From Prochlorococcus sp. AG-402-B05 (lineage in GTDB: Bacteria > Cyanobacteriota > Cyanobacteriia > PCC-6307 > Cyanobiaceae): a DNA stretch of 64,000 bases. The notes beneath the pieces are model-generated. The model was not told the DNA's origin. It did no database searches and saw only the letters and a program-made list of their open reading frames with translations. Position numbers and translations under genes: made by a program. Of this stretch, positions 1 to 64,000 are shown piece after piece; the stretch's first letter is position 1, and every line of letters starts with the position of its first letter. The DNA is taken from contig QCHK01000008.1 of the NCBI GenBank assembly GCA_003279635.1, positions 1-64,000 on the forward strand, given 5' to 3'.

Positions 1-592
1 ATACAGCACCTTTAGGCTTCATTACCCCAACAATTTCAAAAGACTGATCTTTTATTCTTATTCTCTCTCCCAAACCTTCCTTATCTTTAAAAAGTTTTTC
101 TTCAAGATCGGGACCAATTACAACTACGTTCTTAGCTCCTTTTGTATCTTGATTATTGATAAAACGACCTTTAGCAATTTCAAAGCTTCTTACAATTAAA
201 AAATCACTTGTAACCCCTGAAATAGAACTACTTGTACTTTTAGAACCAGTTTGGATGACTTCATTCGATGATATTTGTGGGGCTACTCTTTTTACAGTAG
301 GAACTTGTTCTCTTATTGCTTTTGCATCTTTAAGAACTAGGTTCTTGGGAAAAGCCACTCCTCTTCTTCTTGTGTCGTTATTCCCAGGAACAACAAATAA
401 AACATTTGCGCCAAGATTGCTTAGTTGGTTTTCCGCAAGATTTTGTGCCCCTCTTCCTACACCTACAAGTGTTATCACAGAGGCATTCCCAATCACTATT
501 CCTAGCATTGTTAATAAGCTTCTAAATTTATTAGATTTAAGATTCTTTATTGCCATTCCCGAGGTTTCAGCAAGCGGGAGTTTTCTTTTCAT
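1..592 (-). CDS. MacB/DevC-like ABC transporter permease, N-terminal part (continues past window start)
   Basis: Reverse strand reads MKRKLPLAETSGMAIKNLKSNKFRSLLTMLGIVIGNASVITLVGVGRGAQNLAENQLSNLGANVLFVVPGN..., typical of the MacB permease N-terminus. The + strand ORF at 156-602 is its antisense shadow. Confidence 0.85.
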   Translation of the reverse strand, partial: MKRKLPLAETSGMAIKNLKSNKFRSLLTMLGIVIGNASVITLVGVGRGAQNLAENQLSNLGANVLFVVPGNNDTRRRGVAFPKNLVLKDAKAIREQVPTVKRVAPQISSNEVIQTGSKSTSSSISGVTSDFLIVRSFEIAKGRFINNQDTKGAKNVVVIGPDLEEKLFKDKEGLGERIRIKDQSFEIVGVMKPKGAV

Positions 593-598
593 ATGTTT

Positions 599-2056
599 TT
601 AGATAAATAAAGATTCATTGTCATCTTCTGAGCTAACTATCCCAACCTTTACCAAGTCTGTTGACCCACTTACCCCTGATAGTGTTCCAGCTGTCTCAAC
701 AACAAGATCTCCTTGCTTAAGGATTTTCATTTTTTTGGCCATATTCATAGCATCATTAAATGTTTTTGACGTGCTTGTTTGATTTTCTATTAGAAGTGGC
801 GTTACACCCCAGACAAGTTGAAGTGTGCTGGCAACACTTTTTTCATTAGTTACTGCTAATACTGGAGTGGGAGGTCTAAACTTGCTTACGTTTTTAGCGG
901 TAGCACCACTTTTTGTTAAAGGTATTATGGCTGCAGCGTTTATTTGTCTGGCAATACTGCTTACAGCCGCGCTAATAGCATTTGGAATAGTGCTTGGAAG
1001 ATGACTTTCTAATGCTTTTTGTGGATAATCTCGTTCGATTCTTTTCGCAATAGTAGCCATAGTTGCTACAGCCTCAATTGGATAATCACCCACTGCAGTC
1101 TCATTTGAGAGCATTACAGCATCAGTGCCATCGAGTATTGCATTTGCCACGTCACTCACCTCTGCTCTTGTAGGCCTTGGGCTTGAAGCCATTGAATCAA
1201 GCATTTGTGTGGCCGTAATAATTGGTATGCCAAGGCTGTTTGCCTTTTTGATAAGTTGTTTTTGTAATAATGGAACTTCTTCTGCTGGCATCTCTACACC
1301 GAGATCACCTCTAGCTACCATTACTCCATCACATAATTTTAAGACAGCGTCTATTTGATCAATGGCTTCAAATTTTTCTATCTTCGCAACTACTGGGGTG
1401 TCAAACCCATGATTTCTAATTAAATCTTTTATTTCTATTAAATCAGAAGGATTTCTTACAAAACTGAGTGCTACCCAATCAACGCCTTGTTTTAAACCAA
1501 ATGCCAGATCTTTTTTATCTTTGTCTGTTAAAGCCCTTATTGAGAGTTGAACATCAGGGAAATTAACCCCTTTGTTATTAGATAGAACCCCACCCACAGT
1601 TATTGAACAAATTAATCTTTGTTCTTTTAAATCCACTTCTTCAACTTTCATCTCTACCCTTCCATCATCCAACAGAATTCGATTTCCAATACTTACTTCT
1701 TCAGCTAGTTTGTCGTAAGTGACATTGGCTTGGTACTTATTACAGTCAATGTTTTTTGATGTAAGAATAAATTTATCGCCATTCTTGACATTAACTGGGC
1801 CGTTTTTAAATCTTCCAAGTCTAATTTTAGGTCCCTGAAGATCTTGAAGGATTCCTATGTGTATACCTAGATCATCTGAAACTTTTCTAATTGTTTTTAT
1901 TCTATGTGCATGTTCTTCATGGTCACCATGACTAAAATTTAGACGGAAAGTAGTCGCACCAGCTTCTACTAACTTACTTATTTGACTCGCACTCTCAGTT
2001 GCGGGACCTATAGTAGCTACAATCTTGGTCCTTCTGGCTAGGTCGAGTATTTTCAT
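599..2056 (-). CDS. pyk: Pyruvate kinase
   Basis: 485 aa; RRTKIVATIGPA, MVARGDLGVE and ITATQMLDSM motifs. Confidence 0.97.
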   Translation of the reverse strand: MKILDLARRTKIVATIGPATESASQISKLVEAGATTFRLNFSHGDHEEHAHRIKTIRKVSDDLGIHIGILQDLQGPKIRLGRFKNGPVNVKNGDKFILTSKNIDCNKYQANVTYDKLAEEVSIGNRILLDDGRVEMKVEEVDLKEQRLICSITVGGVLSNNKGVNFPDVQLSIRALTDKDKKDLAFGLKQGVDWVALSFVRNPSDLIEIKDLIRNHGFDTPVVAKIEKFEAIDQIDAVLKLCDGVMVARGDLGVEMPAEEVPLLQKQLIKKANSLGIPIITATQMLDSMASSPRPTRAEVSDVANAILDGTDAVMLSNETAVGDYPIEAVATMATIAKRIERDYPQKALESHLPSTIPNAISAAVSSIARQINAAAIIPLTKSGATAKNVSKFRPPTPVLAVTNEKSVASTLQLVWGVTPLLIENQTSTSKTFNDAMNMAKKMKILKQGDLVVETAGTLSGVSGSTDLVKVGIVSSEDDNESLFI

Positions 2057-2134
2057 TTATTTGACTTGTGATAACAAAAAACTAACATCTTATTGCGTTT
2101 TATTTGTCAACTTTACTTTTTCAAGAGAATAAAT

Positions 2135-2464
2135 ATGGAATTAAATGATTACCAAAGAGAATCTCGTAAGACAGCTCTTTATCCTGATGTTGGAAGTAAT
2201 GCTATTTATCCAACATTAGGTCTTGTTGGTGAAGCAGGGGAGGTTGCTGACAAAGTAAAGAAAATTCTAAGAGACAAAAAAGGTTTATTTGATAAAGATA
2301 GTAAGGATGCAATTAAATTTGAACTAGGTGATGTTCTTTGGTACATATCCCAGCTCTCTAGCGAGCTGGGATATGAATTGGAAGAGGTCGCTCATGCAAA
2401 CCTACAAAAGCTCAACAGTCGAAAATCTCGAGGAAAAATCCAAGGTAGTGGCGATGATCGATGA
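2135..2464 (+). CDS. MazG-like nucleotide pyrophosphohydrolase family protein
   Basis: MELNDYQRESRKTALYP...GLVGEAGEVADKVKK...ELGDVLWYISQL; the natural start is the internal ATG at 2135. Confidence 0.85.
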   Translation: MELNDYQRESRKTALYPDVGSNAIYPTLGLVGEAGEVADKVKKILRDKKGLFDKDSKDAIKFELGDVLWYISQLSSELGYELEEVAHANLQKLNSRKSRGKIQGSGDDR

Positions 2465-2471
2465 TCTTCAA

Positions 2472-2774
2472 TTATCCATACATTTGAAATCCTCCCATCG
2501 CTAATGCTGCTGCATTTCCTAAAATTCCCTGAACAACTCTAATAACAACAAAAGCTAAAATAGGAGATAAATCTAAGCCTGCTAATGGAGGTATAATTCC
2601 TCTGAAAAAATTTAGGTAAGGATCAGTAATAGCACACAAATTTACAAGTATGGGATTGCTCATATCAAGATTGGGGAACCATGTAAGCAAAACCCTAATA
2701 ATCAATATTGTTGAATAAATTCCAAGTGTTTTTAAAAGTACAAGCAGAATTGTTGGAATAATTTCGTAACCCAT
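2472..2774 (-). CDS. YggT family membrane protein
   Basis: 100 aa; RVLLTWFPNLDMSNP...TDPYLNFFRGIIPPLAGLDLSPILAF is the YggT signature. Confidence 0.9.
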   Translation of the reverse strand: MGYEIIPTILLVLLKTLGIYSTILIIRVLLTWFPNLDMSNPILVNLCAITDPYLNFFRGIIPPLAGLDLSPILAFVVIRVVQGILGNAAALAMGGFQMYG

Positions 2775-2798
2775 TAGCTTTTAATTTTTTGTATTATA

Positions 2799-3305
2799 TT
2801 AGGCTGCCTTTGTGTCTTCTGCCTTATCTGGTTCAGGTAACACAGAAAATGTTTGATGAAATTTTTCTGACAGAGTTAACCAGAAAGAACGTCCATCCTT
2901 TTGCCGCCTTCTTTCAACGAAGTTTTTTTCTACAAGTTCCTTAATGTGATCGTATGCGCCAGATCCTCTGAGATCAACCAATTCTGATTGGAGTATTTTC
3001 TTTTTGAGTGCAACAGTCGCCAATGTTCTTAATGTCGCAATCGATAAATCTGCTGGAAGGAGATCTTGAACCAACTCTCCTAGTCCTTGCCTTAATTCCA
3101 AGCTGTAATGACTTTTGTTTTCGTTTATTTCTAGAGAAGTGTCACGCTGAGCGTATCCAGCCTTTAGTTCCCAAAGTGCTTTTTCTATTTCATCAATATC
3201 TTTATCTAGTAATTCAGCCATCTCTTTTGATGATGTTGGTCTTCCTTTGAGATATAAGATTGCCTCAATCTTTGCTGGTAATGAAATTTGAATGCTCTCA
3301 CTCAT
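2799..3305 (-). CDS. scpB: Segregation and condensation protein B
   Basis: 168 aa; two winged-helix-like regions, IEAILYLKGRPTSSKEMAELL and RTLATVALKKKILQSELVDLRGSGAYDHIKELVEKNFVE. Confidence 0.85.
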   Translation of the reverse strand: MSESIQISLPAKIEAILYLKGRPTSSKEMAELLDKDIDEIEKALWELKAGYAQRDTSLEINENKSHYSLELRQGLGELVQDLLPADLSIATLRTLATVALKKKILQSELVDLRGSGAYDHIKELVEKNFVERRRQKDGRSFWLTLSEKFHQTFSVLPEPDKAEDTKAA

Positions 3306-3361
3306 AACTTTAAAAAAAATTTTATTTTTCTAGATACTCAAAATTAACGCGTCTAATTAAA

Positions 3362-4897
3362 CTATGCACCTAAAAATAATTTATATGCTGGATTATCTGT
3401 CTCATCCCAATTCTTATAACCTATTTTTTTGACAAATTCATTCCATGCTTGAATTTCGGAATCGCTTACTAGCACACCTATGACTATTCTTCCAATATCA
3501 GCTCCGTGATTTCGATAATGGAATATGCTTATCGTCCACTCAGGTCTCATTGAGTTTACAAATCTCATTAAGGCCCCTGGCCTTTCGGGAAACTCAAATC
3601 TATATAGTAATTCTGTATATTCTCCTTTAGATATTTGACTTATTGATCTTGGTAGCCTGCCACCAACCATATGCCTGAGATGAACTTTTGATAATTCATC
3701 ATTACTTAAATCATGACAATCAAAACCTTTACTTTTGATCTCAGCTGTTAATAATTCCCTATCATTAATATTCAAAACTTCAACACCCATAAATATTTGA
3801 GCTGTTTTCCCTTCTGACATTCTATAACTAAATTCAGTTAGACTTCGCGACCCAAGTGTCTTACATAAAAGTTTTAAACTACCCGCTTTTTCTGGAATTC
3901 CTACTGCAATCATAGCTTCTTTTTCTTCACCTAATTCGGCCCTTTCTGCTACAAATCTTAGCCGTTCAAAATTCATATTTGCACCACAAGCTATTGCAAC
4001 AAGGTTGTTGTTTTTTAACTGATTATTTACAACATGTTTTTTTAAACCAGCAATAGATAATGCACCTGCTGGTTCAAGAATTGATCTTGTATCCTCGAAA
4101 ACATCTTTTATCGCTGCGCAAATTTCGTCAGTACTTACAGTAACCATTTCATCAACATTTTTTTTGCAAATCGAGAACGTCTTTTCTCCTACCTTCCTTA
4201 CCGCAACACCATCTGCAAAAAGGCCAATACTTTCAAGCTCAATAGGTTGATTTGCTTTTAATGAAAGTGTCATTGCGCAAGCATCTTCTGGTTCAACGCC
4301 AATAATCTTTGTCCCTGGCCATATTGCTTTTACGTAAGCACTTACTCCAGCAATAAGTCCCCCTCCTCCCACGGCGATGTAAATAGCATCAGGCGGAGTT
4401 AGACTTTGCCTAAGTATTTCTAGACCTATTGTTCCTTGTCCTGCTATGACTTCAGGATCATCAAATGGATGTATGAAAGTTAGATTTTCTCTATTAGAGA
4501 TCTCTAGAGCCTTTTCATAGCATTCATCATAAGTTTCACCGAAAAGAATAACTTCTGCATTGTGTGACTCTACAGCCCTTACTTTCATCACGGGAGTTGT
4601 AAGAGGCATAACAATTACTGCTCTGCATTTCAGGAATGATGCACTTAATGCAACTCCCTGTGCATGGTTTCCAGCGCTTGATGCAATTACTCCTTTATCT
4701 AGCTCCTCCTTGCTTAGCTGAGACATGCGATTAAATGCACCTCTTAACTTGAATGAGAAGACAGGTTGAAGGTCTTCTCTCTTAAACCAAATGTTGTTTT
4801 TTAATTTTTTGCTTAAGTTTTCCGCGCTTTCTAGTGGGGTTTCTTCAGCAACGTCATAAACGCGAGCTCTTAGGATTTTCTGTAAATAGTCCTCCAT
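3362..4897 (-). CDS. ilvA: Threonine ammonia-lyase, biosynthetic
   Basis: 511 aa; KREDLQPVFSFKLRGA (PLP lysine), SSAGNHAQGVA, GGGGLIAGV; two C-terminal ACT-like regions. Confidence 0.96.
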   Translation of the reverse strand: MEDYLQKILRARVYDVAEETPLESAENLSKKLKNNIWFKREDLQPVFSFKLRGAFNRMSQLSKEELDKGVIASSAGNHAQGVALSASFLKCRAVIVMPLTTPVMKVRAVESHNAEVILFGETYDECYEKALEISNRENLTFIHPFDDPEVIAGQGTIGLEILRQSLTPPDAIYIAVGGGGLIAGVSAYVKAIWPGTKIIGVEPEDACAMTLSLKANQPIELESIGLFADGVAVRKVGEKTFSICKKNVDEMVTVSTDEICAAIKDVFEDTRSILEPAGALSIAGLKKHVVNNQLKNNNLVAIACGANMNFERLRFVAERAELGEEKEAMIAVGIPEKAGSLKLLCKTLGSRSLTEFSYRMSEGKTAQIFMGVEVLNINDRELLTAEIKSKGFDCHDLSNDELSKVHLRHMVGGRLPRSISQISKGEYTELLYRFEFPERPGALMRFVNSMRPEWTISIFHYRNHGADIGRIVIGVLVSDSEIQAWNEFVKKIGYKNWDETDNPAYKLFLGA

Positions 4898-5016
4898 ATC
4901 TAGTTTTTTAAAGATTTTTTGTTCTTGTGTTTTCTACATTCCATTTGTTCTTGTTCAAGTTTTATCAAAATGTACGGTAGACCTCGTAGATTGGAAGGAT
5001 TCAATCTCAGAGTTAT

Positions 5017-6903
5017 ATGCGTCTGAGCCAGTTAAGTCATCCTAATGAGCTTCATGGCTTAGCCATAAGTGATTTGGAAGATGTTGCTTGCCAAATTAGA
5101 GAAAGGCATCTTCAAGTAGTTTCTACTAGTGGTGGTCACTTAGGTCCAGGTCTTGGTGTTGTTGAGTTAACAATTGCTCTCTATCAGACTTTAGATCTAG
5201 ATGTAGATAAAGTTATTTGGGATGTTGGACATCAAGCTTATCCTCACAAGTTACTTACGGGAAGATATAACCGATTTGATTCTCTCAGACAGCAAAAAGG
5301 CGTAGCTGGTTATCTAAAAAGAACAGAAAGTAAATTTGATCATTTTGGAGCTGGACATGCCAGCACATCAATTTCTGCCGCTCTTGGTATGGCTATTGCC
5401 AGAGACCGAAAAGGGGAAGATTATAAATGTGTTGCAGTAATTGGAGATGGTGCACTTACCGGTGGAATGGCTTTGGAGGCTATTAATCATGCAGGACATC
5501 TTCCAAAAACACCTCTTTTGGTTGTCCTAAATGATAATGATATGTCGATTTCTCCTCCTGTTGGAGCATTATCGACTTATTTAAATCGTATGCGTCATAG
5601 CCCGCCTGTTCAATTCATATCTGACAGTGTCCAAGAAAGTGTGAAAAATCTTCCTTTCATGGGAGATGCTATACAAGAGGAATTTAAATCTCTTACTGGA
5701 AGCGTTAGACGTTTAGCAGTTCCAAGTGTTGGTGCTGTTTTTGAGGAATTGGGTTTTACTTATATGGGTCCTGTAGATGGGCATGATATTGTTGAATTGA
5801 CTAGAACATTTAATGCTGCGCATAAAGTTGGTGGACCTGTAATGGTCCATGTCGCTACTACAAAGGGAAAAGGTTATCCATATGCTGAAGCTGATCAGGT
5901 TGGTTACCATGCTCAGTCTTCCTTTGATCTAACAACAGGAAAATCTATTCCCTCTAAAACTCCTAAACCTCCAAGTTTTAGCAAGGTATTTGGACAAACT
6001 TTAGTAAAACTTTGCGAACAAGACAGCAAAATTGTAGGTATTACTGCTGCAATGGCAGAAGGTACAGCTTTAAATCTTTTACAGAAAGCTATTCCTGATC
6101 AATATGTTGATGTTGGTATCGCAGAACAACATGCTGTAACTCTTGCTGGTGGTATGGCTTGCGAAGGCATAAAACCAGTTGTTGCCATTTACAGTACTTT
6201 TTTACAACGTGCATATGATCAGTTGATCCATGATATTGGAATACAGAATTTACCTGTAACTTTTGTATTAGATAGAGCTGGAATTGTTGGTGCTGATGGC
6301 CCAACTCATCAAGGGCAATATGACATTAGTTATTTAAGGTGTATTCCAAACTTTACTGTTATGGCTCCAAAAGATGAGTCTGAATTGCAGCAAATGTTGG
6401 TTACCTGTATTAATCACAATGGTCCATCAGCTCTAAGGATACCTCGAGGTTCTGGAGAAGGTGCAGCTTTGATGGAGGAAGGATGGGAATCTCTAGAAAT
6501 TGGTAAAGCTGAGACTATAGAAGAGGGCGAAAACTTATTAATAATTGGTTATGGCTCTATGGTTTTCCCAGCAATTAAAACAGCAGCAATACTGAAAGAA
6601 TTAGGAGTGAATAGTACTGTTATTAACGCTCGCTTCATAAGACCATTAGATGAGGATACTATTCATGAGGCAGCAAAAAGAATTGGGAAAGTAGTAACAA
6701 TGGAAGAAGGAACACTATTGGGCGGCTTTGGATCTGCTGTTGTTGAATCTTTTAATGATAATGATATTTTTGTCCCTACATTAAGAATTGGAATACCAGA
6801 CAAATTAGTCGATCATGCAACGCCGCAACAAAGCAAAGAATCGCTTGGATTAACTCCCGAAATGATGTCTGATCAAATTAGAAAGAAATTCAATTTTAAT
6901 TAA
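5017..6903 (+). CDS. dxs: 1-deoxy-D-xylulose-5-phosphate synthase
   Basis: 628 aa; transketolase-like motifs ([42 protein letters not shown]). Confidence 0.97.
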
Positions 6904-6916
6904 TTATTCTTCAAAT

Positions 6917-6951
6917 AAAAAAAGAATTATTGAATAAATAATCCTTTTTTT
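6917..6951. terminator. Putative bidirectional terminator between convergent dxs and psaK
   Basis: AAAAAAAGaATTATTgaataAATAATcCTTTTTTT: stem with A-tract and T-tract flanks between convergent genes. Confidence 0.7.
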
Positions 6952-6974
6952 ATTTTTTAATTTGAAACTTAAAG

Positions 6975-7238
6975 CTATAAAACTCCTCTCGCTGCAAGAC
7001 CCAATATTGAGCCTATTCCCAAAACATGACCTAAGCAATTTGCACCAACGAAAGCACCATGACTTAGACCACCATAAAACTGAGCATTAGGCATTGGAAA
7101 ACCTTCATTGGGCTTTTCAATATTTGATCTAGCTATGGCATACGCGAGCAGATTACAAATGATCATTACAACGGCACATTTCGGAGACCACTGGAATGTC
7201 ACTGGATCAGCTGCTGCCAGCAAAGTTGTAAACATCAT
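6975..7238 (-). CDS. psaK: Photosystem I subunit X (PsaK)
   Basis: 87 aa; two TM helices, PKCAVVMIICNLLAYAIAR and C-terminal GLSHGAFVGANCLGHVLGIGSILGLAARGVL. Confidence 0.88.
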   Translation of the reverse strand: MMFTTLLAAADPVTFQWSPKCAVVMIICNLLAYAIARSNIEKPNEGFPMPNAQFYGGLSHGAFVGANCLGHVLGIGSILGLAARGVL

Positions 7239-7305
7239 TTATGTCTATCAGTTGTTTTCATTATCGTTCACAAAGCATACTAATGAGTCATTTGTTACTC
7301 ACCTC

Positions 7306-7650
7306 TTAAGAGTTATTTACTTCTGTTTTTTTTCTTGCCGACTGCAACATTAAAACAAAACCGTAAACAACTAAAGCATCACTTATCGTTAAGAAGGATT
7401 CTGCAAGTCCGTGCAGGACATCTACATTTGTTAATTCTTCTCCAAAATAAATTAGGGAGATTATTGCAAAAACAATAGTCATGAAAACAAATAACAGAGT
7501 TAATTTAAATCCTAATAATGATATTTTGGGTATTGACTTTGTTTTTCCAGCGTATCTCAGAAATACAAGATATGGAATTAGTGAAAGTATAAAAAAAGGA
7601 CTAGGATCAACTCGTGCAATTGATTCAAGACTAAGAATTGAAATATTCAT
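7306..7650 (-). CDS. DUF3593-type membrane protein
   Basis: 114 aa, three predicted TM helices; start overlaps the upstream gene stop by 4 nt (7647-7650). Confidence 0.65.
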   Translation of the reverse strand: MNISILSLESIARVDPSPFFILSLIPYLVFLRYAGKTKSIPKISLLGFKLTLLFVFMTIVFAIISLIYFGEELTNVDVLHGLAESFLTISDALVVYGFVLMLQSARKKTEVNNS

Positions 7651-7955
7651 TGGTTTGGTTGCGAAGATTCAGCTCTAAACAAATTCCAAGCTGCAAACGC
7701 AAGACATATATTTCCTAGAGTTGTAAGAGCTGCCTGTAGAACAACTAATCCTTTTAATTCAATACTGTTGTCGAATATATGCCATGTGATTGCTGCCATT
7801 GCACTAGCTAAATTTGGCAACATTGCTAAAGCAAAATAACCCAAAGCCTTGTTCTTGGTTATTGATGAAATATAGTCAATTATTATTATTGCAATCGCCC
7901 ACTCAAATAGAGTCGCAATATGGATAAACCATGTTCCTAATGAGAGTTCATGCAT
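7647..7955 (-). CDS. DUF2499-type membrane protein
   Basis: 102 aa; MHELSLGTWFIHIATLFEWAIAIIIIDYIS..., the cyanobacterial/plastid DUF2499 type. Confidence 0.7.
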   Translation of the reverse strand: MHELSLGTWFIHIATLFEWAIAIIIIDYISSITKNKALGYFALAMLPNLASAMAAITWHIFDNSIELKGLVVLQAALTTLGNICLAFAAWNLFRAESSQPNQ

Positions 7956-8517
7956 ATATTTTTTGTTGTTTAATTAGCTCTTCTAAAACTTCTTGAGCAT
8001 GCCCAATTGGTCTTACTCCTATCCATTTATATACAACTATACCTTCTGGGTTGATAAGAAATGTATTTCTTTTTGAGTAGGGATTTAACCATGAATCGTA
8101 TGACTTACTAATTTCTGAATTTGCATCTGATAGTAATGTATATCCAAGTTTTTCGGATGTACAAAATGATTCGTGCTCTTCTTCACTATCTGCACTGATC
8201 CCAACTATTGAGGCATTAATTTTATTATATTTAGACAGATTATCTTGAAAATTTTTTGCCTCTAATGTACAACCACTTGAGAAATCTTTAGGATAAAAAT
8301 ATATAACTAACCATTTTTTTGAAAAATCATCCAATGACCATTGCTTTTTATTTGGGATGTTTTTGTTATATCCATTCAACAAAAAATCGGGTGCCTTTTT
8401 GCCAAGGGTAACTGAATTTATATTTGCAAATAGTCTCGAAGGTTTAATAAATAAAATACTAGAAAATAAAATAAACGATTTTATAAATTCACTTCTTTTC
8501 ATTTGATAAAAAATCAA
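7948..8517 (-). CDS. Peroxiredoxin, Bcp/AhpC-TSA family
   Basis: FSKKWLVIYFYPKDFSSGCTLEAKNFQ is the peroxiredoxin active site; N-terminal signal/TM-like segment. Confidence 0.92.
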   Translation of the reverse strand: MIFYQMKRSEFIKSFILFSSILFIKPSRLFANINSVTLGKKAPDFLLNGYNKNIPNKKQWSLDDFSKKWLVIYFYPKDFSSGCTLEAKNFQDNLSKYNKINASIVGISADSEEEHESFCTSEKLGYTLLSDANSEISKSYDSWLNPYSKRNTFLINPEGIVVYKWIGVRPIGHAQEVLEELIKQQKIYA

Positions 8518-8519
8518 AT

Positions 8520-8756
8520 TTAAAGTTTGTTTAAATCAACCCCTAATGATTTGGCATATTTTCCTAAACCTTTTTTCTGAATAGTTTTTAGTGCTCTTGT
8601 CGTAACTCTTATATTAATCCATTTGTTTTCTTCTTCCCACCACAATCTACGTTGCTGCAAATTTGCTTGCTGCAATTTTTTAGTTCTGATATGGGAATGG
8701 CTGACTGACATTCCGTTATTAGCCCTTGTGCCTGTAAGTTGGCAAACTCTAGACAT
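8520..8756 (-). CDS. rpmB: Ribosomal protein bL28
   Basis: [39 protein letters not shown]. Confidence 0.96.
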
Positions 8757-8800
8757 TTTTTAATCTTATTCGTTTATTTATTCTATCAAATGAGTTGAGT

Positions 8801-10705
8801 TTATACGAAATTTTTCATTAATTTCCCTAGCAGCTCAGCATTTCTATTTTGAAAAGCTCCTATATCTTTGTTCTCAAGCCCTCCAATTGATAGTTTTGCC
8901 ATCTCATAAACATGTATGGCGATGTCGCTAGCTAATTGACCTTCTTCTGATTTACTGGATCCTTCAATAACTATTTGGTTAGAATTTAGCTTGAGTAAGC
9001 CTTGAATAAGTGGGTGATTTGAATTGACTATTAAATTATGATATTCCGGAAGACCAGGCAGTTTCTGTTCCATTAATGCTGTTATATCATTTATTCTTCT
9101 CATTTGTTCTGGTAACAATATTAATGAGGGTGGTGAATTATCACCTTTTAGATTCTGTATTTGTACTGTGACTTTTTCATTGTTTAAAGCCGAAATAATA
9201 ATTTTTTTAAGTGTTTCTGACTTTGTATTCCCGTCTTTATCTGCAATCTCAGGCGAATCATCTTTAATACTTTCGTCTAGTTCGGAATCGACTCTTACAA
9301 AATTTATTTCTTTGTTTTTTTCCTCTAGCCAAGGAATAAACTGAGTATCAATAACAGTATCAAGTTTTAAAACCTCTTTACCTTGCGAAGTCCACATATT
9401 GAGTGCTGTTGATTGAGAGACTTCATCTGTTGAATATAAAATCTTTTTGTTCTCATCAGTAAGCCTATTCTTATATCCGTCTAGGGTAGTAAATGTTTTT
9501 GAACCAGATTTTACCAACTCGTTATTCTCTTTATTATCTTCAACAGGAACTTTTGTTGTTGAATATAAAATTATTTCTTTTACTTGCTCGGCAAATTTCT
9601 CATCTTCCATAGCTCCAATTTTTATAAAGGGGGCTATTGAGTCCCATATGTCAGCATAAAATTGGGTTTCATCCTTCTTTAATGTTTTAAGCTTATCGGC
9701 TAATTTCTTAGCAATAAAGTTACCTATGGATTTAACTCTTCTGTCTGATTGTAATGCGCTTCTACTAACATTTAAGGGAATGTCTGGCGAATCTATCACC
9801 CCCCTCAACGGTAATAGGTATCTTGGAACTATTTCTTTAATTGAGTCACTAACAAAGACCTGATTACAGAAAAGTTTTATTTCACCACTTTCCCAATCTG
9901 CTCTTCCACTTATCTTTGGAAAATATAATATACCTTGCAAATTATATGGATAGTCAGTATTTAGGTGAACCCATAAGAGAGGATCTCCCTGAAAGGGATA
10001 GAGATATTTATAGAGTTCAATATAATCTTCATCTTTAAGATTTTGTTTGCTTTCTCTCCATGGTGGATTCATTTTATTGATAACTTCTTCTTCAAGTGAG
10101 ATTTCAATAGGCATGAAATCACAATATTTTTTAATTAATGTCTTAATTCTGCTTGGTTCTATATATTCAATTTCTTCTTCCATTAAATGTAAAATTATAT
10201 CTGTACCTATCTCTTCTTTATCTGATTCATCAAGTGTATATTGAGGCGATCCATTACATTTCCATTGAATAGCTTGTGAGTCATTCTTTGCTGATTTAGT
10301 TATTATCTCAACTTCTTCTGCAACCATAAAACTTGAGTAAAAACCGAGTCCAAAATGACCTATAAAACCATCATCAGGTTGCTTATATTTTTCAAGAAAT
10401 TCTTCTGCGCTTGAGAAAGCTACTTGATTAATATATTTCTTAATTTCATCACTTGTCATTCCTATTCCATTGTCACTAATGGTCAATGTCTTATGTTCTC
10501 TGTCAATCGAAATTTTTATTTTTTCATCGTCAGCAGCGACACAATCTCCTGCAAAGGCCGCCATTTTCCTTTTCTTGATTGCATCTACGGAGTTACTTAT
10601 AAGCTCTCTAATAAATATTTCATGATCTGAGTAAACTGCTTTTTTAATTATTGGAAATATATTTTCTGTGTGAATAAGAATAGTTCCTTCTTCTTTAACG
10701 GGCAT
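8801..10705 (-). CDS. htpG: Chaperone HtpG (Hsp90)
   Basis: 634 aa; GHL ATPase motifs (HEIFIRELISNSVDAIKK, TISDNGIGMTSDEI, GHFGLGFYSSFMVA). Confidence 0.97.
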   Translation of the reverse strand: MPVKEEGTILIHTENIFPIIKKAVYSDHEIFIRELISNSVDAIKKRKMAAFAGDCVAADDEKIKISIDREHKTLTISDNGIGMTSDEIKKYINQVAFSSAEEFLEKYKQPDDGFIGHFGLGFYSSFMVAEEVEIITKSAKNDSQAIQWKCNGSPQYTLDESDKEEIGTDIILHLMEEEIEYIEPSRIKTLIKKYCDFMPIEISLEEEVINKMNPPWRESKQNLKDEDYIELYKYLYPFQGDPLLWVHLNTDYPYNLQGILYFPKISGRADWESGEIKLFCNQVFVSDSIKEIVPRYLLPLRGVIDSPDIPLNVSRSALQSDRRVKSIGNFIAKKLADKLKTLKKDETQFYADIWDSIAPFIKIGAMEDEKFAEQVKEIILYSTTKVPVEDNKENNELVKSGSKTFTTLDGYKNRLTDENKKILYSTDEVSQSTALNMWTSQGKEVLKLDTVIDTQFIPWLEEKNKEINFVRVDSELDESIKDDSPEIADKDGNTKSETLKKIIISALNNEKVTVQIQNLKGDNSPPSLILLPEQMRRINDITALMEQKLPGLPEYHNLIVNSNHPLIQGLLKLNSNQIVIEGSSKSEEGQLASDIAIHVYEMAKLSIGGLENKDIGAFQNRNAELLGKLMKNFV

Positions 10706-10835
10706 GTCTTGTCTAAATTTTTATCATCATAGCGATACAAATTTCTATTTAGGCGTTAAACGCAAAAGTGTTATTGAATAAAGCTCAATAGTTTTCGATC
10801 CCTGACAATTATTGATAATCTAAAGCTAATTTATA

Positions 10836-12011
10836 TCAATCTATCCATTCTATTTCTGTACATCTGTTCGATTTTAAGAGTTGATTTGTTTCATTATTGG
10901 TCTTTAAAGGTTCATGTGAAATTACTGAAATAATCCCCTTTCTATGCAATTCCTTTTGTTTTTTTAATGCTTTATACAAATTTGCACTTTGCTTATATGC
11001 GATTAAAATTTTTACACTATTAACAAGTTTATCATTGCTTGTGGAGACTAATTCTCTTACTTTATCAACGCTAATACTAAAACCAATTCCGTAGCAATTT
11101 TGGGCGCTTGAACTAAATTTTTTAACTAAATCATCATATCTACCACCTTTAGCAATAGTAATAGGAGCACTTGTTGATGATGAAACAAGAGAAAATGTTA
11201 ATCCACTATATAATTTATATTTGGTTCCTAATGTAGGGTCTAGTTGTACTTCTATTCCTTTCTCTTTAGCTAATGGCTCAATAATAGTAAATAATTCCTT
11301 TAGTTTATCAATGTATGAATTTGAGCCATATATGTTTTTTAGATTAGTTAACACTTTTTCAGGTTTTCCTCTCATATTCATGATGGTTTTGATAAACATT
11401 CTTTGTTCTTCTTTTACATCAAGTGTAGTCAATGCTATGTAATCAAGATCGCAGAGAATTTTTTTTATTTGGTCTATCTTGGTTGAATCAAATGAGCTTA
11501 AAATAAGTTCCAATAGATATGTATTTCCAATAAGCAATGTCATTTTATATTTCTGATCAATTTCAATTACTTCTAATGATTCGATGAGAAGAGATAGAAG
11601 TTCTATTTCTGCATTAATTGCCTTTGTTCCTATCAATTCAACTCCGCTTTGAAATGACTCTTCAATATCAATACCACCATCAATGCTTTGATTGCATTTG
11701 AATGAAGTTCCTGTTGACCAAAAACGAAGTGGCCTTTCATATTCATAAAATCTAGTTGAAGCAGCTCGAACAATTGACGCTGTTATTTCAGGTCTTAATC
11801 CAAGAGCCTCATCAGAAACGATTTTTAGTATTTCATTGTTCGAAATCCCACCAGCTGCCGTCAATGTGTCTAGACGTTCTATGTGCGGCGGTGATATTCG
11901 CTCATATCCCCATAGTTGATATAGAGAGGAAAGTTTTGATGCAATGAGATGGTTCTTTCTTACTTGCTGAGGATTTAAGTCGCGCGCACCCGAGGCAGGT
12001 TGCAATGTCAT
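10836..12011 (-). CDS. hisZ: ATP phosphoribosyltransferase regulatory subunit HisZ
   Basis: HisRS-like class II fold: PASGARDLNPQQVRKNHLIASKL, LRPEITASIVRA, AKGGRYDDLVKKF. Too short and divergent for a full HisRS. Confidence 0.88.
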   Translation of the reverse strand: MTLQPASGARDLNPQQVRKNHLIASKLSSLYQLWGYERISPPHIERLDTLTAAGGISNNEILKIVSDEALGLRPEITASIVRAASTRFYEYERPLRFWSTGTSFKCNQSIDGGIDIEESFQSGVELIGTKAINAEIELLSLLIESLEVIEIDQKYKMTLLIGNTYLLELILSSFDSTKIDQIKKILCDLDYIALTTLDVKEEQRMFIKTIMNMRGKPEKVLTNLKNIYGSNSYIDKLKELFTIIEPLAKEKGIEVQLDPTLGTKYKLYSGLTFSLVSSSTSAPITIAKGGRYDDLVKKFSSSAQNCYGIGFSISVDKVRELVSTSNDKLVNSVKILIAYKQSANLYKALKKQKELHRKGIISVISHEPLKTNNETNQLLKSNRCTEIEWID

Positions 12012-12053
12012 TATTTGAATCTTTTTATTTCTTAAGGATCACATAAATTAAGA

Positions 12054-12920
12054 CTATTTTCCACCATAAGACTTAGGGGTTAATGGTTTAATTTTTCCAA
12101 GTTCTTTTATGAGCTCATTTTGTATCTCTGGATTACAAGCAAGAATTCTACCGGTATTGAGATCAAAATCTCCAGAAGGATAATTGGAAACTATTCCACC
12201 CGCCATTTCGACAAGTGGTACTCCTGCTGCCATATCCCATTTTGCAAGTCCACGTTCCCAAAAACCATCAACTTTGCCTGAGGCTACAAATGCTAGATCT
12301 ACAGCGGCTGCTCCTCCTCTTCTTACCCCATGGGTAAGATGGGTTAGCCAACAAAATTCTGAATAATTATTATCTAATACTTCTCGTCGGTCATATGCGA
12401 AACCTGTAACTAAGAGTGAATCAGATAAGGAATTCGTGTTCGTTACATTTATTTTTTCGCCATTACAATATGATCCATGTTCTGGAGAAGCGTAATAAAT
12501 TTCATTCAAAGAAGGTACTGATATTGCTCCCAATATTGGATTGCTATCCCAAATTAAACCTATTGAAGTTGCGAAAAATGGATATCCATGGGCATAGTTT
12601 GTTGTTCCATCAAGAGGGTCTATACACCATTTTAATTCACCATCCTTTGACTTATATCCACTTTCTTCAGCAAGAATAGAAATGTAAGGAGTCTCTTTTT
12701 CTAAATATTCTATTATTAATTTTTCACATTCTATATCTGCATTAGTAACAAGATCTCCAGCAGTTCCCTTACATTTTATCGTTTTAATCCTTCCATAATT
12801 ATTCATTAGAGATGCTCCCCCTTTCTCTGCGGCCTGCTTGGCAATTTCTAATAATTTATTAATTTCATCTTTATCTAAACCTGCATTCAAAGCAGCGGTT
12901 TTACAATATGGTATTACCAT
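12054..12920 (-). CDS. Inositol monophosphatase family protein
   Basis: ILAEESG, WCIDPLDGTTNYAHGYPFFATSIGL, WDMAAGVPLVEMAGG motifs. Confidence 0.92.
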   Translation of the reverse strand: MVIPYCKTAALNAGLDKDEINKLLEIAKQAAEKGGASLMNNYGRIKTIKCKGTAGDLVTNADIECEKLIIEYLEKETPYISILAEESGYKSKDGELKWCIDPLDGTTNYAHGYPFFATSIGLIWDSNPILGAISVPSLNEIYYASPEHGSYCNGEKINVTNTNSLSDSLLVTGFAYDRREVLDNNYSEFCWLTHLTHGVRRGGAAAVDLAFVASGKVDGFWERGLAKWDMAAGVPLVEMAGGIVSNYPSGDFDLNTGRILACNPEIQNELIKELGKIKPLTPKSYGGK

Positions 12921-13134
12921 GACTATTTTTTTTATTTATATTAATCGTCTACTATTGGAAGATTCTATTTATCTTTAAATCAATTTATTCTCATCAATAA
13001 ATTAATGATTACTAGGAACTTGTTTGGTATAAAAGTATTTAATAAATAAATCCGATAGTTAAATTTTTATAAGACCTCTGTTGTGGTATATATTTAAATT
13101 CAGCATTTGAAAGACATTTCATGGCTGATTCCAA

Positions 13135-13221
13135 GGAGAGGTGGCCGAGTGGTTGAAGGCGCAGCACTGGAAATGCTGTATAGGGGCAACCCTATCGAGG
13201 GTTCGAATCCCTCTCTCTCCG
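13135..13221 (+). tRNA. tRNA-Ser (anticodon GGA)
   Basis: GGAGAGG acceptor, TGGCCGAGTGGTTGAAGGCG D-arm, CAGCACTGGAAATGCTG anticodon arm, long variable arm, GGTTCGAATCC T-arm, TCTCTCC-G. Confidence 0.96.
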
Positions 13222-13257
13222 TATCGCAAGCTAACTTTTAATAAAAAAGCTTTAGTG

Positions 13258-14061
13258 TTATCCAAATTTTCCAGAGATATAGTCTTGAGTTGATTTTTGC
13301 TTTGGTGAATTGAACATGTTTTTTGTTTTATCAAACTCAACTAAAAATCCAATTTTTCCACCTAAATCTTTATCTTTTTTCTCTGTGTTGAAAAAAGCTG
13401 TGTAATCACTGACTCTATTGGCTTGTTGCATATTGTGCGTAACAATAATGATTGTAAAATTCTTCTTTAATTCGTGAATTGTCTCTTCAATTTTTAATGT
13501 AGATAATGGATCAAGTGCTGAGCATGGCTCATCCATTAAGATCACATCAGGTTCAATAGCGATTGTCCTTGCTATGCATAATCTTTGTTGTTGACCGCCA
13601 GATAATGAATAACCACTTTCGTTTAATTTATCCTTGCACTCATCCCAAACAGCTGCCTTTGTAAGAGATTCTTCTACTAATTGATCCATATTACCTTTAT
13701 ATCCATTAACTCTTGCACCAAAGGCAATATTTTCGTAAATACTTTTAGGAAAAGGATTGGGTTGTTGAAAAACCATTCCAATTCTTCTTCTAACTTCAAC
13801 TGGATCTATATCCTCTGCATATATATCTATCCCTTCAAAAATAACACTACCTGATAATTTGCAACCTTCTATTAAATCGTTCATTCGGTTGATTGCTCTA
13901 ATGACAGTAGATTTACCACATCCTGATGGACCAATAAAAGATGTAACTTGATTCTTTTCAATATCACAAAACACATTTTTAACTGCAACTGAATTTCCAT
14001 ATTTAATTGATACATTGTCTAGTGAGACTGAAGATGTAGATTTTATATTTTTTTTATTCAT
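13258..14061 (-). CDS. pstB: Phosphate ABC transporter ATP-binding protein
   Basis: Walker [10 protein letters not shown], signature [13 protein letters not shown], Walker [13 protein letters not shown]. Confidence 0.96.
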
Positions 14062-14092
14062 TATCTTATTTTCTTATTAGTTTTGATCATAA

Positions 14093-15007
14093 TCATACTT
14101 TATTTTTTGAAAAAGCACCAAGTGTGCCTATCCATCTTGAAAGGATATTAAGACTTAAAAGTACAACAACTAATATGAATGATGCTGCCCATGCTAGTTG
14201 ATTTTGGGCTTCATATGGTTCAAGAGCAAAATTGTAAATTAACACTGACAATGAACCCATTTCATAGAAAAGATCATCAAAACTTGTAATGTAGTAACGG
14301 GAGAAAAGAGCTGTAAACATTAATGGAGCTGTTTCTCCTGCTGCCCTAGCGAGTGCTAATAATACGCCTGTAGAAATTGAACTAAATGCAGCTGGTAATG
14401 TGATATTTGTTATCATCAAGAATTTTGATGCACCAACTCCAAATGCAGCTCTTCTCATGTCATTTGGAACTAATTTAAGTGCTTCATCAGTTGTTTTAAT
14501 TATTGTTGGAACCATTAAAATTGAAAGTGATATTCCGCCAGCGATACCGCTAAACATTGATCCAAATAGTATCTTAGTAGAGACAATAATTGCGTATATA
14601 AATACACCAGCAATTATAGAAGGAACCCCAGCAAGAACATTTGATCCAAACCTTATAAATTTAGCAAAGTTTCCTGATTTTGAATATTCGGCAAGATATA
14701 TTCCACCTCCTACTCCAACAGGTATTGATATTATTGAAGCAATAACTGACATTATAAAAGTCCCAGTAATTGCTGGCCCTATTCCTCCAGCTGATAGAAG
14801 ATCATCTCCGGGTGGCTCGGGTTCAAGTATTAAGGTATCTAAGTTTATATAACTTCCACCTTTAATTAATACATAGCTTATGACTAATATTAAAGGAAGT
14901 ACAGAAATGATGGCAAAAAGAGCAACAGCTAAAGTTAAGGCTTTGTTCCCAACATTTCTAGTTAGAGAGGGATTATAAGTTAGTGATTTTTGTGAAGTAT
15001 AATTCAT
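14093..15007 (-). CDS. pstA: Phosphate ABC transporter permease PstA
   Basis: 304 aa polytopic; GVGGGIYLAEYS, RRAAFGVGASKFLMITNITLPAA, ARAAGETAPL. Confidence 0.95.
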   Translation of the reverse strand: MNYTSQKSLTYNPSLTRNVGNKALTLAVALFAIISVLPLILVISYVLIKGGSYINLDTLILEPEPPGDDLLSAGGIGPAITGTFIMSVIASIISIPVGVGGGIYLAEYSKSGNFAKFIRFGSNVLAGVPSIIAGVFIYAIIVSTKILFGSMFSGIAGGISLSILMVPTIIKTTDEALKLVPNDMRRAAFGVGASKFLMITNITLPAAFSSISTGVLLALARAAGETAPLMFTALFSRYYITSFDDLFYEMGSLSVLIYNFALEPYEAQNQLAWAASFILVVVLLSLNILSRWIGTLGAFSKNKV

Positions 15008-15973
15008 TTATTGATATTTTAAGCTTAATCTTTTTACAATCCACTGAGCAAATACATTAACCAATAAGGTTAATATCATTAGGATTAATGCTGCATACAT
15101 TAGAGATGAGACTTGGCTTCCATCTGCTTCACCAAATTGATTGGCAAGCATGGCTGAAATTGTATATGAAGGAGCAAACATTGACCAACTAAAGTTATTT
15201 GAATTGCCAATAATCATTGTGACTGCCATTGTCTCACCCATAGCTCTTCCTAGAGCAAGTAAAACTCCTCCTGTTATTCCAGAAATTGCGGCTGGAATAA
15301 TAACTTTAAAAATAGTAGTCCACCTTGATGCTCCAATTCCATATGCAGCTTGCCTAAGTTTTAATGGAACTTGATTTAGAGAATCTTTTGAAATAGATGT
15401 AATTATAGGTAATATCATTACCACAAGTATTAATATTGCTGGCATCATTCCAGCGCCCAAAGGTTGGGTGCTGAAAAATGGTATAAATCCAAATAGTTCG
15501 TATATTATGTTCAAAAATGGTCTAATAAACGGTTCCATAATAAATACAGCCCATAGACCTAACACTACTGATGGAATAGCGGCTAAAAGCTCAACCATTA
15601 TTCCAATTATATTTCTTATATATTCGGGAATTATATTTTCAGTTATAAATATTGCAGTGCCGACGCCCAATGGAACTGCAATTAATAATGAAGCAATCGA
15701 TGTGAAAAGGGTTCCATAAATAGCTGTGAATGCACCGTACTCATCTGTAACTGGATTCCATGCTGAGCTAAAAAGAAACCTCAGTCCATATCTTGAAATT
15801 GATTCATTAGATTCATAGTAAACGACTGCAAATATGGAAAAAAGCACTATGGCTACCATTGAAGCCATGGCAACAACAATATTTTTAAAACCAACATCTA
15901 CCAACTTCTCTGAAGTTGGTCTTGTTCTCAGTGAAAATTTCGATGTACTTGCTTTGTCCACGTGCAAAAGCAA
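15008..15973 (-). CDS. pstC: Phosphate ABC transporter permease PstC
   Basis: 321 aa polytopic; AAIPSVVLGLWAVF, LRQAAYGIGASRWTTIFKVIIPAA, LGRAMGETMAV. Confidence 0.95.
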   Translation of the reverse strand: MLLHVDKASTSKFSLRTRPTSEKLVDVGFKNIVVAMASMVAIVLFSIFAVVYYESNESISRYGLRFLFSSAWNPVTDEYGAFTAIYGTLFTSIASLLIAVPLGVGTAIFITENIIPEYIRNIIGIMVELLAAIPSVVLGLWAVFIMEPFIRPFLNIIYELFGFIPFFSTQPLGAGMMPAILILVVMILPIITSISKDSLNQVPLKLRQAAYGIGASRWTTIFKVIIPAAISGITGGVLLALGRAMGETMAVTMIIGNSNNFSWSMFAPSYTISAMLANQFGEADGSQVSSLMYAALILMILTLLVNVFAQWIVKRLSLKYQ

Positions 15974-16112
15974 TTTACATTATGAATCTATATCTAATTT
16001 GAAATTTTTCACTAAGAGAGGGTTAATGATTGGCTTTAAGTGTTGAAGGGTACATAATAAGTATTGAATACCCTTAAATGCTAGTTACTGTGGGGCTTAA
16101 ATAAGTATTGCC

Positions 16113-18113
16113 ATGGGGAGAATAGTTGGCATTGACTTGGGAACGACTAATTCCGTTGTAGCGGTGTTGGAGGCTGGTAGGCCTGTTGTTATTGCTAGTG
16201 CTGAAGGTGCTAGAACCACGCCATCAGTTGTTGGCTTTACGAAGGAATCTGAATTGTTAGTTGGTCAACTTGCTAGACGGCAATTAGTTCTTAATCCCAA
16301 AAACACTTTCTCCAATTTAAAAAGATTTGTTGGCAGAGCATGGGATGAGCTTGAAGAAACAAGCCTTTCAGTTCCTTATAGCGTCCGCTCAAATGATCAG
16401 GGAAATGTTCGCATCACATCTCCTATAACAAAACGGGAATATGCGCCTGAGGAACTTATTGGCAATATTATTAGAAAGTTGATAGATGACGCTGAAACAT
16501 ATTTAGGAGAAAACGTTGATGCTGCTGTAATCACTGTTCCCGCTTATTTCAACGATTCACAAAGACAAGCTACCCGAGATGCTGCGATTTTGGCTGGCAT
16601 ATCTGTTGAAAGGATTCTAAATGAACCAACCTCCGCCGCTCTTGCTTATGGATTTGATAAAAGCTCATCTAGAAAAGTTTTGGTTTTTGATTTAGGGGGT
16701 GGAACATTTGATGTGTCTTTAATGTCCATTTCCAATGGTGTCTTTGATGTAAAGGCAACTTCAGGTGATACACAATTGGGAGGTAATGATTTTGATCAAA
16801 GAATTGTTGACTGGCTTGCTGAAGATTTTTTAGCAAAGAATAAACTTGACTTAAGAAGAGATAGGCAATCATTACAAAGACTTACCGAAGCAGCTGAGAA
16901 AGCTAAACAAGAACTTTCTGGTGTTCAAGCCACACCTATCTCACTCCCTTTTATTTCCACAGGAAAAGATGGTCCATTACATATAGAAACTACCCTAAGT
17001 AGAAAAAAGTACGAGAGTCTTTGCAATGACCTTTTAGACAGATTATTTGATCCTGTTAATACTGTTATTGATGATTCAGGGTGGAATCCTGAGGATATTG
17101 ATGAAGTTGTTCTTGTAGGTGGAAGTACACGTATGCCAATGGTAAAGCAATTAGTTAAAACATTAGTTCCAAATCCACCTTGTCAATCTGTTAACCCTGA
17201 TGAAGTTGTTGCTATTGGTGCGGCAATTCAAGGGGGGATTCTTTCAGGAGAGTTGAGAGACCTTTTATTGAATGATGTCACACCTCTCTCTTTAGGACTA
17301 GAAACTGTAGGTGGATTAATGAAAGTTCTAATTCCACGTAATACCTCCATACCAGTTAGACAATCCGATGTGTTTAGCACATCTGCTTCCAACCAATCAT
17401 CAGTTGAAATTCATATATGGCAAGGAGAGAGGCAAATGGCCTCAGACAACAAATCACTGGGAAAATTCAGATTATCTGGTATTCCACCTGCCCCTCGAGG
17501 TGTTCCTCAAGTTCAGGTGGCTTTTGATATTGATGCCAATGGTTTATTAGAAGTCAGTGCCACTGATAGAACTACTGGGAGGAAACAGTCTGTAAGTGTT
17601 ACTGGCGGCTCAAATTTGAATCAAAATGAAGTTAATAAGTTGATTGAGGAGTCCAAAGTAAAAGCATCTGAAGATAGAAAAAAGCGAGCTTCTATTGATC
17701 AGAAAAATAATGCTTTAACACTTGTTGCTCAAGCTGAGAGGCGGCTAAGAGACGCTTCACTTGAGTTGGGGCCCTATGGCGCTGAGAGACAACAAAGATC
17801 TGTAGAGGTTGCGATGAGGGACGTTGAAGATTTGCTGCAAGATAATGATTTGCAAGAACTCGAATATGCAGTCGGTTCACTACAAGAAGCATTATTTGGT
17901 TTGAATCGTCGTTTATCAGCAGAAAGAAAAACAGATTCAAATCCCATACAAGGTATTAAAAATACTTTTGGGTCATTAAAGGATGAGTTGTTTTCTGACG
18001 ACTACTGGGATGATGATCCTTGGGATTATTCTCAAGGGCGTCAAAATAGAAATGGTGATAATAATTATGGGAGAAGGGATGTAGATCCTTGGGATAATGA
18101 CTACTATCGTTGA
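16113..18113 (+). CDS. dnaK: Hsp70 family chaperone, DnaK-type
   Basis: 666 aa; [42 protein letters not shown]; non-canonical D/W/Y-rich C-terminus. Confidence 0.96.
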
Positions 18114-19014
18114 TCCTAATTATTGGTCTCTACTAGGAGTCTCTCCAGAATGTGATTCTAATGAGCTTAAATCCGCCTTTAGGAAAGAGGCAAGAAAGTG
18201 GCACCCCGATTTAAATAAAAATGATGTCAACGCAGAGGAAAGATTTAAATTAATTAATGAAGCCTATGCGATTCTTAGCGATCCAAATAAAAGAAGGGAA
18301 TGGGAGAAACAAAATAATAAAAATAAAGATATCTTTGATAATAGATTCCCAACCTATGAGGAATATATAGATCTTGTATTAGGAATTAAAACAGATTTAA
18401 AAAGTGAAAGTGATGATCAATATTCAGAACATTCTGAAGATGAATACGAAAACTTTGAACAAACTATTTTTAATGAATATGTTCCTACAACTAGTGAACC
18501 AGCGCCACCTCCAACTTTAATTTATGAAGATCAAGAATCAATTGTAGAAATCTCACCAGATCAAGCTCTTTATGGATCTTCAGTTGAAATCCAGTTACAA
18601 GACGGCACTCTTGTTGAGGTGTTAACTCCGCCATTTGCAGGGGATGGATGGAGATTACGAATAGAAGGTGCTGCAATAGGTTGTCGAGATCATTTTGTAC
18701 AATTAAAAGTACAAACAGAAGATGGTCTAAGAATTGATGGATTAAGAGTTACATATCGTCTTGAATTGTTTCCACATGATGCTTTATTGGGATGTGCTGT
18801 AGATATTCCAACTTTAAATGGATCTGTTACATTACAAGTTCCTCCTAATTCATCTACAGGGAGATTATTAAGACTTAGAGGACGTGGATTGGAATACGGA
18901 GAATATCGTGGAGATCAAATCGTTGAAATAATTATTGTGTTACCAGATAATTTAAGTGATTCTGAACTAGCATTATATCAGCGTCTAAATGAAATATCTA
19001 TGGAGAATTATTAG
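18097..19014 (+). CDS. DnaJ-class co-chaperone without Zn-finger
   Basis: N-terminal J domain ([14 protein letters not shown]) and C-terminal DnaJ domain ([20 protein letters not shown]); start overlaps the dnaK end by 17 nt. Confidence 0.92.
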
Positions 19015-19070
19015 AAATATATTGTTTATTCAATTTATCGATTTATAATCAAATTGGTTATTTATTTATT

Positions 19071-19463
19071 ATGTTAGTTCATGTCCTTTTGTATGAAGCA
19101 GGGACTGAAAGTGAAGGTATACACTCCCTCGAACTTAAGGGAACGACAGTAATCCTTATGTTCGAGGATAAGGACGATGCTGAACGATATTGTGGACTTT
19201 TAGAAGCACAAGACTTTCCAACACCATCCGTTGAGGAGTTAACGAGGACAGATATTGAAGCATTTTGTATTGAAGCTGGTTATGAACCCCGCTTTGTAGA
19301 AAAAGGATTTATCCCAAGAACCGATGAAGAGCGCCTTATGATTTCACCACCTCTTTCAAATTTAGAAGTAGGAAATTGGCAAAATCAAGATAATTTAAAT
19401 GAACAAATATCCTCTAATGATCAACTTCAAGATATAAAAAAGCGTTTAGAAAATCTTTTATGA
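19071..19463 (+). CDS. DUF3110-type protein
   Basis: 130 aa; VLLYEAGTESEGIHSLELKGTTVILMFEDKDDAERYCGLLEAQDFPTPSVE. Confidence 0.75.
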   Translation: MLVHVLLYEAGTESEGIHSLELKGTTVILMFEDKDDAERYCGLLEAQDFPTPSVEELTRTDIEAFCIEAGYEPRFVEKGFIPRTDEERLMISPPLSNLEVGNWQNQDNLNEQISSNDQLQDIKKRLENLL

Positions 19464-20391
19464 GTGATACAAATAATCATTCAAAAGATTTTATTCCTCG
19501 AATACTAACAGAGCAGATTAATTTAACTTCTAATAAAAATTATACAAAGTCTACAAAATAAATAGTTAATATTTTTTCTGAAGCTGATGAAGAACCTCAA
19601 AAAGCTGTTGAGCGAGTTATCCCAGAATTAAATAATGCTATTGATAAGAACATTTCAAGACTAAAATTAAATGGTAGATTATTTTACTGTGGTATTAGAA
19701 CTTCAGGAAGATTAGGTGTACTTGGTGCCTCTGAATGTCCCCCAACTTTTTGCACGAATCCAGATTTGGTACAAGGCATAATTGATGGAGGTATATCATC
19801 GCTAATAAGAAGTTCAGAACATCTTGAGGATGTATCTGAGATTGCTATCGCTGATCTTACAGATAGCAATTTCTCATATAGAGATGCCTTAATAGGTACA
19901 ACAGCAAGTGGAAGAACTCCTATGTTTTGTGGGCATTAAACTATTCCAAAAGTATAAGCGCACTGACTATTTCTATTTCATCAATTTTTCGAAAGAGATT
20001 CAACTTTAGATAATGATATCGATATTAGGCTGATTACTGGACCTGAAATTCTTGCAGGTTCCACATGATTAAAAGCTGGAACTCTTACAAAGATGGCTAT
20101 AAAAATAATTTCTACATCTGTGCTGATTAAAATAGGTAATGTTTATGGCATTAGAATGATTGATTTATCAGTATCCAAAGATAAATTATTGAATATAGCA
20201 ATCGGTATTTTATTTGATATTGATCGGTTGATAAAGAAACTGCTTTTCGACTTTTAAAGAAGACAAATGGATCTGTAAAACTATCTTTATTAATTGCTTT
20301 GTCTGGTATGGATGTTATAGATGCTAAGCAATTACTTAATGATTCAAAGGGTAATTTAAGAACTGCACTAATTAGAGTTAAAGATAATTGA
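19460..20391 (+). pseudogene. murQ: Decayed N-acetylmuramic acid 6-phosphate etherase (MurQ) gene
   Basis: Conceptual translation MSDTNNHSKDFIPRILTEQINL...K*IVNIFSEADEEPQKAVERVIPELNNAIDKNISRLKLNGRLFYCGIRTSGRLGVLGASECPPTFCTNPDLVQGIIDGG...ALIGTTASGRTPMFCGH*..., 5 in-frame stops, then a frameshift near 20225 into VDKETAFRLLKKTNGSVKLSLLIALSGMDVIDAKQLLNDSKGNLRTALIRVKDN*. Confidence 0.9.
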
Positions 20392-20480
20392 ATTATGTTC
20401 AATTAAACTTTAAGTATACATATTATACTTTCTGCAATAAGCTTTAAAGGTAGTTATTATGAGAAAAATTTACTTGAGTT

Positions 20481-20918
20481 ATGTCTAAAGTATTGATGGA
20501 AACAGATAAAGGCCAATTGACTATTGACCTCTTTGATAATGATGCACCCAAAACAGTAGAAAACTTTTTGAAGCTTGTTAAAGAAGGTTTTTACAATGGC
20601 CTTTCTTTTCACAGAGTCATTAATGGGTTTATGGCTCAAGGCGGATGTCCAAATACAAGAGAGGGATCAAGAGGGATGCCTGGGACTGGAGGCCCTGGAT
20701 ATTCAATCAATTGTGAAATTAATTCAAACAAACATGAAGCTGGTTCTCTTTCTATGGCTCACGCAGGAAAGGATACTGGAGGGAGCCAATTCTTTTTAGT
20801 TCATGCTCCACAACCACATTTGGATGGAGTACATACAGTTTTTGGTAAAACCAATGATATTAAAATTCTTCTATCTATCACTAATGGTACTAAAATTAAT
20901 ACTGTAAGCGTAATTTAA
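20481..20918 (+). CDS. Cyclophilin-type peptidyl-prolyl cis-trans isomerase
   Basis: [15 protein letters not shown]...[36 protein letters not shown]. Confidence 0.95.
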
Positions 20919-20947
20919 TAGACTTAAATTTATTATCTAATCTTTTA

Positions 20948-22633
20948 TTATTTCCATTCAATAGTACTGGTCTTATCTTTTAAATTCCAATCAAATAATG
21001 GCGAATTTTCAAAATTTGAAAGTTCGCTTATTTCTTTTGACTCTATAGATATATTTGAAGAAGGATGTAAAAGTCTTTCATAATTATCAGTTTTAATGAT
21101 TCCAATTCTTTCTGTATTTTCCCAATTGCTTAGCTCCTTAAGTAGTGACTCAAGCAATCTTTTATCTATCAAGTTACCTTCTAAATGTGTTTTGATATCT
21201 CTATGTCTAACATTCCAAATAAATAATGGGTTTTCACATAGAGCTATCAACCTTGGAGCTGTTTGAATAGAAATTTTCAAAAAATGGTTTTCTGACCACT
21301 TACATGCTTTATCTTCAAAATGTTTTAATTCAATGTTGTTAATTTTTCCATCCCAATAGACAACAATATTTTGTCTTTCATTGGTTAAATTTGTCTGAAT
21401 ATTATTATCAATTAAGTGTCCAAGTTTTTCTCTTTTCACCTCAAGATAAGCCGCATTATGATCTCCGGGACAAATAACTAATGGAACTCTAGATTCAACC
21501 TGAAGACCATATCCACCAAGACCTGCTATTTTTCTTGGATTATTTGTTAGTAATTTAAGTCTATTTATTCCTAAATCTGTCAATATTTGCGCCCCTACTC
21601 CATAGTTTCTCAAATCTGCAGGAAAACCTAACTTCTCATTGGCCTCAACAGTATCTAATCCTCCATCTTGTAGATTATAAGCTTTTAATTTGTTAACTAA
21701 ACCTATACCTCTCCCTTCCTGCCTTAGATAGACAACAACTCCTTCTCCTTCTTCTGAAATTCTTGACAAGGCAGCTTCTAATTGAGGCCTACAATCGCAC
21801 CTTAACGATCCAAATGCGTCTCCTGTAAGACACTCCGAGTGCATTCTTACCAATACTGGCTCTTTTAAATTTTCTGGATTTCCTTTTATTATCGCGACAT
21901 GTTCTGATCCATCCAATTCATTCTTGTAACCGATTGCCTTGAAATCTCCAAATAGGCTAGGCAACTTTGCTACTGCTTGTCTGTACACAAATCTCTCATT
22001 TTCAAGTCTGTAGTGAATTAAATCTGCAATACTGATCAACTTTAAATTTCTTTCTTGCGCATATTTTTTTAACTCAGGCAATCTTGCCATTGAGCCATCC
22101 AGATTTTGAATTTCACAGATAACACCAGCAGCAGATAAGCCTGCTAACAAAGATAGGTCTACTGCCGCTTCCGTATGTCCAGCCCTTTTTAATACTCCTC
22201 CAATTTTTGCTCTTAAAGGGAAAATATGACCTGGTCTTCTTAAATCAATTGGTTTTGTTTGACTATTAAGAGCAACTTGAATTGTTTTAGCTCTATCTTC
22301 AGCTGAAATACCCGTAGATACTCCAAATTCAGGACCTGCATCGATACTTACAGTGAATGCTGTTTGGTTTGAATCGGTATTTCTGTCAACCATTAAAGGA
22401 AGATCTAATTCGTCTAATCTTTCCCCTTGCATTGCTAGACATATCAAACCTCTAGCCTCTGTTGCCATGAAATTTATTTGCTGGGGAGTCGCAAATTGAG
22501 CAGCACATATTAAATCGCCTTCGTTTTCTCTCTTTTCATCATCAACCACAACAACACATTCACCATTTCTTATAGCAGCTAGTGCATCTGCAATATCATC
22601 AAATTCAATTTCATAACAATCTTCTGATTTCAA
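20948..22633 (-). CDS. ribBA: Bifunctional DHBP synthase / GTP cyclohydrolase II with C-terminal extension
   Basis: 561 aa; RibB (VVVDDEKRENEGDLICAAQ) and RibA (VRMHSECLTGDAFGSLRCDC, RQEGRGIGL), then about 160 extra residues. Confidence 0.95.
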   Translation of the reverse strand: MKSEDCYEIEFDDIADALAAIRNGECVVVVDDEKRENEGDLICAAQFATPQQINFMATEARGLICLAMQGERLDELDLPLMVDRNTDSNQTAFTVSIDAGPEFGVSTGISAEDRAKTIQVALNSQTKPIDLRRPGHIFPLRAKIGGVLKRAGHTEAAVDLSLLAGLSAAGVICEIQNLDGSMARLPELKKYAQERNLKLISIADLIHYRLENERFVYRQAVAKLPSLFGDFKAIGYKNELDGSEHVAIIKGNPENLKEPVLVRMHSECLTGDAFGSLRCDCRPQLEAALSRISEEGEGVVVYLRQEGRGIGLVNKLKAYNLQDGGLDTVEANEKLGFPADLRNYGVGAQILTDLGINRLKLLTNNPRKIAGLGGYGLQVESRVPLVICPGDHNAAYLEVKREKLGHLIDNNIQTNLTNERQNIVVYWDGKINNIELKHFEDKACKWSENHFLKISIQTAPRLIALCENPLFIWNVRHRDIKTHLEGNLIDKRLLESLLKELSNWENTERIGIIKTDNYERLLHPSSNISIESKEISELSNFENSPLFDWNLKDKTSTIEWK

Positions 22634-22720
22634 CTTATTCCTCGTGTTTGTGGTGAAATGGTTCTTTGCTAATTATTCTCAAATGAATATCTCCTCATTC
22701 TACGAAATAACATTGATGTT

Positions 22721-23800
22721 ATGGCAATTAGTTCATCGAAAGCTGGGAGGATCGCAATTATTGGAGCATCTGGATACGGTGGACTTCAACTAGTCAAGTT
22801 GATCAATGAGCATCCTAATTTTGAGATTTCATCCTTAAATGGTGAGCGATCAGTGGGTAAAAGCTGGAATGAAATCAATCCTTTTATGAAAATTTTAGGA
22901 GATAAAAAGATAACTAAAAGCAATATTGATGAAATCGCTCATAATTCTGATTATGCAATATTAAGTCTTCCTAATGGTTTATCATCACAGTTAACACCTT
23001 TATTGTTAAAAAAAGGTGTTAAGGTCCTTGATTTGTCGGCAGATTATAGATTTAAATCTCTAGATAAATGGAAAGAAGTCTATACAAAAGAAGCAGCAAA
23101 ATATTCAAGATATGATTACGAATTATGTGAAGAGGCTATTTATGGTTTTTCAGAAGAATTTAGTAGCGAAATCTCAAAGTCAAGATTAATTGCATGTCCA
23201 GGTTGCTATCCAACTGCCTCACTTAGTTTACTTATTCCATTTTTAAAACAAGGTTTAATAGAAAGTGAGGGAATTATTATTGATGCAAAATCTGGGACAT
23301 CTGGTGGTGGGAGAAATCCAAGTGAGCAACTTTTATTGTCTGAATGCTCTGAATCCATTAGACCCTATGGAGTTATTGGGCATAGGCACACGGCTGAAAT
23401 AGAAAGCGTTGCCAGTTATTTTGCTGGTCATGAAGTCAATTTACAATTCACTCCTCATTTAGTACCAATGGTTAGAGGAATTTTGTCGACAGTTTACGCT
23501 CGTTTAAGAGATCCCGGATTAACAGCTGAAGACTGCAAAATTGTAATTGAAGCATTTTATAAAGATCAACCATTTATTGATATCCTGCCTGTAGGAACTT
23601 ATCCAGCAACTAAATGGGTTAAAAATACTAATAAAGTTATGATTTCTGTTGAAGTTGATAAACGCAGCGGAAGAATTGTTCTAATGAGTGTTATAGATAA
23701 TCTTTTAAAAGGTCAAGCAGGGCAGGCAGTTCAAAATTTAAATATAATGCACGGACTTGAATCAGATATTAGTCTTCCTAAGATTACTTTTTATCCTTGA
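22721..23800 (+). CDS. argC: N-acetyl-gamma-glutamyl-phosphate reductase
   Basis: GASGYGGLQLVKLI...ACPGCYPTASL...IIDAKSGTSGGGR. Confidence 0.96.
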   Translation: MAISSSKAGRIAIIGASGYGGLQLVKLINEHPNFEISSLNGERSVGKSWNEINPFMKILGDKKITKSNIDEIAHNSDYAILSLPNGLSSQLTPLLLKKGVKVLDLSADYRFKSLDKWKEVYTKEAAKYSRYDYELCEEAIYGFSEEFSSEISKSRLIACPGCYPTASLSLLIPFLKQGLIESEGIIIDAKSGTSGGGRNPSEQLLLSECSESIRPYGVIGHRHTAEIESVASYFAGHEVNLQFTPHLVPMVRGILSTVYARLRDPGLTAEDCKIVIEAFYKDQPFIDILPVGTYPATKWVKNTNKVMISVEVDKRSGRIVLMSVIDNLLKGQAGQAVQNLNIMHGLESDISLPKITFYP

Positions 23801-24485
23801 AACTAGTTCTAATTTCTATTGCCACTTTAGCAATAGCTAAAGGTAATATTATATGTTCCATATCTTGAATTCTTTTTTTTAAAGTTTCCATACTATCTTT
23901 TTCTTTAAGAGGGACTGCCGCTTGAATAATTATTGAGCCTGAATCAACCTCCTTTTGAACATAGTGAACTGTACAGCCAGTAATAGTTACCCTTTTGTCC
24001 ATTGCCTGCTGTATCGCATCAATGCCTTTAAAAGATGGTAAAAGTGATGGATGTATATTAATTAGTCTATTATTGAACTTATTAATTATTTCTTCACCAA
24101 CAATTCTCATCCATCCAGCCATAACAACTAGTTCTACAGATAGTTCTTCTAGTTTATCCATAACCAATTTATCGTGTTCTAATCTAGAATTACAATCTCT
24201 ATGATTAATAATTACATAGGGTATATCATATTTAATTGCCTTTTCTATTGCTAAGCAATTAGGATTATTAACAATTAATATAGATACTTCTGCATTAAGT
24301 TCGTTGTTTTGAATAGATTTAATAATGAATTCAAAATTTGATCCATTACCAGATGCAAGAATACCTAATCTAATCTTTGGCTCAACTAAATTACTTGCTG
24401 ATTCAATTGGACTTATTAGGCTCTGTCCATATAAACCGTTAAATAAGTTTCTTTTAGAATATTCTTTATTATCTTGATTCATCAA
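23784..24485 (-). CDS. purN: Phosphoribosylglycinamide formyltransferase
   Basis: LGILASGNGSNFEFII...VMAGWMRIVG...LINIHPSLLPSFKG. 3' end overlaps argC by 17 nt. Confidence 0.94.
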   Translation of the reverse strand: MMNQDNKEYSKRNLFNGLYGQSLISPIESASNLVEPKIRLGILASGNGSNFEFIIKSIQNNELNAEVSILIVNNPNCLAIEKAIKYDIPYVIINHRDCNSRLEHDKLVMDKLEELSVELVVMAGWMRIVGEEIINKFNNRLINIHPSLLPSFKGIDAIQQAMDKRVTITGCTVHYVQKEVDSGSIIIQAAVPLKEKDSMETLKKRIQDMEHIILPLAIAKVAIEIRTSFKDKK

Positions 24486-24770
24486 ATAAGATTTATGTAC
24501 AACAAATCTATAACCTATCGAAAAAAATTACAATATCTAAATGCAAAAGACATTTTTAATATTAATAAAGATTTAAGTTAGTATTTAGAAAAATACAGGT
24601 TTAGATAGTATTAACTAACAAGCATACTATCATTCTTATTTGTCAATAACTAAACATTCACCATTTAAAAACCATTCTTGACTAATATAAATAAAATATA
24701 TTTGTTAAGTGGGATCTCATTGGAGTGTACCTGTTAACAGAATTCATTAAGGAGTATTCTTTTATCAATA

Positions 24771-26369
24771 ATGGCTTTAACTGACATCTTCCAGATGAAT
24801 AACAGCGATAAATGGAGAAGGTACTGTGCCCTTTTGTATAGCGATGATTCATTAGGTTTTTGGCTGGATATAAGCAGAATGGATGTAGAGATAACCGATT
24901 TTGAAGATTTTAATGAAATTTATTCCAAAGCCTTTGATGCATTAGAAAGTCTTGAGAATGGTTCCATTGCCAATATTGATGAAGGTAGGCAAGTAGGTCA
25001 TTACTGGCTTAGGAATCCAGAAGTTGCGCCAAGTACAGAGATTTCAGATTCTATTACTAAGGAAATCCAAGACATATCCCAGTTTGGGGCTTCAATATTA
25101 AATGGTGAAATAACAAACAGCGATGGAAAAAAATATACAGATGTTTTTTGGATTGGAATCGGTGGTAGTGGTTTAGGTCCACTACTCATTAAGGAGTCCT
25201 TCAAGAGAGAATCCATTGGGTTGGATCTACATTTTCTAGACAATGTAGACCCTGAGGGAATTTCCCATAAATTAAATTCTATCCTTTCTAATCTTGATTC
25301 AACTTTGTTTGTAGTTGTTAGTAAATCGGGAGGCACTCCAGAACCATTGATTGGAATGGAGCAAGCTATGAAGTTTGTTCTCGATAACAATCAGAATTGG
25401 TCATCTCGAGCGATAGCTATTACATCAAAAGGGAGTAAGTTAGATGTCTTAGCAGATAATGAAAATTGGTTAGATATTTTTGATTTACCCGATTGGGTTG
25501 GTGGCAGGACAAGTATTACTGGTGCTGTTGGCTTATTACCTGCCGCTCTAATTGGCGCTGATATAAAGAAATTCTTAAATGGAGCATCTCAAATGGATGC
25601 ACTAACAAGAGTAAAAGACATTAAAAATAATCCAGCAGCACTTTTGTCTTTAGCTTGGTTCAAATCCGGAAATGGAAAAGGTTTAAGAGATATGGTTGTA
25701 CTTCCCTATAGAGACAGATTAGAAGTTTTCAGTAGATATCTTCAACAACTTGTGATGGAATCTTTAGGCAAGAAGTTTGACAGAGATGAAAATCAAGTTA
25801 ATCAAGGTATAGCAGTTTATGGAAACAAAGGTTCTACAGATCAGCATGCATATGTGCAGCAATTAAGAGATGGTGTTGATAATTTCTTTGTTAATTTCAT
25901 TGAAATTCTTCACGATCCTTTAGAGATAGTTGAAGTAAAAAATAAAAGGCCAGGTGACTATTTGTCTGGATTTCTTCAAGGAACTCGTTCAGCATTGACT
26001 GAAGGAGGTAGACAGAATTTGACAATTACTTTTAAGTCATTTGATGAATCAAGTCTTGGTGCTTTAATTGCATTGTTTGAGAGAGCAGTAAGTCTCTATG
26101 CAGAATTGATTAATGTTAATGCCTACAATCAACCGGGAGTTGAAGCAGGTAAAAAAGCCGCTACAAAGATAATAAAACTTCAAAAAGAGATTGAGCTATT
26201 ATTGGATGATGGAAAGCAAAGAACATTAAATGAAATCAATGATGCGTTATCTTCTGATTCAACAGAGTCAATTTATTTAATTCTTAGAAAACTTTCAGAA
26301 AATTCTGATCATTATTCAATGATTGGTAATCAATCAAATCCCGATAAGCTTATTATTTCGAAAACTTGA
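24771..26369 (+). CDS. pgi: Glucose-6-phosphate isomerase
   Basis: 532 aa; [52 protein letters not shown]. Confidence 0.96.
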
Positions 26370-26372
26370 TTG

Positions 26373-28961
26373 CTAAATAACTATATTTACTAATTTATTC
26401 GGGACAACAATTATTCGTTTTGGCTCTTTTCCATCCATCCATTTTATAGCAGCCTCAGTTTTAATAGCTAAGTCCTCTAAATTTTCTTTAGATAGATTTT
26501 TACTAGCATTAATTGATCCTCTAACTTTTCCATTGATTTGAATCATAAGTTTAAAAGTATCTTGTTCAATTGCACCTGCATCAAATTCTGGCCATGACTG
26601 AAGATGAATACTTTGAGTATTTCCGATTGTCTTCCAAAGCTCCTCTGCAATATGAGGAGAAAATGGAGAAGTTATTTTAACTAATATTGAAATAACTTTA
26701 TTTAGAGTGTCATTTCTACAGTAATTAACTATTAAACTTAGGCCATTTACAACCTTCATAAGTTCAGATATTGCTGTATTAAATTGAAGATTATCTAAAT
26801 CATCAGTAATTTCCTTAATAGCAATATTAATTAGGCGTAAAGCCTCTTCGTCTTTAGACTTTTCTTTTTCTATATTAAATCTTGAATTATTCTTAGTTAT
26901 TTCAAAAGTATTATTAACAAATTTCCAGAGTCTCTGAATAAATCGGTATTGCCCTTCGACATCGGAGTCATCCCACTCTAAATCTTTTTCCGGTGGAGCT
27001 TTAAAAAGAATAAACATTCTTGCAGTGTCAGCTCCATATTTATCTATCACTACAGATGGATCTACACCATTATATTTTGACTTCGACATCTTTTCATAGA
27101 TGATTTCAATATTCTCTCCTGTAAGCGGATCTTTAGGATTATCAATATCTTTAATTTGATCCTTTGAAAAATATTTATTTGTATTGGGATTTTTAAAAGT
27201 AACTGCTTGAACCATCCCTTGAGTTAGTAATTTCTTAAAAGGTTCATCAATATTTATTAATCCACATTTCTTGAGAGCCTTGGTTAAAAATCTAGAATAT
27301 AGTAAATGTAAAATAGCGTGCTCGATACCACCGACATACTGCTTAACTGGAAGCCATTTGTCTATTTCGCTTTTCAGAAAAGGCTTTTCACAATTATCAG
27401 GATTTATATATCTTAAAAAGTACCAAGATGAACACATAAAAGTGTCCATTGTATCAGTTTCTCTTTTGGCATCAGTTCCACATTTTGGGCAACAAGTATT
27501 TATCCATTCGCTTTTGGTTGTTAAAGGACTCTTACCTTTACCAGTTAATTTAATATCAATTGGTAGTACAACTGGAAGATCATTGTCAGGGACTCTTACT
27601 TGGCCACACTTCTTACAATTAATAATCGGAATTGGGCAGCCCCAATACCGTTGTCTAGATATAAGCCAATCTCTTAATTTGTATGTGATCTTTGGTTTTG
27701 CCCAATTTGAATTTGAACCAAATTCAAGTATTTGTTTTTTTGCAATATCAGATTCAATACCATTAAATTTATCTGAATTGATCATGATACCCTTATCAAC
27801 AAATTCAGCATTTAAATAATTATCATCTTCACCAATATTGGGTTTTATTACATATTGAATAGGCAAATCATATGACTTTGCAAACTGATAATCTCTGCTA
27901 TCGTGTGCTGGAACACCCATAACAGCTCCTGTTCCATATTCCATAATCACATAGTCTCCTATCCAAATCGGTATCTGTTTATTATTTGCTGGATTAATTG
28001 CATCTACTCCTAAGTACATTCCAAGTTTTTGTCTGGTATCTGAATTACGTTCAAGATCACTTAACTTTTCTTGAGTTTGTCTAAAGTCATTTAATTTATC
28101 TATATCATCAGAACTTATTAATTGATCAACTAATGGATGATTTGATGCTAATACCAGATAACTTACTCCATAAACTGTATCTATTCTTGTCGTGAAAGCT
28201 GTTATTTTTTGGTCGTTATTTTTGATATTAAATGTTATTTCTGCACCGATTGATTTACCAATCCAATTTTTTTGCATAACTCTTACTCTGTCTGGCCAGT
28301 CACTAAGAGTAACTAAATCCTTATTAAGATCTTCCGCGAAACTAGTAATTCGTAAAAACCATTGATTTAATTCTTTTTTCTCAACTTTAGCTCCAGATCT
28401 CCATGATTTACCTTCAGCGTCTACTTGCTCATTAGCAAGAACAGTTTGATCAATTGGATCCCAATTAACTGTTGCTTTTTTTTGATAGGCAAGATTATTT
28501 TTATGTAATTGATTAAATATATATTGAGTCCATTTATAATAATCTTCTTTGCAAGTAGTAACTTCTTTAGACCAATCTATTGATAATCCTAGACGATCTA
28601 ATTGATTTTTCATTTGTGAAATATTTTTATCTGTCCATGTTGATGGACTTGTTTCTCTCTCTATTGCTGCATTTTCAGCAGGTAAACCGAAGGAATCCCA
28701 ACCCATTGGATGTAAGACGTTAAAACCTTTCATCCTTTTATATCTAGCGAGCACGTCTGTAATTACATAATTCCTGACGTGACCCATATGTAAAGAACCT
28801 GATGGGTATGGAAACATCGACAAGGCATAGAAAGTATTTTCTTTATTTACCTCAGTATTTGTCCTATAGAGGTCATCATTAGCCCATTCTTTTTGCCAAT
28901 AAGCTTCTACTTCCCGAGGCTCGTATCGTTGGTCATTAATATCTGAAGTAGTATTATTCAA
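26373..28961 (-). CDS. leuS: Leucyl-tRNA synthetase
   Basis: 862 aa; class I motifs [16 protein letters not shown] and [12 protein letters not shown]. Confidence 0.98.
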
Positions 28962-29096
28962 GGAAGATCTCCTTCAGTAGTTGATTTGCCAATCAAATAA
29001 TGTTCTCATAAATTGATGCGCAATATGCCAATAGTTCTGAAATTACTACCAAGAGCCCTTTATTTCCTACAAACATAGTTTAACAATCAGAAAATC

Positions 29097-29951
29097 ATGA
29101 AAAATAATTTTTCAAAATATCAAGGACTTGGTAATGATTTTATTATCTTTGATGCTCGTAGTAACAATTTAGATCATTTATTTTCAAAAAATAAAGATAA
29201 TTTTATTGAGCACCTATGTAATAGAAATTTCGGCATCGGAGCTGATGGGATTATTCTAATATTAGAGTCTAATAATAAATGTTTTGTGAGAATGAAGATT
29301 TATAATTCTGATGGTTCCGAGCCAGAAATGTGTGGCAATGGTATTAGATGTCTGATTGCTTTTTTGAATGATAATAATGAAATTAATGAATTGTCTGAGA
29401 TCCCCATTGAGACCAAAGCGGGTCTTCTTCTTACTTCTATTGATGGTAATGAAAATATAAAAGTAAATATGGGTGAACCTATCCTTTCTCCTTTAGATAT
29501 ACCCACGAAATTATTGATGAACAGTTTAAAAGTACCTAATGGTGTGATTACATTAAAAGATCAAATATTAAATGTTTATGCTGCTAGTATGGGGAATCCT
29601 CATATGATCGTATTTGTTAATGATATTGAAGGGATACCATTTCATGAATGGGGTAGTTTCCTTGAAAAACATAATACATTTCCAAATGATACCAATGTTC
29701 ACTTTGTTGAAATAATCGATAAGTCAAATATTAAAGTAAAGGTATGGGAAAGGGGTTGCGGCCCAACATTAGCTTGTGGTACTGGAGCATGCGCTTGTCT
29801 GGTAGTTACCTCTAAGTTAGGGAAAACTTTAAACAACGCTAATGTCTATTTACCAGGCGGCAAATTAGAAGTTGAATGGCCAAATCAGTCAGGTCCCGTT
29901 TTCATGCAAGGACCAGCTTTAAAAGTATTTAGTGGAGAGATAGATATTTAA
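29097..29951 (+). CDS. dapF: Diaminopimelate epimerase
   Basis: NSDGSEPEMCGNGIRC and ERGCGPTLACGTGACAC catalytic motifs. Confidence 0.97.
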   Translation: MKNNFSKYQGLGNDFIIFDARSNNLDHLFSKNKDNFIEHLCNRNFGIGADGIILILESNNKCFVRMKIYNSDGSEPEMCGNGIRCLIAFLNDNNEINELSEIPIETKAGLLLTSIDGNENIKVNMGEPILSPLDIPTKLLMNSLKVPNGVITLKDQILNVYAASMGNPHMIVFVNDIEGIPFHEWGSFLEKHNTFPNDTNVHFVEIIDKSNIKVKVWERGCGPTLACGTGACACLVVTSKLGKTLNNANVYLPGGKLEVEWPNQSGPVFMQGPALKVFSGEIDI

Positions 29952-29962
29952 TAAGTCCTCAT

Positions 29963-31144
29963 ATGAAAGATATTTATCTCGATGCATCAGCTACTACTCC
30001 TCCTCATTTAGAGGTTATTACTAAATTAAAGGATATTCAATTTGAATGCTGGGGTAATCCATCAAGTATTCATAAAGTTGGGGTTATCGCAAGAGAGATT
30101 TTAGAAAGATCAAGATTATCAATAGCAAATAAATTAAATGCTTCTTCGGACGAATTATTTTTTACATCTGGAGCAACTGAATCAAATTATCTAGCTCTAA
30201 AAGCTGTATCTAATAATCTTGATAAAGGAAGAATTGTCATTTCTAGCATTGAACACCCCTCGATTAACCTAATAGCTAATCAATTGCGTAATGAAGGCTG
30301 GGATATTAAATATTGGCCTGTGGATAGTTATGGAATTATTGATCTAGATTTATTAGAGGAGGTGTTATCTCCTCCGACAAAATTGGTTTCAATAATTTGG
30401 GGACAAAGTGAGATTGGCTCCATTCAGCCCATAAATCTCATAGGTATGGAATGTAAGAAACGAAATATTCTTTTCCATACAGATGCCACACAGGTCCTCC
30501 CTTGTGGCCTTATTGATTGGAGTAATTTAAATGTCGATATGCTTAGCGCCTCTGCTCATAAGCTTCAAGGCCCTAAAGGTATTGGATTATTGATGTTGCG
30601 AAAGGGTATTCAAGATTTATTAATGAAGAATCCTTCGTATGGATTTAAAAATGGCTCAATAAGATCTGGTACTGAGTCAGTTCCTCTTATTGCAGGTTTT
30701 TCGACAGCAATTGACTTACTCAATGAATATATAGAGGTTAAAGATAATCAAACTTTATTTCCTGTGAATAATGTTTCAAAAATGACTTCTCGTTTAAAAA
30801 AAAATCTAATTAATAATAAACATCTTACGTTTATCGGACCAGATATAGAAAGACTGCCCAATAATCTTTCATTTCTCTGCCATACAGAATCAATGATCCC
30901 GATTAAAGGTAGAGAAATTGTTCGATTATTGTCAAAACATGGAGTTTATATAAGTAGCGGTAGTGCCTGCTCTTCATCTATTCAAGGACCAAATCCAATA
31001 CTGGTAGCAATTAATGTTGACAAAATATTTCAAGAATCTGGATTAAGAATAACTATTGGTCCATGGATTTCAAATGATGATATTACCTCAGTTTCAAATA
31101 TAATATTCGAATCATTGCAAACTTTAGAACTCAAAAAACAATGA
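29963..31144 (+). CDS. Cysteine desulfurase (NifS/IscS-like)
   Basis: PLP lysine SASAHKLQGPKGIGLL; ISSGSACSSS active Cys. Confidence 0.95.
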   Translation: MKDIYLDASATTPPHLEVITKLKDIQFECWGNPSSIHKVGVIAREILERSRLSIANKLNASSDELFFTSGATESNYLALKAVSNNLDKGRIVISSIEHPSINLIANQLRNEGWDIKYWPVDSYGIIDLDLLEEVLSPPTKLVSIIWGQSEIGSIQPINLIGMECKKRNILFHTDATQVLPCGLIDWSNLNVDMLSASAHKLQGPKGIGLLMLRKGIQDLLMKNPSYGFKNGSIRSGTESVPLIAGFSTAIDLLNEYIEVKDNQTLFPVNNVSKMTSRLKKNLINNKHLTFIGPDIERLPNNLSFLCHTESMIPIKGREIVRLLSKHGVYISSGSACSSSIQGPNPILVAINVDKIFQESGLRITIGPWISNDDITSVSNIIFESLQTLELKKQ

Positions 31145-31154
31145 TTATCAAAGA

Positions 31155-31775
31155 ATGAATATGTTGCCTTCAGATCTTAAAGAAGCAGAATCAAATGTAT
31201 ATGAATCTGTTCAAAGTTACTTTTTAAGTAACTCCGAACAATCATTTCTTTCTATTAATCTTAATTTCGATGGATTAAGACTAAATCCTATTATTTTTCG
31301 TTTATCTAATAAACTTACAGAAATTAAATACGATAATATCTTATTGTGGGCTGATGCTGGTGGAGCAGCTCTCGCGAAAAGAGATAATCCTGAATTAGCC
31401 AGCAAGATCTTTACTTTTAAAGAATTTATTAATTCTACAGATTTGTCAAATTCTATATTATTAGTTTGTTCTCCTCAACCATATGATATAGAAATGTTTG
31501 AACAGGTATGTTCACATGCTAAATCTAATGTAATTATGATTAATGGTAAGCTGGAAGATCCAATTGTTGGAATTGGAAGCGTAGGAAGAGAAATGAGAAA
31601 AAGATTTGCTAAAAAATGGAAAGTTTTATACTTTGTTCAACCATTTTCGATGGGTGCATTATTAAAAAGATATCCCAATGATTGGGAACTTTTTAAATTA
31701 AATAATAATGGGTATTCTTTTGTTAAATCATTTATTAATAGACCTGATGATGAAACAATAATCCTTAACTTGTAA
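31155..31775 (+). CDS. DUF1995-type cyanobacterial/plastid protein
   Basis: 206 aa; LWADAGGAALAKRDNPE...IVGIGSVGREMRKRFAKKWKVLYFVQPFSMGALLKRYP. Confidence 0.7.
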   Translation: MNMLPSDLKEAESNVYESVQSYFLSNSEQSFLSINLNFDGLRLNPIIFRLSNKLTEIKYDNILLWADAGGAALAKRDNPELASKIFTFKEFINSTDLSNSILLVCSPQPYDIEMFEQVCSHAKSNVIMINGKLEDPIVGIGSVGREMRKRFAKKWKVLYFVQPFSMGALLKRYPNDWELFKLNNNGYSFVKSFINRPDDETIILNL

Positions 31776-31779
31776 ATTA

Positions 31780-33015
31780 ATGATAAGAAAGCTATCTTTA
31801 TATATTGGATTAATAATTATATCGATAAATACAGCTAATGGTAATTTGTTTTCGATATATTCCTACGTCCGGCAACGTATTAATATTAATACTTTAAGTC
31901 CTGAAGAGATAAAAATATGTTATGCATTGCAAAATAAGATAGAGGATTATATTGATAACTTTAATAGTAAAATAAGTGTTAACATATTAAATAAAAATGG
32001 TGAGTTTATTGTAGATATAAATGGAAACAGTCCTAGAATTCCTGCTTCGAATCAAAAGATTTTGTCAAGCGCCTTCTCTTTAGATAATTTAGGACCAAAC
32101 TATATTCTCAAAACATCTTTAAAACAGATTAGTAGTGGAGGTTTATACCTTGATGCATCTGGTGATCCTGACTTTGACATAAGGCATTTAGACGAGTTAC
32201 TTATGGGACTTAATAGAAAGAAGCTTAATACGAGTGTTAAAATACCAATATTAATTAGGAGTATTAATAATAATAATTGGTGGCCGACTAGCTGGGCCTA
32301 TGCCGATAGAAGAGAAGAATATGGTGCGCCTATTACTAAGTACTCTATCGCTAGTAATGCAAGTACTAATGCTTTAAATAATCCAATTGATAATTTTATT
32401 AATGAGTTAGAGAATTCTATAAATAGAAATAATCTATCAAGTAAATACTTTATTAAACCTGTTAATAAAAATCTTTCTATTGATTTTATTTCTACAATCA
32501 ATAGTGTTAATTCTGCTCCATTATATATTTTACTTAATCTAGTTAATTCTGAAAGCCACAATTTTACAGCTGAGGTTATTTTTAGACATTCACTAAATAA
32601 CTGGTCTCATGATTTTCCTAATGCTAAATACAGTAAGTGGATAAAAGATCAAAATTTTGATTCCGATAATTTTATCTTTGCTGATGCTAGTGGTTTATCA
32701 AGAGAAAATAGGGTTACTACATATGGTCTATCTCAATTTTTGAGAAGAATGCAATTGAGCAGATATTCCGATTATTATTTTTCATCTTTTTCTATTTTAG
32801 GTGTTAGGGGATCATTAAAAAATGTAAATGCTCCAATAACTCTTAAGGGTAGAATTTTGGCTAAATCAGGAAGACTTAATAATGTTAGATCTATTTCTGG
32901 TATTATATTAGGTAAAGATAAAATATTTAGTATTATTGTTAATAATATGGAAAATTCGACTAAGCATATTATTAATATTTTATCAATAGTAGATAATACT
33001 AAGTATTGTTCTTAA
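31780..33015 (+). CDS. D-alanyl-D-alanine carboxypeptidase (DacB/PBP4 family)
   Basis: [16 protein letters not shown] (SxxK), [33 protein letters not shown] (KSG). Confidence 0.88.
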
Positions 33016-33488
33016 TTAGTATTTAGTTTCATAAGATCCTTAGCGATAAATTCAGGAACCATATGGCGAATCTCTCCGCCAAATCTTGCGACTTCTTTGA
33101 CTACTGAACTACTTAAAAAGCTATGATGCGTTTCTGTCGCAAGAAAAATGGTTTCGTATTGATAATTTAACGATCTGTTTGTATGAGCAACCTGCAGTTC
33201 ATATTCAAAATCACTCATAGCTCTTAAGCCTCTTAAAATAAGATCAGCATTATATTCACGAGCACAATCCACAGTTAAACCTTTAAAAGCTATTGCGCTG
33301 CTACCTTTTATATCTTTAGTAGCATTTAAAATCTGCTCTATTCTTCTCTCGCATGAGAAAGTTGTCTTTTTTGAGGGGTTATCTAACACTGCAATTAGAA
33401 CCTCTCCAAATAAATCACTTCCTCTTTGAATAAGATCAAGGTGGCCAAACGTTAGTGGATCGAAACTACCTGGATAAAGCGCTTTCAT
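33012..33488 (-). CDS. coaD: Phosphopantetheine adenylyltransferase
   Basis: [23 protein letters not shown]...[13 protein letters not shown]. Confidence 0.96.
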
Positions 33489-33555
33489 GTTCTTTTAGCT
33501 TTAAAAATGTCCATTTCTTTCATAGAATCACATATCTATAAACGTTTCAAAGCGA

Positions 33556-34038
33556 ATGACTCTCAATCAGGATGCAAAAAAAGTTCTTTTGCGCAAAATC
33601 CCACATGGATTATTTATATGCGCAGTAAGAGAGGGTGATGAAATAAATGGTTTTACAGCTAGTTGGGTAACACAAGGTTCATTTACGCCACCATTAGTTG
33701 TAATGGCAGTTCGTTCGGATGGATCTAGTCATGGAATTATTCAAAGAACCAAGATGTTTTCTTTAAATGTTTTGAGAGAAGATCAAAAGGATCTAGCAGC
33801 TGTGTTCTTTAAGCCTCAAAAGGGATTAGGAGGTAGATTCGAAGCTTGTAAATTCACTTATGGAGAATTAGGTATGCCTTTAATTGAAGATGTCATAGGT
33901 GGCGTTGAATGTGAAGTCATTTCAGGCGTGGAGCATGGTGATCACACAGTTTTCGTCGCTGAAGTAAAGAGTGCAGTATTGAATAAAGATGGATCTGCCT
34001 TAAATTTAGCAAGCACTGGTTGGAACTATGGTGGCTAA
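33556..34038 (+). CDS. Flavin reductase family protein
   Basis: LLRKIPHGLFICAVREGDEINGFTASWVTQGSFTPPLVVMAV...SLNVLREDQ. Confidence 0.9.
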   Translation: MTLNQDAKKVLLRKIPHGLFICAVREGDEINGFTASWVTQGSFTPPLVVMAVRSDGSSHGIIQRTKMFSLNVLREDQKDLAAVFFKPQKGLGGRFEACKFTYGELGMPLIEDVIGGVECEVISGVEHGDHTVFVAEVKSAVLNKDGSALNLASTGWNYGG

Positions 34039-34056
34039 TTTGCTCAGACAAGTACG

Positions 34057-35979
34057 GTGGAACTAACACCGTTAATAAGGGACAAGTCAAGGTTATCGAA
34101 TTTTTTGAAGGATATACCAAATGATCCTGGATGTTATTTGATGAAAGATGGTGAGGATAGATTGCTTTATGTTGGTAAATCTAAAAAGTTAAGGAATAGA
34201 GTTAGAAGTTATTTTCGTTCAGGTAATGAATTAAGTCCTAGAATATCTTTAATGGTCAGACAAGTTGCAGATATTGAATTGATTGTTACTGATAATGAAA
34301 GTGAAGCATTAACTTTAGAATCAAATTTAATTAAATCTCATCAACCATATTTCAATGTCTTACTAAAAGATGATAAAAAGTATCCCTATGTTTGTATTAC
34401 ATGGGGTGATAAATATCCAAGAATTTTTTTAACTAGAAAAAGGCGTCAACGACAATTAAAAGATAAATATTATGGTCCTTATGTAGATGTTTATTTGCTT
34501 AGACAGACTTTATTTAGTATAAAAAAATTGTTTCCACTCAGGCAAAGAAGAATTCCACTTTATAAGGATAGAACATGCCTTAATTATTCAATTGGAAGAT
34601 GCCCTGGTGTTTGCCAGGAAGAAATAAGTTCAGAAGATTACAAAAACACTTTAAAACGAGTTGAAATGATATTTCAAGGAAGAACGGATGAATTAAGAAT
34701 ATTATTAGAAAAACAAATGATTTCTTTTTCAGAGTCATTGAAATTTGAAGAGGCTGGATCAGTTAGAGATCAGCTTAAGGGTATAGATAGATTGTATGAA
34801 TCTCAAAAGATGATCATTCCTGATTCATCTGTTTGTAGGGATATAATTGCAATGGCATCAGAAGAAAATATAAGCTCAGTTCAAATTTTTCAAATGCGAT
34901 CAGGTAAATTAATTGGTCGTTTAGGATATTTCTCAGATAATAGTAATTTTAATTCATCTCAAATACTTCAACAAGTAATAGAAAATCATTATTCAAATGT
35001 AGATCCTGTTGAAATCCCATCAGAAATATTAGTTCAACATCAACTTGTAAATAATATTTTAATTTCAGATTGGCTTAGTGAAATAAAAAAGCAAAAAGTT
35101 AATATAAATGTTCCTAAAAGATCTAGAAAAGCAGAAATTATTAAACTCGTAGAAAAAAATGCTAATTTAGAATTACAAAGAATTAAACAATCTCATGATA
35201 AGAATTTAGTTGAACTTGATGATCTGACTAATATCCTTGATTTAGAAAATATTCCAAAGAGAATTGAATGTTATGACATAAGCCATATCCAAGGAAGTGA
35301 TGCTGTTGCATCACAAGTAGTATTTATTGATGGTGTTGCGGCAAGGCAACACTATAGAAGATATAAAATTAAAAGCCCGAATATAAAAATTGGTCACAGC
35401 GATGATTTCGAATCAATGGCTGAAGTGATAACTAGAAGATTTAGAAGATGGGCTCGTTTTAAAGAAGAAGGTGGAGATATTGATGCCCTACTAAGTAATG
35501 AAAGCAGTGTTCTTGATAATCAGAATTTAAATGACTGGCCAGATCTCGTTGTGATAGATGGAGGTAAAGGTCAATTAAGTTCTGTTGTAGCTGCTCTTGA
35601 GGACCTTAAACTTGATCAAAATTTAAATGTCATTTCTTTAGCAAAAAAGAAGGAGGAAGTTTTTATTCCGAAGGTTAAACAATCATTAGTTACCGAATCA
35701 AATCAACCAGGAATGCTTTTGCTAAGGAGACTGAGAGATGAAGCTCATAGATTTGCAATTACTTTTCATAGGCAAAAAAGGAGTCAACGGATGAAACGTT
35801 CTCAGTTAAATGAAATACCGGGTCTTGGACCTCAAAGAATAAAATTATTGCTTGAGCATTTCAGGTCAATTGAGGCAATACAAATGGCTACTTTTTCAGA
35901 ACTTTCATCAACACCAGGCTTAGGCAGATCAACTGCTGTTGTTATTAGAAACTATTTTCATCCCGATAAAAATAAATAA
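34057..35979 (+). CDS. uvrC: Excinuclease ABC subunit C
   Basis: 640 aa; GIY-YIG (PGCYLMKDGEDRLLYVGKSKKLRNRV), IECYDISHIQGSDAVAS, tandem HhH; GTG start. Confidence 0.97.
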   Translation: MELTPLIRDKSRLSNFLKDIPNDPGCYLMKDGEDRLLYVGKSKKLRNRVRSYFRSGNELSPRISLMVRQVADIELIVTDNESEALTLESNLIKSHQPYFNVLLKDDKKYPYVCITWGDKYPRIFLTRKRRQRQLKDKYYGPYVDVYLLRQTLFSIKKLFPLRQRRIPLYKDRTCLNYSIGRCPGVCQEEISSEDYKNTLKRVEMIFQGRTDELRILLEKQMISFSESLKFEEAGSVRDQLKGIDRLYESQKMIIPDSSVCRDIIAMASEENISSVQIFQMRSGKLIGRLGYFSDNSNFNSSQILQQVIENHYSNVDPVEIPSEILVQHQLVNNILISDWLSEIKKQKVNINVPKRSRKAEIIKLVEKNANLELQRIKQSHDKNLVELDDLTNILDLENIPKRIECYDISHIQGSDAVASQVVFIDGVAARQHYRRYKIKSPNIKIGHSDDFESMAEVITRRFRRWARFKEEGGDIDALLSNESSVLDNQNLNDWPDLVVIDGGKGQLSSVVAALEDLKLDQNLNVISLAKKKEEVFIPKVKQSLVTESNQPGMLLLRRLRDEAHRFAITFHRQKRSQRMKRSQLNEIPGLGPQRIKLLLEHFRSIEAIQMATFSELSSTPGLGRSTAVVIRNYFHPDKNK

Positions 35980-36071
35980 TCTAATTTTAAATTATTAACT
36001 ATTGAGCGACATCTAATCTTTATTAGAGTAATGTATAGAGTGATATGAACTTACCTAACATTTGATTTAAT

Positions 36072-36635
36072 ATGAATTTTTCGCCAGAGACATATTTATG
36101 GTTTAAATCATTTCATATTATCGGCGTAGTTGTTTGGTTTGCAGGTTTATTTTATTTAGTTAGATTATTTATTTACCATGTTGAAGTACAAACTCAGAAA
36201 GAGGAAATTAGGGAAGTTTTTAATAAGCAATATTCTTTAATGGAGAAAAGGTTAGCTAATATAATTACCACTCCAGGAATGGTATTGGCTGTTATAATGG
36301 CAACTGGTCTATTATATATGCAGCCTTCATATCTATCGCAAGCATGGATGCAAGTTAAATTATTATTTGTATTATTTCTACTTATATATCATTTGTATTG
36401 TTATAGAATTATGAATCAATTAAATAATAATCAGTTCAATTTTAGTGGTCAGCAACTCCGAGCATTGAATGAGTTGCCAACACTACTGTTGGTAGTTGTT
36501 GTAATGCTTGTTGTATTTAAAAATCAATTCCCAACAAGTGCTGCAAGTTGGTTGATCTTTGGGTTAATACTTTTTATGGCTGCAAGTATACAATTTTATG
36601 CCAAATGGCGCAGGAACAAGAAACAACTTACTTAG
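36072..36635 (+). CDS. hemJ: HemJ-type protoporphyrinogen oxidase-like membrane protein (TIGR00701-like)
   Basis: KSFHIIGVVVWFAGLFYLVRLFIYHVE...ITTPGMVLAVIMATGLL...WMQVKLLFVLFLLIYH. Confidence 0.85.
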   Translation: MNFSPETYLWFKSFHIIGVVVWFAGLFYLVRLFIYHVEVQTQKEEIREVFNKQYSLMEKRLANIITTPGMVLAVIMATGLLYMQPSYLSQAWMQVKLLFVLFLLIYHLYCYRIMNQLNNNQFNFSGQQLRALNELPTLLLVVVVMLVVFKNQFPTSAASWLIFGLILFMAASIQFYAKWRRNKKQLT

Positions 36636-36640
36636 TTAAT

Positions 36641-37300
36641 ATGACTAATAAGGATTTTCATTGTTTAAAAAATATAATCAAATCTGTTACTAAAGATAGT
36701 TGTCCAAATTCTATTAATTTTCATATGCATTCAACTTATAGTGATGGAAGTTTGTCTCCTATAGAAATCTATAATCAAGCTTTAGAACTAAATATTGATC
36801 ATTATGCAATTACAGATCATCATTCAGTTGATGCATATCTTGAATTAGTTAAAATTATTGAATCTGATTATCTTGATAGTTCAATTTTTCCAAAACTTTG
36901 GACTGGTATAGAAATTACCTGCTTATTAAAAGGGTGTTTAGTCCATGTTTTAGGGCTTGGATTTGATCCTAGCTCTAAACACTTATTACCTTATGTTGAA
37001 CATAGATCTGCTATTGGTAATGAATTACTAGCATCAAATGTAGTTGATTCGATACACAATGCGAATGGAATTGCTGTCTTAGCTCATCCTGCAAGATATA
37101 AGCTTCCATTTGATATTTTAATTAATGAAGCTTCAAAGCTTAATTTTGATGCTGTTGAAACTTGGTACAACTATGAAAGAGCACCTATTTGGATCCCGTC
37201 AGAGTTTATTTGCGATAAAATATTTGATTGTGCAAATTCTTATTCATTGTTATCAACATGTGGAACAGATACTCATGGATTATCTCTTTTAAGGCGCTGA
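36641..37300 (+). CDS. PHP-domain metal-dependent phosphoesterase
   Basis: NFHMHSTYSDGSLSP...YAITDHHSVDA...GIEITC...VLAHPARY; start moved to the ATG at 36641 after hemJ. Confidence 0.9.
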   Translation: MTNKDFHCLKNIIKSVTKDSCPNSINFHMHSTYSDGSLSPIEIYNQALELNIDHYAITDHHSVDAYLELVKIIESDYLDSSIFPKLWTGIEITCLLKGCLVHVLGLGFDPSSKHLLPYVEHRSAIGNELLASNVVDSIHNANGIAVLAHPARYKLPFDILINEASKLNFDAVETWYNYERAPIWIPSEFICDKIFDCANSYSLLSTCGTDTHGLSLLRR

Positions 37301-40300
37301 TTTATTATTTCTTCTATTGGAATTAAATTTTTCAATTTTACTGTCTATATCAGATAAAACAGATTTAATAGATGCTATTTCTTCATTAGTTGCATCTGTC
37401 CAAAGCTTTCGATTTGATGCTTCTAGTAGTCTTTCAGCGATATCTCTTAATGCCCATGGATTGTTATCATTAATAAATTTTCTTGTCTTTTCATCAACCA
37501 ACCAATTACTTGCAATTGACTCATAACACCAATTAGGAACAAGGTTAGTTGTTGCATCAAAAGAGAATAAATAGTCAAGGCTTGCTGACATCTCGAAAGC
37601 TCCTTTATAGCCATGTTGTTTCATTCCCTCAAGCCATTTTGGATTTAATAGCCTACTCCTAACAACCTTATCTATTTCTTTTGAAAGTTTATGTATTCTT
37701 GGTCTTTGATATCTAGAATTATCTGCAAAATAAGCTTGTGGATTGTTACCACTAGTTTTCTTTACTGCAGAGATTAAGCCACCCTGAAATTGATAGTAAT
37801 CATCTGAATCGAGTATGTCGTGCTCTCTATTATCTTGACTATGTAGTACTACTTTTACTTTTGATAAATTATATTCCAACCCTTTTTTGTCTTTAACAAT
37901 ATTGTTTGAACCTTCATATCGCCATTTACTCCATTCTATAAATGCATTAGCCAGTTCAGATTGATGTTCCCATGAGCCATTATTGATAATTTCTTGCAAA
38001 CCTGCTCCATATGATCCAGGTGCTGATCCATATATTCTTGAGTCGCTGTTTCCATTTCTATAAGACTCAGCAAGGGGATTAATTGCTTTGGGCTCATTTA
38101 AATTCCCAATAAGATTTTGTCCTCTTCGTATTAATTCAATGATTTGGGGGAATGCATCCCTAAATAAACCTGATATTCTTAATGTGACGTCGACTCTGGG
38201 CCTATTTAAAACACTCATGGGAATGACTTCAACGTCCACAACTCTTCTTAAAGTTCCATCCCATATAGGCATTAGACCCATAAGTGCAAATAGTTGACAA
38301 ATATCTTCTCCTCCATTTCTCATGGTTGAAGTTCCCCATATTGAAATAGCGAGATGTAAAAGATGCTCTCCATTTTCTTGTAGGTAAAGATCAACTAATT
38401 TTTCAGCACTTCTTTTCCCTAGGTCCCATGCTGTTTCTGTTGGAATAGCTCTAATATCAACAGAAAAGAAATTTTTACCTGTCGGTAAGACCTCTAATTT
38501 TCCTCTTGTTGGAGCACCAGAAGGGCCGCTAGCAATTCTCTTCCCTTCCAACGCTTTAAGTAAATTAGTCTTTTCGTTTTTGGAACTTTTTAATAATCTA
38601 GGTAAAATATTAGTTATTAAATGATTTATAAATATATTTGGGTTTTCAATATCTAAATATTTTAGTAGTTTACTATCAAGTTCAATTTTATTTTTGGCAG
38701 TGGTTTCGAGATTAAGTATATGTATACAATGAAACTCAATTATATACATTCCAATTTCATTAAACCAGTCAATTAGCTGCCCTACTTTTCTTGCATTAAT
38801 AGAGGTATATTCTTTAAATAAATTAATATCTATTTGCGTTAAGTCCAAACTTTCTTCGTCTCTCCAGGGGTCTATGGTGAAACCTAAATCTTCAGCTAAA
38901 CATTGTGATAAACCAGCGATGTTCCCTGTAGGTACATTTGATATAGCCAACGTTAATTCAATTAGTTTATCCATACTTAGATTCACACCAAAGATATGAA
39001 GTCCTGTCCTTATTTGGGATTGTTTTAATTCACATAAATAACTTTCTGCAGAATCTATTATCTCTTGTATATTAAATTTTTTCATATCATCTTTAATTAT
39101 ATTTGGGTCAATACTTGGCCATGAATTTTTAATTAATAACTCTATAATCTTTTTTTCTAATAACTCATTTCTATTATCATTAATAAGTTTAGATTCATAA
39201 TATTCATCAATTAAGTTCTCAATTTCTAATAACTCATTATAACTACCAGCGTTAGAAAGTGGTGGTGTTAAATGATCAATAATTATCGCGTGTGTCCTTC
39301 TTTTTGCTTGTGAGCCTTCTCCAGGGTCATTTACTATAAATGGATATATGTTTGGTACTGGTGGGCAAATAATAAATGGGAAACAATTACTACTTAAACC
39401 AACACCTTTACCAGGTAACCATTCAACGCTACCGTGCTTTCCTAGATGTATAATTGCATTTGCCTTAAATGAATGCGTTAACCAAAAATATTGCGCAATA
39501 TATTTATGTGTAGGTGGTAGATCTGGTGAATGCAAATCTGATAAATTATCTGATTCAAAGCCTCTATTTGCTTGAACTAATACAGTTATATTTCCTAAAG
39601 TAAATCCATTGATCGGGAACCCACTTTCTTCTAATTGTTTTGAAAAATTTGGTTCTCCCCATCGTTTAATTAACTTTTCCTTCGCATTAGATTCAATTTT
39701 ATTCCAATGGTTTAAATAATCAACAAGGCTTAAATATGATTGGGGTTCGTTAGATATGGTTTCTTCAGAATTTGTCCTATAAGTAATTAACTTGTTGATT
39801 AGCTCTTTACTACTTCGTGGCAAGGGGTTATCTCCTAAATAATATCCTTCATCTTTTAACCATCTCAACACGTATAAAAGGCTTTCTGGTGTATCTAAAC
39901 CAACTCCATTTGCAATCCTTGAATCCTTAACAGGATAATTAGCTATTACAACAGCAATCTTTTTATTGAAATTACTTGTTTTTCTAAGATAAATAAGATT
40001 TTTTATGTATTTAATACACCATTCAATATGTTTGTCATAAGGTTCTGTCTTATATACAGATATAGATAGTTCATTATCTGTATAGCTAAGATTTTTAAAT
40101 GCAATTGGAACTGTACAAATTCGACCATCTACTTCTGGCAGAACAACTTGAATTGATAAGTCAATTGGATTTAAACCTACGGTTGATTTTTTCCATTCAT
40201 TAACCGTCGAACTGGATATAAGTAGTTGATAGACAGGAACGTCTAATGTGTCCCATAGGCTATTTTTTATATTATCATTCTTATATTCAACTGTTGAAAA

Positions 40301-41077
40301 TGAAGTAGTAGTAATGATCGCTTCAATTTTTTCATTATCCAATAAATTTATTATCTCTTTCTGAATATCTTTAGACTTAAAACTAGTAATCCATACGATT
40401 TTGGCATTTATCTGATGTCTTTTTGAAATTTCAACTATTGAGTCTGCTAATTCTGTGTTGCCTGATTGCAATAATGATTTGTAGAGAAATATAGCAATCT
40501 TAGGGTAATCATTATCTATCCATTTCCATTTGACTAACTCATCATGATATTCAATTAAATCTCTTTCTACTTTAATTTCCTCTAAACTTTTTAAGTTATC
40601 TAAAACCTTTAATAAGTAATTATAGTTTTTTAAACCGCCTTCATTTAATAGAAGTTGAATAAAATCAACTTGAACTTTTTTTATACTACTAATATCTTTA
40701 AGATCATTTGCTGTACTCTCTATGCCAGAGACTACTATTAATTGTCTATTAGGTTTCTCTAATTGCCATAAACTTAATTGTTCAAATCCATATGACCAAT
40801 ATGATCTTGATCCTAAAAACCTAACAATAACGATTTCTGCTGTATTACATGTATTGGATATATAATGGTCAATTGATGCATTTGATGATAAATAGGCTAT
40901 TGGTAAACCCCTGATTTTATTTCTCCACTTTTTATTTTTAGGTTGCTTTAATACAGAGGATAAGCATGTTATGTCGGATGTAGCACTAGTTAAGAAGATA
41001 ACTGGTGCATTTGGTTGTTCAATAAATGTAATTTCTTCTTGAGGATCATTCCCAGGAAGGCTGGCAATTCTATGCAT
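37289..41077 (-). CDS. cobN: Cobaltochelatase subunit CobN
   Basis: 1262 aa; AIIHLGKHGSVEWLPGKGVGLS, VNDPGEGSQAKRRTHAIIIDHLTPP, GSAPGSYGAGLQ. Confidence 0.96.
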   Translation of the reverse strand: MHRIASLPGNDPQEEITFIEQPNAPVIFLTSATSDITCLSSVLKQPKNKKWRNKIRGLPIAYLSSNASIDHYISNTCNTAEIVIVRFLGSRSYWSYGFEQLSLWQLEKPNRQLIVVSGIESTANDLKDISSIKKVQVDFIQLLLNEGGLKNYNYLLKVLDNLKSLEEIKVERDLIEYHDELVKWKWIDNDYPKIAIFLYKSLLQSGNTELADSIVEISKRHQINAKIVWITSFKSKDIQKEIINLLDNEKIEAIITTTSFSTVEYKNDNIKNSLWDTLDVPVYQLLISSSTVNEWKKSTVGLNPIDLSIQVVLPEVDGRICTVPIAFKNLSYTDNELSISVYKTEPYDKHIEWCIKYIKNLIYLRKTSNFNKKIAVVIANYPVKDSRIANGVGLDTPESLLYVLRWLKDEGYYLGDNPLPRSSKELINKLITYRTNSEETISNEPQSYLSLVDYLNHWNKIESNAKEKLIKRWGEPNFSKQLEESGFPINGFTLGNITVLVQANRGFESDNLSDLHSPDLPPTHKYIAQYFWLTHSFKANAIIHLGKHGSVEWLPGKGVGLSSNCFPFIICPPVPNIYPFIVNDPGEGSQAKRRTHAIIIDHLTPPLSNAGSYNELLEIENLIDEYYESKLINDNRNELLEKKIIELLIKNSWPSIDPNIIKDDMKKFNIQEIIDSAESYLCELKQSQIRTGLHIFGVNLSMDKLIELTLAISNVPTGNIAGLSQCLAEDLGFTIDPWRDEESLDLTQIDINLFKEYTSINARKVGQLIDWFNEIGMYIIEFHCIHILNLETTAKNKIELDSKLLKYLDIENPNIFINHLITNILPRLLKSSKNEKTNLLKALEGKRIASGPSGAPTRGKLEVLPTGKNFFSVDIRAIPTETAWDLGKRSAEKLVDLYLQENGEHLLHLAISIWGTSTMRNGGEDICQLFALMGLMPIWDGTLRRVVDVEVIPMSVLNRPRVDVTLRISGLFRDAFPQIIELIRRGQNLIGNLNEPKAINPLAESYRNGNSDSRIYGSAPGSYGAGLQEIINNGSWEHQSELANAFIEWSKWRYEGSNNIVKDKKGLEYNLSKVKVVLHSQDNREHDILDSDDYYQFQGGLISAVKKTSGNNPQAYFADNSRYQRPRIHKLSKEIDKVVRSRLLNPKWLEGMKQHGYKGAFEMSASLDYLFSFDATTNLVPNWCYESIASNWLVDEKTRKFINDNNPWALRDIAERLLEASNRKLWTDATNEEIASIKSVLSDIDSKIEKFNSNRRNNKSAP

Positions 41078-41148
41078 TCATTTATTATGTGTAATTAATA
41101 CAGTAAAACTAAAAATGCTGATTTTTTTTCATCCTAGCTCGAGCTTAA

Positions 41149-42063
41149 ATGCATAATTTTCTTCCCTTCGCTTGGTTTGAGGGTCAATGTATTCCATTCG
41201 ATGATGCAAAGCTATCAATAGCTACTCACGCTCTTCATTATGGAACTGCAGCTTTTGGTGGGATGCGTGCTATCCCTGACCCAAATAATAGTAAATCATT
41301 TTTATTATTTAGGGCAGATAAACATGCAAAAAGATTATGCCAAAGCGCTAAATTTTTGATGACTGAATTAGATGAGGATTTTGTATTAAACTCTCTAGAA
41401 ACGTTTCTAGTTAAAAATAAACCTACTCAACCTGTTTATATAAGACCATTTGTATATACTAGTGATTTAGGAATTGCACCAAGATTACATAATATCGAAA
41501 CTAATTTCTTTATTTATGGAATAGAATTAGGGGATTATCTTTCACCAGATGGTGTTACATGTCGTGTCAGTAGCTGGACCCGTCAGCAAGACAATTCACT
41601 TCCTCTGCGTGGAAAAATTAGTGGAGCATACATAACAAGCTCATTAGCTAAAACAGAAGCAGTAAAAAGTGGATTTGATGAGGCACTATTACTTAATAGT
41701 CAAGGTAAAATTAGTGAGGCTAGTGGTATGAACATCTTTATAGTTCGGAATGGTGATCTCATAACACCTGGTGTAGATCAAGATATTCTTGAAGGTATTA
41801 CTCGTGCAAGTGTTATAGAACTTGCTAAGAGTAATGGAATAAATGTTATTGAAAGACCTGTAGATAAAACAGAGTTATTTATATCGGATGAGGTTTTCTT
41901 AACAGGAACTGCTGCAAAGATAACTCCGATTAAAATGATTGAAACAACATTAATGAGTAAAGAAATGCCAATAATGAATTTACTCAGAGATAAATTAACT
42001 AAAATTACAGAAGGTTTAGTACCTGAATATGAGAATTGGGTTAAACGTGTGAATATAGATTAA
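41149..42063 (+). CDS. ilvE: Branched-chain-amino-acid aminotransferase
   Basis: ATHALHYGTAAFGGMRAI...VYIRPFVYTSD...NIFIVRNGDLITPGVDQDILEGITR. Confidence 0.95.
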   Translation: MHNFLPFAWFEGQCIPFDDAKLSIATHALHYGTAAFGGMRAIPDPNNSKSFLLFRADKHAKRLCQSAKFLMTELDEDFVLNSLETFLVKNKPTQPVYIRPFVYTSDLGIAPRLHNIETNFFIYGIELGDYLSPDGVTCRVSSWTRQQDNSLPLRGKISGAYITSSLAKTEAVKSGFDEALLLNSQGKISEASGMNIFIVRNGDLITPGVDQDILEGITRASVIELAKSNGINVIERPVDKTELFISDEVFLTGTAAKITPIKMIETTLMSKEMPIMNLLRDKLTKITEGLVPEYENWVKRVNID

Positions 42064-42126
42064 AATCTTAATGTATAATTTATTTAGATTTATGTTTTTC
42101 ATTTTTATAAGTAAAGTATATATTTT

Positions 42127-45100
42127 ATGACTCACTTTTTAGACTATCTAAACTCAGAGAAAAGACCAATAATAGTCTTTGATGGTGCAACAGGCACGTC
42201 TTTACAAGATCAACAACTAACTGCAGATGATTATGGTGGTGCTTCTTTAGAAGGTTGTAATGAAAATCTTGTTTTAACCTCTGTCTCTAGTGTTGAGAAA
42301 GTACATCAGTCATTCTTAGAGGCCGGTTGTGATGTTATAGAAACAAATACATTTGGCGCAACTTCTATTGTTCTTGATGAGTATGGAATTGGAAACAAAG
42401 CTTATGAGATCAATTTCAAAGCTGCACAAATAGCAAGGAGTATTGCAAATAAATATCAAACAGCTGAAAAGCCAAGATTTGTTGCTGGTTCAATTGGTCC
42501 AACAACAAAGCTTCCAACTCTTGGTCATATCAGTTTTGATGAATTAAAAAAATCTTATCTTGAACAAGCTAAAGCACTGATTGAGGGTGGAATTGATCTT
42601 TTTCTTATTGAAACTTGCCAAGATGTTTTACAAATAAAGGCAGCTCTGCAGAGCGTAAATGAGGCAATAGGTGATGGAATTAAAATCCCAGTAATGGTAT
42701 CTGTAACCATGGAAACTACAGGTCAGATGCTTATTGGTAGCGATATTTCTTCCATAACAACAATTTTAGAGCCTTTTAATATTGATATTTTGGGCCTTAA
42801 TTGTGCTACTGGCCCAGAAGAAATGAAAGATCATATTAAATACTTATCTGAGCATTCACCCTTTCACATAAGTTGTATTCCAAATGCTGGACTTCCTGAA
42901 AATGTAGGAGGTAAGGCTCATTATCGATTAACCCCAATGGAACTTAAGTTCCAACTTAGTCATTTTATTAATGATTTAGGCGTTCAATTAATTGGTGGCT
43001 GTTGTGGGACTAGGCCAGAACATATAAAACAACTTTCAGATTTATCGCTTGAGCTTTTATCATCAGATCGTAGATTGATTAACCTATCAAAGGAAAGATC
43101 TATAATTCCAGCTGCATCTTCAATTTATGAGTCAATTCCTTATGAACAAGACAACTCATTTTTGATAGTTGGCGAAAGATTAAATGCAAGTGGTTCAAAA
43201 AAGGTAAGAGAACTTTTGAATATTGAGGACTGGGATGGTCTGGTTGGAATAGCAAAATCACAACTTAAGGAAAATGCGCATGTACTTGATGTAAATGTTG
43301 ATTTTGTTGGAAGAAATGGCATAGAAGATATGTCGAACTTGGTTAAAAGATTAGTTAACAATATCAATTTACCTTTGATGCTTGATTCAACGGATTATGA
43401 AAAAATGGAGAGTGGTTTAAAACATGCTGGCGGAAAATGTATTTTAAATTCCACTAACTATGAAGATGGACAAGATAGATTTCATAAAGTGATTGATCTA
43501 GCTAAAGAACATGGTTCAGCAGTTGTGATTGGAACAATTGATGAAGATGGAATGGCTAGATCTGCAGAAAAAAAAGCTGAAATAGCAACTAGGGCTTTTA
43601 AGGATGCTACAAATTCTGGGTTGAAACCCTATGAAATTTTTTATGATCCTTTAGCTTTGCCAATATCTACAGGACTTGAGGAAGATAGAAAGAATGGTTT
43701 TGAAACGATTAAAGCTATTAAGTTAATTAAAGATCGACATCCACAAGTACATTTAATCCTAGGCATTTCAAATGTAAGTTTTGGCCTATCATCTAGTGCG
43801 AGAGTTGTCCTTAATTCTATCTTTCTAAATGAAGCAATTAAGGCTGGATTAGATTCGGCAATTGTTTCGCCATCCAAGATATTACCTTTAAATAAAATTA
43901 GTGAAGAAGAGATAAAAATATGTTTGGATCTTATTTATGACAAGAGAATTATAGATAATAGTGTATGCACTTATGACCCCCTAACGACCCTAACTTCTTA
44001 TTTTGATGACTCGAAAAAACTTCTAAGTAATAGCTCAATTGATGAGGATATTAATTTACCTATAGAAGATAAGTTGAAGAATCATATTATTGATGGAGAA
44101 AAAACAAATCTACATTCAAATCTTGATTTAGCATTAAATAAATATAAGCCTTTGATAATAATTAATGAATATTTACTAGATGGAATGAAAGTTGTTGGGG
44201 AATTATTTGGTTCAGGTCAAATGCAATTACCTTTTGTACTTCAATCTGCAGAAACAATGAAATATGCAGTTTCATATTTAGAAGATTTTATGGATAAATC
44301 TGAGGTAAATCAATCAAAGGGGAAATTTATTATAGCTACGGTTAAAGGAGATGTTCACGATATAGGAAAAAATTTAGTAGATATTATATTGTCGAATAAT
44401 GGGTATGATGTTATTAATTTAGGAATTAAACAAGATGTCAATGCAATAATAAACGCACAAAAAGAACACCATGCCGATTGCATTGCAATGAGTGGTTTAC
44501 TTGTAAAATCGACTGCCTTTATGAAAGATAATCTTAAAGCTTTAAATGAGGAAGATATTGATGTACCTATTATTTTAGGTGGGGCTGCATTAACCCCTAA
44601 ATTTGTTAACCAAGATTGCGCAAGTGTGTACAAGGGCAAGGTTATTTATGGGAGAGATGCCTTCACTGATTTGAAATTTATGGACGCATATATGAAAGCT
44701 AAATTAGCTAATAACTGGAATAACAAAACTGGTTTTTCCGAAGGAGCTCCTGAGGGGATAACTATTGGAACTTATAAAAGTTCTAATTCAGATCCAAAAG
44801 GAATAAAAGAGAGTTTAGAGGTAAAAAAAGTTAACGACAATTCCAGATCAAAAGATATATCTTCAGTAAAATCTATTAAACCTCCATTTTTAGGCCCCAA
44901 GGTTTTACTTGAAAAAGATATTGACTTATCTAATGTTTATAAATTCTTAGACCGTAATGCATTATTTGCTGGACAATGGCAAATGAAAAGATCCAAAGAC
45001 ATGTCGGCTTCAGATTATAAGGAATTTCTTAAGCAAAAAGCTGAGCCAAAATTAGATTATTGGATGAATAAAATCATAAATGATAATCTTATCTCACCAT

Positions 45101-45675
45101 CTTTGGTATATGGATATTTTCCATGTGGGAGAGAAGGGAATTACTTAAATGTTTATGACACTGATCACAAATCTCTTTTAGGAAAATTTCTATTACCCAG
45201 ACAAAGATCTGGAAAGAGATATTGTATCGCAGATTTTTATAATGACTTAGTAGATAATCATCCTTCTGATTATCTACCTATGCAGGCAGTTACAATGGGA
45301 GAAAAAGCTAGTGACTATTCCCATAAATTATTTAGCCAAGACTCTTATTCTGATTATCTATATTTCCATGGTTTAACTGTACAATTAGCTGAAGCCCTAG
45401 CAGAATATATACACTCAATTATTAGAATAGAGTGTGGTTTTGAACATGAAGAACCAGATAATATTAAAGATATATTGGATGTAAAATATAGAGGTTGTAG
45501 ATACTCATTTGGTTACCCAGCTTGCCCAGAAGTATCAGATTCTAGAAAGCAATTAGTTTGGCTAGATGCAGATAAAATTAATATATCTATGGATGAAAGT
45601 GAGCAACTGCATCCAGAACAAAGTACTACTGCAATTGTTGCTTTACATCCAGTAGCTAAATACTTTGGTATTTAA
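42127..45675 (+). CDS. metH: Cobalamin-dependent methionine synthase
   Basis: 1182 aa; Hcy-binding GGCCGT, pterin-binding, B12-binding KGDVHDIGKN, SAM-activation domain. Confidence 0.98.
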   Translation: MTHFLDYLNSEKRPIIVFDGATGTSLQDQQLTADDYGGASLEGCNENLVLTSVSSVEKVHQSFLEAGCDVIETNTFGATSIVLDEYGIGNKAYEINFKAAQIARSIANKYQTAEKPRFVAGSIGPTTKLPTLGHISFDELKKSYLEQAKALIEGGIDLFLIETCQDVLQIKAALQSVNEAIGDGIKIPVMVSVTMETTGQMLIGSDISSITTILEPFNIDILGLNCATGPEEMKDHIKYLSEHSPFHISCIPNAGLPENVGGKAHYRLTPMELKFQLSHFINDLGVQLIGGCCGTRPEHIKQLSDLSLELLSSDRRLINLSKERSIIPAASSIYESIPYEQDNSFLIVGERLNASGSKKVRELLNIEDWDGLVGIAKSQLKENAHVLDVNVDFVGRNGIEDMSNLVKRLVNNINLPLMLDSTDYEKMESGLKHAGGKCILNSTNYEDGQDRFHKVIDLAKEHGSAVVIGTIDEDGMARSAEKKAEIATRAFKDATNSGLKPYEIFYDPLALPISTGLEEDRKNGFETIKAIKLIKDRHPQVHLILGISNVSFGLSSSARVVLNSIFLNEAIKAGLDSAIVSPSKILPLNKISEEEIKICLDLIYDKRIIDNSVCTYDPLTTLTSYFDDSKKLLSNSSIDEDINLPIEDKLKNHIIDGEKTNLHSNLDLALNKYKPLIIINEYLLDGMKVVGELFGSGQMQLPFVLQSAETMKYAVSYLEDFMDKSEVNQSKGKFIIATVKGDVHDIGKNLVDIILSNNGYDVINLGIKQDVNAIINAQKEHHADCIAMSGLLVKSTAFMKDNLKALNEEDIDVPIILGGAALTPKFVNQDCASVYKGKVIYGRDAFTDLKFMDAYMKAKLANNWNNKTGFSEGAPEGITIGTYKSSNSDPKGIKESLEVKKVNDNSRSKDISSVKSIKPPFLGPKVLLEKDIDLSNVYKFLDRNALFAGQWQMKRSKDMSASDYKEFLKQKAEPKLDYWMNKIINDNLISPSLVYGYFPCGREGNYLNVYDTDHKSLLGKFLLPRQRSGKRYCIADFYNDLVDNHPSDYLPMQAVTMGEKASDYSHKLFSQDSYSDYLYFHGLTVQLAEALAEYIHSIIRIECGFEHEEPDNIKDILDVKYRGCRYSFGYPACPEVSDSRKQLVWLDADKINISMDESEQLHPEQSTTAIVALHPVAKYFGI

Positions 45676-45709
45676 TTAATTGACTTAATTGTTTAAACTT
45701 TAAATTAAT

Positions 45710-45946
45710 CTAAATATTATTTTCATCCATAGCCTCTAATACTTCTATCTGAAATTCTGCCATTGATTCTGAGTCACTTAAATCAATTCCTTCTCCAGCA
45801 GCATTTTGAGTTAACTCTTGAAAATGAAAAGCTCCTTCACCAGTGGCTAAAAATTCCATAGCAGAGGTTTCTTCGCTCTCTCGAAAAGCATTACAAAGAG
45901 CCAAAAATGCTCCGTCTTCAGAAAAGTCCCAATTCATGGAGGACAC
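45710..45946 (-). CDS. Small acidic hypothetical protein
   Basis: 78 aa: MSSMNWDFSEDGAFLALCNAFRESEETSAMEFLATGEGAFHFQELTQNAAGEGIDL... Confidence 0.65.
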   Translation of the reverse strand: MSSMNWDFSEDGAFLALCNAFRESEETSAMEFLATGEGAFHFQELTQNAAGEGIDLSDSESMAEFQIEVLEAMDENNI

Positions 45947-46136
45947 ATTACTGAATGAGGTTTTAACTCCTTGCCCCCTGCTTTCGTCAACCTAAAATGA
46001 CAAGAATTTCAAAATTTTTTGCAAAATGATAAATTAGCTATCGTTTGTTATTCCTTCAGATCTACTCCAGCACAATGGTTTCTCAATGATCACTGTACAT
46101 ATACTACATTTTCACAATTAATTTAATTTTAATTCC

Positions 46137-46176
46137 TGCCAACAATAAAATTTGTTGGCATTAATAAGTTTTTTTT
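46137..46176 (+). terminator. Candidate hairpin/terminator
   Basis: TGCCAACAataaaattTGTTGGCA (8-bp perfect stem) then ttaataag and a T8 tract. Confidence 0.45.
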
Positions 46177-46447
46177 CTCGAATACTTAACACTGACATAT
46201 AAGACGATAAACAACCTGAATGACCGTTTAGAACGGCTCTAGAGCATCCAATCAATTCAAGCTAGGATTTATACCTTTTAGTCGATTGATGCATGCCTGA
46301 GTTAGAAATAAAGAAAGATAAAAGTTCTCAAGGTAATTTCTTTGCAATCAATTACCGTGAAATTTAATCAGTTAATAAGATTTTATTTGAACTCTTAACT
46401 ATTTAGCTAATAAAATATATAATAGTTACATTATTGAATAAGGTCTA

Positions 46448-47290
46448 TTGAAGGTGAAGAGCGAATTAATATGGTCGAAAGCTCTTAGCATCAGCAGAAA
46501 AGCTATAGATTGTGAAGCTGTTATTCCATTAGAAACTTATAAATATCAATCAATTAAAAGATTTTTTGACTATGAATTAAGGTTCCTAAAAAAAACCTTT
46601 CCCAAAAAATTAATTGAATATGGTCCAAAGATAAATCCTTTTATCCCTTGGGATCCAAGACTTGAAGTTCAGGCAGTAAATGATAATTATACCTTGATTT
46701 TAAATAAATACCCTGTACAACTTGGTCATTTATTACTAATTACTAATTATTGGAAACCACAAAATGGTTGGTTAAATATCGATGATTTTGAAGCTATTTC
46801 TAAAGTTGATAAAGATACCTCAGGTTTATGGTTTTTTAATAGCAGTAAAGAAGCAGGAGCGAGCCAACCTCATCGTCATTTTCAATTATTACGTAGGCAA
46901 ACTTATGAAAGTATTTGTCCTCGATATGAATGGTTTTGTTCTTTATTAAATAGTAGAGAACATTTTAAATCTGATATCAAACAATGTGTATCAATTAAAC
47001 CAAGAATGAGTAAATCAGACATAAATGCTAAAGACTTATTTAATTCATACAAATCAATGATTATTGAAATGGATTTAGGCAATATTAATAATGATGATAA
47101 ACCATTAAAGCCATATAATCTTCTTATCACTGAAAAATGGATTTCACTAATTGTAAGATCAAAGGATAGATCTCATGGTTTCAGTATAAATGCACTTGGA
47201 TTTGCAGGATATTTTCTTGGAACAAAAAGATCAGATATTGATATGTTAATTAAATTTGGTTCAGAATCTATTTTAAAACATGTAATTTAA
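46448..47290 (+). CDS. ATP adenylyltransferase / Ap4A phosphorylase-like protein
   Basis: INPFIPWDPRLEVQAVNDNYTLILNKYPVQLGHLLLITNYWKPQNGWLN and GASQPHRHFQLL (HIT-like His motif). Confidence 0.85.
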   Translation: MKVKSELIWSKALSISRKAIDCEAVIPLETYKYQSIKRFFDYELRFLKKTFPKKLIEYGPKINPFIPWDPRLEVQAVNDNYTLILNKYPVQLGHLLLITNYWKPQNGWLNIDDFEAISKVDKDTSGLWFFNSSKEAGASQPHRHFQLLRRQTYESICPRYEWFCSLLNSREHFKSDIKQCVSIKPRMSKSDINAKDLFNSYKSMIIEMDLGNINNDDKPLKPYNLLITEKWISLIVRSKDRSHGFSINALGFAGYFLGTKRSDIDMLIKFGSESILKHVI

Positions 47291-47307
47291 ACTATTAAAA
47301 GTATTTT

Positions 47308-47487
47308 TTAACTTTCTGCAGTAGAAAGATTTGATTCAATTTGCTCCTCTAGCTTAGAAATAGAAGCTGATATTGCAGCAAGTTTTCTTTCATAAGATTC
47401 TTTAATCGATATTAACATATGTAATTTTTTAGTTTGAAAGAACTTTTTTCTTTGGCTCCAATCTTGATTAGAATTACAGAAGTCCAT
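47308..47487 (-). CDS. Hypothetical small coiled-coil protein (59 aa)
   Basis: Not in the ORF track. ATG..TAA gives MDFCNSNQDWSQRKKFFQTKKLHMLISIKESYERKLAAISASISKLEEQIESNLSTAES. Confidence 0.5.
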   Translation of the reverse strand: MDFCNSNQDWSQRKKFFQTKKLHMLISIKESYERKLAAISASISKLEEQIESNLSTAES

Positions 47488-47671
47488 CTAGATTAAATTA
47501 ATTTAATTCACAATAGACCTTAATTATAGCGAATGTGTATCTAGTGCGATTATTTAAATAAGATCAAAGATTTTATTTTTTTTTAATATTGATTCTATTT
47601 ATATAAATTCAAACGTATAGGAGTGTTGAGATTCAAAACCCTATTACTATAGTTTTAGTTTATGGCTTAAT

Positions 47672-48709
47672 GTGGCAGAAGCTGAAGAGAAGAAGGTAAA
47701 AAGAATTTCAATTGACTTGCCAATTGAGTTAATAGAAGGTGTAGACCGTCTTCGTAAAGAGTGGGGACTAAGAAGAAGAGGAATTGTCTTTGCGAGGTTA
47801 TTAGAAGTTATTTTATCAAATGACTTAGAGAAAGATTTAACTATCAATCAACAACTTGAGCTTAACCAAAGTATTAAGACTGACTTGGTAACAAACAATT
47901 ATGATGAAGTAGACAATAAGACTGAAGAAAAGGCAATTGTTATAGTTGGTGATAAGAATATTGAAATAAAGAATGTCTCAGTACTAGAAAATGATTTAGA
48001 TAATAACAGTAAAAATAAAAGAGATCAGATAACATCTGGCATTGAACTACCTGGGTTTATAAGGAAACAAACTACAAATCTTAAGAGAAGTTTAAGCAAG
48101 GATAAGTCTATAAAAAATATGGAGGACACATCAATTACAACTATTGATATAAACGATTTATTAGAGGCTAAAAATGATGCAGTAAAACATTGGATCTACC
48201 TTTACGGACAAAAACCCACAGAGAATGTTCTTGAGGCATCCATGATTTGGCTAGCAAGAGATATATGGCCTAACGTCGATGGAACGGAAAACATTCCTTT
48301 CACGTGGAATGCTGCATGCAAAATGTTGAATTCATATTGCAAGGATTGGCATAATGAAAAATTGACCTTTGATCAGGTAATTATATTAGCTGGAGCATTA
48401 GAAGATCCATTTTCTACTAGAAACCTAAAAAGCAGAATTCCTACTCTCATTCGAAGATTCGTTAGTAAATTTAAGCGGAGTAATAATGTGACTTCTTTTC
48501 AAACACTTGAATCAACCATGACCGTCCATGGAGCACTTAAATTATTAGGTTTACCTACAAAGGCGGGCTCTTCATTAACACTTTCTTTTATCAGGGAAGC
48601 ATATAAAAATAAAGCATTATCTAACCATCCAGACGCTGGGGGCTCAAATGAATCAATGAGGAAGCTAAATGAAGCATATCAACTTTTAAAAGATCTATAC
48701 AAAAATTGA
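47672..48709 (+). CDS. Predicted ribbon-helix-helix-like N-terminus plus C-terminal J-like domain protein
   Basis: KRISIDLPIELIEGVDRLRKEWGLRRRGIVFARLLEVIL resembles RHH; C-terminal FIREAYKNKALSNHPDAGGSNESMRKLNEAYQLLKDLY has a J-domain HPD; GTG start. Confidence 0.75.
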   Translation: MAEAEEKKVKRISIDLPIELIEGVDRLRKEWGLRRRGIVFARLLEVILSNDLEKDLTINQQLELNQSIKTDLVTNNYDEVDNKTEEKAIVIVGDKNIEIKNVSVLENDLDNNSKNKRDQITSGIELPGFIRKQTTNLKRSLSKDKSIKNMEDTSITTIDINDLLEAKNDAVKHWIYLYGQKPTENVLEASMIWLARDIWPNVDGTENIPFTWNAACKMLNSYCKDWHNEKLTFDQVIILAGALEDPFSTRNLKSRIPTLIRRFVSKFKRSNNVTSFQTLESTMTVHGALKLLGLPTKAGSSLTLSFIREAYKNKALSNHPDAGGSNESMRKLNEAYQLLKDLYKN

Positions 48710-49422
48710 AGTCCAATACGTCCCATGCAAGACTTACAATGAGTCTCGTTACGTGTCTGGAACGAGTCAAGTAAGATTATGAATTCTTCCTTTTGAACGA
48801 ATGCAATCTTTGTATAAAAATTTTGAGAAATTAGATTTTATTACTTCTTTTTTCGTCGTCTTTATTCAATCGAAATGACTATTACCATGTAAGCAACAAA
48901 TTAAAGTGCTTATTTATCCGTTCTTTTCAACCTAAAACCAATAAGAAAACTCTAAAAAAATATTAACTTACAAAATCACAGTCCAATTCCTGTCCATTTT
49001 AATAATCGAGGCTCAAATGTATTGCTGTAAAAAGGTTTAGAGGTGTGCATAACTGCTTTATAGACAGTTATGCGTAAATATCAGTTAAAAACATCTCTTG
49101 GATTATCAACTTCTATACGTATTCCATAGATTCCCTTAGTAAAGACTTTCTCATTAGTCTAATATAAGTCCCATTATTAGTCCTGTATTGCGTCGCATTA
49201 AGGATCTTAGAGACTATTCTTATGATGTTTTTGCAATAGAAATATAAAATATTAAATATGAGTGATTTTTTATCAATGAATATTTTTATGCCATAACAAG
49301 ACATCGATCTGCAAATAATGCTTATTCTCTAAATATATTTTTCTTGAAAAGTAGTTGTCTCATAAATCTTTTATTAGACTGCTTGGTAGACTAAACAAGA
49401 GACAAAACTGATACTTCTGAGA

Positions 49423-51897
49423 CTAGCTTCTTAGTTCCGCTTTTATTTTTTCTTTAAGAGCATTTCTAATCTTTTCGTGTATTGGATTAATGTCTTCCTC
49501 TACTAATGTTTTTTTAGCATCTCTGTATCTGATTCGAAAAGCTTGGCTAATCGCATCCTCGGGAATTGAAGAGCCCTCGTAACGGTCTATTAATTCTACT
49601 TTCTCTAATAATGGCCTTCCAGTTTTTTTAATTAGACCCATGATTTCTAAAGAGCTATATTTTTTTGAATGTATGAGGGCAATATCTCTTTCCATATAAG
49701 GAACAGTGGGGTAATCCTTGTAAATTCTTGTCCAATTTGTTTTCCTTGTCGCAGCTTTTATCAATGAATTAAAATCAAGGTTGAATAAATAAGTTTCTTT
49801 AATTAGATCAAATTTCTCAGACTGCGAAGGATGAATTTGACCAAAGAAGCCGATACTTTTGCCTTCAACAAATAATTCAGAAGTTCGGCCTGGATGCATG
49901 AAATCTTTATCAGTAAGCTGCTTATCAATAGTCACAACTCCAAGAACATCAAGAGATTGCTTAAGTTTGCCTCTTGCTTCAAAATAGTCTAACGATAGTT
50001 GTTTTGATGCTCCACCCCACTTACTAAGTCGTTTACTACCAGTCAATGCACCTGATAACAAATTAGTTTCAACAAAACATTCTTTATCTTTTTTGTATGT
50101 CTTTGCTATTTCAAAGATCCAACAACCTTCAGCTCCAAAAGATACGTTTCTCTGGAGTATTTTAAGATGTTCATCCCATACATTTGTTCTTAATCTACTT
50201 GTCTCTGATAGTAATGGATTTTTAATTAATACAGCATTATCATCAGTATTTTCTGGACCAACAAGTGAAGAAGTAACTACCTCTTGAAAACCATTATGGA
50301 TGAAAGAATTTCGTAAACGTCTTTCGACTAATTTAGTGGGTGAAAGTACTCCTGGCTCAAGAGGATCTGGCATATTTGAATCAAAATTATCATATCCAAT
50401 TAGCCTCGCTATCTCCTCTATTAAATCAATTTCTCTTGTTAAATCAGATGATCTATAAGGAGGGACTTGAACATTCCAACCGGAATCATTTGAAGTAAGT
50501 ATGAGACCAAGTTTTGATAAGAGTGTTTCAATCTTATCTTCATTAAGATATCGAAGTTTAGATGAATTATTATTTACAATATTACTATCTGAACTACTTA
50601 ATTTACCTAAGACGCTATTGATTTTATTCATTCTTAGATTAACACTAATACTTTTTTTCTTGAAATCAGTATTAACATAAGAAGATATATTGTCCCCCCC
50701 TAACTGAACAGAAATTAGTTCACTAGCTCTTTTAGAAACAGCAGTAGTCATGTTGGAGGATATTCCTTTTTCGTACCTACTACTTGCATCTGTCCTAAGA
50801 CCTATTTCTCTACTACTATTTCTAATTGAAGTAGGTGCAAATACAGCAGCTTCTAACCAAATCCTTGTTGTTTTATCACTTACAGAACTATTATTTCCAC
50901 CTATAACTCCTGCTATTGCTATTGGAATATCGTCGCAGGTAATCAACTTTATCGTTGGATTTATCTTATATTCCTTTTTATCAAGTGCGACAAATAATTC
51001 ACCTTCCTTACCATTTCTAATACCAAAATCATTTGGTATAACCTTTCTACCAATTATATTATCTAATAGATCTGCATCAAAAGCATGTAATGGTTGTCCC
51101 TGTTCAAGCATTAAATAATTTGTTATGTCTACAACAGGATTTATACAATTTTGTTTTAATGAACTTAATTTATTAAAAATAGTTTTATTTGTCTTTCCAG
51201 TATTGTCAATACTGTCTATATACGTAATTGAGTATATACAGTCTACACCAATAGTTTCTTTATCACTTATTTTTGGTTCAAATATATTAAAGTCTTCATT
51301 GTAATTTAAAGTTGGTAATGTTAATTTTGAATTTGTTATTGTAGATATTTCTCGTGCAATACCTACCATTGACATACCATCAGGTCTATTAGCAGTAATA
51401 GCTAATTCAATTATGGTGTCATTCAAACAAAGGTAATCAACAGCATTTGTACCAATTGGTGGGATATTTGCTTCATTTTCTTCAAGAATTTCAATACCTT
51501 CATTACTACTTTCAATACCTAATTCTTCCAGCGAACAAATCATTCCCTCGCTTTCAACGCCACGTATATTAGATAATTTTATTTTTAGTGACTTTGAAGA
51601 TAAATAAGCTCCAACCTTCGCCACTAGGACGTGAAATCCTGCTTTTACATTTGGTGCACCACAAACAATGCTCAACTTTTTGGGTAATCCAACATCTACA
51701 GAACAAACTTTTAGCTTTTCGGCATTTGGATGCGGCGTGATTTCCTCAACAAAACCAATAACAACATTCTTTGCTTGTTCTGATAAGTCTTCTAAAGATT
51801 CAACCTCAAAGCCTGTCATTGACAGCTTTTCAGAAAGCTCGTCAATATCATTGTTAAATTCGACAAGATCTTTTAGCCAAGAAACAGATACCTTCAT
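49423..51897 (-). CDS. pheT: Phenylalanyl-tRNA synthetase beta subunit
   Basis: 824 aa; MKVSVSWLKDLVEF, tRNA-binding EMAP-like domain, B5 and FDX-ACB regions. Confidence 0.97.
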   Translation of the reverse strand: MKVSVSWLKDLVEFNNDIDELSEKLSMTGFEVESLEDLSEQAKNVVIGFVEEITPHPNAEKLKVCSVDVGLPKKLSIVCGAPNVKAGFHVLVAKVGAYLSSKSLKIKLSNIRGVESEGMICSLEELGIESSNEGIEILEENEANIPPIGTNAVDYLCLNDTIIELAITANRPDGMSMVGIAREISTITNSKLTLPTLNYNEDFNIFEPKISDKETIGVDCIYSITYIDSIDNTGKTNKTIFNKLSSLKQNCINPVVDITNYLMLEQGQPLHAFDADLLDNIIGRKVIPNDFGIRNGKEGELFVALDKKEYKINPTIKLITCDDIPIAIAGVIGGNNSSVSDKTTRIWLEAAVFAPTSIRNSSREIGLRTDASSRYEKGISSNMTTAVSKRASELISVQLGGDNISSYVNTDFKKKSISVNLRMNKINSVLGKLSSSDSNIVNNNSSKLRYLNEDKIETLLSKLGLILTSNDSGWNVQVPPYRSSDLTREIDLIEEIARLIGYDNFDSNMPDPLEPGVLSPTKLVERRLRNSFIHNGFQEVVTSSLVGPENTDDNAVLIKNPLLSETSRLRTNVWDEHLKILQRNVSFGAEGCWIFEIAKTYKKDKECFVETNLLSGALTGSKRLSKWGGASKQLSLDYFEARGKLKQSLDVLGVVTIDKQLTDKDFMHPGRTSELFVEGKSIGFFGQIHPSQSEKFDLIKETYLFNLDFNSLIKAATRKTNWTRIYKDYPTVPYMERDIALIHSKKYSSLEIMGLIKKTGRPLLEKVELIDRYEGSSIPEDAISQAFRIRYRDAKKTLVEEDINPIHEKIRNALKEKIKAELRS

Positions 51898-52013
51898 GAT
51901 TTGCTCTTACACGAGTTATACATAGGTGCTCAAATGAATTTATAAAAAAGGGTGCTTAGCCTAGTAAGATTGTACTTTGTTCCCTAGACTCACCCAAGTT
52001 GAGCTAAGTTCAT

Positions 52014-52211
52014 ATGGCGAAAAAAGGTACCAGAATTGTGGTTACTTTAGAATGTACTGAGTCTAGATCTGTTCCTAGCTCAGAAAAACGTTCTGCAGGA
52101 GTATCTAGATACACCACAGAGAAAAATCGTAGGAACACTACTGAGAGACTTGAACTTAAAAAATTCTGTCCTGAATTAAATAAGATGACAATTCATAGAG
52201 AAATCAAATAA
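52014..52211 (+). CDS. rpmG: Ribosomal protein bL33
   Basis: [20 protein letters not shown]...[33 protein letters not shown]. Confidence 0.95.
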
Positions 52212-52236
52212 TTGTTCCTATACACACTTTTTAAAA

Positions 52237-52458
52237 ATGACTAATTCAGTATTTAAACAAAAGCTTTCTCCAATAAAGCCAGGCGATCCTATTGATTATA
52301 AGGACGTTGAATTATTAAAGAAATTTATTTCTGATAGAGGTAAAATTTTACCTAGAAGACTTACAGGATTAACAGCTAAGCAACAAAGAGACTTAACAAC
52401 AGCGGTTAAAAGAGCAAGAATTATTGCCTTACTCCCCTTTGTTAATCCAGAAGGATAG
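52237..52458 (+). CDS. rpsR: Ribosomal protein bS18
   Basis: [46 protein letters not shown]. Confidence 0.97.
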
Positions 52459-52490
52459 TTATATATTTTTAATATTCTATTAAAAATAGA

Positions 52491-53765
52491 ATGGGCACAA
52501 AAATAATAGAAGATGAAATAAAAGATTTAATATTCAGATCTAACACAAGTATTAATTTAAATTCTGCAGTTAAAGATCTTACCCATCTTAAAACATATAC
52601 AATAGATGATTCTAAAACTGTAGAAATTGATGATGCAATTTCACTAGAACAAGTATCTGGTCAGAACAAGTTATGGATTCATATCGCATCCCCAGCTTCC
52701 TATATTGAATATCAATCAGGTATAGATGAAAAAGCAAGAAAACTTGTCTCAACTGTTTATTTGTCTACCAATACCTATTACATGCTTCCCGAAGCTTTAA
52801 TAAATAATGTATTCAGCCTAAGTGATAAAGAAAAGCGAGAATCATTAAGCTTAGGTGTTATCTTAAATGATGACGGTAGTATTTCTTCTAGTGAAATTGT
52901 TCAGAGTTTGATTCTAGTAGATTATCGCTTAGATTTTACAGAAGCTGATGAACTTATAGATTATGCGCCAAAAGAAGAGATAGATTTAAGTCTTATATCA
53001 ACCATTTTAGAAAGTAGAAAGAGGTGGAGAAAGAATTTAGGTTCAATTGAAATATTAGAATCTTATGGAAAAATAGTTGTTGAAGATAAGATTCCCAACA
53101 TAAAAATAATTGATCCAACTTTATCAAGACAACTAATAAGTGAGGCTATGATCTTGTACGGAGATATTATTTCAAATTTTACTAAGCTAAATAAAATACC
53201 TGTTCCATATAGGGTTCAAGAACGATCAAATAAAGTAAGTAAAGATAATATTCAACTTTCTGATAATAAAATTTTATATAATTTTTTACTTAAGAAAACT
53301 ATGGGTAAAACTTATTATTCTATAAATCCAATGCAACACGATAGTTTAGCATTAACATCTTATTTACATGCTACATCTCCCATTAGAAGATATGCTGACT
53401 TGTTAGTACACTATCAATTAAATAGATTTCTTAATAATAAAGTTCTCATATCTAAGGATGATGTTCAACAGATTATTCATGAGATTAATAATCAAGGAAG
53501 ACAAAATATCACTAGATTTAGAGAAGATCAAAAATATTGGCTAGGTAAATGGTTCGAAAATAACAAATTTAATGAATATAGTGTGATATTGCTGAATTGG
53601 ATAAATAGGTATAAAAATATTTGTCTTTTATACTTTGTCGATTATAATTTTTCTACAATATCCAATTTGCATTCAAAATTAAATATAAATATCGGAGACA
53701 ATTTTAACGTTAAAAATACTTACCATGATAATAACGATATGAATTATTTTGAGATAATTCAATGA
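52491..53765 (+). CDS. RNase II/RNB family exoribonuclease
   Basis: RNB core: YTIDDSKTVEIDDAIS...LWIHIASPASYI...YLHATSPIRRYADLLVHYQLNRFL. Confidence 0.92.
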   Translation: MGTKIIEDEIKDLIFRSNTSINLNSAVKDLTHLKTYTIDDSKTVEIDDAISLEQVSGQNKLWIHIASPASYIEYQSGIDEKARKLVSTVYLSTNTYYMLPEALINNVFSLSDKEKRESLSLGVILNDDGSISSSEIVQSLILVDYRLDFTEADELIDYAPKEEIDLSLISTILESRKRWRKNLGSIEILESYGKIVVEDKIPNIKIIDPTLSRQLISEAMILYGDIISNFTKLNKIPVPYRVQERSNKVSKDNIQLSDNKILYNFLLKKTMGKTYYSINPMQHDSLALTSYLHATSPIRRYADLLVHYQLNRFLNNKVLISKDDVQQIIHEINNQGRQNITRFREDQKYWLGKWFENNKFNEYSVILLNWINRYKNICLLYFVDYNFSTISNLHSKLNINIGDNFNVKNTYHDNNDMNYFEIIQ

Positions 53766-53832
53766 TCAATATAAACTATAATCATAGAAGTGCAAAAGCC
53801 CTAAAAATATAATATAATCATCAAAATATGTA

Positions 53833-55383
53833 ATGAATATGAAATACACAATTACAACACCACTATATTATGTTAACGACAAGCCTCATCTAGGTAGTTC
53901 ATATACAACAATCGCTTGTGATGCAATAGCTCGTTTTGAAAGACTAAATGGAAATACTGTCCTTTTTCTTACTGGTGTTGACGAACATGGTCAGAAAATA
54001 GAACGTACTGCAGAAAGCAAAAACCTTGAACCTCAACTACATTGCGATGAAATCACAGAAAAGTATAAGTATTTATGGGATAAACTAAATATTAGTTACG
54101 ATCGTTTCGTTAGAACAACTTCTATTGAACATACATCTTTTGTCCATCAATTTTATTCCAAAGTTTTGAAATCTGATGATGTATACATGGGTAGGCAAAG
54201 TGGTTGGTATTGTGTTGGATGTGAGGAATATAAGGATGTTGAGGATAAAGATAAAAGTCCAATCTGCTCAATCCATAAAAAGGAATTAGAGTGGAGAGAT
54301 GAAGAGAATTTATTTTTTAAATTATCAAAATATCAAGATCAAATTGAAAAATTAATTCATGTCGATGGTTTCATATCTCCGAAAAGTAGAAAAAATGAAA
54401 TTATAAATTTTGTCTCCAAGGGCTTAAGAGATTTCTCAATTTCAAGAGTAAACTTAAAATGGGGAATAAGTGTTCCAGGAAATAAGGATCATACATTTTA
54501 TGTATGGTTTGATGCTTTACTTGGTTATGTTAGTGGATCTCTTAATGATCAATTCTCACCGGAACTAACTGAAAAATCGTTATGTAATTGGCCTGCAAAC
54601 ATACATGTTATTGGTAAGGATATCCTCAGATTCCACGCTGTTTATTGGCCTGCAATGCTTCTGTCCGCAGGGATGAAAACACCACTAAGTGTTTTTGGTC
54701 ATGGGTTCTTAACTCGAGAAGGGCTGAAAATGGGTAAATCACTAGGTAACGTACTTGACCCCATTGAACTTCTGGAATATGGAGGGATCGATGCAATGAG
54801 ATGGTATCTTCTAAGAGATATTGAATTTGGAGAAGATGGTGATTTTCAAATGAGAAGATTTGTTGATATCGTTAATAGTGATTTATGTAATACTATTGGT
54901 AATTTATTAAATAGAACAATAACAATGTCGAAAAAATGGTTTAAAGAAAATATCCCAATAGATATTACTTTATCATCTGACTCTACACTTAAAGTTCAAT
55001 CAGAGACAAAGATAATCGAATATATGGAGTCGTTTAAGGATAGTAATTTTAAAAGCTCAGCTAATGCAATAATTGATTTAGCCAATAGTGCAAATCTTTA
55101 TCTAAATGATCGAGCACCATGGAAACTAATTAAGGATATTTCAAATAAAAATGTTGTAGCCCTTGATATTTATTCTGTTCTCGAATCATGCCGGATTATT
55201 GGAATATTACTTAATCCGATCGTACCAAATTTAAGTAATAGAATATTAAAACAACTTAATATTGACACTTCAAATATAAATTTTAAAGATTCACTGCAAT
55301 GGGGTTTATTAGATCCTAATAATGGATTACAGGACCCGAGTCCTGTAATGGATAAGATTGAATTTAATGAGGACCCTATATAG
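53833..55383 (+). CDS. metG: Methionyl-tRNA synthetase
   Basis: TTPLYYVNDKPHLGSSYTTIACDAIARF, WYCVGCEEY, KMGKSLGNVLDP. Confidence 0.97.
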   Translation: MNMKYTITTPLYYVNDKPHLGSSYTTIACDAIARFERLNGNTVLFLTGVDEHGQKIERTAESKNLEPQLHCDEITEKYKYLWDKLNISYDRFVRTTSIEHTSFVHQFYSKVLKSDDVYMGRQSGWYCVGCEEYKDVEDKDKSPICSIHKKELEWRDEENLFFKLSKYQDQIEKLIHVDGFISPKSRKNEIINFVSKGLRDFSISRVNLKWGISVPGNKDHTFYVWFDALLGYVSGSLNDQFSPELTEKSLCNWPANIHVIGKDILRFHAVYWPAMLLSAGMKTPLSVFGHGFLTREGLKMGKSLGNVLDPIELLEYGGIDAMRWYLLRDIEFGEDGDFQMRRFVDIVNSDLCNTIGNLLNRTITMSKKWFKENIPIDITLSSDSTLKVQSETKIIEYMESFKDSNFKSSANAIIDLANSANLYLNDRAPWKLIKDISNKNVVALDIYSVLESCRIIGILLNPIVPNLSNRILKQLNIDTSNINFKDSLQWGLLDPNNGLQDPSPVMDKIEFNEDPI

Positions 55384-56042
55384 TGAAATCGTTCAATATC
55401 TATTTACTATTTATTCTTACTATATTTCCACTTTTAGGATGTCAGAAATCTAATAAATCTACTGCACAGATTGATAACAAAAGCTATATTAATGATTTTG
55501 AACTACTTCATGAAAATCCAAAAAAAGATACTAGTGTAAAAATTACTAGTCCAAAAGCCATAATTGATCCAACCATTAACGATATAGAAATATACAAAAG
55601 TTCAATTGAAATAATGAATGAAAATGGAGTAGACTTTCAAGTTGAATCTGGCAATGCAACCCTAAATAATTTATCAAATAATATTAAAGTTTTTAATAAT
55701 GTAAACATATCATTCCTTAAAGATTCAGATTACAATATTAGCACTGATTCATTTAATTGGGATTTAAGTACTTACGTTATAGATATAAATAATCCACTTG
55801 CTATAAATTATAAAAATACTAAGATAAATGCATCTAAAGGATTTTATAATATCAACTCCAGCTTACTTAAAATAGATAATACTAGATTTAATAGAAAAAT
55901 ATATAATTCTGATGGTTTACAGGAATATCAGGTAGAAATAAAATCTGAAATTGCTAAATGGTTCAAGAATGATAATAAATTAGTTTTCACATCGAATGAG
56001 AAACAGGTAGAAACAACGATTAAGTTTCTACTTACTAAGTAG
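55383..56042 (+). CDS. LptC-like LPS export lipoprotein
   Basis: Lipobox-like FPLLGCQKS; C-terminal LptC-like beta repeat sequence; overlaps the metG stop by 1 nt. Confidence 0.65.
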   Translation: MKSFNIYLLFILTIFPLLGCQKSNKSTAQIDNKSYINDFELLHENPKKDTSVKITSPKAIIDPTINDIEIYKSSIEIMNENGVDFQVESGNATLNNLSNNIKVFNNVNISFLKDSDYNISTDSFNWDLSTYVIDINNPLAINYKNTKINASKGFYNINSSLLKIDNTRFNRKIYNSDGLQEYQVEIKSEIAKWFKNDNKLVFTSNEKQVETTIKFLLTK

Positions 56043-56645
56043 AACGTATAACTTATCAGACCATCCTGAAATCCATTTCTCATCTGAATTTGTAAATGAT
56101 CTCTTTGACCAGCCTCCAACTATAGTTAGGCCCCTATTAGAAAGAGGATAAACAATCACTGCAGGTAAATCAGTTAAAACGTCATCAAATTCTTCTCTCC
56201 CTGGAAATAACTCTGTATTTACTAACGAAATCAGTCTTTTTTGATCAATAGCTCTATTACATATTTCTCCAGGTTTAAATTTATTATTTGATATTAAGCC
56301 TCTTCTAAGTATAACTCTATTATCCCAATATATTAATATTGTACTTGCCGCTGTTGCAGTTAGTATTTGCTTGCTTCCCCATGCTAATTCATTTCTTTGA
56401 TCTTCTGATAATTCATTGCAAAGTTCAAAACCTTCTTTTCCATTCAACTTTACTTTTGAAGGTTGTTTAGGATTAATTTCGGTCCAGATATAACCTATAG
56501 TTATTAATGCTATAGAAGAAATTCCAGATATAGTCTCTGCTCTTACTAGGCTTGGATTTACTTGATTAGTAGTAGCAATGTTTATAATTGATAAAATTAA
56601 TAGAAAAGCTCCAAATATAATAACTAAGCTTGAAATTTTATACAT
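56028..56645 (-). CDS. Cofactor assembly of complex C subunit B (CCB)-like membrane protein
   Basis: 205 aa; two N-terminal TMs, C-terminal ELFPGREEFDDVLTDLPAVIVYPLSNRGLTIVGGWSKRSF. Confidence 0.6.
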   Translation of the reverse strand: MYKISSLVIIFGAFLLILSIINIATTNQVNPSLVRAETISGISSIALITIGYIWTEINPKQPSKVKLNGKEGFELCNELSEDQRNELAWGSKQILTATAASTILIYWDNRVILRRGLISNNKFKPGEICNRAIDQKRLISLVNTELFPGREEFDDVLTDLPAVIVYPLSNRGLTIVGGWSKRSFTNSDEKWISGWSDKLYVLLSK

Positions 56646-56777
56646 TTATAAGTTCTTAAAAATTGAAAACTAAATATATTGAATATGTATTATACATTTC
56701 GATGTCAACTTTAATTTTTGGCTATATCGATATAATATAAAAAAACACTATTAATAGATAATCCAATTGCTCAACAT

Positions 56778-57335
56778 ATGATTACACCATTAGAAAAAAA
56801 CTATAAAGGACTTATATCAATTACAGGACCGATAAGAAGTGGAAAAAGTCAATTGGCAGAATTTTTAATCAAGAAACAACAATCCGTCACTTATATAGCA
56901 ACATCAAAACCAAGACCAAATGATCCAGATTGGCAACAAAGGATTGACCTCCACAGGAAGAGAAGACCTGATCGATGGAAGTTAATTGAGCATCCTAAGG
57001 ATATCTGCAAAGCAATTGAATCGATCAGTGAAAATGGATCAATATTAATAGATTCAATAGGTGGCTTAGTAGAGCATCACCTAGGAGATGACGATACTCA
57101 ATGGGAAATATTCCAAGATAAATTACTTAATTGTTTTACAGATGATAATTTGCTAATTGTTTTTGTTTCAGAGGAGGTTGGTTGGGGAATTGTTCCTGCA
57201 ACACCAATAGGCCATTTATTTCGTGAACGTCATAGCGCGTTAACCTCATTGCTTAGCTGTCGTTCAAAAAAAAGGTTGCTTGCTATCAATGGGATTGCAA
57301 TTGATTTAGATCAAATTGGCGACCCCATACCATGA
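56778..57335 (+). CDS. cobU: Adenosylcobinamide kinase / guanylyltransferase
   Basis: P-loop GPIRSGKSQLAEFL, YIATSKPRPNDPDWQQRIDLHRKRRPDRWKLIEHP. Confidence 0.85.
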   Translation: MITPLEKNYKGLISITGPIRSGKSQLAEFLIKKQQSVTYIATSKPRPNDPDWQQRIDLHRKRRPDRWKLIEHPKDICKAIESISENGSILIDSIGGLVEHHLGDDDTQWEIFQDKLLNCFTDDNLLIVFVSEEVGWGIVPATPIGHLFRERHSALTSLLSCRSKKRLLAINGIAIDLDQIGDPIP

Positions 57336-57832
57336 ATTCATTAAATCGTACAAGACCTCGTGTCGCATTATTTGAACCAAGAATTCCACAGAATACTGGA
57401 ACAATTGGTAGAACATGCTTAGCCTTTAATATGTCATTAGATATTATTAAGCCCACTGGATTTAGCTTCGAAGATAAATATTTAAAAAGAGCAGGTTTAG
57501 ATTATTGGCCTCACGTAGATGTACATTTATATGAATCGTTTGAACAATATAAAAATTCATTTAAAAACTCAAGAATTATAGCTCTTACAAAAAAAAGTAA
57601 TAATTTAATTTCAAATATTATTTATAAAGATACAGATATACTATTATTTGGACGAGAGGATACAGGTTTGCCCGAAAGCATAATTAATAAGTGTGAAATT
57701 GTCGCAGGAATACCTATGCCAGGAGGTGAGAATCAATTAAAGACAGGAGGAGTTAGAAGTTTGAACTTATCAGTTGCCAGTGGGATCGTTTGTTATTCTG
57801 CATGTTTACAATTAAACTTATTAAGCAAGTAG
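57332..57832 (+). CDS. trmL: tRNA (cytidine(34)-2'-O)-methyltransferase (SPOUT)
   Basis: ALFEPRIPQNTGTIGRTCLAFNMSLDIIKP...LLFGREDTGLPE...GGVRSLNLSVASGIVCY; 4-nt overlap with cobU. Confidence 0.94.
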   Translation: MNSLNRTRPRVALFEPRIPQNTGTIGRTCLAFNMSLDIIKPTGFSFEDKYLKRAGLDYWPHVDVHLYESFEQYKNSFKNSRIIALTKKSNNLISNIIYKDTDILLFGREDTGLPESIINKCEIVAGIPMPGGENQLKTGGVRSLNLSVASGIVCYSACLQLNLLSK

Positions 57833-57839
57833 AAAGTCA

Positions 57840-58025
57840 TTATCCAAGATAATTACAATATAAAACGCCATCATTTATTACATTATCATCATCAACCTCT
57901 AACCATTCTTTGTATTCATCATACAGAGCTTCCCTGTTTTCACCATTCAAATTATTCAATCGTTTAAGTGATGCGTTTAGCATTACTTCTACTGCGTTTA
58001 AAGCTCCAGATTGCCTAGCAGACAT
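57840..58025 (-). CDS. Small hypothetical protein, paralog of the 58269 ORF
   Basis: 61 aa; shares E-V-x2-N-x2-LKR-x3-L-x-G-x4-AL-x2-E-x-KEW with the divergent neighbour. Confidence 0.7.
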   Translation of the reverse strand: MSARQSGALNAVEVMLNASLKRLNNLNGENREALYDEYKEWLEVDDDNVINDGVLYCNYLG

Positions 58026-58268
58026 AGAATAATCAAGATTTAATTTAAATTTTACATCATGTAATACTTTTTTTCAGTTTCATTTATTACAGAATTCAGA
58101 ATTTGACTATTTTACGTAAAAAAATTTCTAAATAATTGAACAAATTTTGATTAATGTATTTGTATACATATAATGAGATTCATTTCATAGAGGTTTTAAC
58201 TTATACGGGATTTACTAATTAACAGATCCTAGTAGAGATTATAAAATAAATTTAACTGATTAATTCAG

Positions 58269-58448
58269 ATGTCAAATACAAACATTCTAGGAAGCTGTGA
58301 AGTTACAATTAACTCTGCACTTAAGAGAATTTCTAAACTAGAAGGTAAAGACAAACAAGCTCTAAAGAGTGAATTTAAAGAATGGATAAATGCAATTGAT
58401 AGTATTGAAAAAAACTATGATGTTCTTTACATAAATAGAATCATTTGA
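58269..58448 (+). CDS. Small hypothetical protein, paralog of the 57840 ORF
   Basis: Not in the ORF track (59 aa). MSNTNILGSCEVTINSALKRISKLEGKDKQALKSEFKEWINAIDSIEKNYDVLYINRII; 14 of 31 ungapped identities to the divergent ORF. Confidence 0.75.
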   Translation: MSNTNILGSCEVTINSALKRISKLEGKDKQALKSEFKEWINAIDSIEKNYDVLYINRII

Positions 58449-58452
58449 TCAT

Positions 58453-58659
58453 TTATGCACGAGGATGTAAATCTGGATATCTACTTCTTTCGTCTTTTAT
58501 TCTATTTGGATTTTCACGATCTGCACTTCTGGCAGCGTTAAAAATAACTAAATAAGGTATGAATATTGCGAAGAAGTAAAAATGCAAAAGGACTAAATCC
58601 CATGGAACTCCTGTATTTCCATAATCTGGAAAAAACAAAGCGGTAGCTAATGGGAGCAT
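58453..58659 (-). CDS. Small membrane protein, unknown function
   Basis: 68 aa; TM segment DLVLLHFYFFAIFIPYLVIFNAA with charged C-terminus RSADRENPNRIKDERSRYPDLHPRA. Confidence 0.7.
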   Translation of the reverse strand: MLPLATALFFPDYGNTGVPWDLVLLHFYFFAIFIPYLVIFNAARSADRENPNRIKDERSRYPDLHPRA

Positions 58660-58986
58660 TTTAATCCAATTTTAATATAAACATAGCTAGATCCACTCTC
58701 AAGCGTGAGTTACTTTTTAGACCAAGACTTAATTAAAAGCTGCAACTCTCTTATACGTTTCTAGGCTGCTTCAATCTTTTCTGACTTCATTTTTTAACAC
58801 TCTAGAAAAATAAATCATATCAAAATGAATATTATTGGTCAGGGTTAGTAATCGTAAGAGTAGATTTAATCCTTATAACAAAACTATTTATTTACTGTAT
58901 GTAATAAGTTCAAACATCAAACTCATTCTTTGCACAAAATTAATTAACGAACTATATTAACATTGAAATATTTAATTAAATAAAAG

Positions 58987-59202
58987 ATGAAGTACATAAC
59001 AGAGACCATAAAGAATATAAAGAACCTTTTACCATATTTATTGTTAATAGCTATATATTTCCTTTTTGTTAATCTTGAGGCAGGGAAGGATACAAAAACT
59101 AACAGAACAAACGAGAATGATTCTATGTTGATAGAGGAAAGATCAACTGAACAATATAAACAACAAAGAATAAAAATCCCAGTTTTTCCATATAAACAAT
59201 AA
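58987..59202 (+). CDS. Small single-TM hypothetical protein
   Basis: 71 aa; TM LLPYLLLIAIYFLFVNLEA followed by a hydrophilic tail. Confidence 0.55.
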   Translation: MKYITETIKNIKNLLPYLLLIAIYFLFVNLEAGKDTKTNRTNENDSMLIEERSTEQYKQQRIKIPVFPYKQ

Positions 59203-59932
59203 ACTACTACCTAATATTTAATTTAGTGGTTCTAGCTTTAAATAAATTGGCTTGTCTTTGCGCAGCCCTATCCAGCTATTTTTTTATTTCGATGCATTGC
59301 TCGCAGTTTTATATCATTTTAGAAAATAAATAAAGAAGGTTTTTTAAGTGAGAGCTTTAAATCAAATGATGAACGAAAATGATTGAGAAATAAAAAGTAA
59401 TTAATCTTAAATTGAATTTATCAACAAAACAGAAAATTCCATGTTTGTTTTTTGAATAATAGTAAAATCTAATTTTACCTTTATATGCAATTAATTTTAA
59501 ATCTAATCCTTAGAGTTTGATCTAGTGATCATTGGAACCAAGTTCGGTATTAATCGATTTCTCAGAATAAAGGTCGAGAGTTGAGTTTAGTTAAGCTAAT
59601 AGATATCTTATTCTTTCGTTCTGTTGATTTAAATTTTCTTGATTGAGTAGTTTCATTTTTTTATAAGTAAGTAAGGTACTCAGTAATGATTAGAGTTGAT
59701 TTGTAGTCGATGCTCAGATAAATCTTCAGATATAATCTGACATTAAAAAACCACTTTCTAAATTTTATTCTTTTTATTAGGTATTGATAACCCAAGTGTG
59801 TTTATACTTGTTCGGTTTACAACCAGTTGAATCAATCAGATTTACAAGGTTATAATAATAAATCTTATATTTTTCTAAACTCCATTACCAATATTTATAA
59901 GTGATCTAAAATAAAGAATCTATCAGATATAA

Positions 59933-60124
59933 ATGAAAAGAAAATTGTTTAACATCGATAGAAAACCATCATTTCCACTTCTAGGTCTAGAAAAAAGAGC
60001 TGCACTTGCCATTCAGAACCATTTTCGGTTGAGCAATTATCAAATGCTAGTACTAAGTTGGATAAAGGGACTATGGACAGGTATTTTGTTTTCTCTAGTC
60101 ATCCATTATTTTATAAGTCATTAA
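59933..60124 (+). CDS. Small hypothetical protein with C-terminal TM
   Basis: 63 aa; FPLLGLEKRAALAIQNHFRLSNYQMLVLSWIKGLWTGILFSLVIHYF. Confidence 0.6.
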   Translation: MKRKLFNIDRKPSFPLLGLEKRAALAIQNHFRLSNYQMLVLSWIKGLWTGILFSLVIHYFISH

Positions 60125-60265
60125 AACTCATTGCTTAATGTTATTAGATTAAAAATATTAATATATATGTTATAAAAAATTCAACACCTTTGCATGTCGT
60201 AAGTAGATATTTGGAGTAATTAATTCGTTCTAGACTCTATTGTAAACAGAAAATCATAATTCTAA

Positions 60266-60436
60266 CTATTTTTCAGAAGTTAACTGTACTTCCTTTACTA
60301 AAATATTATTGTCTGTAGTATCTAAATTTTGAATTTCAAGATCATCAGTTAAAATTTTCTTATTTGATGATCTAGATTGGCTTTCTAAAGTTGTAGAAGA
60401 TGTTTTACCTATTTTATTATTATTTGTATAAGACAT
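60266..60436 (-). CDS. Low-complexity small hypothetical protein (56 aa)
   Basis: Not in the ORF track. MSYTNNNKIGKTSSTTLESQSRSSNKKILTDDLEIQNLDTTDNNILVKEVQLTSEK. Confidence 0.4.
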   Translation of the reverse strand: MSYTNNNKIGKTSSTTLESQSRSSNKKILTDDLEIQNLDTTDNNILVKEVQLTSEK

Positions 60437-61162
60437 AGCTTGAATATAATTTTTATTTTGCTAAATCTGACCAAAAAATATTTTTAAATTTGAATAAATG
60501 AAATTTTTTAAATTCTTAATCATTAAAAATTTATATACCAATATGTCATGTCTAAAATAACTATTGAATCTGAATAAAATTAGGAGTAAATTCCGGACTT
60601 TTGTTGTTTTTCTTAAGCGGTATAAACTACGATAAAATTAAGAAGTTACAAATCGCTAAATGTACACGCATATTACCGATCAATTTTAGAATATCAAACT
60701 CAATTTATTTGATAGTTAGCAAAATACAAATGACTTTTAATAAATAAATTTTTTATTTCTTATGGTTTGGAAAGACAATAATCAAGTATCGCTATCCTAT
60801 AGTATTGGTGTGGTATGAGATATGTGTAATATAACTGTCAACGAGTAAAATTGATTTATAACTCAAGCTACTAGTCAATATAAGAGAGTAGATAATACCG
60901 AACAAAAAAACATGCATATATATATTTTTTTTCTTAAATTTATTACAAATTGATAGAGATAATTTTTAAAAATCAGGTCTAAATAATTTTTGTTGTTGGA
61001 ATTATTTGGATAATCCCAGGTATACTATTCACTAGCTACGAATCGCAAATACAAAAATCGACAAATTAAAAGACAGATTAATAAGATTGCGAAATTATAT
61101 ACTCAGCCTTGATTAAATTGAGAAAAATTCACAACAAAGTTAATTCTTAATTACTTGATAAA

Positions 61163-61219
61163 TTATTTTTTGTTTTTCTCGTTGTTATTTGAAGGTCGAA
61201 TTGGCTTAGGTAAAAGCAA
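61163..61219 (-). CDS. 18-aa sORF, LLPKPIRP peptide (copy 1; TTG start)
   Basis: (L/M)LLPKPIRPSNNEKNKK*; matches MLLPKPVRPVDSEKKGKDS* at 61791-61850. Confidence 0.45.
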   Translation of the reverse strand: MLLPKPIRPSNNNEKNKK

Positions 61220-61293
61220 TAGAAAATTATAAATAAACTTTTTTTAATCAAGATTTATCTAGGAATCTGCATTTAATGATAGGGATTATTGTT

Positions 61294-61449
61294 TTAGCTT
61301 TTTTTTGTCTTTTCTATAACTTTTTGTAGTTCAGCTCTTGAGAGAGTCGCTTCAATTTGAGCCAAAACTTGCTGGAGTTCATCAGTCTTATTCAAAGAGG
61401 TCTCAGCCATAGATCTAAGCTTTTGAAGTTCTTTAGATGCAGTTTTCAT
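61294..61449 (-). CDS. 51-aa helical sORF (copy 1)
   Basis: MKTASKELQKLRSMAETSLNKTDELQQVLAQIEATLSRAELQKVIEKTKKS*; paralogous to 61937-62095. Confidence 0.6.
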   Translation of the reverse strand: MKTASKELQKLRSMAETSLNKTDELQQVLAQIEATLSRAELQKVIEKTKKS

Positions 61450-61701
61450 AGATACCATGAAAAGATTGAATTTCCCTAGAGAATTTGCAGATAATTTGCT
61501 GAAAATGAATAGAGAGAATACACGAATAAATTTGCCCTATATTTTTTTGATGTCAATAGATATGATTATCATCTGTTGATAAATCATTAGTTAAATTAGT
61601 TTTTCTATTGAGATTTTATATTTATATCCCTATTAACTTGTATTCAATATTGAAGAAGGTTTATTGCTTATGAGTTAGATTTATTTAAACACAAAAAAAG
61701 A

Positions 61702-61726
61702 ACACAGGTTTTATAAATACCTGTGT
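61702..61726. terminator. Bidirectional terminator-like hairpin
   Basis: ACACAGGT-tttataaat-ACCTGTGT, 8-bp perfect stem flanked by an A-rich left side and CCTTTT on the right. Confidence 0.7.
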
Positions 61727-61790
61727 CCTTTTAATAACAAAATGAAGAATAAACTGAAGAATGAAATTAATTGAATTGAAATATTTATAA

Positions 61791-61850
61791 CTAACTGTCT
61801 TTACCTTTCTTTTCAGAGTCAACAGGTCTAACTGGCTTAGGCAATAGCAT
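61791..61850 (-). CDS. 19-aa sORF, LLPKPVRP peptide (copy 2)
   Basis: MLLPKPVRPVDSEKKGKDS*, ATG start; homologous to 61163-61219. Confidence 0.45.
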   Translation of the reverse strand: MLLPKPVRPVDSEKKGKDS

Positions 61851-61936
61851 GATAAAAATCCAATCTATATATATTTATAGGTGGTTTTCAAAATACGTAA
61901 ATAAGAATTCAAAGTTTGAAACTTCTTGACACAGGC

Positions 61937-62095
61937 CTACCGTCTTTTGAGGGACTTCTCAGCCACCTTTTGAATTTCCTTTCTTGAGAGGTTTGCCTCC
62001 AGTCTTGCTAACTCTTGTTGTAGTTGAGCAGTCTTAATCATTGACCCCTAAGGTTTTGAGATGAGTTTGTGGATTTCTCCTGATGAATTCACCAT
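61937..62095 (-). pseudogene. Helical sORF copy 2, interrupted by in-frame TAG at codon 16 (possible internal restart at ATG 62041)
   Basis: MVNSSGEIHKLISKP*GSMIKTAQLQQELARLEANLSRKEIQKVAEKSLKRR* aligns ungapped to copy 1; TAG sits where copy 1 has Glu. Confidence 0.65.
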
Positions 62096-62216
62096 AGAAA
62101 AAAGAAGTTAGCAGTTGAGTCAGCATGTTTGATAAAAATGAAGAAACCAAGACAGTCATTTGCAAACGAAAAGCTAGGATTTAACAGTTCATTAAATATT
62201 CCATTAATGATCCTTA

Positions 62217-62438
62217 ATGGAGAGAATATCTATGACAGAAAATTGGAAGCCAGTTGATTCTCAAGTCTTAGTAGACGCATGGGATGAAATCAAAGACTGT
62301 GCTGAAGGTATACAAAAAGATCTGGCTTGTCCAGATGAGACTATTTCAAAAATGTTGCGGTCGGTTGCAGAAACATTTGATAATACTGTTGAAGATCTTC
62401 TTGATAAAGCTGAAAAGGATTGGGAAGAAGAAAAATAA
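62217..62438 (+). CDS. Small acidic hypothetical protein
   Basis: 73 aa; WKPVDSQVLVDAWDEIKDCAEGIQKDLACPDETISKMLRSVAETFDNTVEDLLDKAEKDWEEE. The likely start is the ATG at 62232 (MTENWKP...). Confidence 0.6.
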   Translation: MERISMTENWKPVDSQVLVDAWDEIKDCAEGIQKDLACPDETISKMLRSVAETFDNTVEDLLDKAEKDWEEEK

Positions 62439-62453
62439 ATGTATTATTGACAT

Positions 62454-62597
62454 ATGATTCCAGATTTCTTTCAAGCTCCTGAACCTCTTACTCATATGGG
62501 CGCGTGGAAAACCATAATTGGATTGCTCATAGTTTTATTTGCATCTTTCGTGGGAGTCGAAATTAGGCTTGGTAATGATGATGAAGAGACAAAATAA
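62454..62597 (+). CDS. 47-aa single-TM hypothetical protein
   Basis: Not in the ORF track. MIPDFFQAPEPLTHMGAWKTIIGLLIVLFASFVGVEIRLGNDDEETK*, immediately downstream of 62217-62438. Confidence 0.6.
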   Translation: MIPDFFQAPEPLTHMGAWKTIIGLLIVLFASFVGVEIRLGNDDEETK

Positions 62598-62732
62598 TAG
62601 TTAATCTCCTATTAAACATTTTCAATTCTATTATTGTTAAATTTATATTTAAATCGAAAATGTAATAACTACTATAATTTGATTTTTATATTCAAATAGT
62701 TTTAAATTTAAATTTAAATTTAAATATACCTA

Positions 62733-63272
62733 TGGCCACAATGGTTTTCTCAACTTAGGTCATCTCAGAGAAAAGAATCAAAATTTGATATTTCCAGATG
62801 GCTTCAACTAGCAACAGTTGGATTTGATAATAAACCCCGAGTAAGAACAATGTTTTTTTGGGTGGAGTGAATCTTATCAAATGGAAATATATACAGAAAA
62901 AACAATTCAAAAATATCATGAACTAAATTTGAACAATAACGTAGAAATATGTTGGCTTTTTTCATGATCTAAATCCCAATTCAGATTTAGAGGACTTCAA
63001 AAATTGAATTAGAGAAATACAATCTTCTAAGTTGAGAAAAACTAAGTGAAAAATCTAGATCTATGTGGAGTTGGCCAACTTAAGGTAATCATTTTATTTT
63101 TGAAAGAAATAATGATTTATCTTTCAGATCAACTAAAGAATTATGAAATAATTTTACAATATTAAAAATTGACATCACTTATTTTGATCAATTGCTTCTT
63201 CATGAAGCTGTTTACATAAGAAGACGCTGGATACAATCAAATGAATGGAAAAGGGAGCTTATAAAACATTAA
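62733..63272 (+). pseudogene. Decayed pyridoxamine 5'-phosphate oxidase-like FMN-binding protein (Alr4036-type PPOX)
   Basis: WPQWFSQLRSSQRKESKFDISRWLQLATVGFDNKPRVRTMFFWVE* / YQMEIYTEKTIQKYHELNLNNNVEICWLFS*SKSQFRFRGLQ / DITYFDQLLLHEAVYIRRRWIQSNEWKRELIKH*; multiple stops and frame changes. Confidence 0.75.
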
Positions 63273-63453
63273 ATAATTGAGGATGACGAAGCTTACTGTT
63301 GGGGAAGCTTCATTATGTTCCGATCACCCTCTTTTTATAGATAGCAATAATTCTAAATAATGGCAAGTTAAATTGTTTAATCATAATTCAATAGCAAAAT
63401 GAAAACTTTAAAAAAAACAAATTTATATATTATTTCTATGGTTATAAAAGGAG

Positions 63454-63636
63454 TCATTTTGCATTTAATCCTCTCCCGGCCGCCCCCCAGGCTTTGTGCT
63501 TTCTATCAAGGTCAGATATTGAATTACACTGAGCCTTTAACTTCAAAAGATATGAAACTTTCGTAATTCTTGTATGTGAAATCTTCAGGGGGGAATCCGC
63601 TAAAGACTGGTATGCGTTTAAGAAATCACTACTCAT
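63454..63636 (-). CDS. Small basic hypothetical protein
   Basis: 60 aa; DFLNAYQSLADSPLKISHTRITKVSYLLKLKAQCNSISDLDRKHKAWGAAGRGLNAK, protein-like composition and a locally high-GC 3' end. Confidence 0.5.
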   Translation of the reverse strand: MSSDFLNAYQSLADSPLKISHTRITKVSYLLKLKAQCNSISDLDRKHKAWGAAGRGLNAK

Positions 63637-64000
63637 TTAGTTTGCAAGTCTTTTCTTTTTTATATATTTACTACAGCGATAAATTAAACTAAAATCTTTT
63701 AATTATCTCTTTGTCTTTGCTTTACAAACTTAAGCAAAGAGATAAGTTATTCTACTTAATTTAATTTATAAAATATAATTACCACAAATCTGGATGATAA
63801 TTGAATAGATGGTTTATCTATTATTTTTTGAAAATTCTAATCAGTTCTTATCCGTGGAATCAGGACTTAATTTTTCCTGCTTATGAATAGTTGGATTCAC
63901 TGGCAACAGTGGGGCAGTAGAATCATTGATTAGCATTATTCATAGATCAAAAAAAAATATAGATCTCAAGATTTCTTCCGAAGAAGACCATCCTGAATTA

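Follow-up and report, generated by a model that had tools for sequence, protein, structure and literature searches.

Two small genes lie head to head near the end of a stretch of 64,000 nucleotides from Prochlorococcus sp. AG-402-B05 (hereafter the window), which is part of a 72.8-kb contig of a picocyanobacterial genome of 1.76 Mb, presumably of low-light clade I. Gene A (57840–58025, minus strand) encodes a predicted helical-hairpin protein of 61 aa with a pI of 4.2, and gene B (58269–58448, plus strand) encodes a paralog of 59 aa with a pI of 7.8; their start sides are separated by a spacer of 243 bp (58026–58268). A conserved anchor gene for a trmL-like SpoU methylase (57332–57832, plus strand) adjoins A. 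On the other side, gene D (58453–58659, minus strand) is inserted as one block with A and B (A|B|D) and encodes a 68-aa protein with a hydrophobic stretch, which is outside the family of A and B and has no Pfam match.

Both open reading frames are present at the coordinates and on the strands reported by the first-pass annotation, and the 31-residue stretches that it aligned agree at exactly 14 positions. Extended to the whole proteins, the local alignment covers about 50 residues and scores 109, while 5,000 shuffles of B scored 24 on average and never above 49, so that the similarity is not due to chance. The annotation also described the plus copy as missing from the track of open reading frames; B is present in a mechanical list of such frames, and its 59 aa, just below a 60-aa cut-off, may explain the reported absence. 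The reading of the two genes as divergent paralogs of an uncharacterised family holds, given their homology, their common family, the conservation of their frames in related genomes and the purifying selection acting on them.

A family of small helical proteins

A and B are members of an unnamed family of helical-hairpin proteins of about 60 aa, which is specific to marine picocyanobacteria and has expanded in this Prochlorococcus clade. A profile of 44 sequences (E<=0.001) recognises 13 copies in the source genome, and the family profile matches A and B, in their own genome, with E values of 8.4e-26 and 2.2e-27, respectively, both being within the set used to build it; single-sequence searches link A and B independently and recover further copies besides them. 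The two proteins are therefore placed in the same family and not in unrelated ones. Profile matches were found in 313 of 400 Cyanobiaceae genomes and, in a sampling of the whole class, in 32 of 291 genomes, all of them Cyanobiaceae and none elsewhere in the class. In the remaining genomes of the genus that are fairly complete, the number of copies is 5–14; it is mostly 3–5 in several other small-genome genera and 1–2 in most of the larger-genome ones. The named relatives of gene A among GTDB contigs are all from Prochlorococcus single-cell genomes. No Pfam, NCBIfam or PADLOC model covers the family, scans with these having given nothing above noise, and no literature was found on it or on its phage genes. 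A match of B to DUF7212 (E 0.0065, under the cut-off, in only 1 of the 44 members) was discarded.

Some family copies have recurrent features or neighbors. A sub-family of the type MNAD..LK.ILHMAV.NAVSRM...DRRC.F.EYKEWLG (L166:2989-3126, L145, L152, L153, L155, L162, L173, L177-L179) appears to be conserved in numerous picocyanobacterial genera and could represent the ancestral core member. In the source genome, three proteins of about 220 aa (L065:4284-4958, L165:3-674, L168:1372-2022), which are homologous to one another (27–35% identity, E down to 4e-32) and have no significant Pfam match, are each encoded at most about 1.6 kb away from a family copy and are possibly island or replication genes. 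Furthermore, a serine resolvase gene (L169:2351-2986) abuts the family copy at 2160-2354.

From a structural perspective, the family members (median length 61 aa) are mostly acidic, with a median pI of 4.9, and share the motif R..L..L.G.D..AL..EYKEWI followed by VLYIN, in which E and W (E35 and W39 in B), located in the EYKEW helix, are invariant and R and E (R20 and E38) nearly so. AlphaFold models of the monomers show two helices with a mean pLDDT of 73 for A and 84 for B, the latter with a deeper alignment, so that a helical hairpin is predicted for both; comparison with solved structures, by sequence and by fold, gave no significant match. This prediction bears on the proposal that A and B are small DNA-binding regulators similar to ribbon-helix-helix proteins, or antitoxins, autoregulating through the spacer sites. 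The pattern VEVTLN...LxRL...GxDR.AL..EYKEWL superficially resembles that of a ribbon-helix-helix protein, and conserved operator-like sites are located upstream of both genes. However, that fold starts with a beta strand followed by two helices, whereas AlphaFold assigns a helix to the N-terminal segment; moreover, most members are acidic, there is no toxin partner, and scans gave neither an HTH or ribbon-helix-helix Pfam match nor a defence model match above noise. We consider the proposal distinctly improbable.

Homologs of the family are also encoded by T4-like cyanophages, as established by profile-profile comparison. Alignment of the host and phage profiles by hhalign gave 97.6% (E 3e-12), with an enlarged set of sequences and a host profile free of phage rows, the best of 30 column-shuffled controls reaching 3.3%; a comparison with fewer sequences gave 96.3%. 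No direct match was obtained by tblastn of host proteins (B- or C-type) against phages; the phage genes were reached by a scan for the conserved pattern, which led to two viral contigs and from these to PSSM2_220 of P-SSM2, SSM2_174 of S-SM2 (C-terminal part), S-SRM01 and others. The phage gene is located a little downstream of nrdB in S-SM2 and in the two viral contigs and near an NAD synthetase gene in P-SSM2 and S-SRM01, and the P-SSM2 form is encoded on 22 IMG/VR contigs. Close A- or C-type copies were not found on viral contigs. The phage relatives correspond to phrog_23981, a cyanophage group of unannotated function, whose model gives weak matches with 17 of the 44 host members at E<=0.1 (best 3.1e-5), A having an E of 0.11 and B not being listed. 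Host and phage proteins share a domain of about 55–65 aa, the E-F/Y-K-E-W motif and a C-terminal ILSLE/VLYIN segment; the phage forms differ in a longer or variable turn and, in some cases, in an N-terminal extension.

Locus history, selection and origin of the pair

The gene order cobU-trmL-A(-)|B(+), followed in most cases by D(-), is found in 30 Prochlorococcus genomes. All 30 have an intact A, whereas an intact B is present in 21; in the other nine, B is broken or lost: it carries a frameshift or a stop in three (G022, G024, G004) and has no open reading frame in six, among which blastn detected remnants in G015 and perhaps in G009 and G012. Gene D is present in most genomes with A|B, missing in G013 and degraded in some (e.g., L019, L032). 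In G013, the orthologue of window positions 58987–59202 directly follows trmL without A, B or D in between, and neither A nor B lies beside trmL in other genera; A|B|D is thus one block, which was either gained in the clade or lost in G013. Two genomes of the genus, G027 (97% complete) and G028 (90%), show no match to trmL, the anchor gene at this locus, which may reflect either a gap in the assembly or a true loss. Farther along the window, two small similar genes of the LQQVLAQIEATLSR..-type (61294–61458 and 61937–62041, minus strand, 54 and 34 aa) have duplicated counterparts near trmL in G013 (L105).

The median dN/dS (Nei-Gojobori, pairs with dS between 0.1 and 1.5) is 0.12 for A (30 sequences) and 0.18 for B (21 sequences); dS is high and these values are therefore rough, yet they show purifying selection on both genes. 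Selection has to be weighed against the view that A|B|D was left behind as cargo by a mobile element or a phage and has little function in the cell. Such a view would account for the direct junction of trmL and the next gene in G013, and it agrees with the neighborhood of other copies, which includes a serine resolvase or island genes that recur, with the phage relatives and with the repeated decay of B. On the other hand, the retention of A wherever the locus occurs, its dN/dS of about 0.12 and the invariance of the promoter sites amid scrambled DNA speak against it, and a non-exhaustive look at the locus found no integrase or repeats. We regard the cargo explanation as quite unlikely.

The first-pass annotation had proposed that the pair originated by inverted local duplication. 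In a tree of 94 rows, B joins the C18-type copies, which are distant from this locus, with a support of 99/87, and A falls outside. In a tree of 69 rows, B and C again grouped together in the best topology (95/33), and forcing A and B into one clade cost 4.1 log units, with a p-AU of 0.388. These sequences are short, which limits the resolution of the trees. With B nearer to a distant copy and a p-AU that does not reject A+B, the trees leave a local inverted duplication possible but not favoured.

Two promoters in the spacer

The mean pairwise identity of the spacer is 0.50, but it rises to about 0.9 in two blocks. On the side of A, an upstream site GTAATAAATGAAAC (GTA-N8-AAC; 58077–58090, minus strand), whose GTA and AAC are unchanged in 30/30 genomes, precedes by 22 nt, in 28 of the 30, a -10 box TAN3T (58049–58054, minus strand) with nearly invariant T, A and final T. 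The full pattern is GTA-N8-AAC-N22-TAN3T, and the site is predicted to be centred at about -41.5, counting from an inferred start about 7 nt past the -10 box. On the side of B, the element TACGG-NN-TTTACTAATT (58204–58220, plus strand) is near-invariant in 24 genomes and is followed by a -10 box TAN3T (58242–58247, plus strand), the distance being 21 nt in all 22 genomes in which B is intact or only frameshifted (TACGG-NN-TTTACTAATT-N21-TAN3T). The -10 box of B is gone in G024 and G004, the older two of the three clear pseudogenes. Of the six genomes without a B frame, five have lost the B element or no longer show it in recognisable form, and G009 keeps it with three changes; all six have retained the A site.

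Shared regulatory DNA and co-regulation, also suggested by the first-pass annotation, do not fit this arrangement. The two conserved blocks are unlike each other, and the stretch of about 110 bp that separates them is not conserved, which points to two separate promoters and not to one shared control region; moreover, B and its element have been lost repeatedly, while A and its own element stay. Taken as a whole, the idea of twins born by local inverted duplication and co-regulated or subfunctionalised under one control region agrees with the head-to-head order, the homology and the p-AU of the A+B clade, but it has against it both the best trees and the independent loss of B, and we judge it unlikely. 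Regulatory divergence of A and B is a better reading than shared control, and the description of a family pair with two promoters is held with high confidence.

Searches for either element with 0–1 mismatches in five genomes matched only this locus, and no A-type promoter was found at the other family copies of the source genome; given that neither element recurs, no regulon is drawn. An Rfam scan of the locus gave no match. A DNA motif common to both elements was sought by eye only, without a match, and a reading of the B element as an HLR1 site for RpaB, likewise by eye, was set aside with a half-site spacing of 9 instead of 10.

Promoters of class II activated by NtcA carry GTAN8TAC, with a GTN10AC core, at -41.5, together with a TAN3T box (PMC3898017). 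The gene A site has in common with them the GTA half-site, the GTN10AC core, the position, the N22 distance and the -10 box, while it differs at position 12, which is A and not T in all genomes, so that the strict GTAN8TAC is absent, and in an N8 that is more conserved than NtcA alone would require. An activator other than NtcA, with A outside nitrogen regulation, would explain both the constant T-to-A change and the nearly invariant centre, but against it stand a position and a spacing that equal those of the NtcA class exactly (PMC3898017). A relaxed match of this kind turns up at a rate of about 0.036 per 200 bp of one strand in the window, and a stricter one at 0.005. The case for such an activator appears evenly balanced. 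Judging from the promoter sequence, control of gene A by NtcA is putative and somewhat doubtful.

Proposed function and comparison with known small proteins

The explanation that we put forward, to which we give slightly less than an even chance, is that A and B are paralogs of an adaptor family under independent control, with A perhaps regulated by nitrogen. Each protein would be soluble and would act as a small adaptor or inhibitor, a role that we propose tentatively, with the conserved R..L / E-Y-K-E-W face as the surface that contacts its partner. The paralogs would differ mainly in the timing of their production: A would be switched on from its class II activator promoter, possibly by NtcA or by another CRP-type activator under nitrogen stress, and B from its different element, being dispensable in several lineages. 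A broader scenario seems rather unlikely. In it, a lineage-specific family of small helical adaptors would have been amplified in low-light Prochlorococcus, with each member placed under a different stress regulator (in one case NtcA, through nitrogen control), and the version encoded by T4-like cyanophages would serve during infection to redirect the target that the host proteins act on.

Prochlorococcus has a streamlined genome and very few regulators. In such a genome, 13 copies belong to one unannotated family of small proteins that viruses encode as well. The paralog pair, with two promoters marked by conserved footprints, offers a concrete entry point with testable sites and a natural contrast between a gene that is kept and one that decays. 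Furthermore, the definition of the family allows existing transcriptomes and phage-infection data to be re-read.

Among known small proteins, the adaptors of the NblA type (PF04485) are cyanobacterial helical hairpins present in multiple copies, with homologs in cyanophages. In its possible way of working, the host family is comparable to NblA in size, predicted helical hairpin, multiple cyanobacterial copies and cyanophage homologs; it differs from it in that no PF04485 match was found in the 44 members at E<=1 and no NblA appeared in the fold search. The setting differs as well, since these cells largely lack phycobilisomes. A second comparison is with PSHCP, a hyper-conserved picocyanobacterial protein of 62 aa with a pI of 11.3, a helix and four strands, and near-100% identity (PMC4215834). 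The family of A and B is like PSHCP (PMC4215834) in its length, its restriction to picocyanobacteria and the lack of an assigned function; in contrast, where PSHCP is basic, hyper-conserved and encoded in a single copy, A and B (pI 4.2 and 7.8) are all-helical members of a divergent family with 13 copies in one genome.
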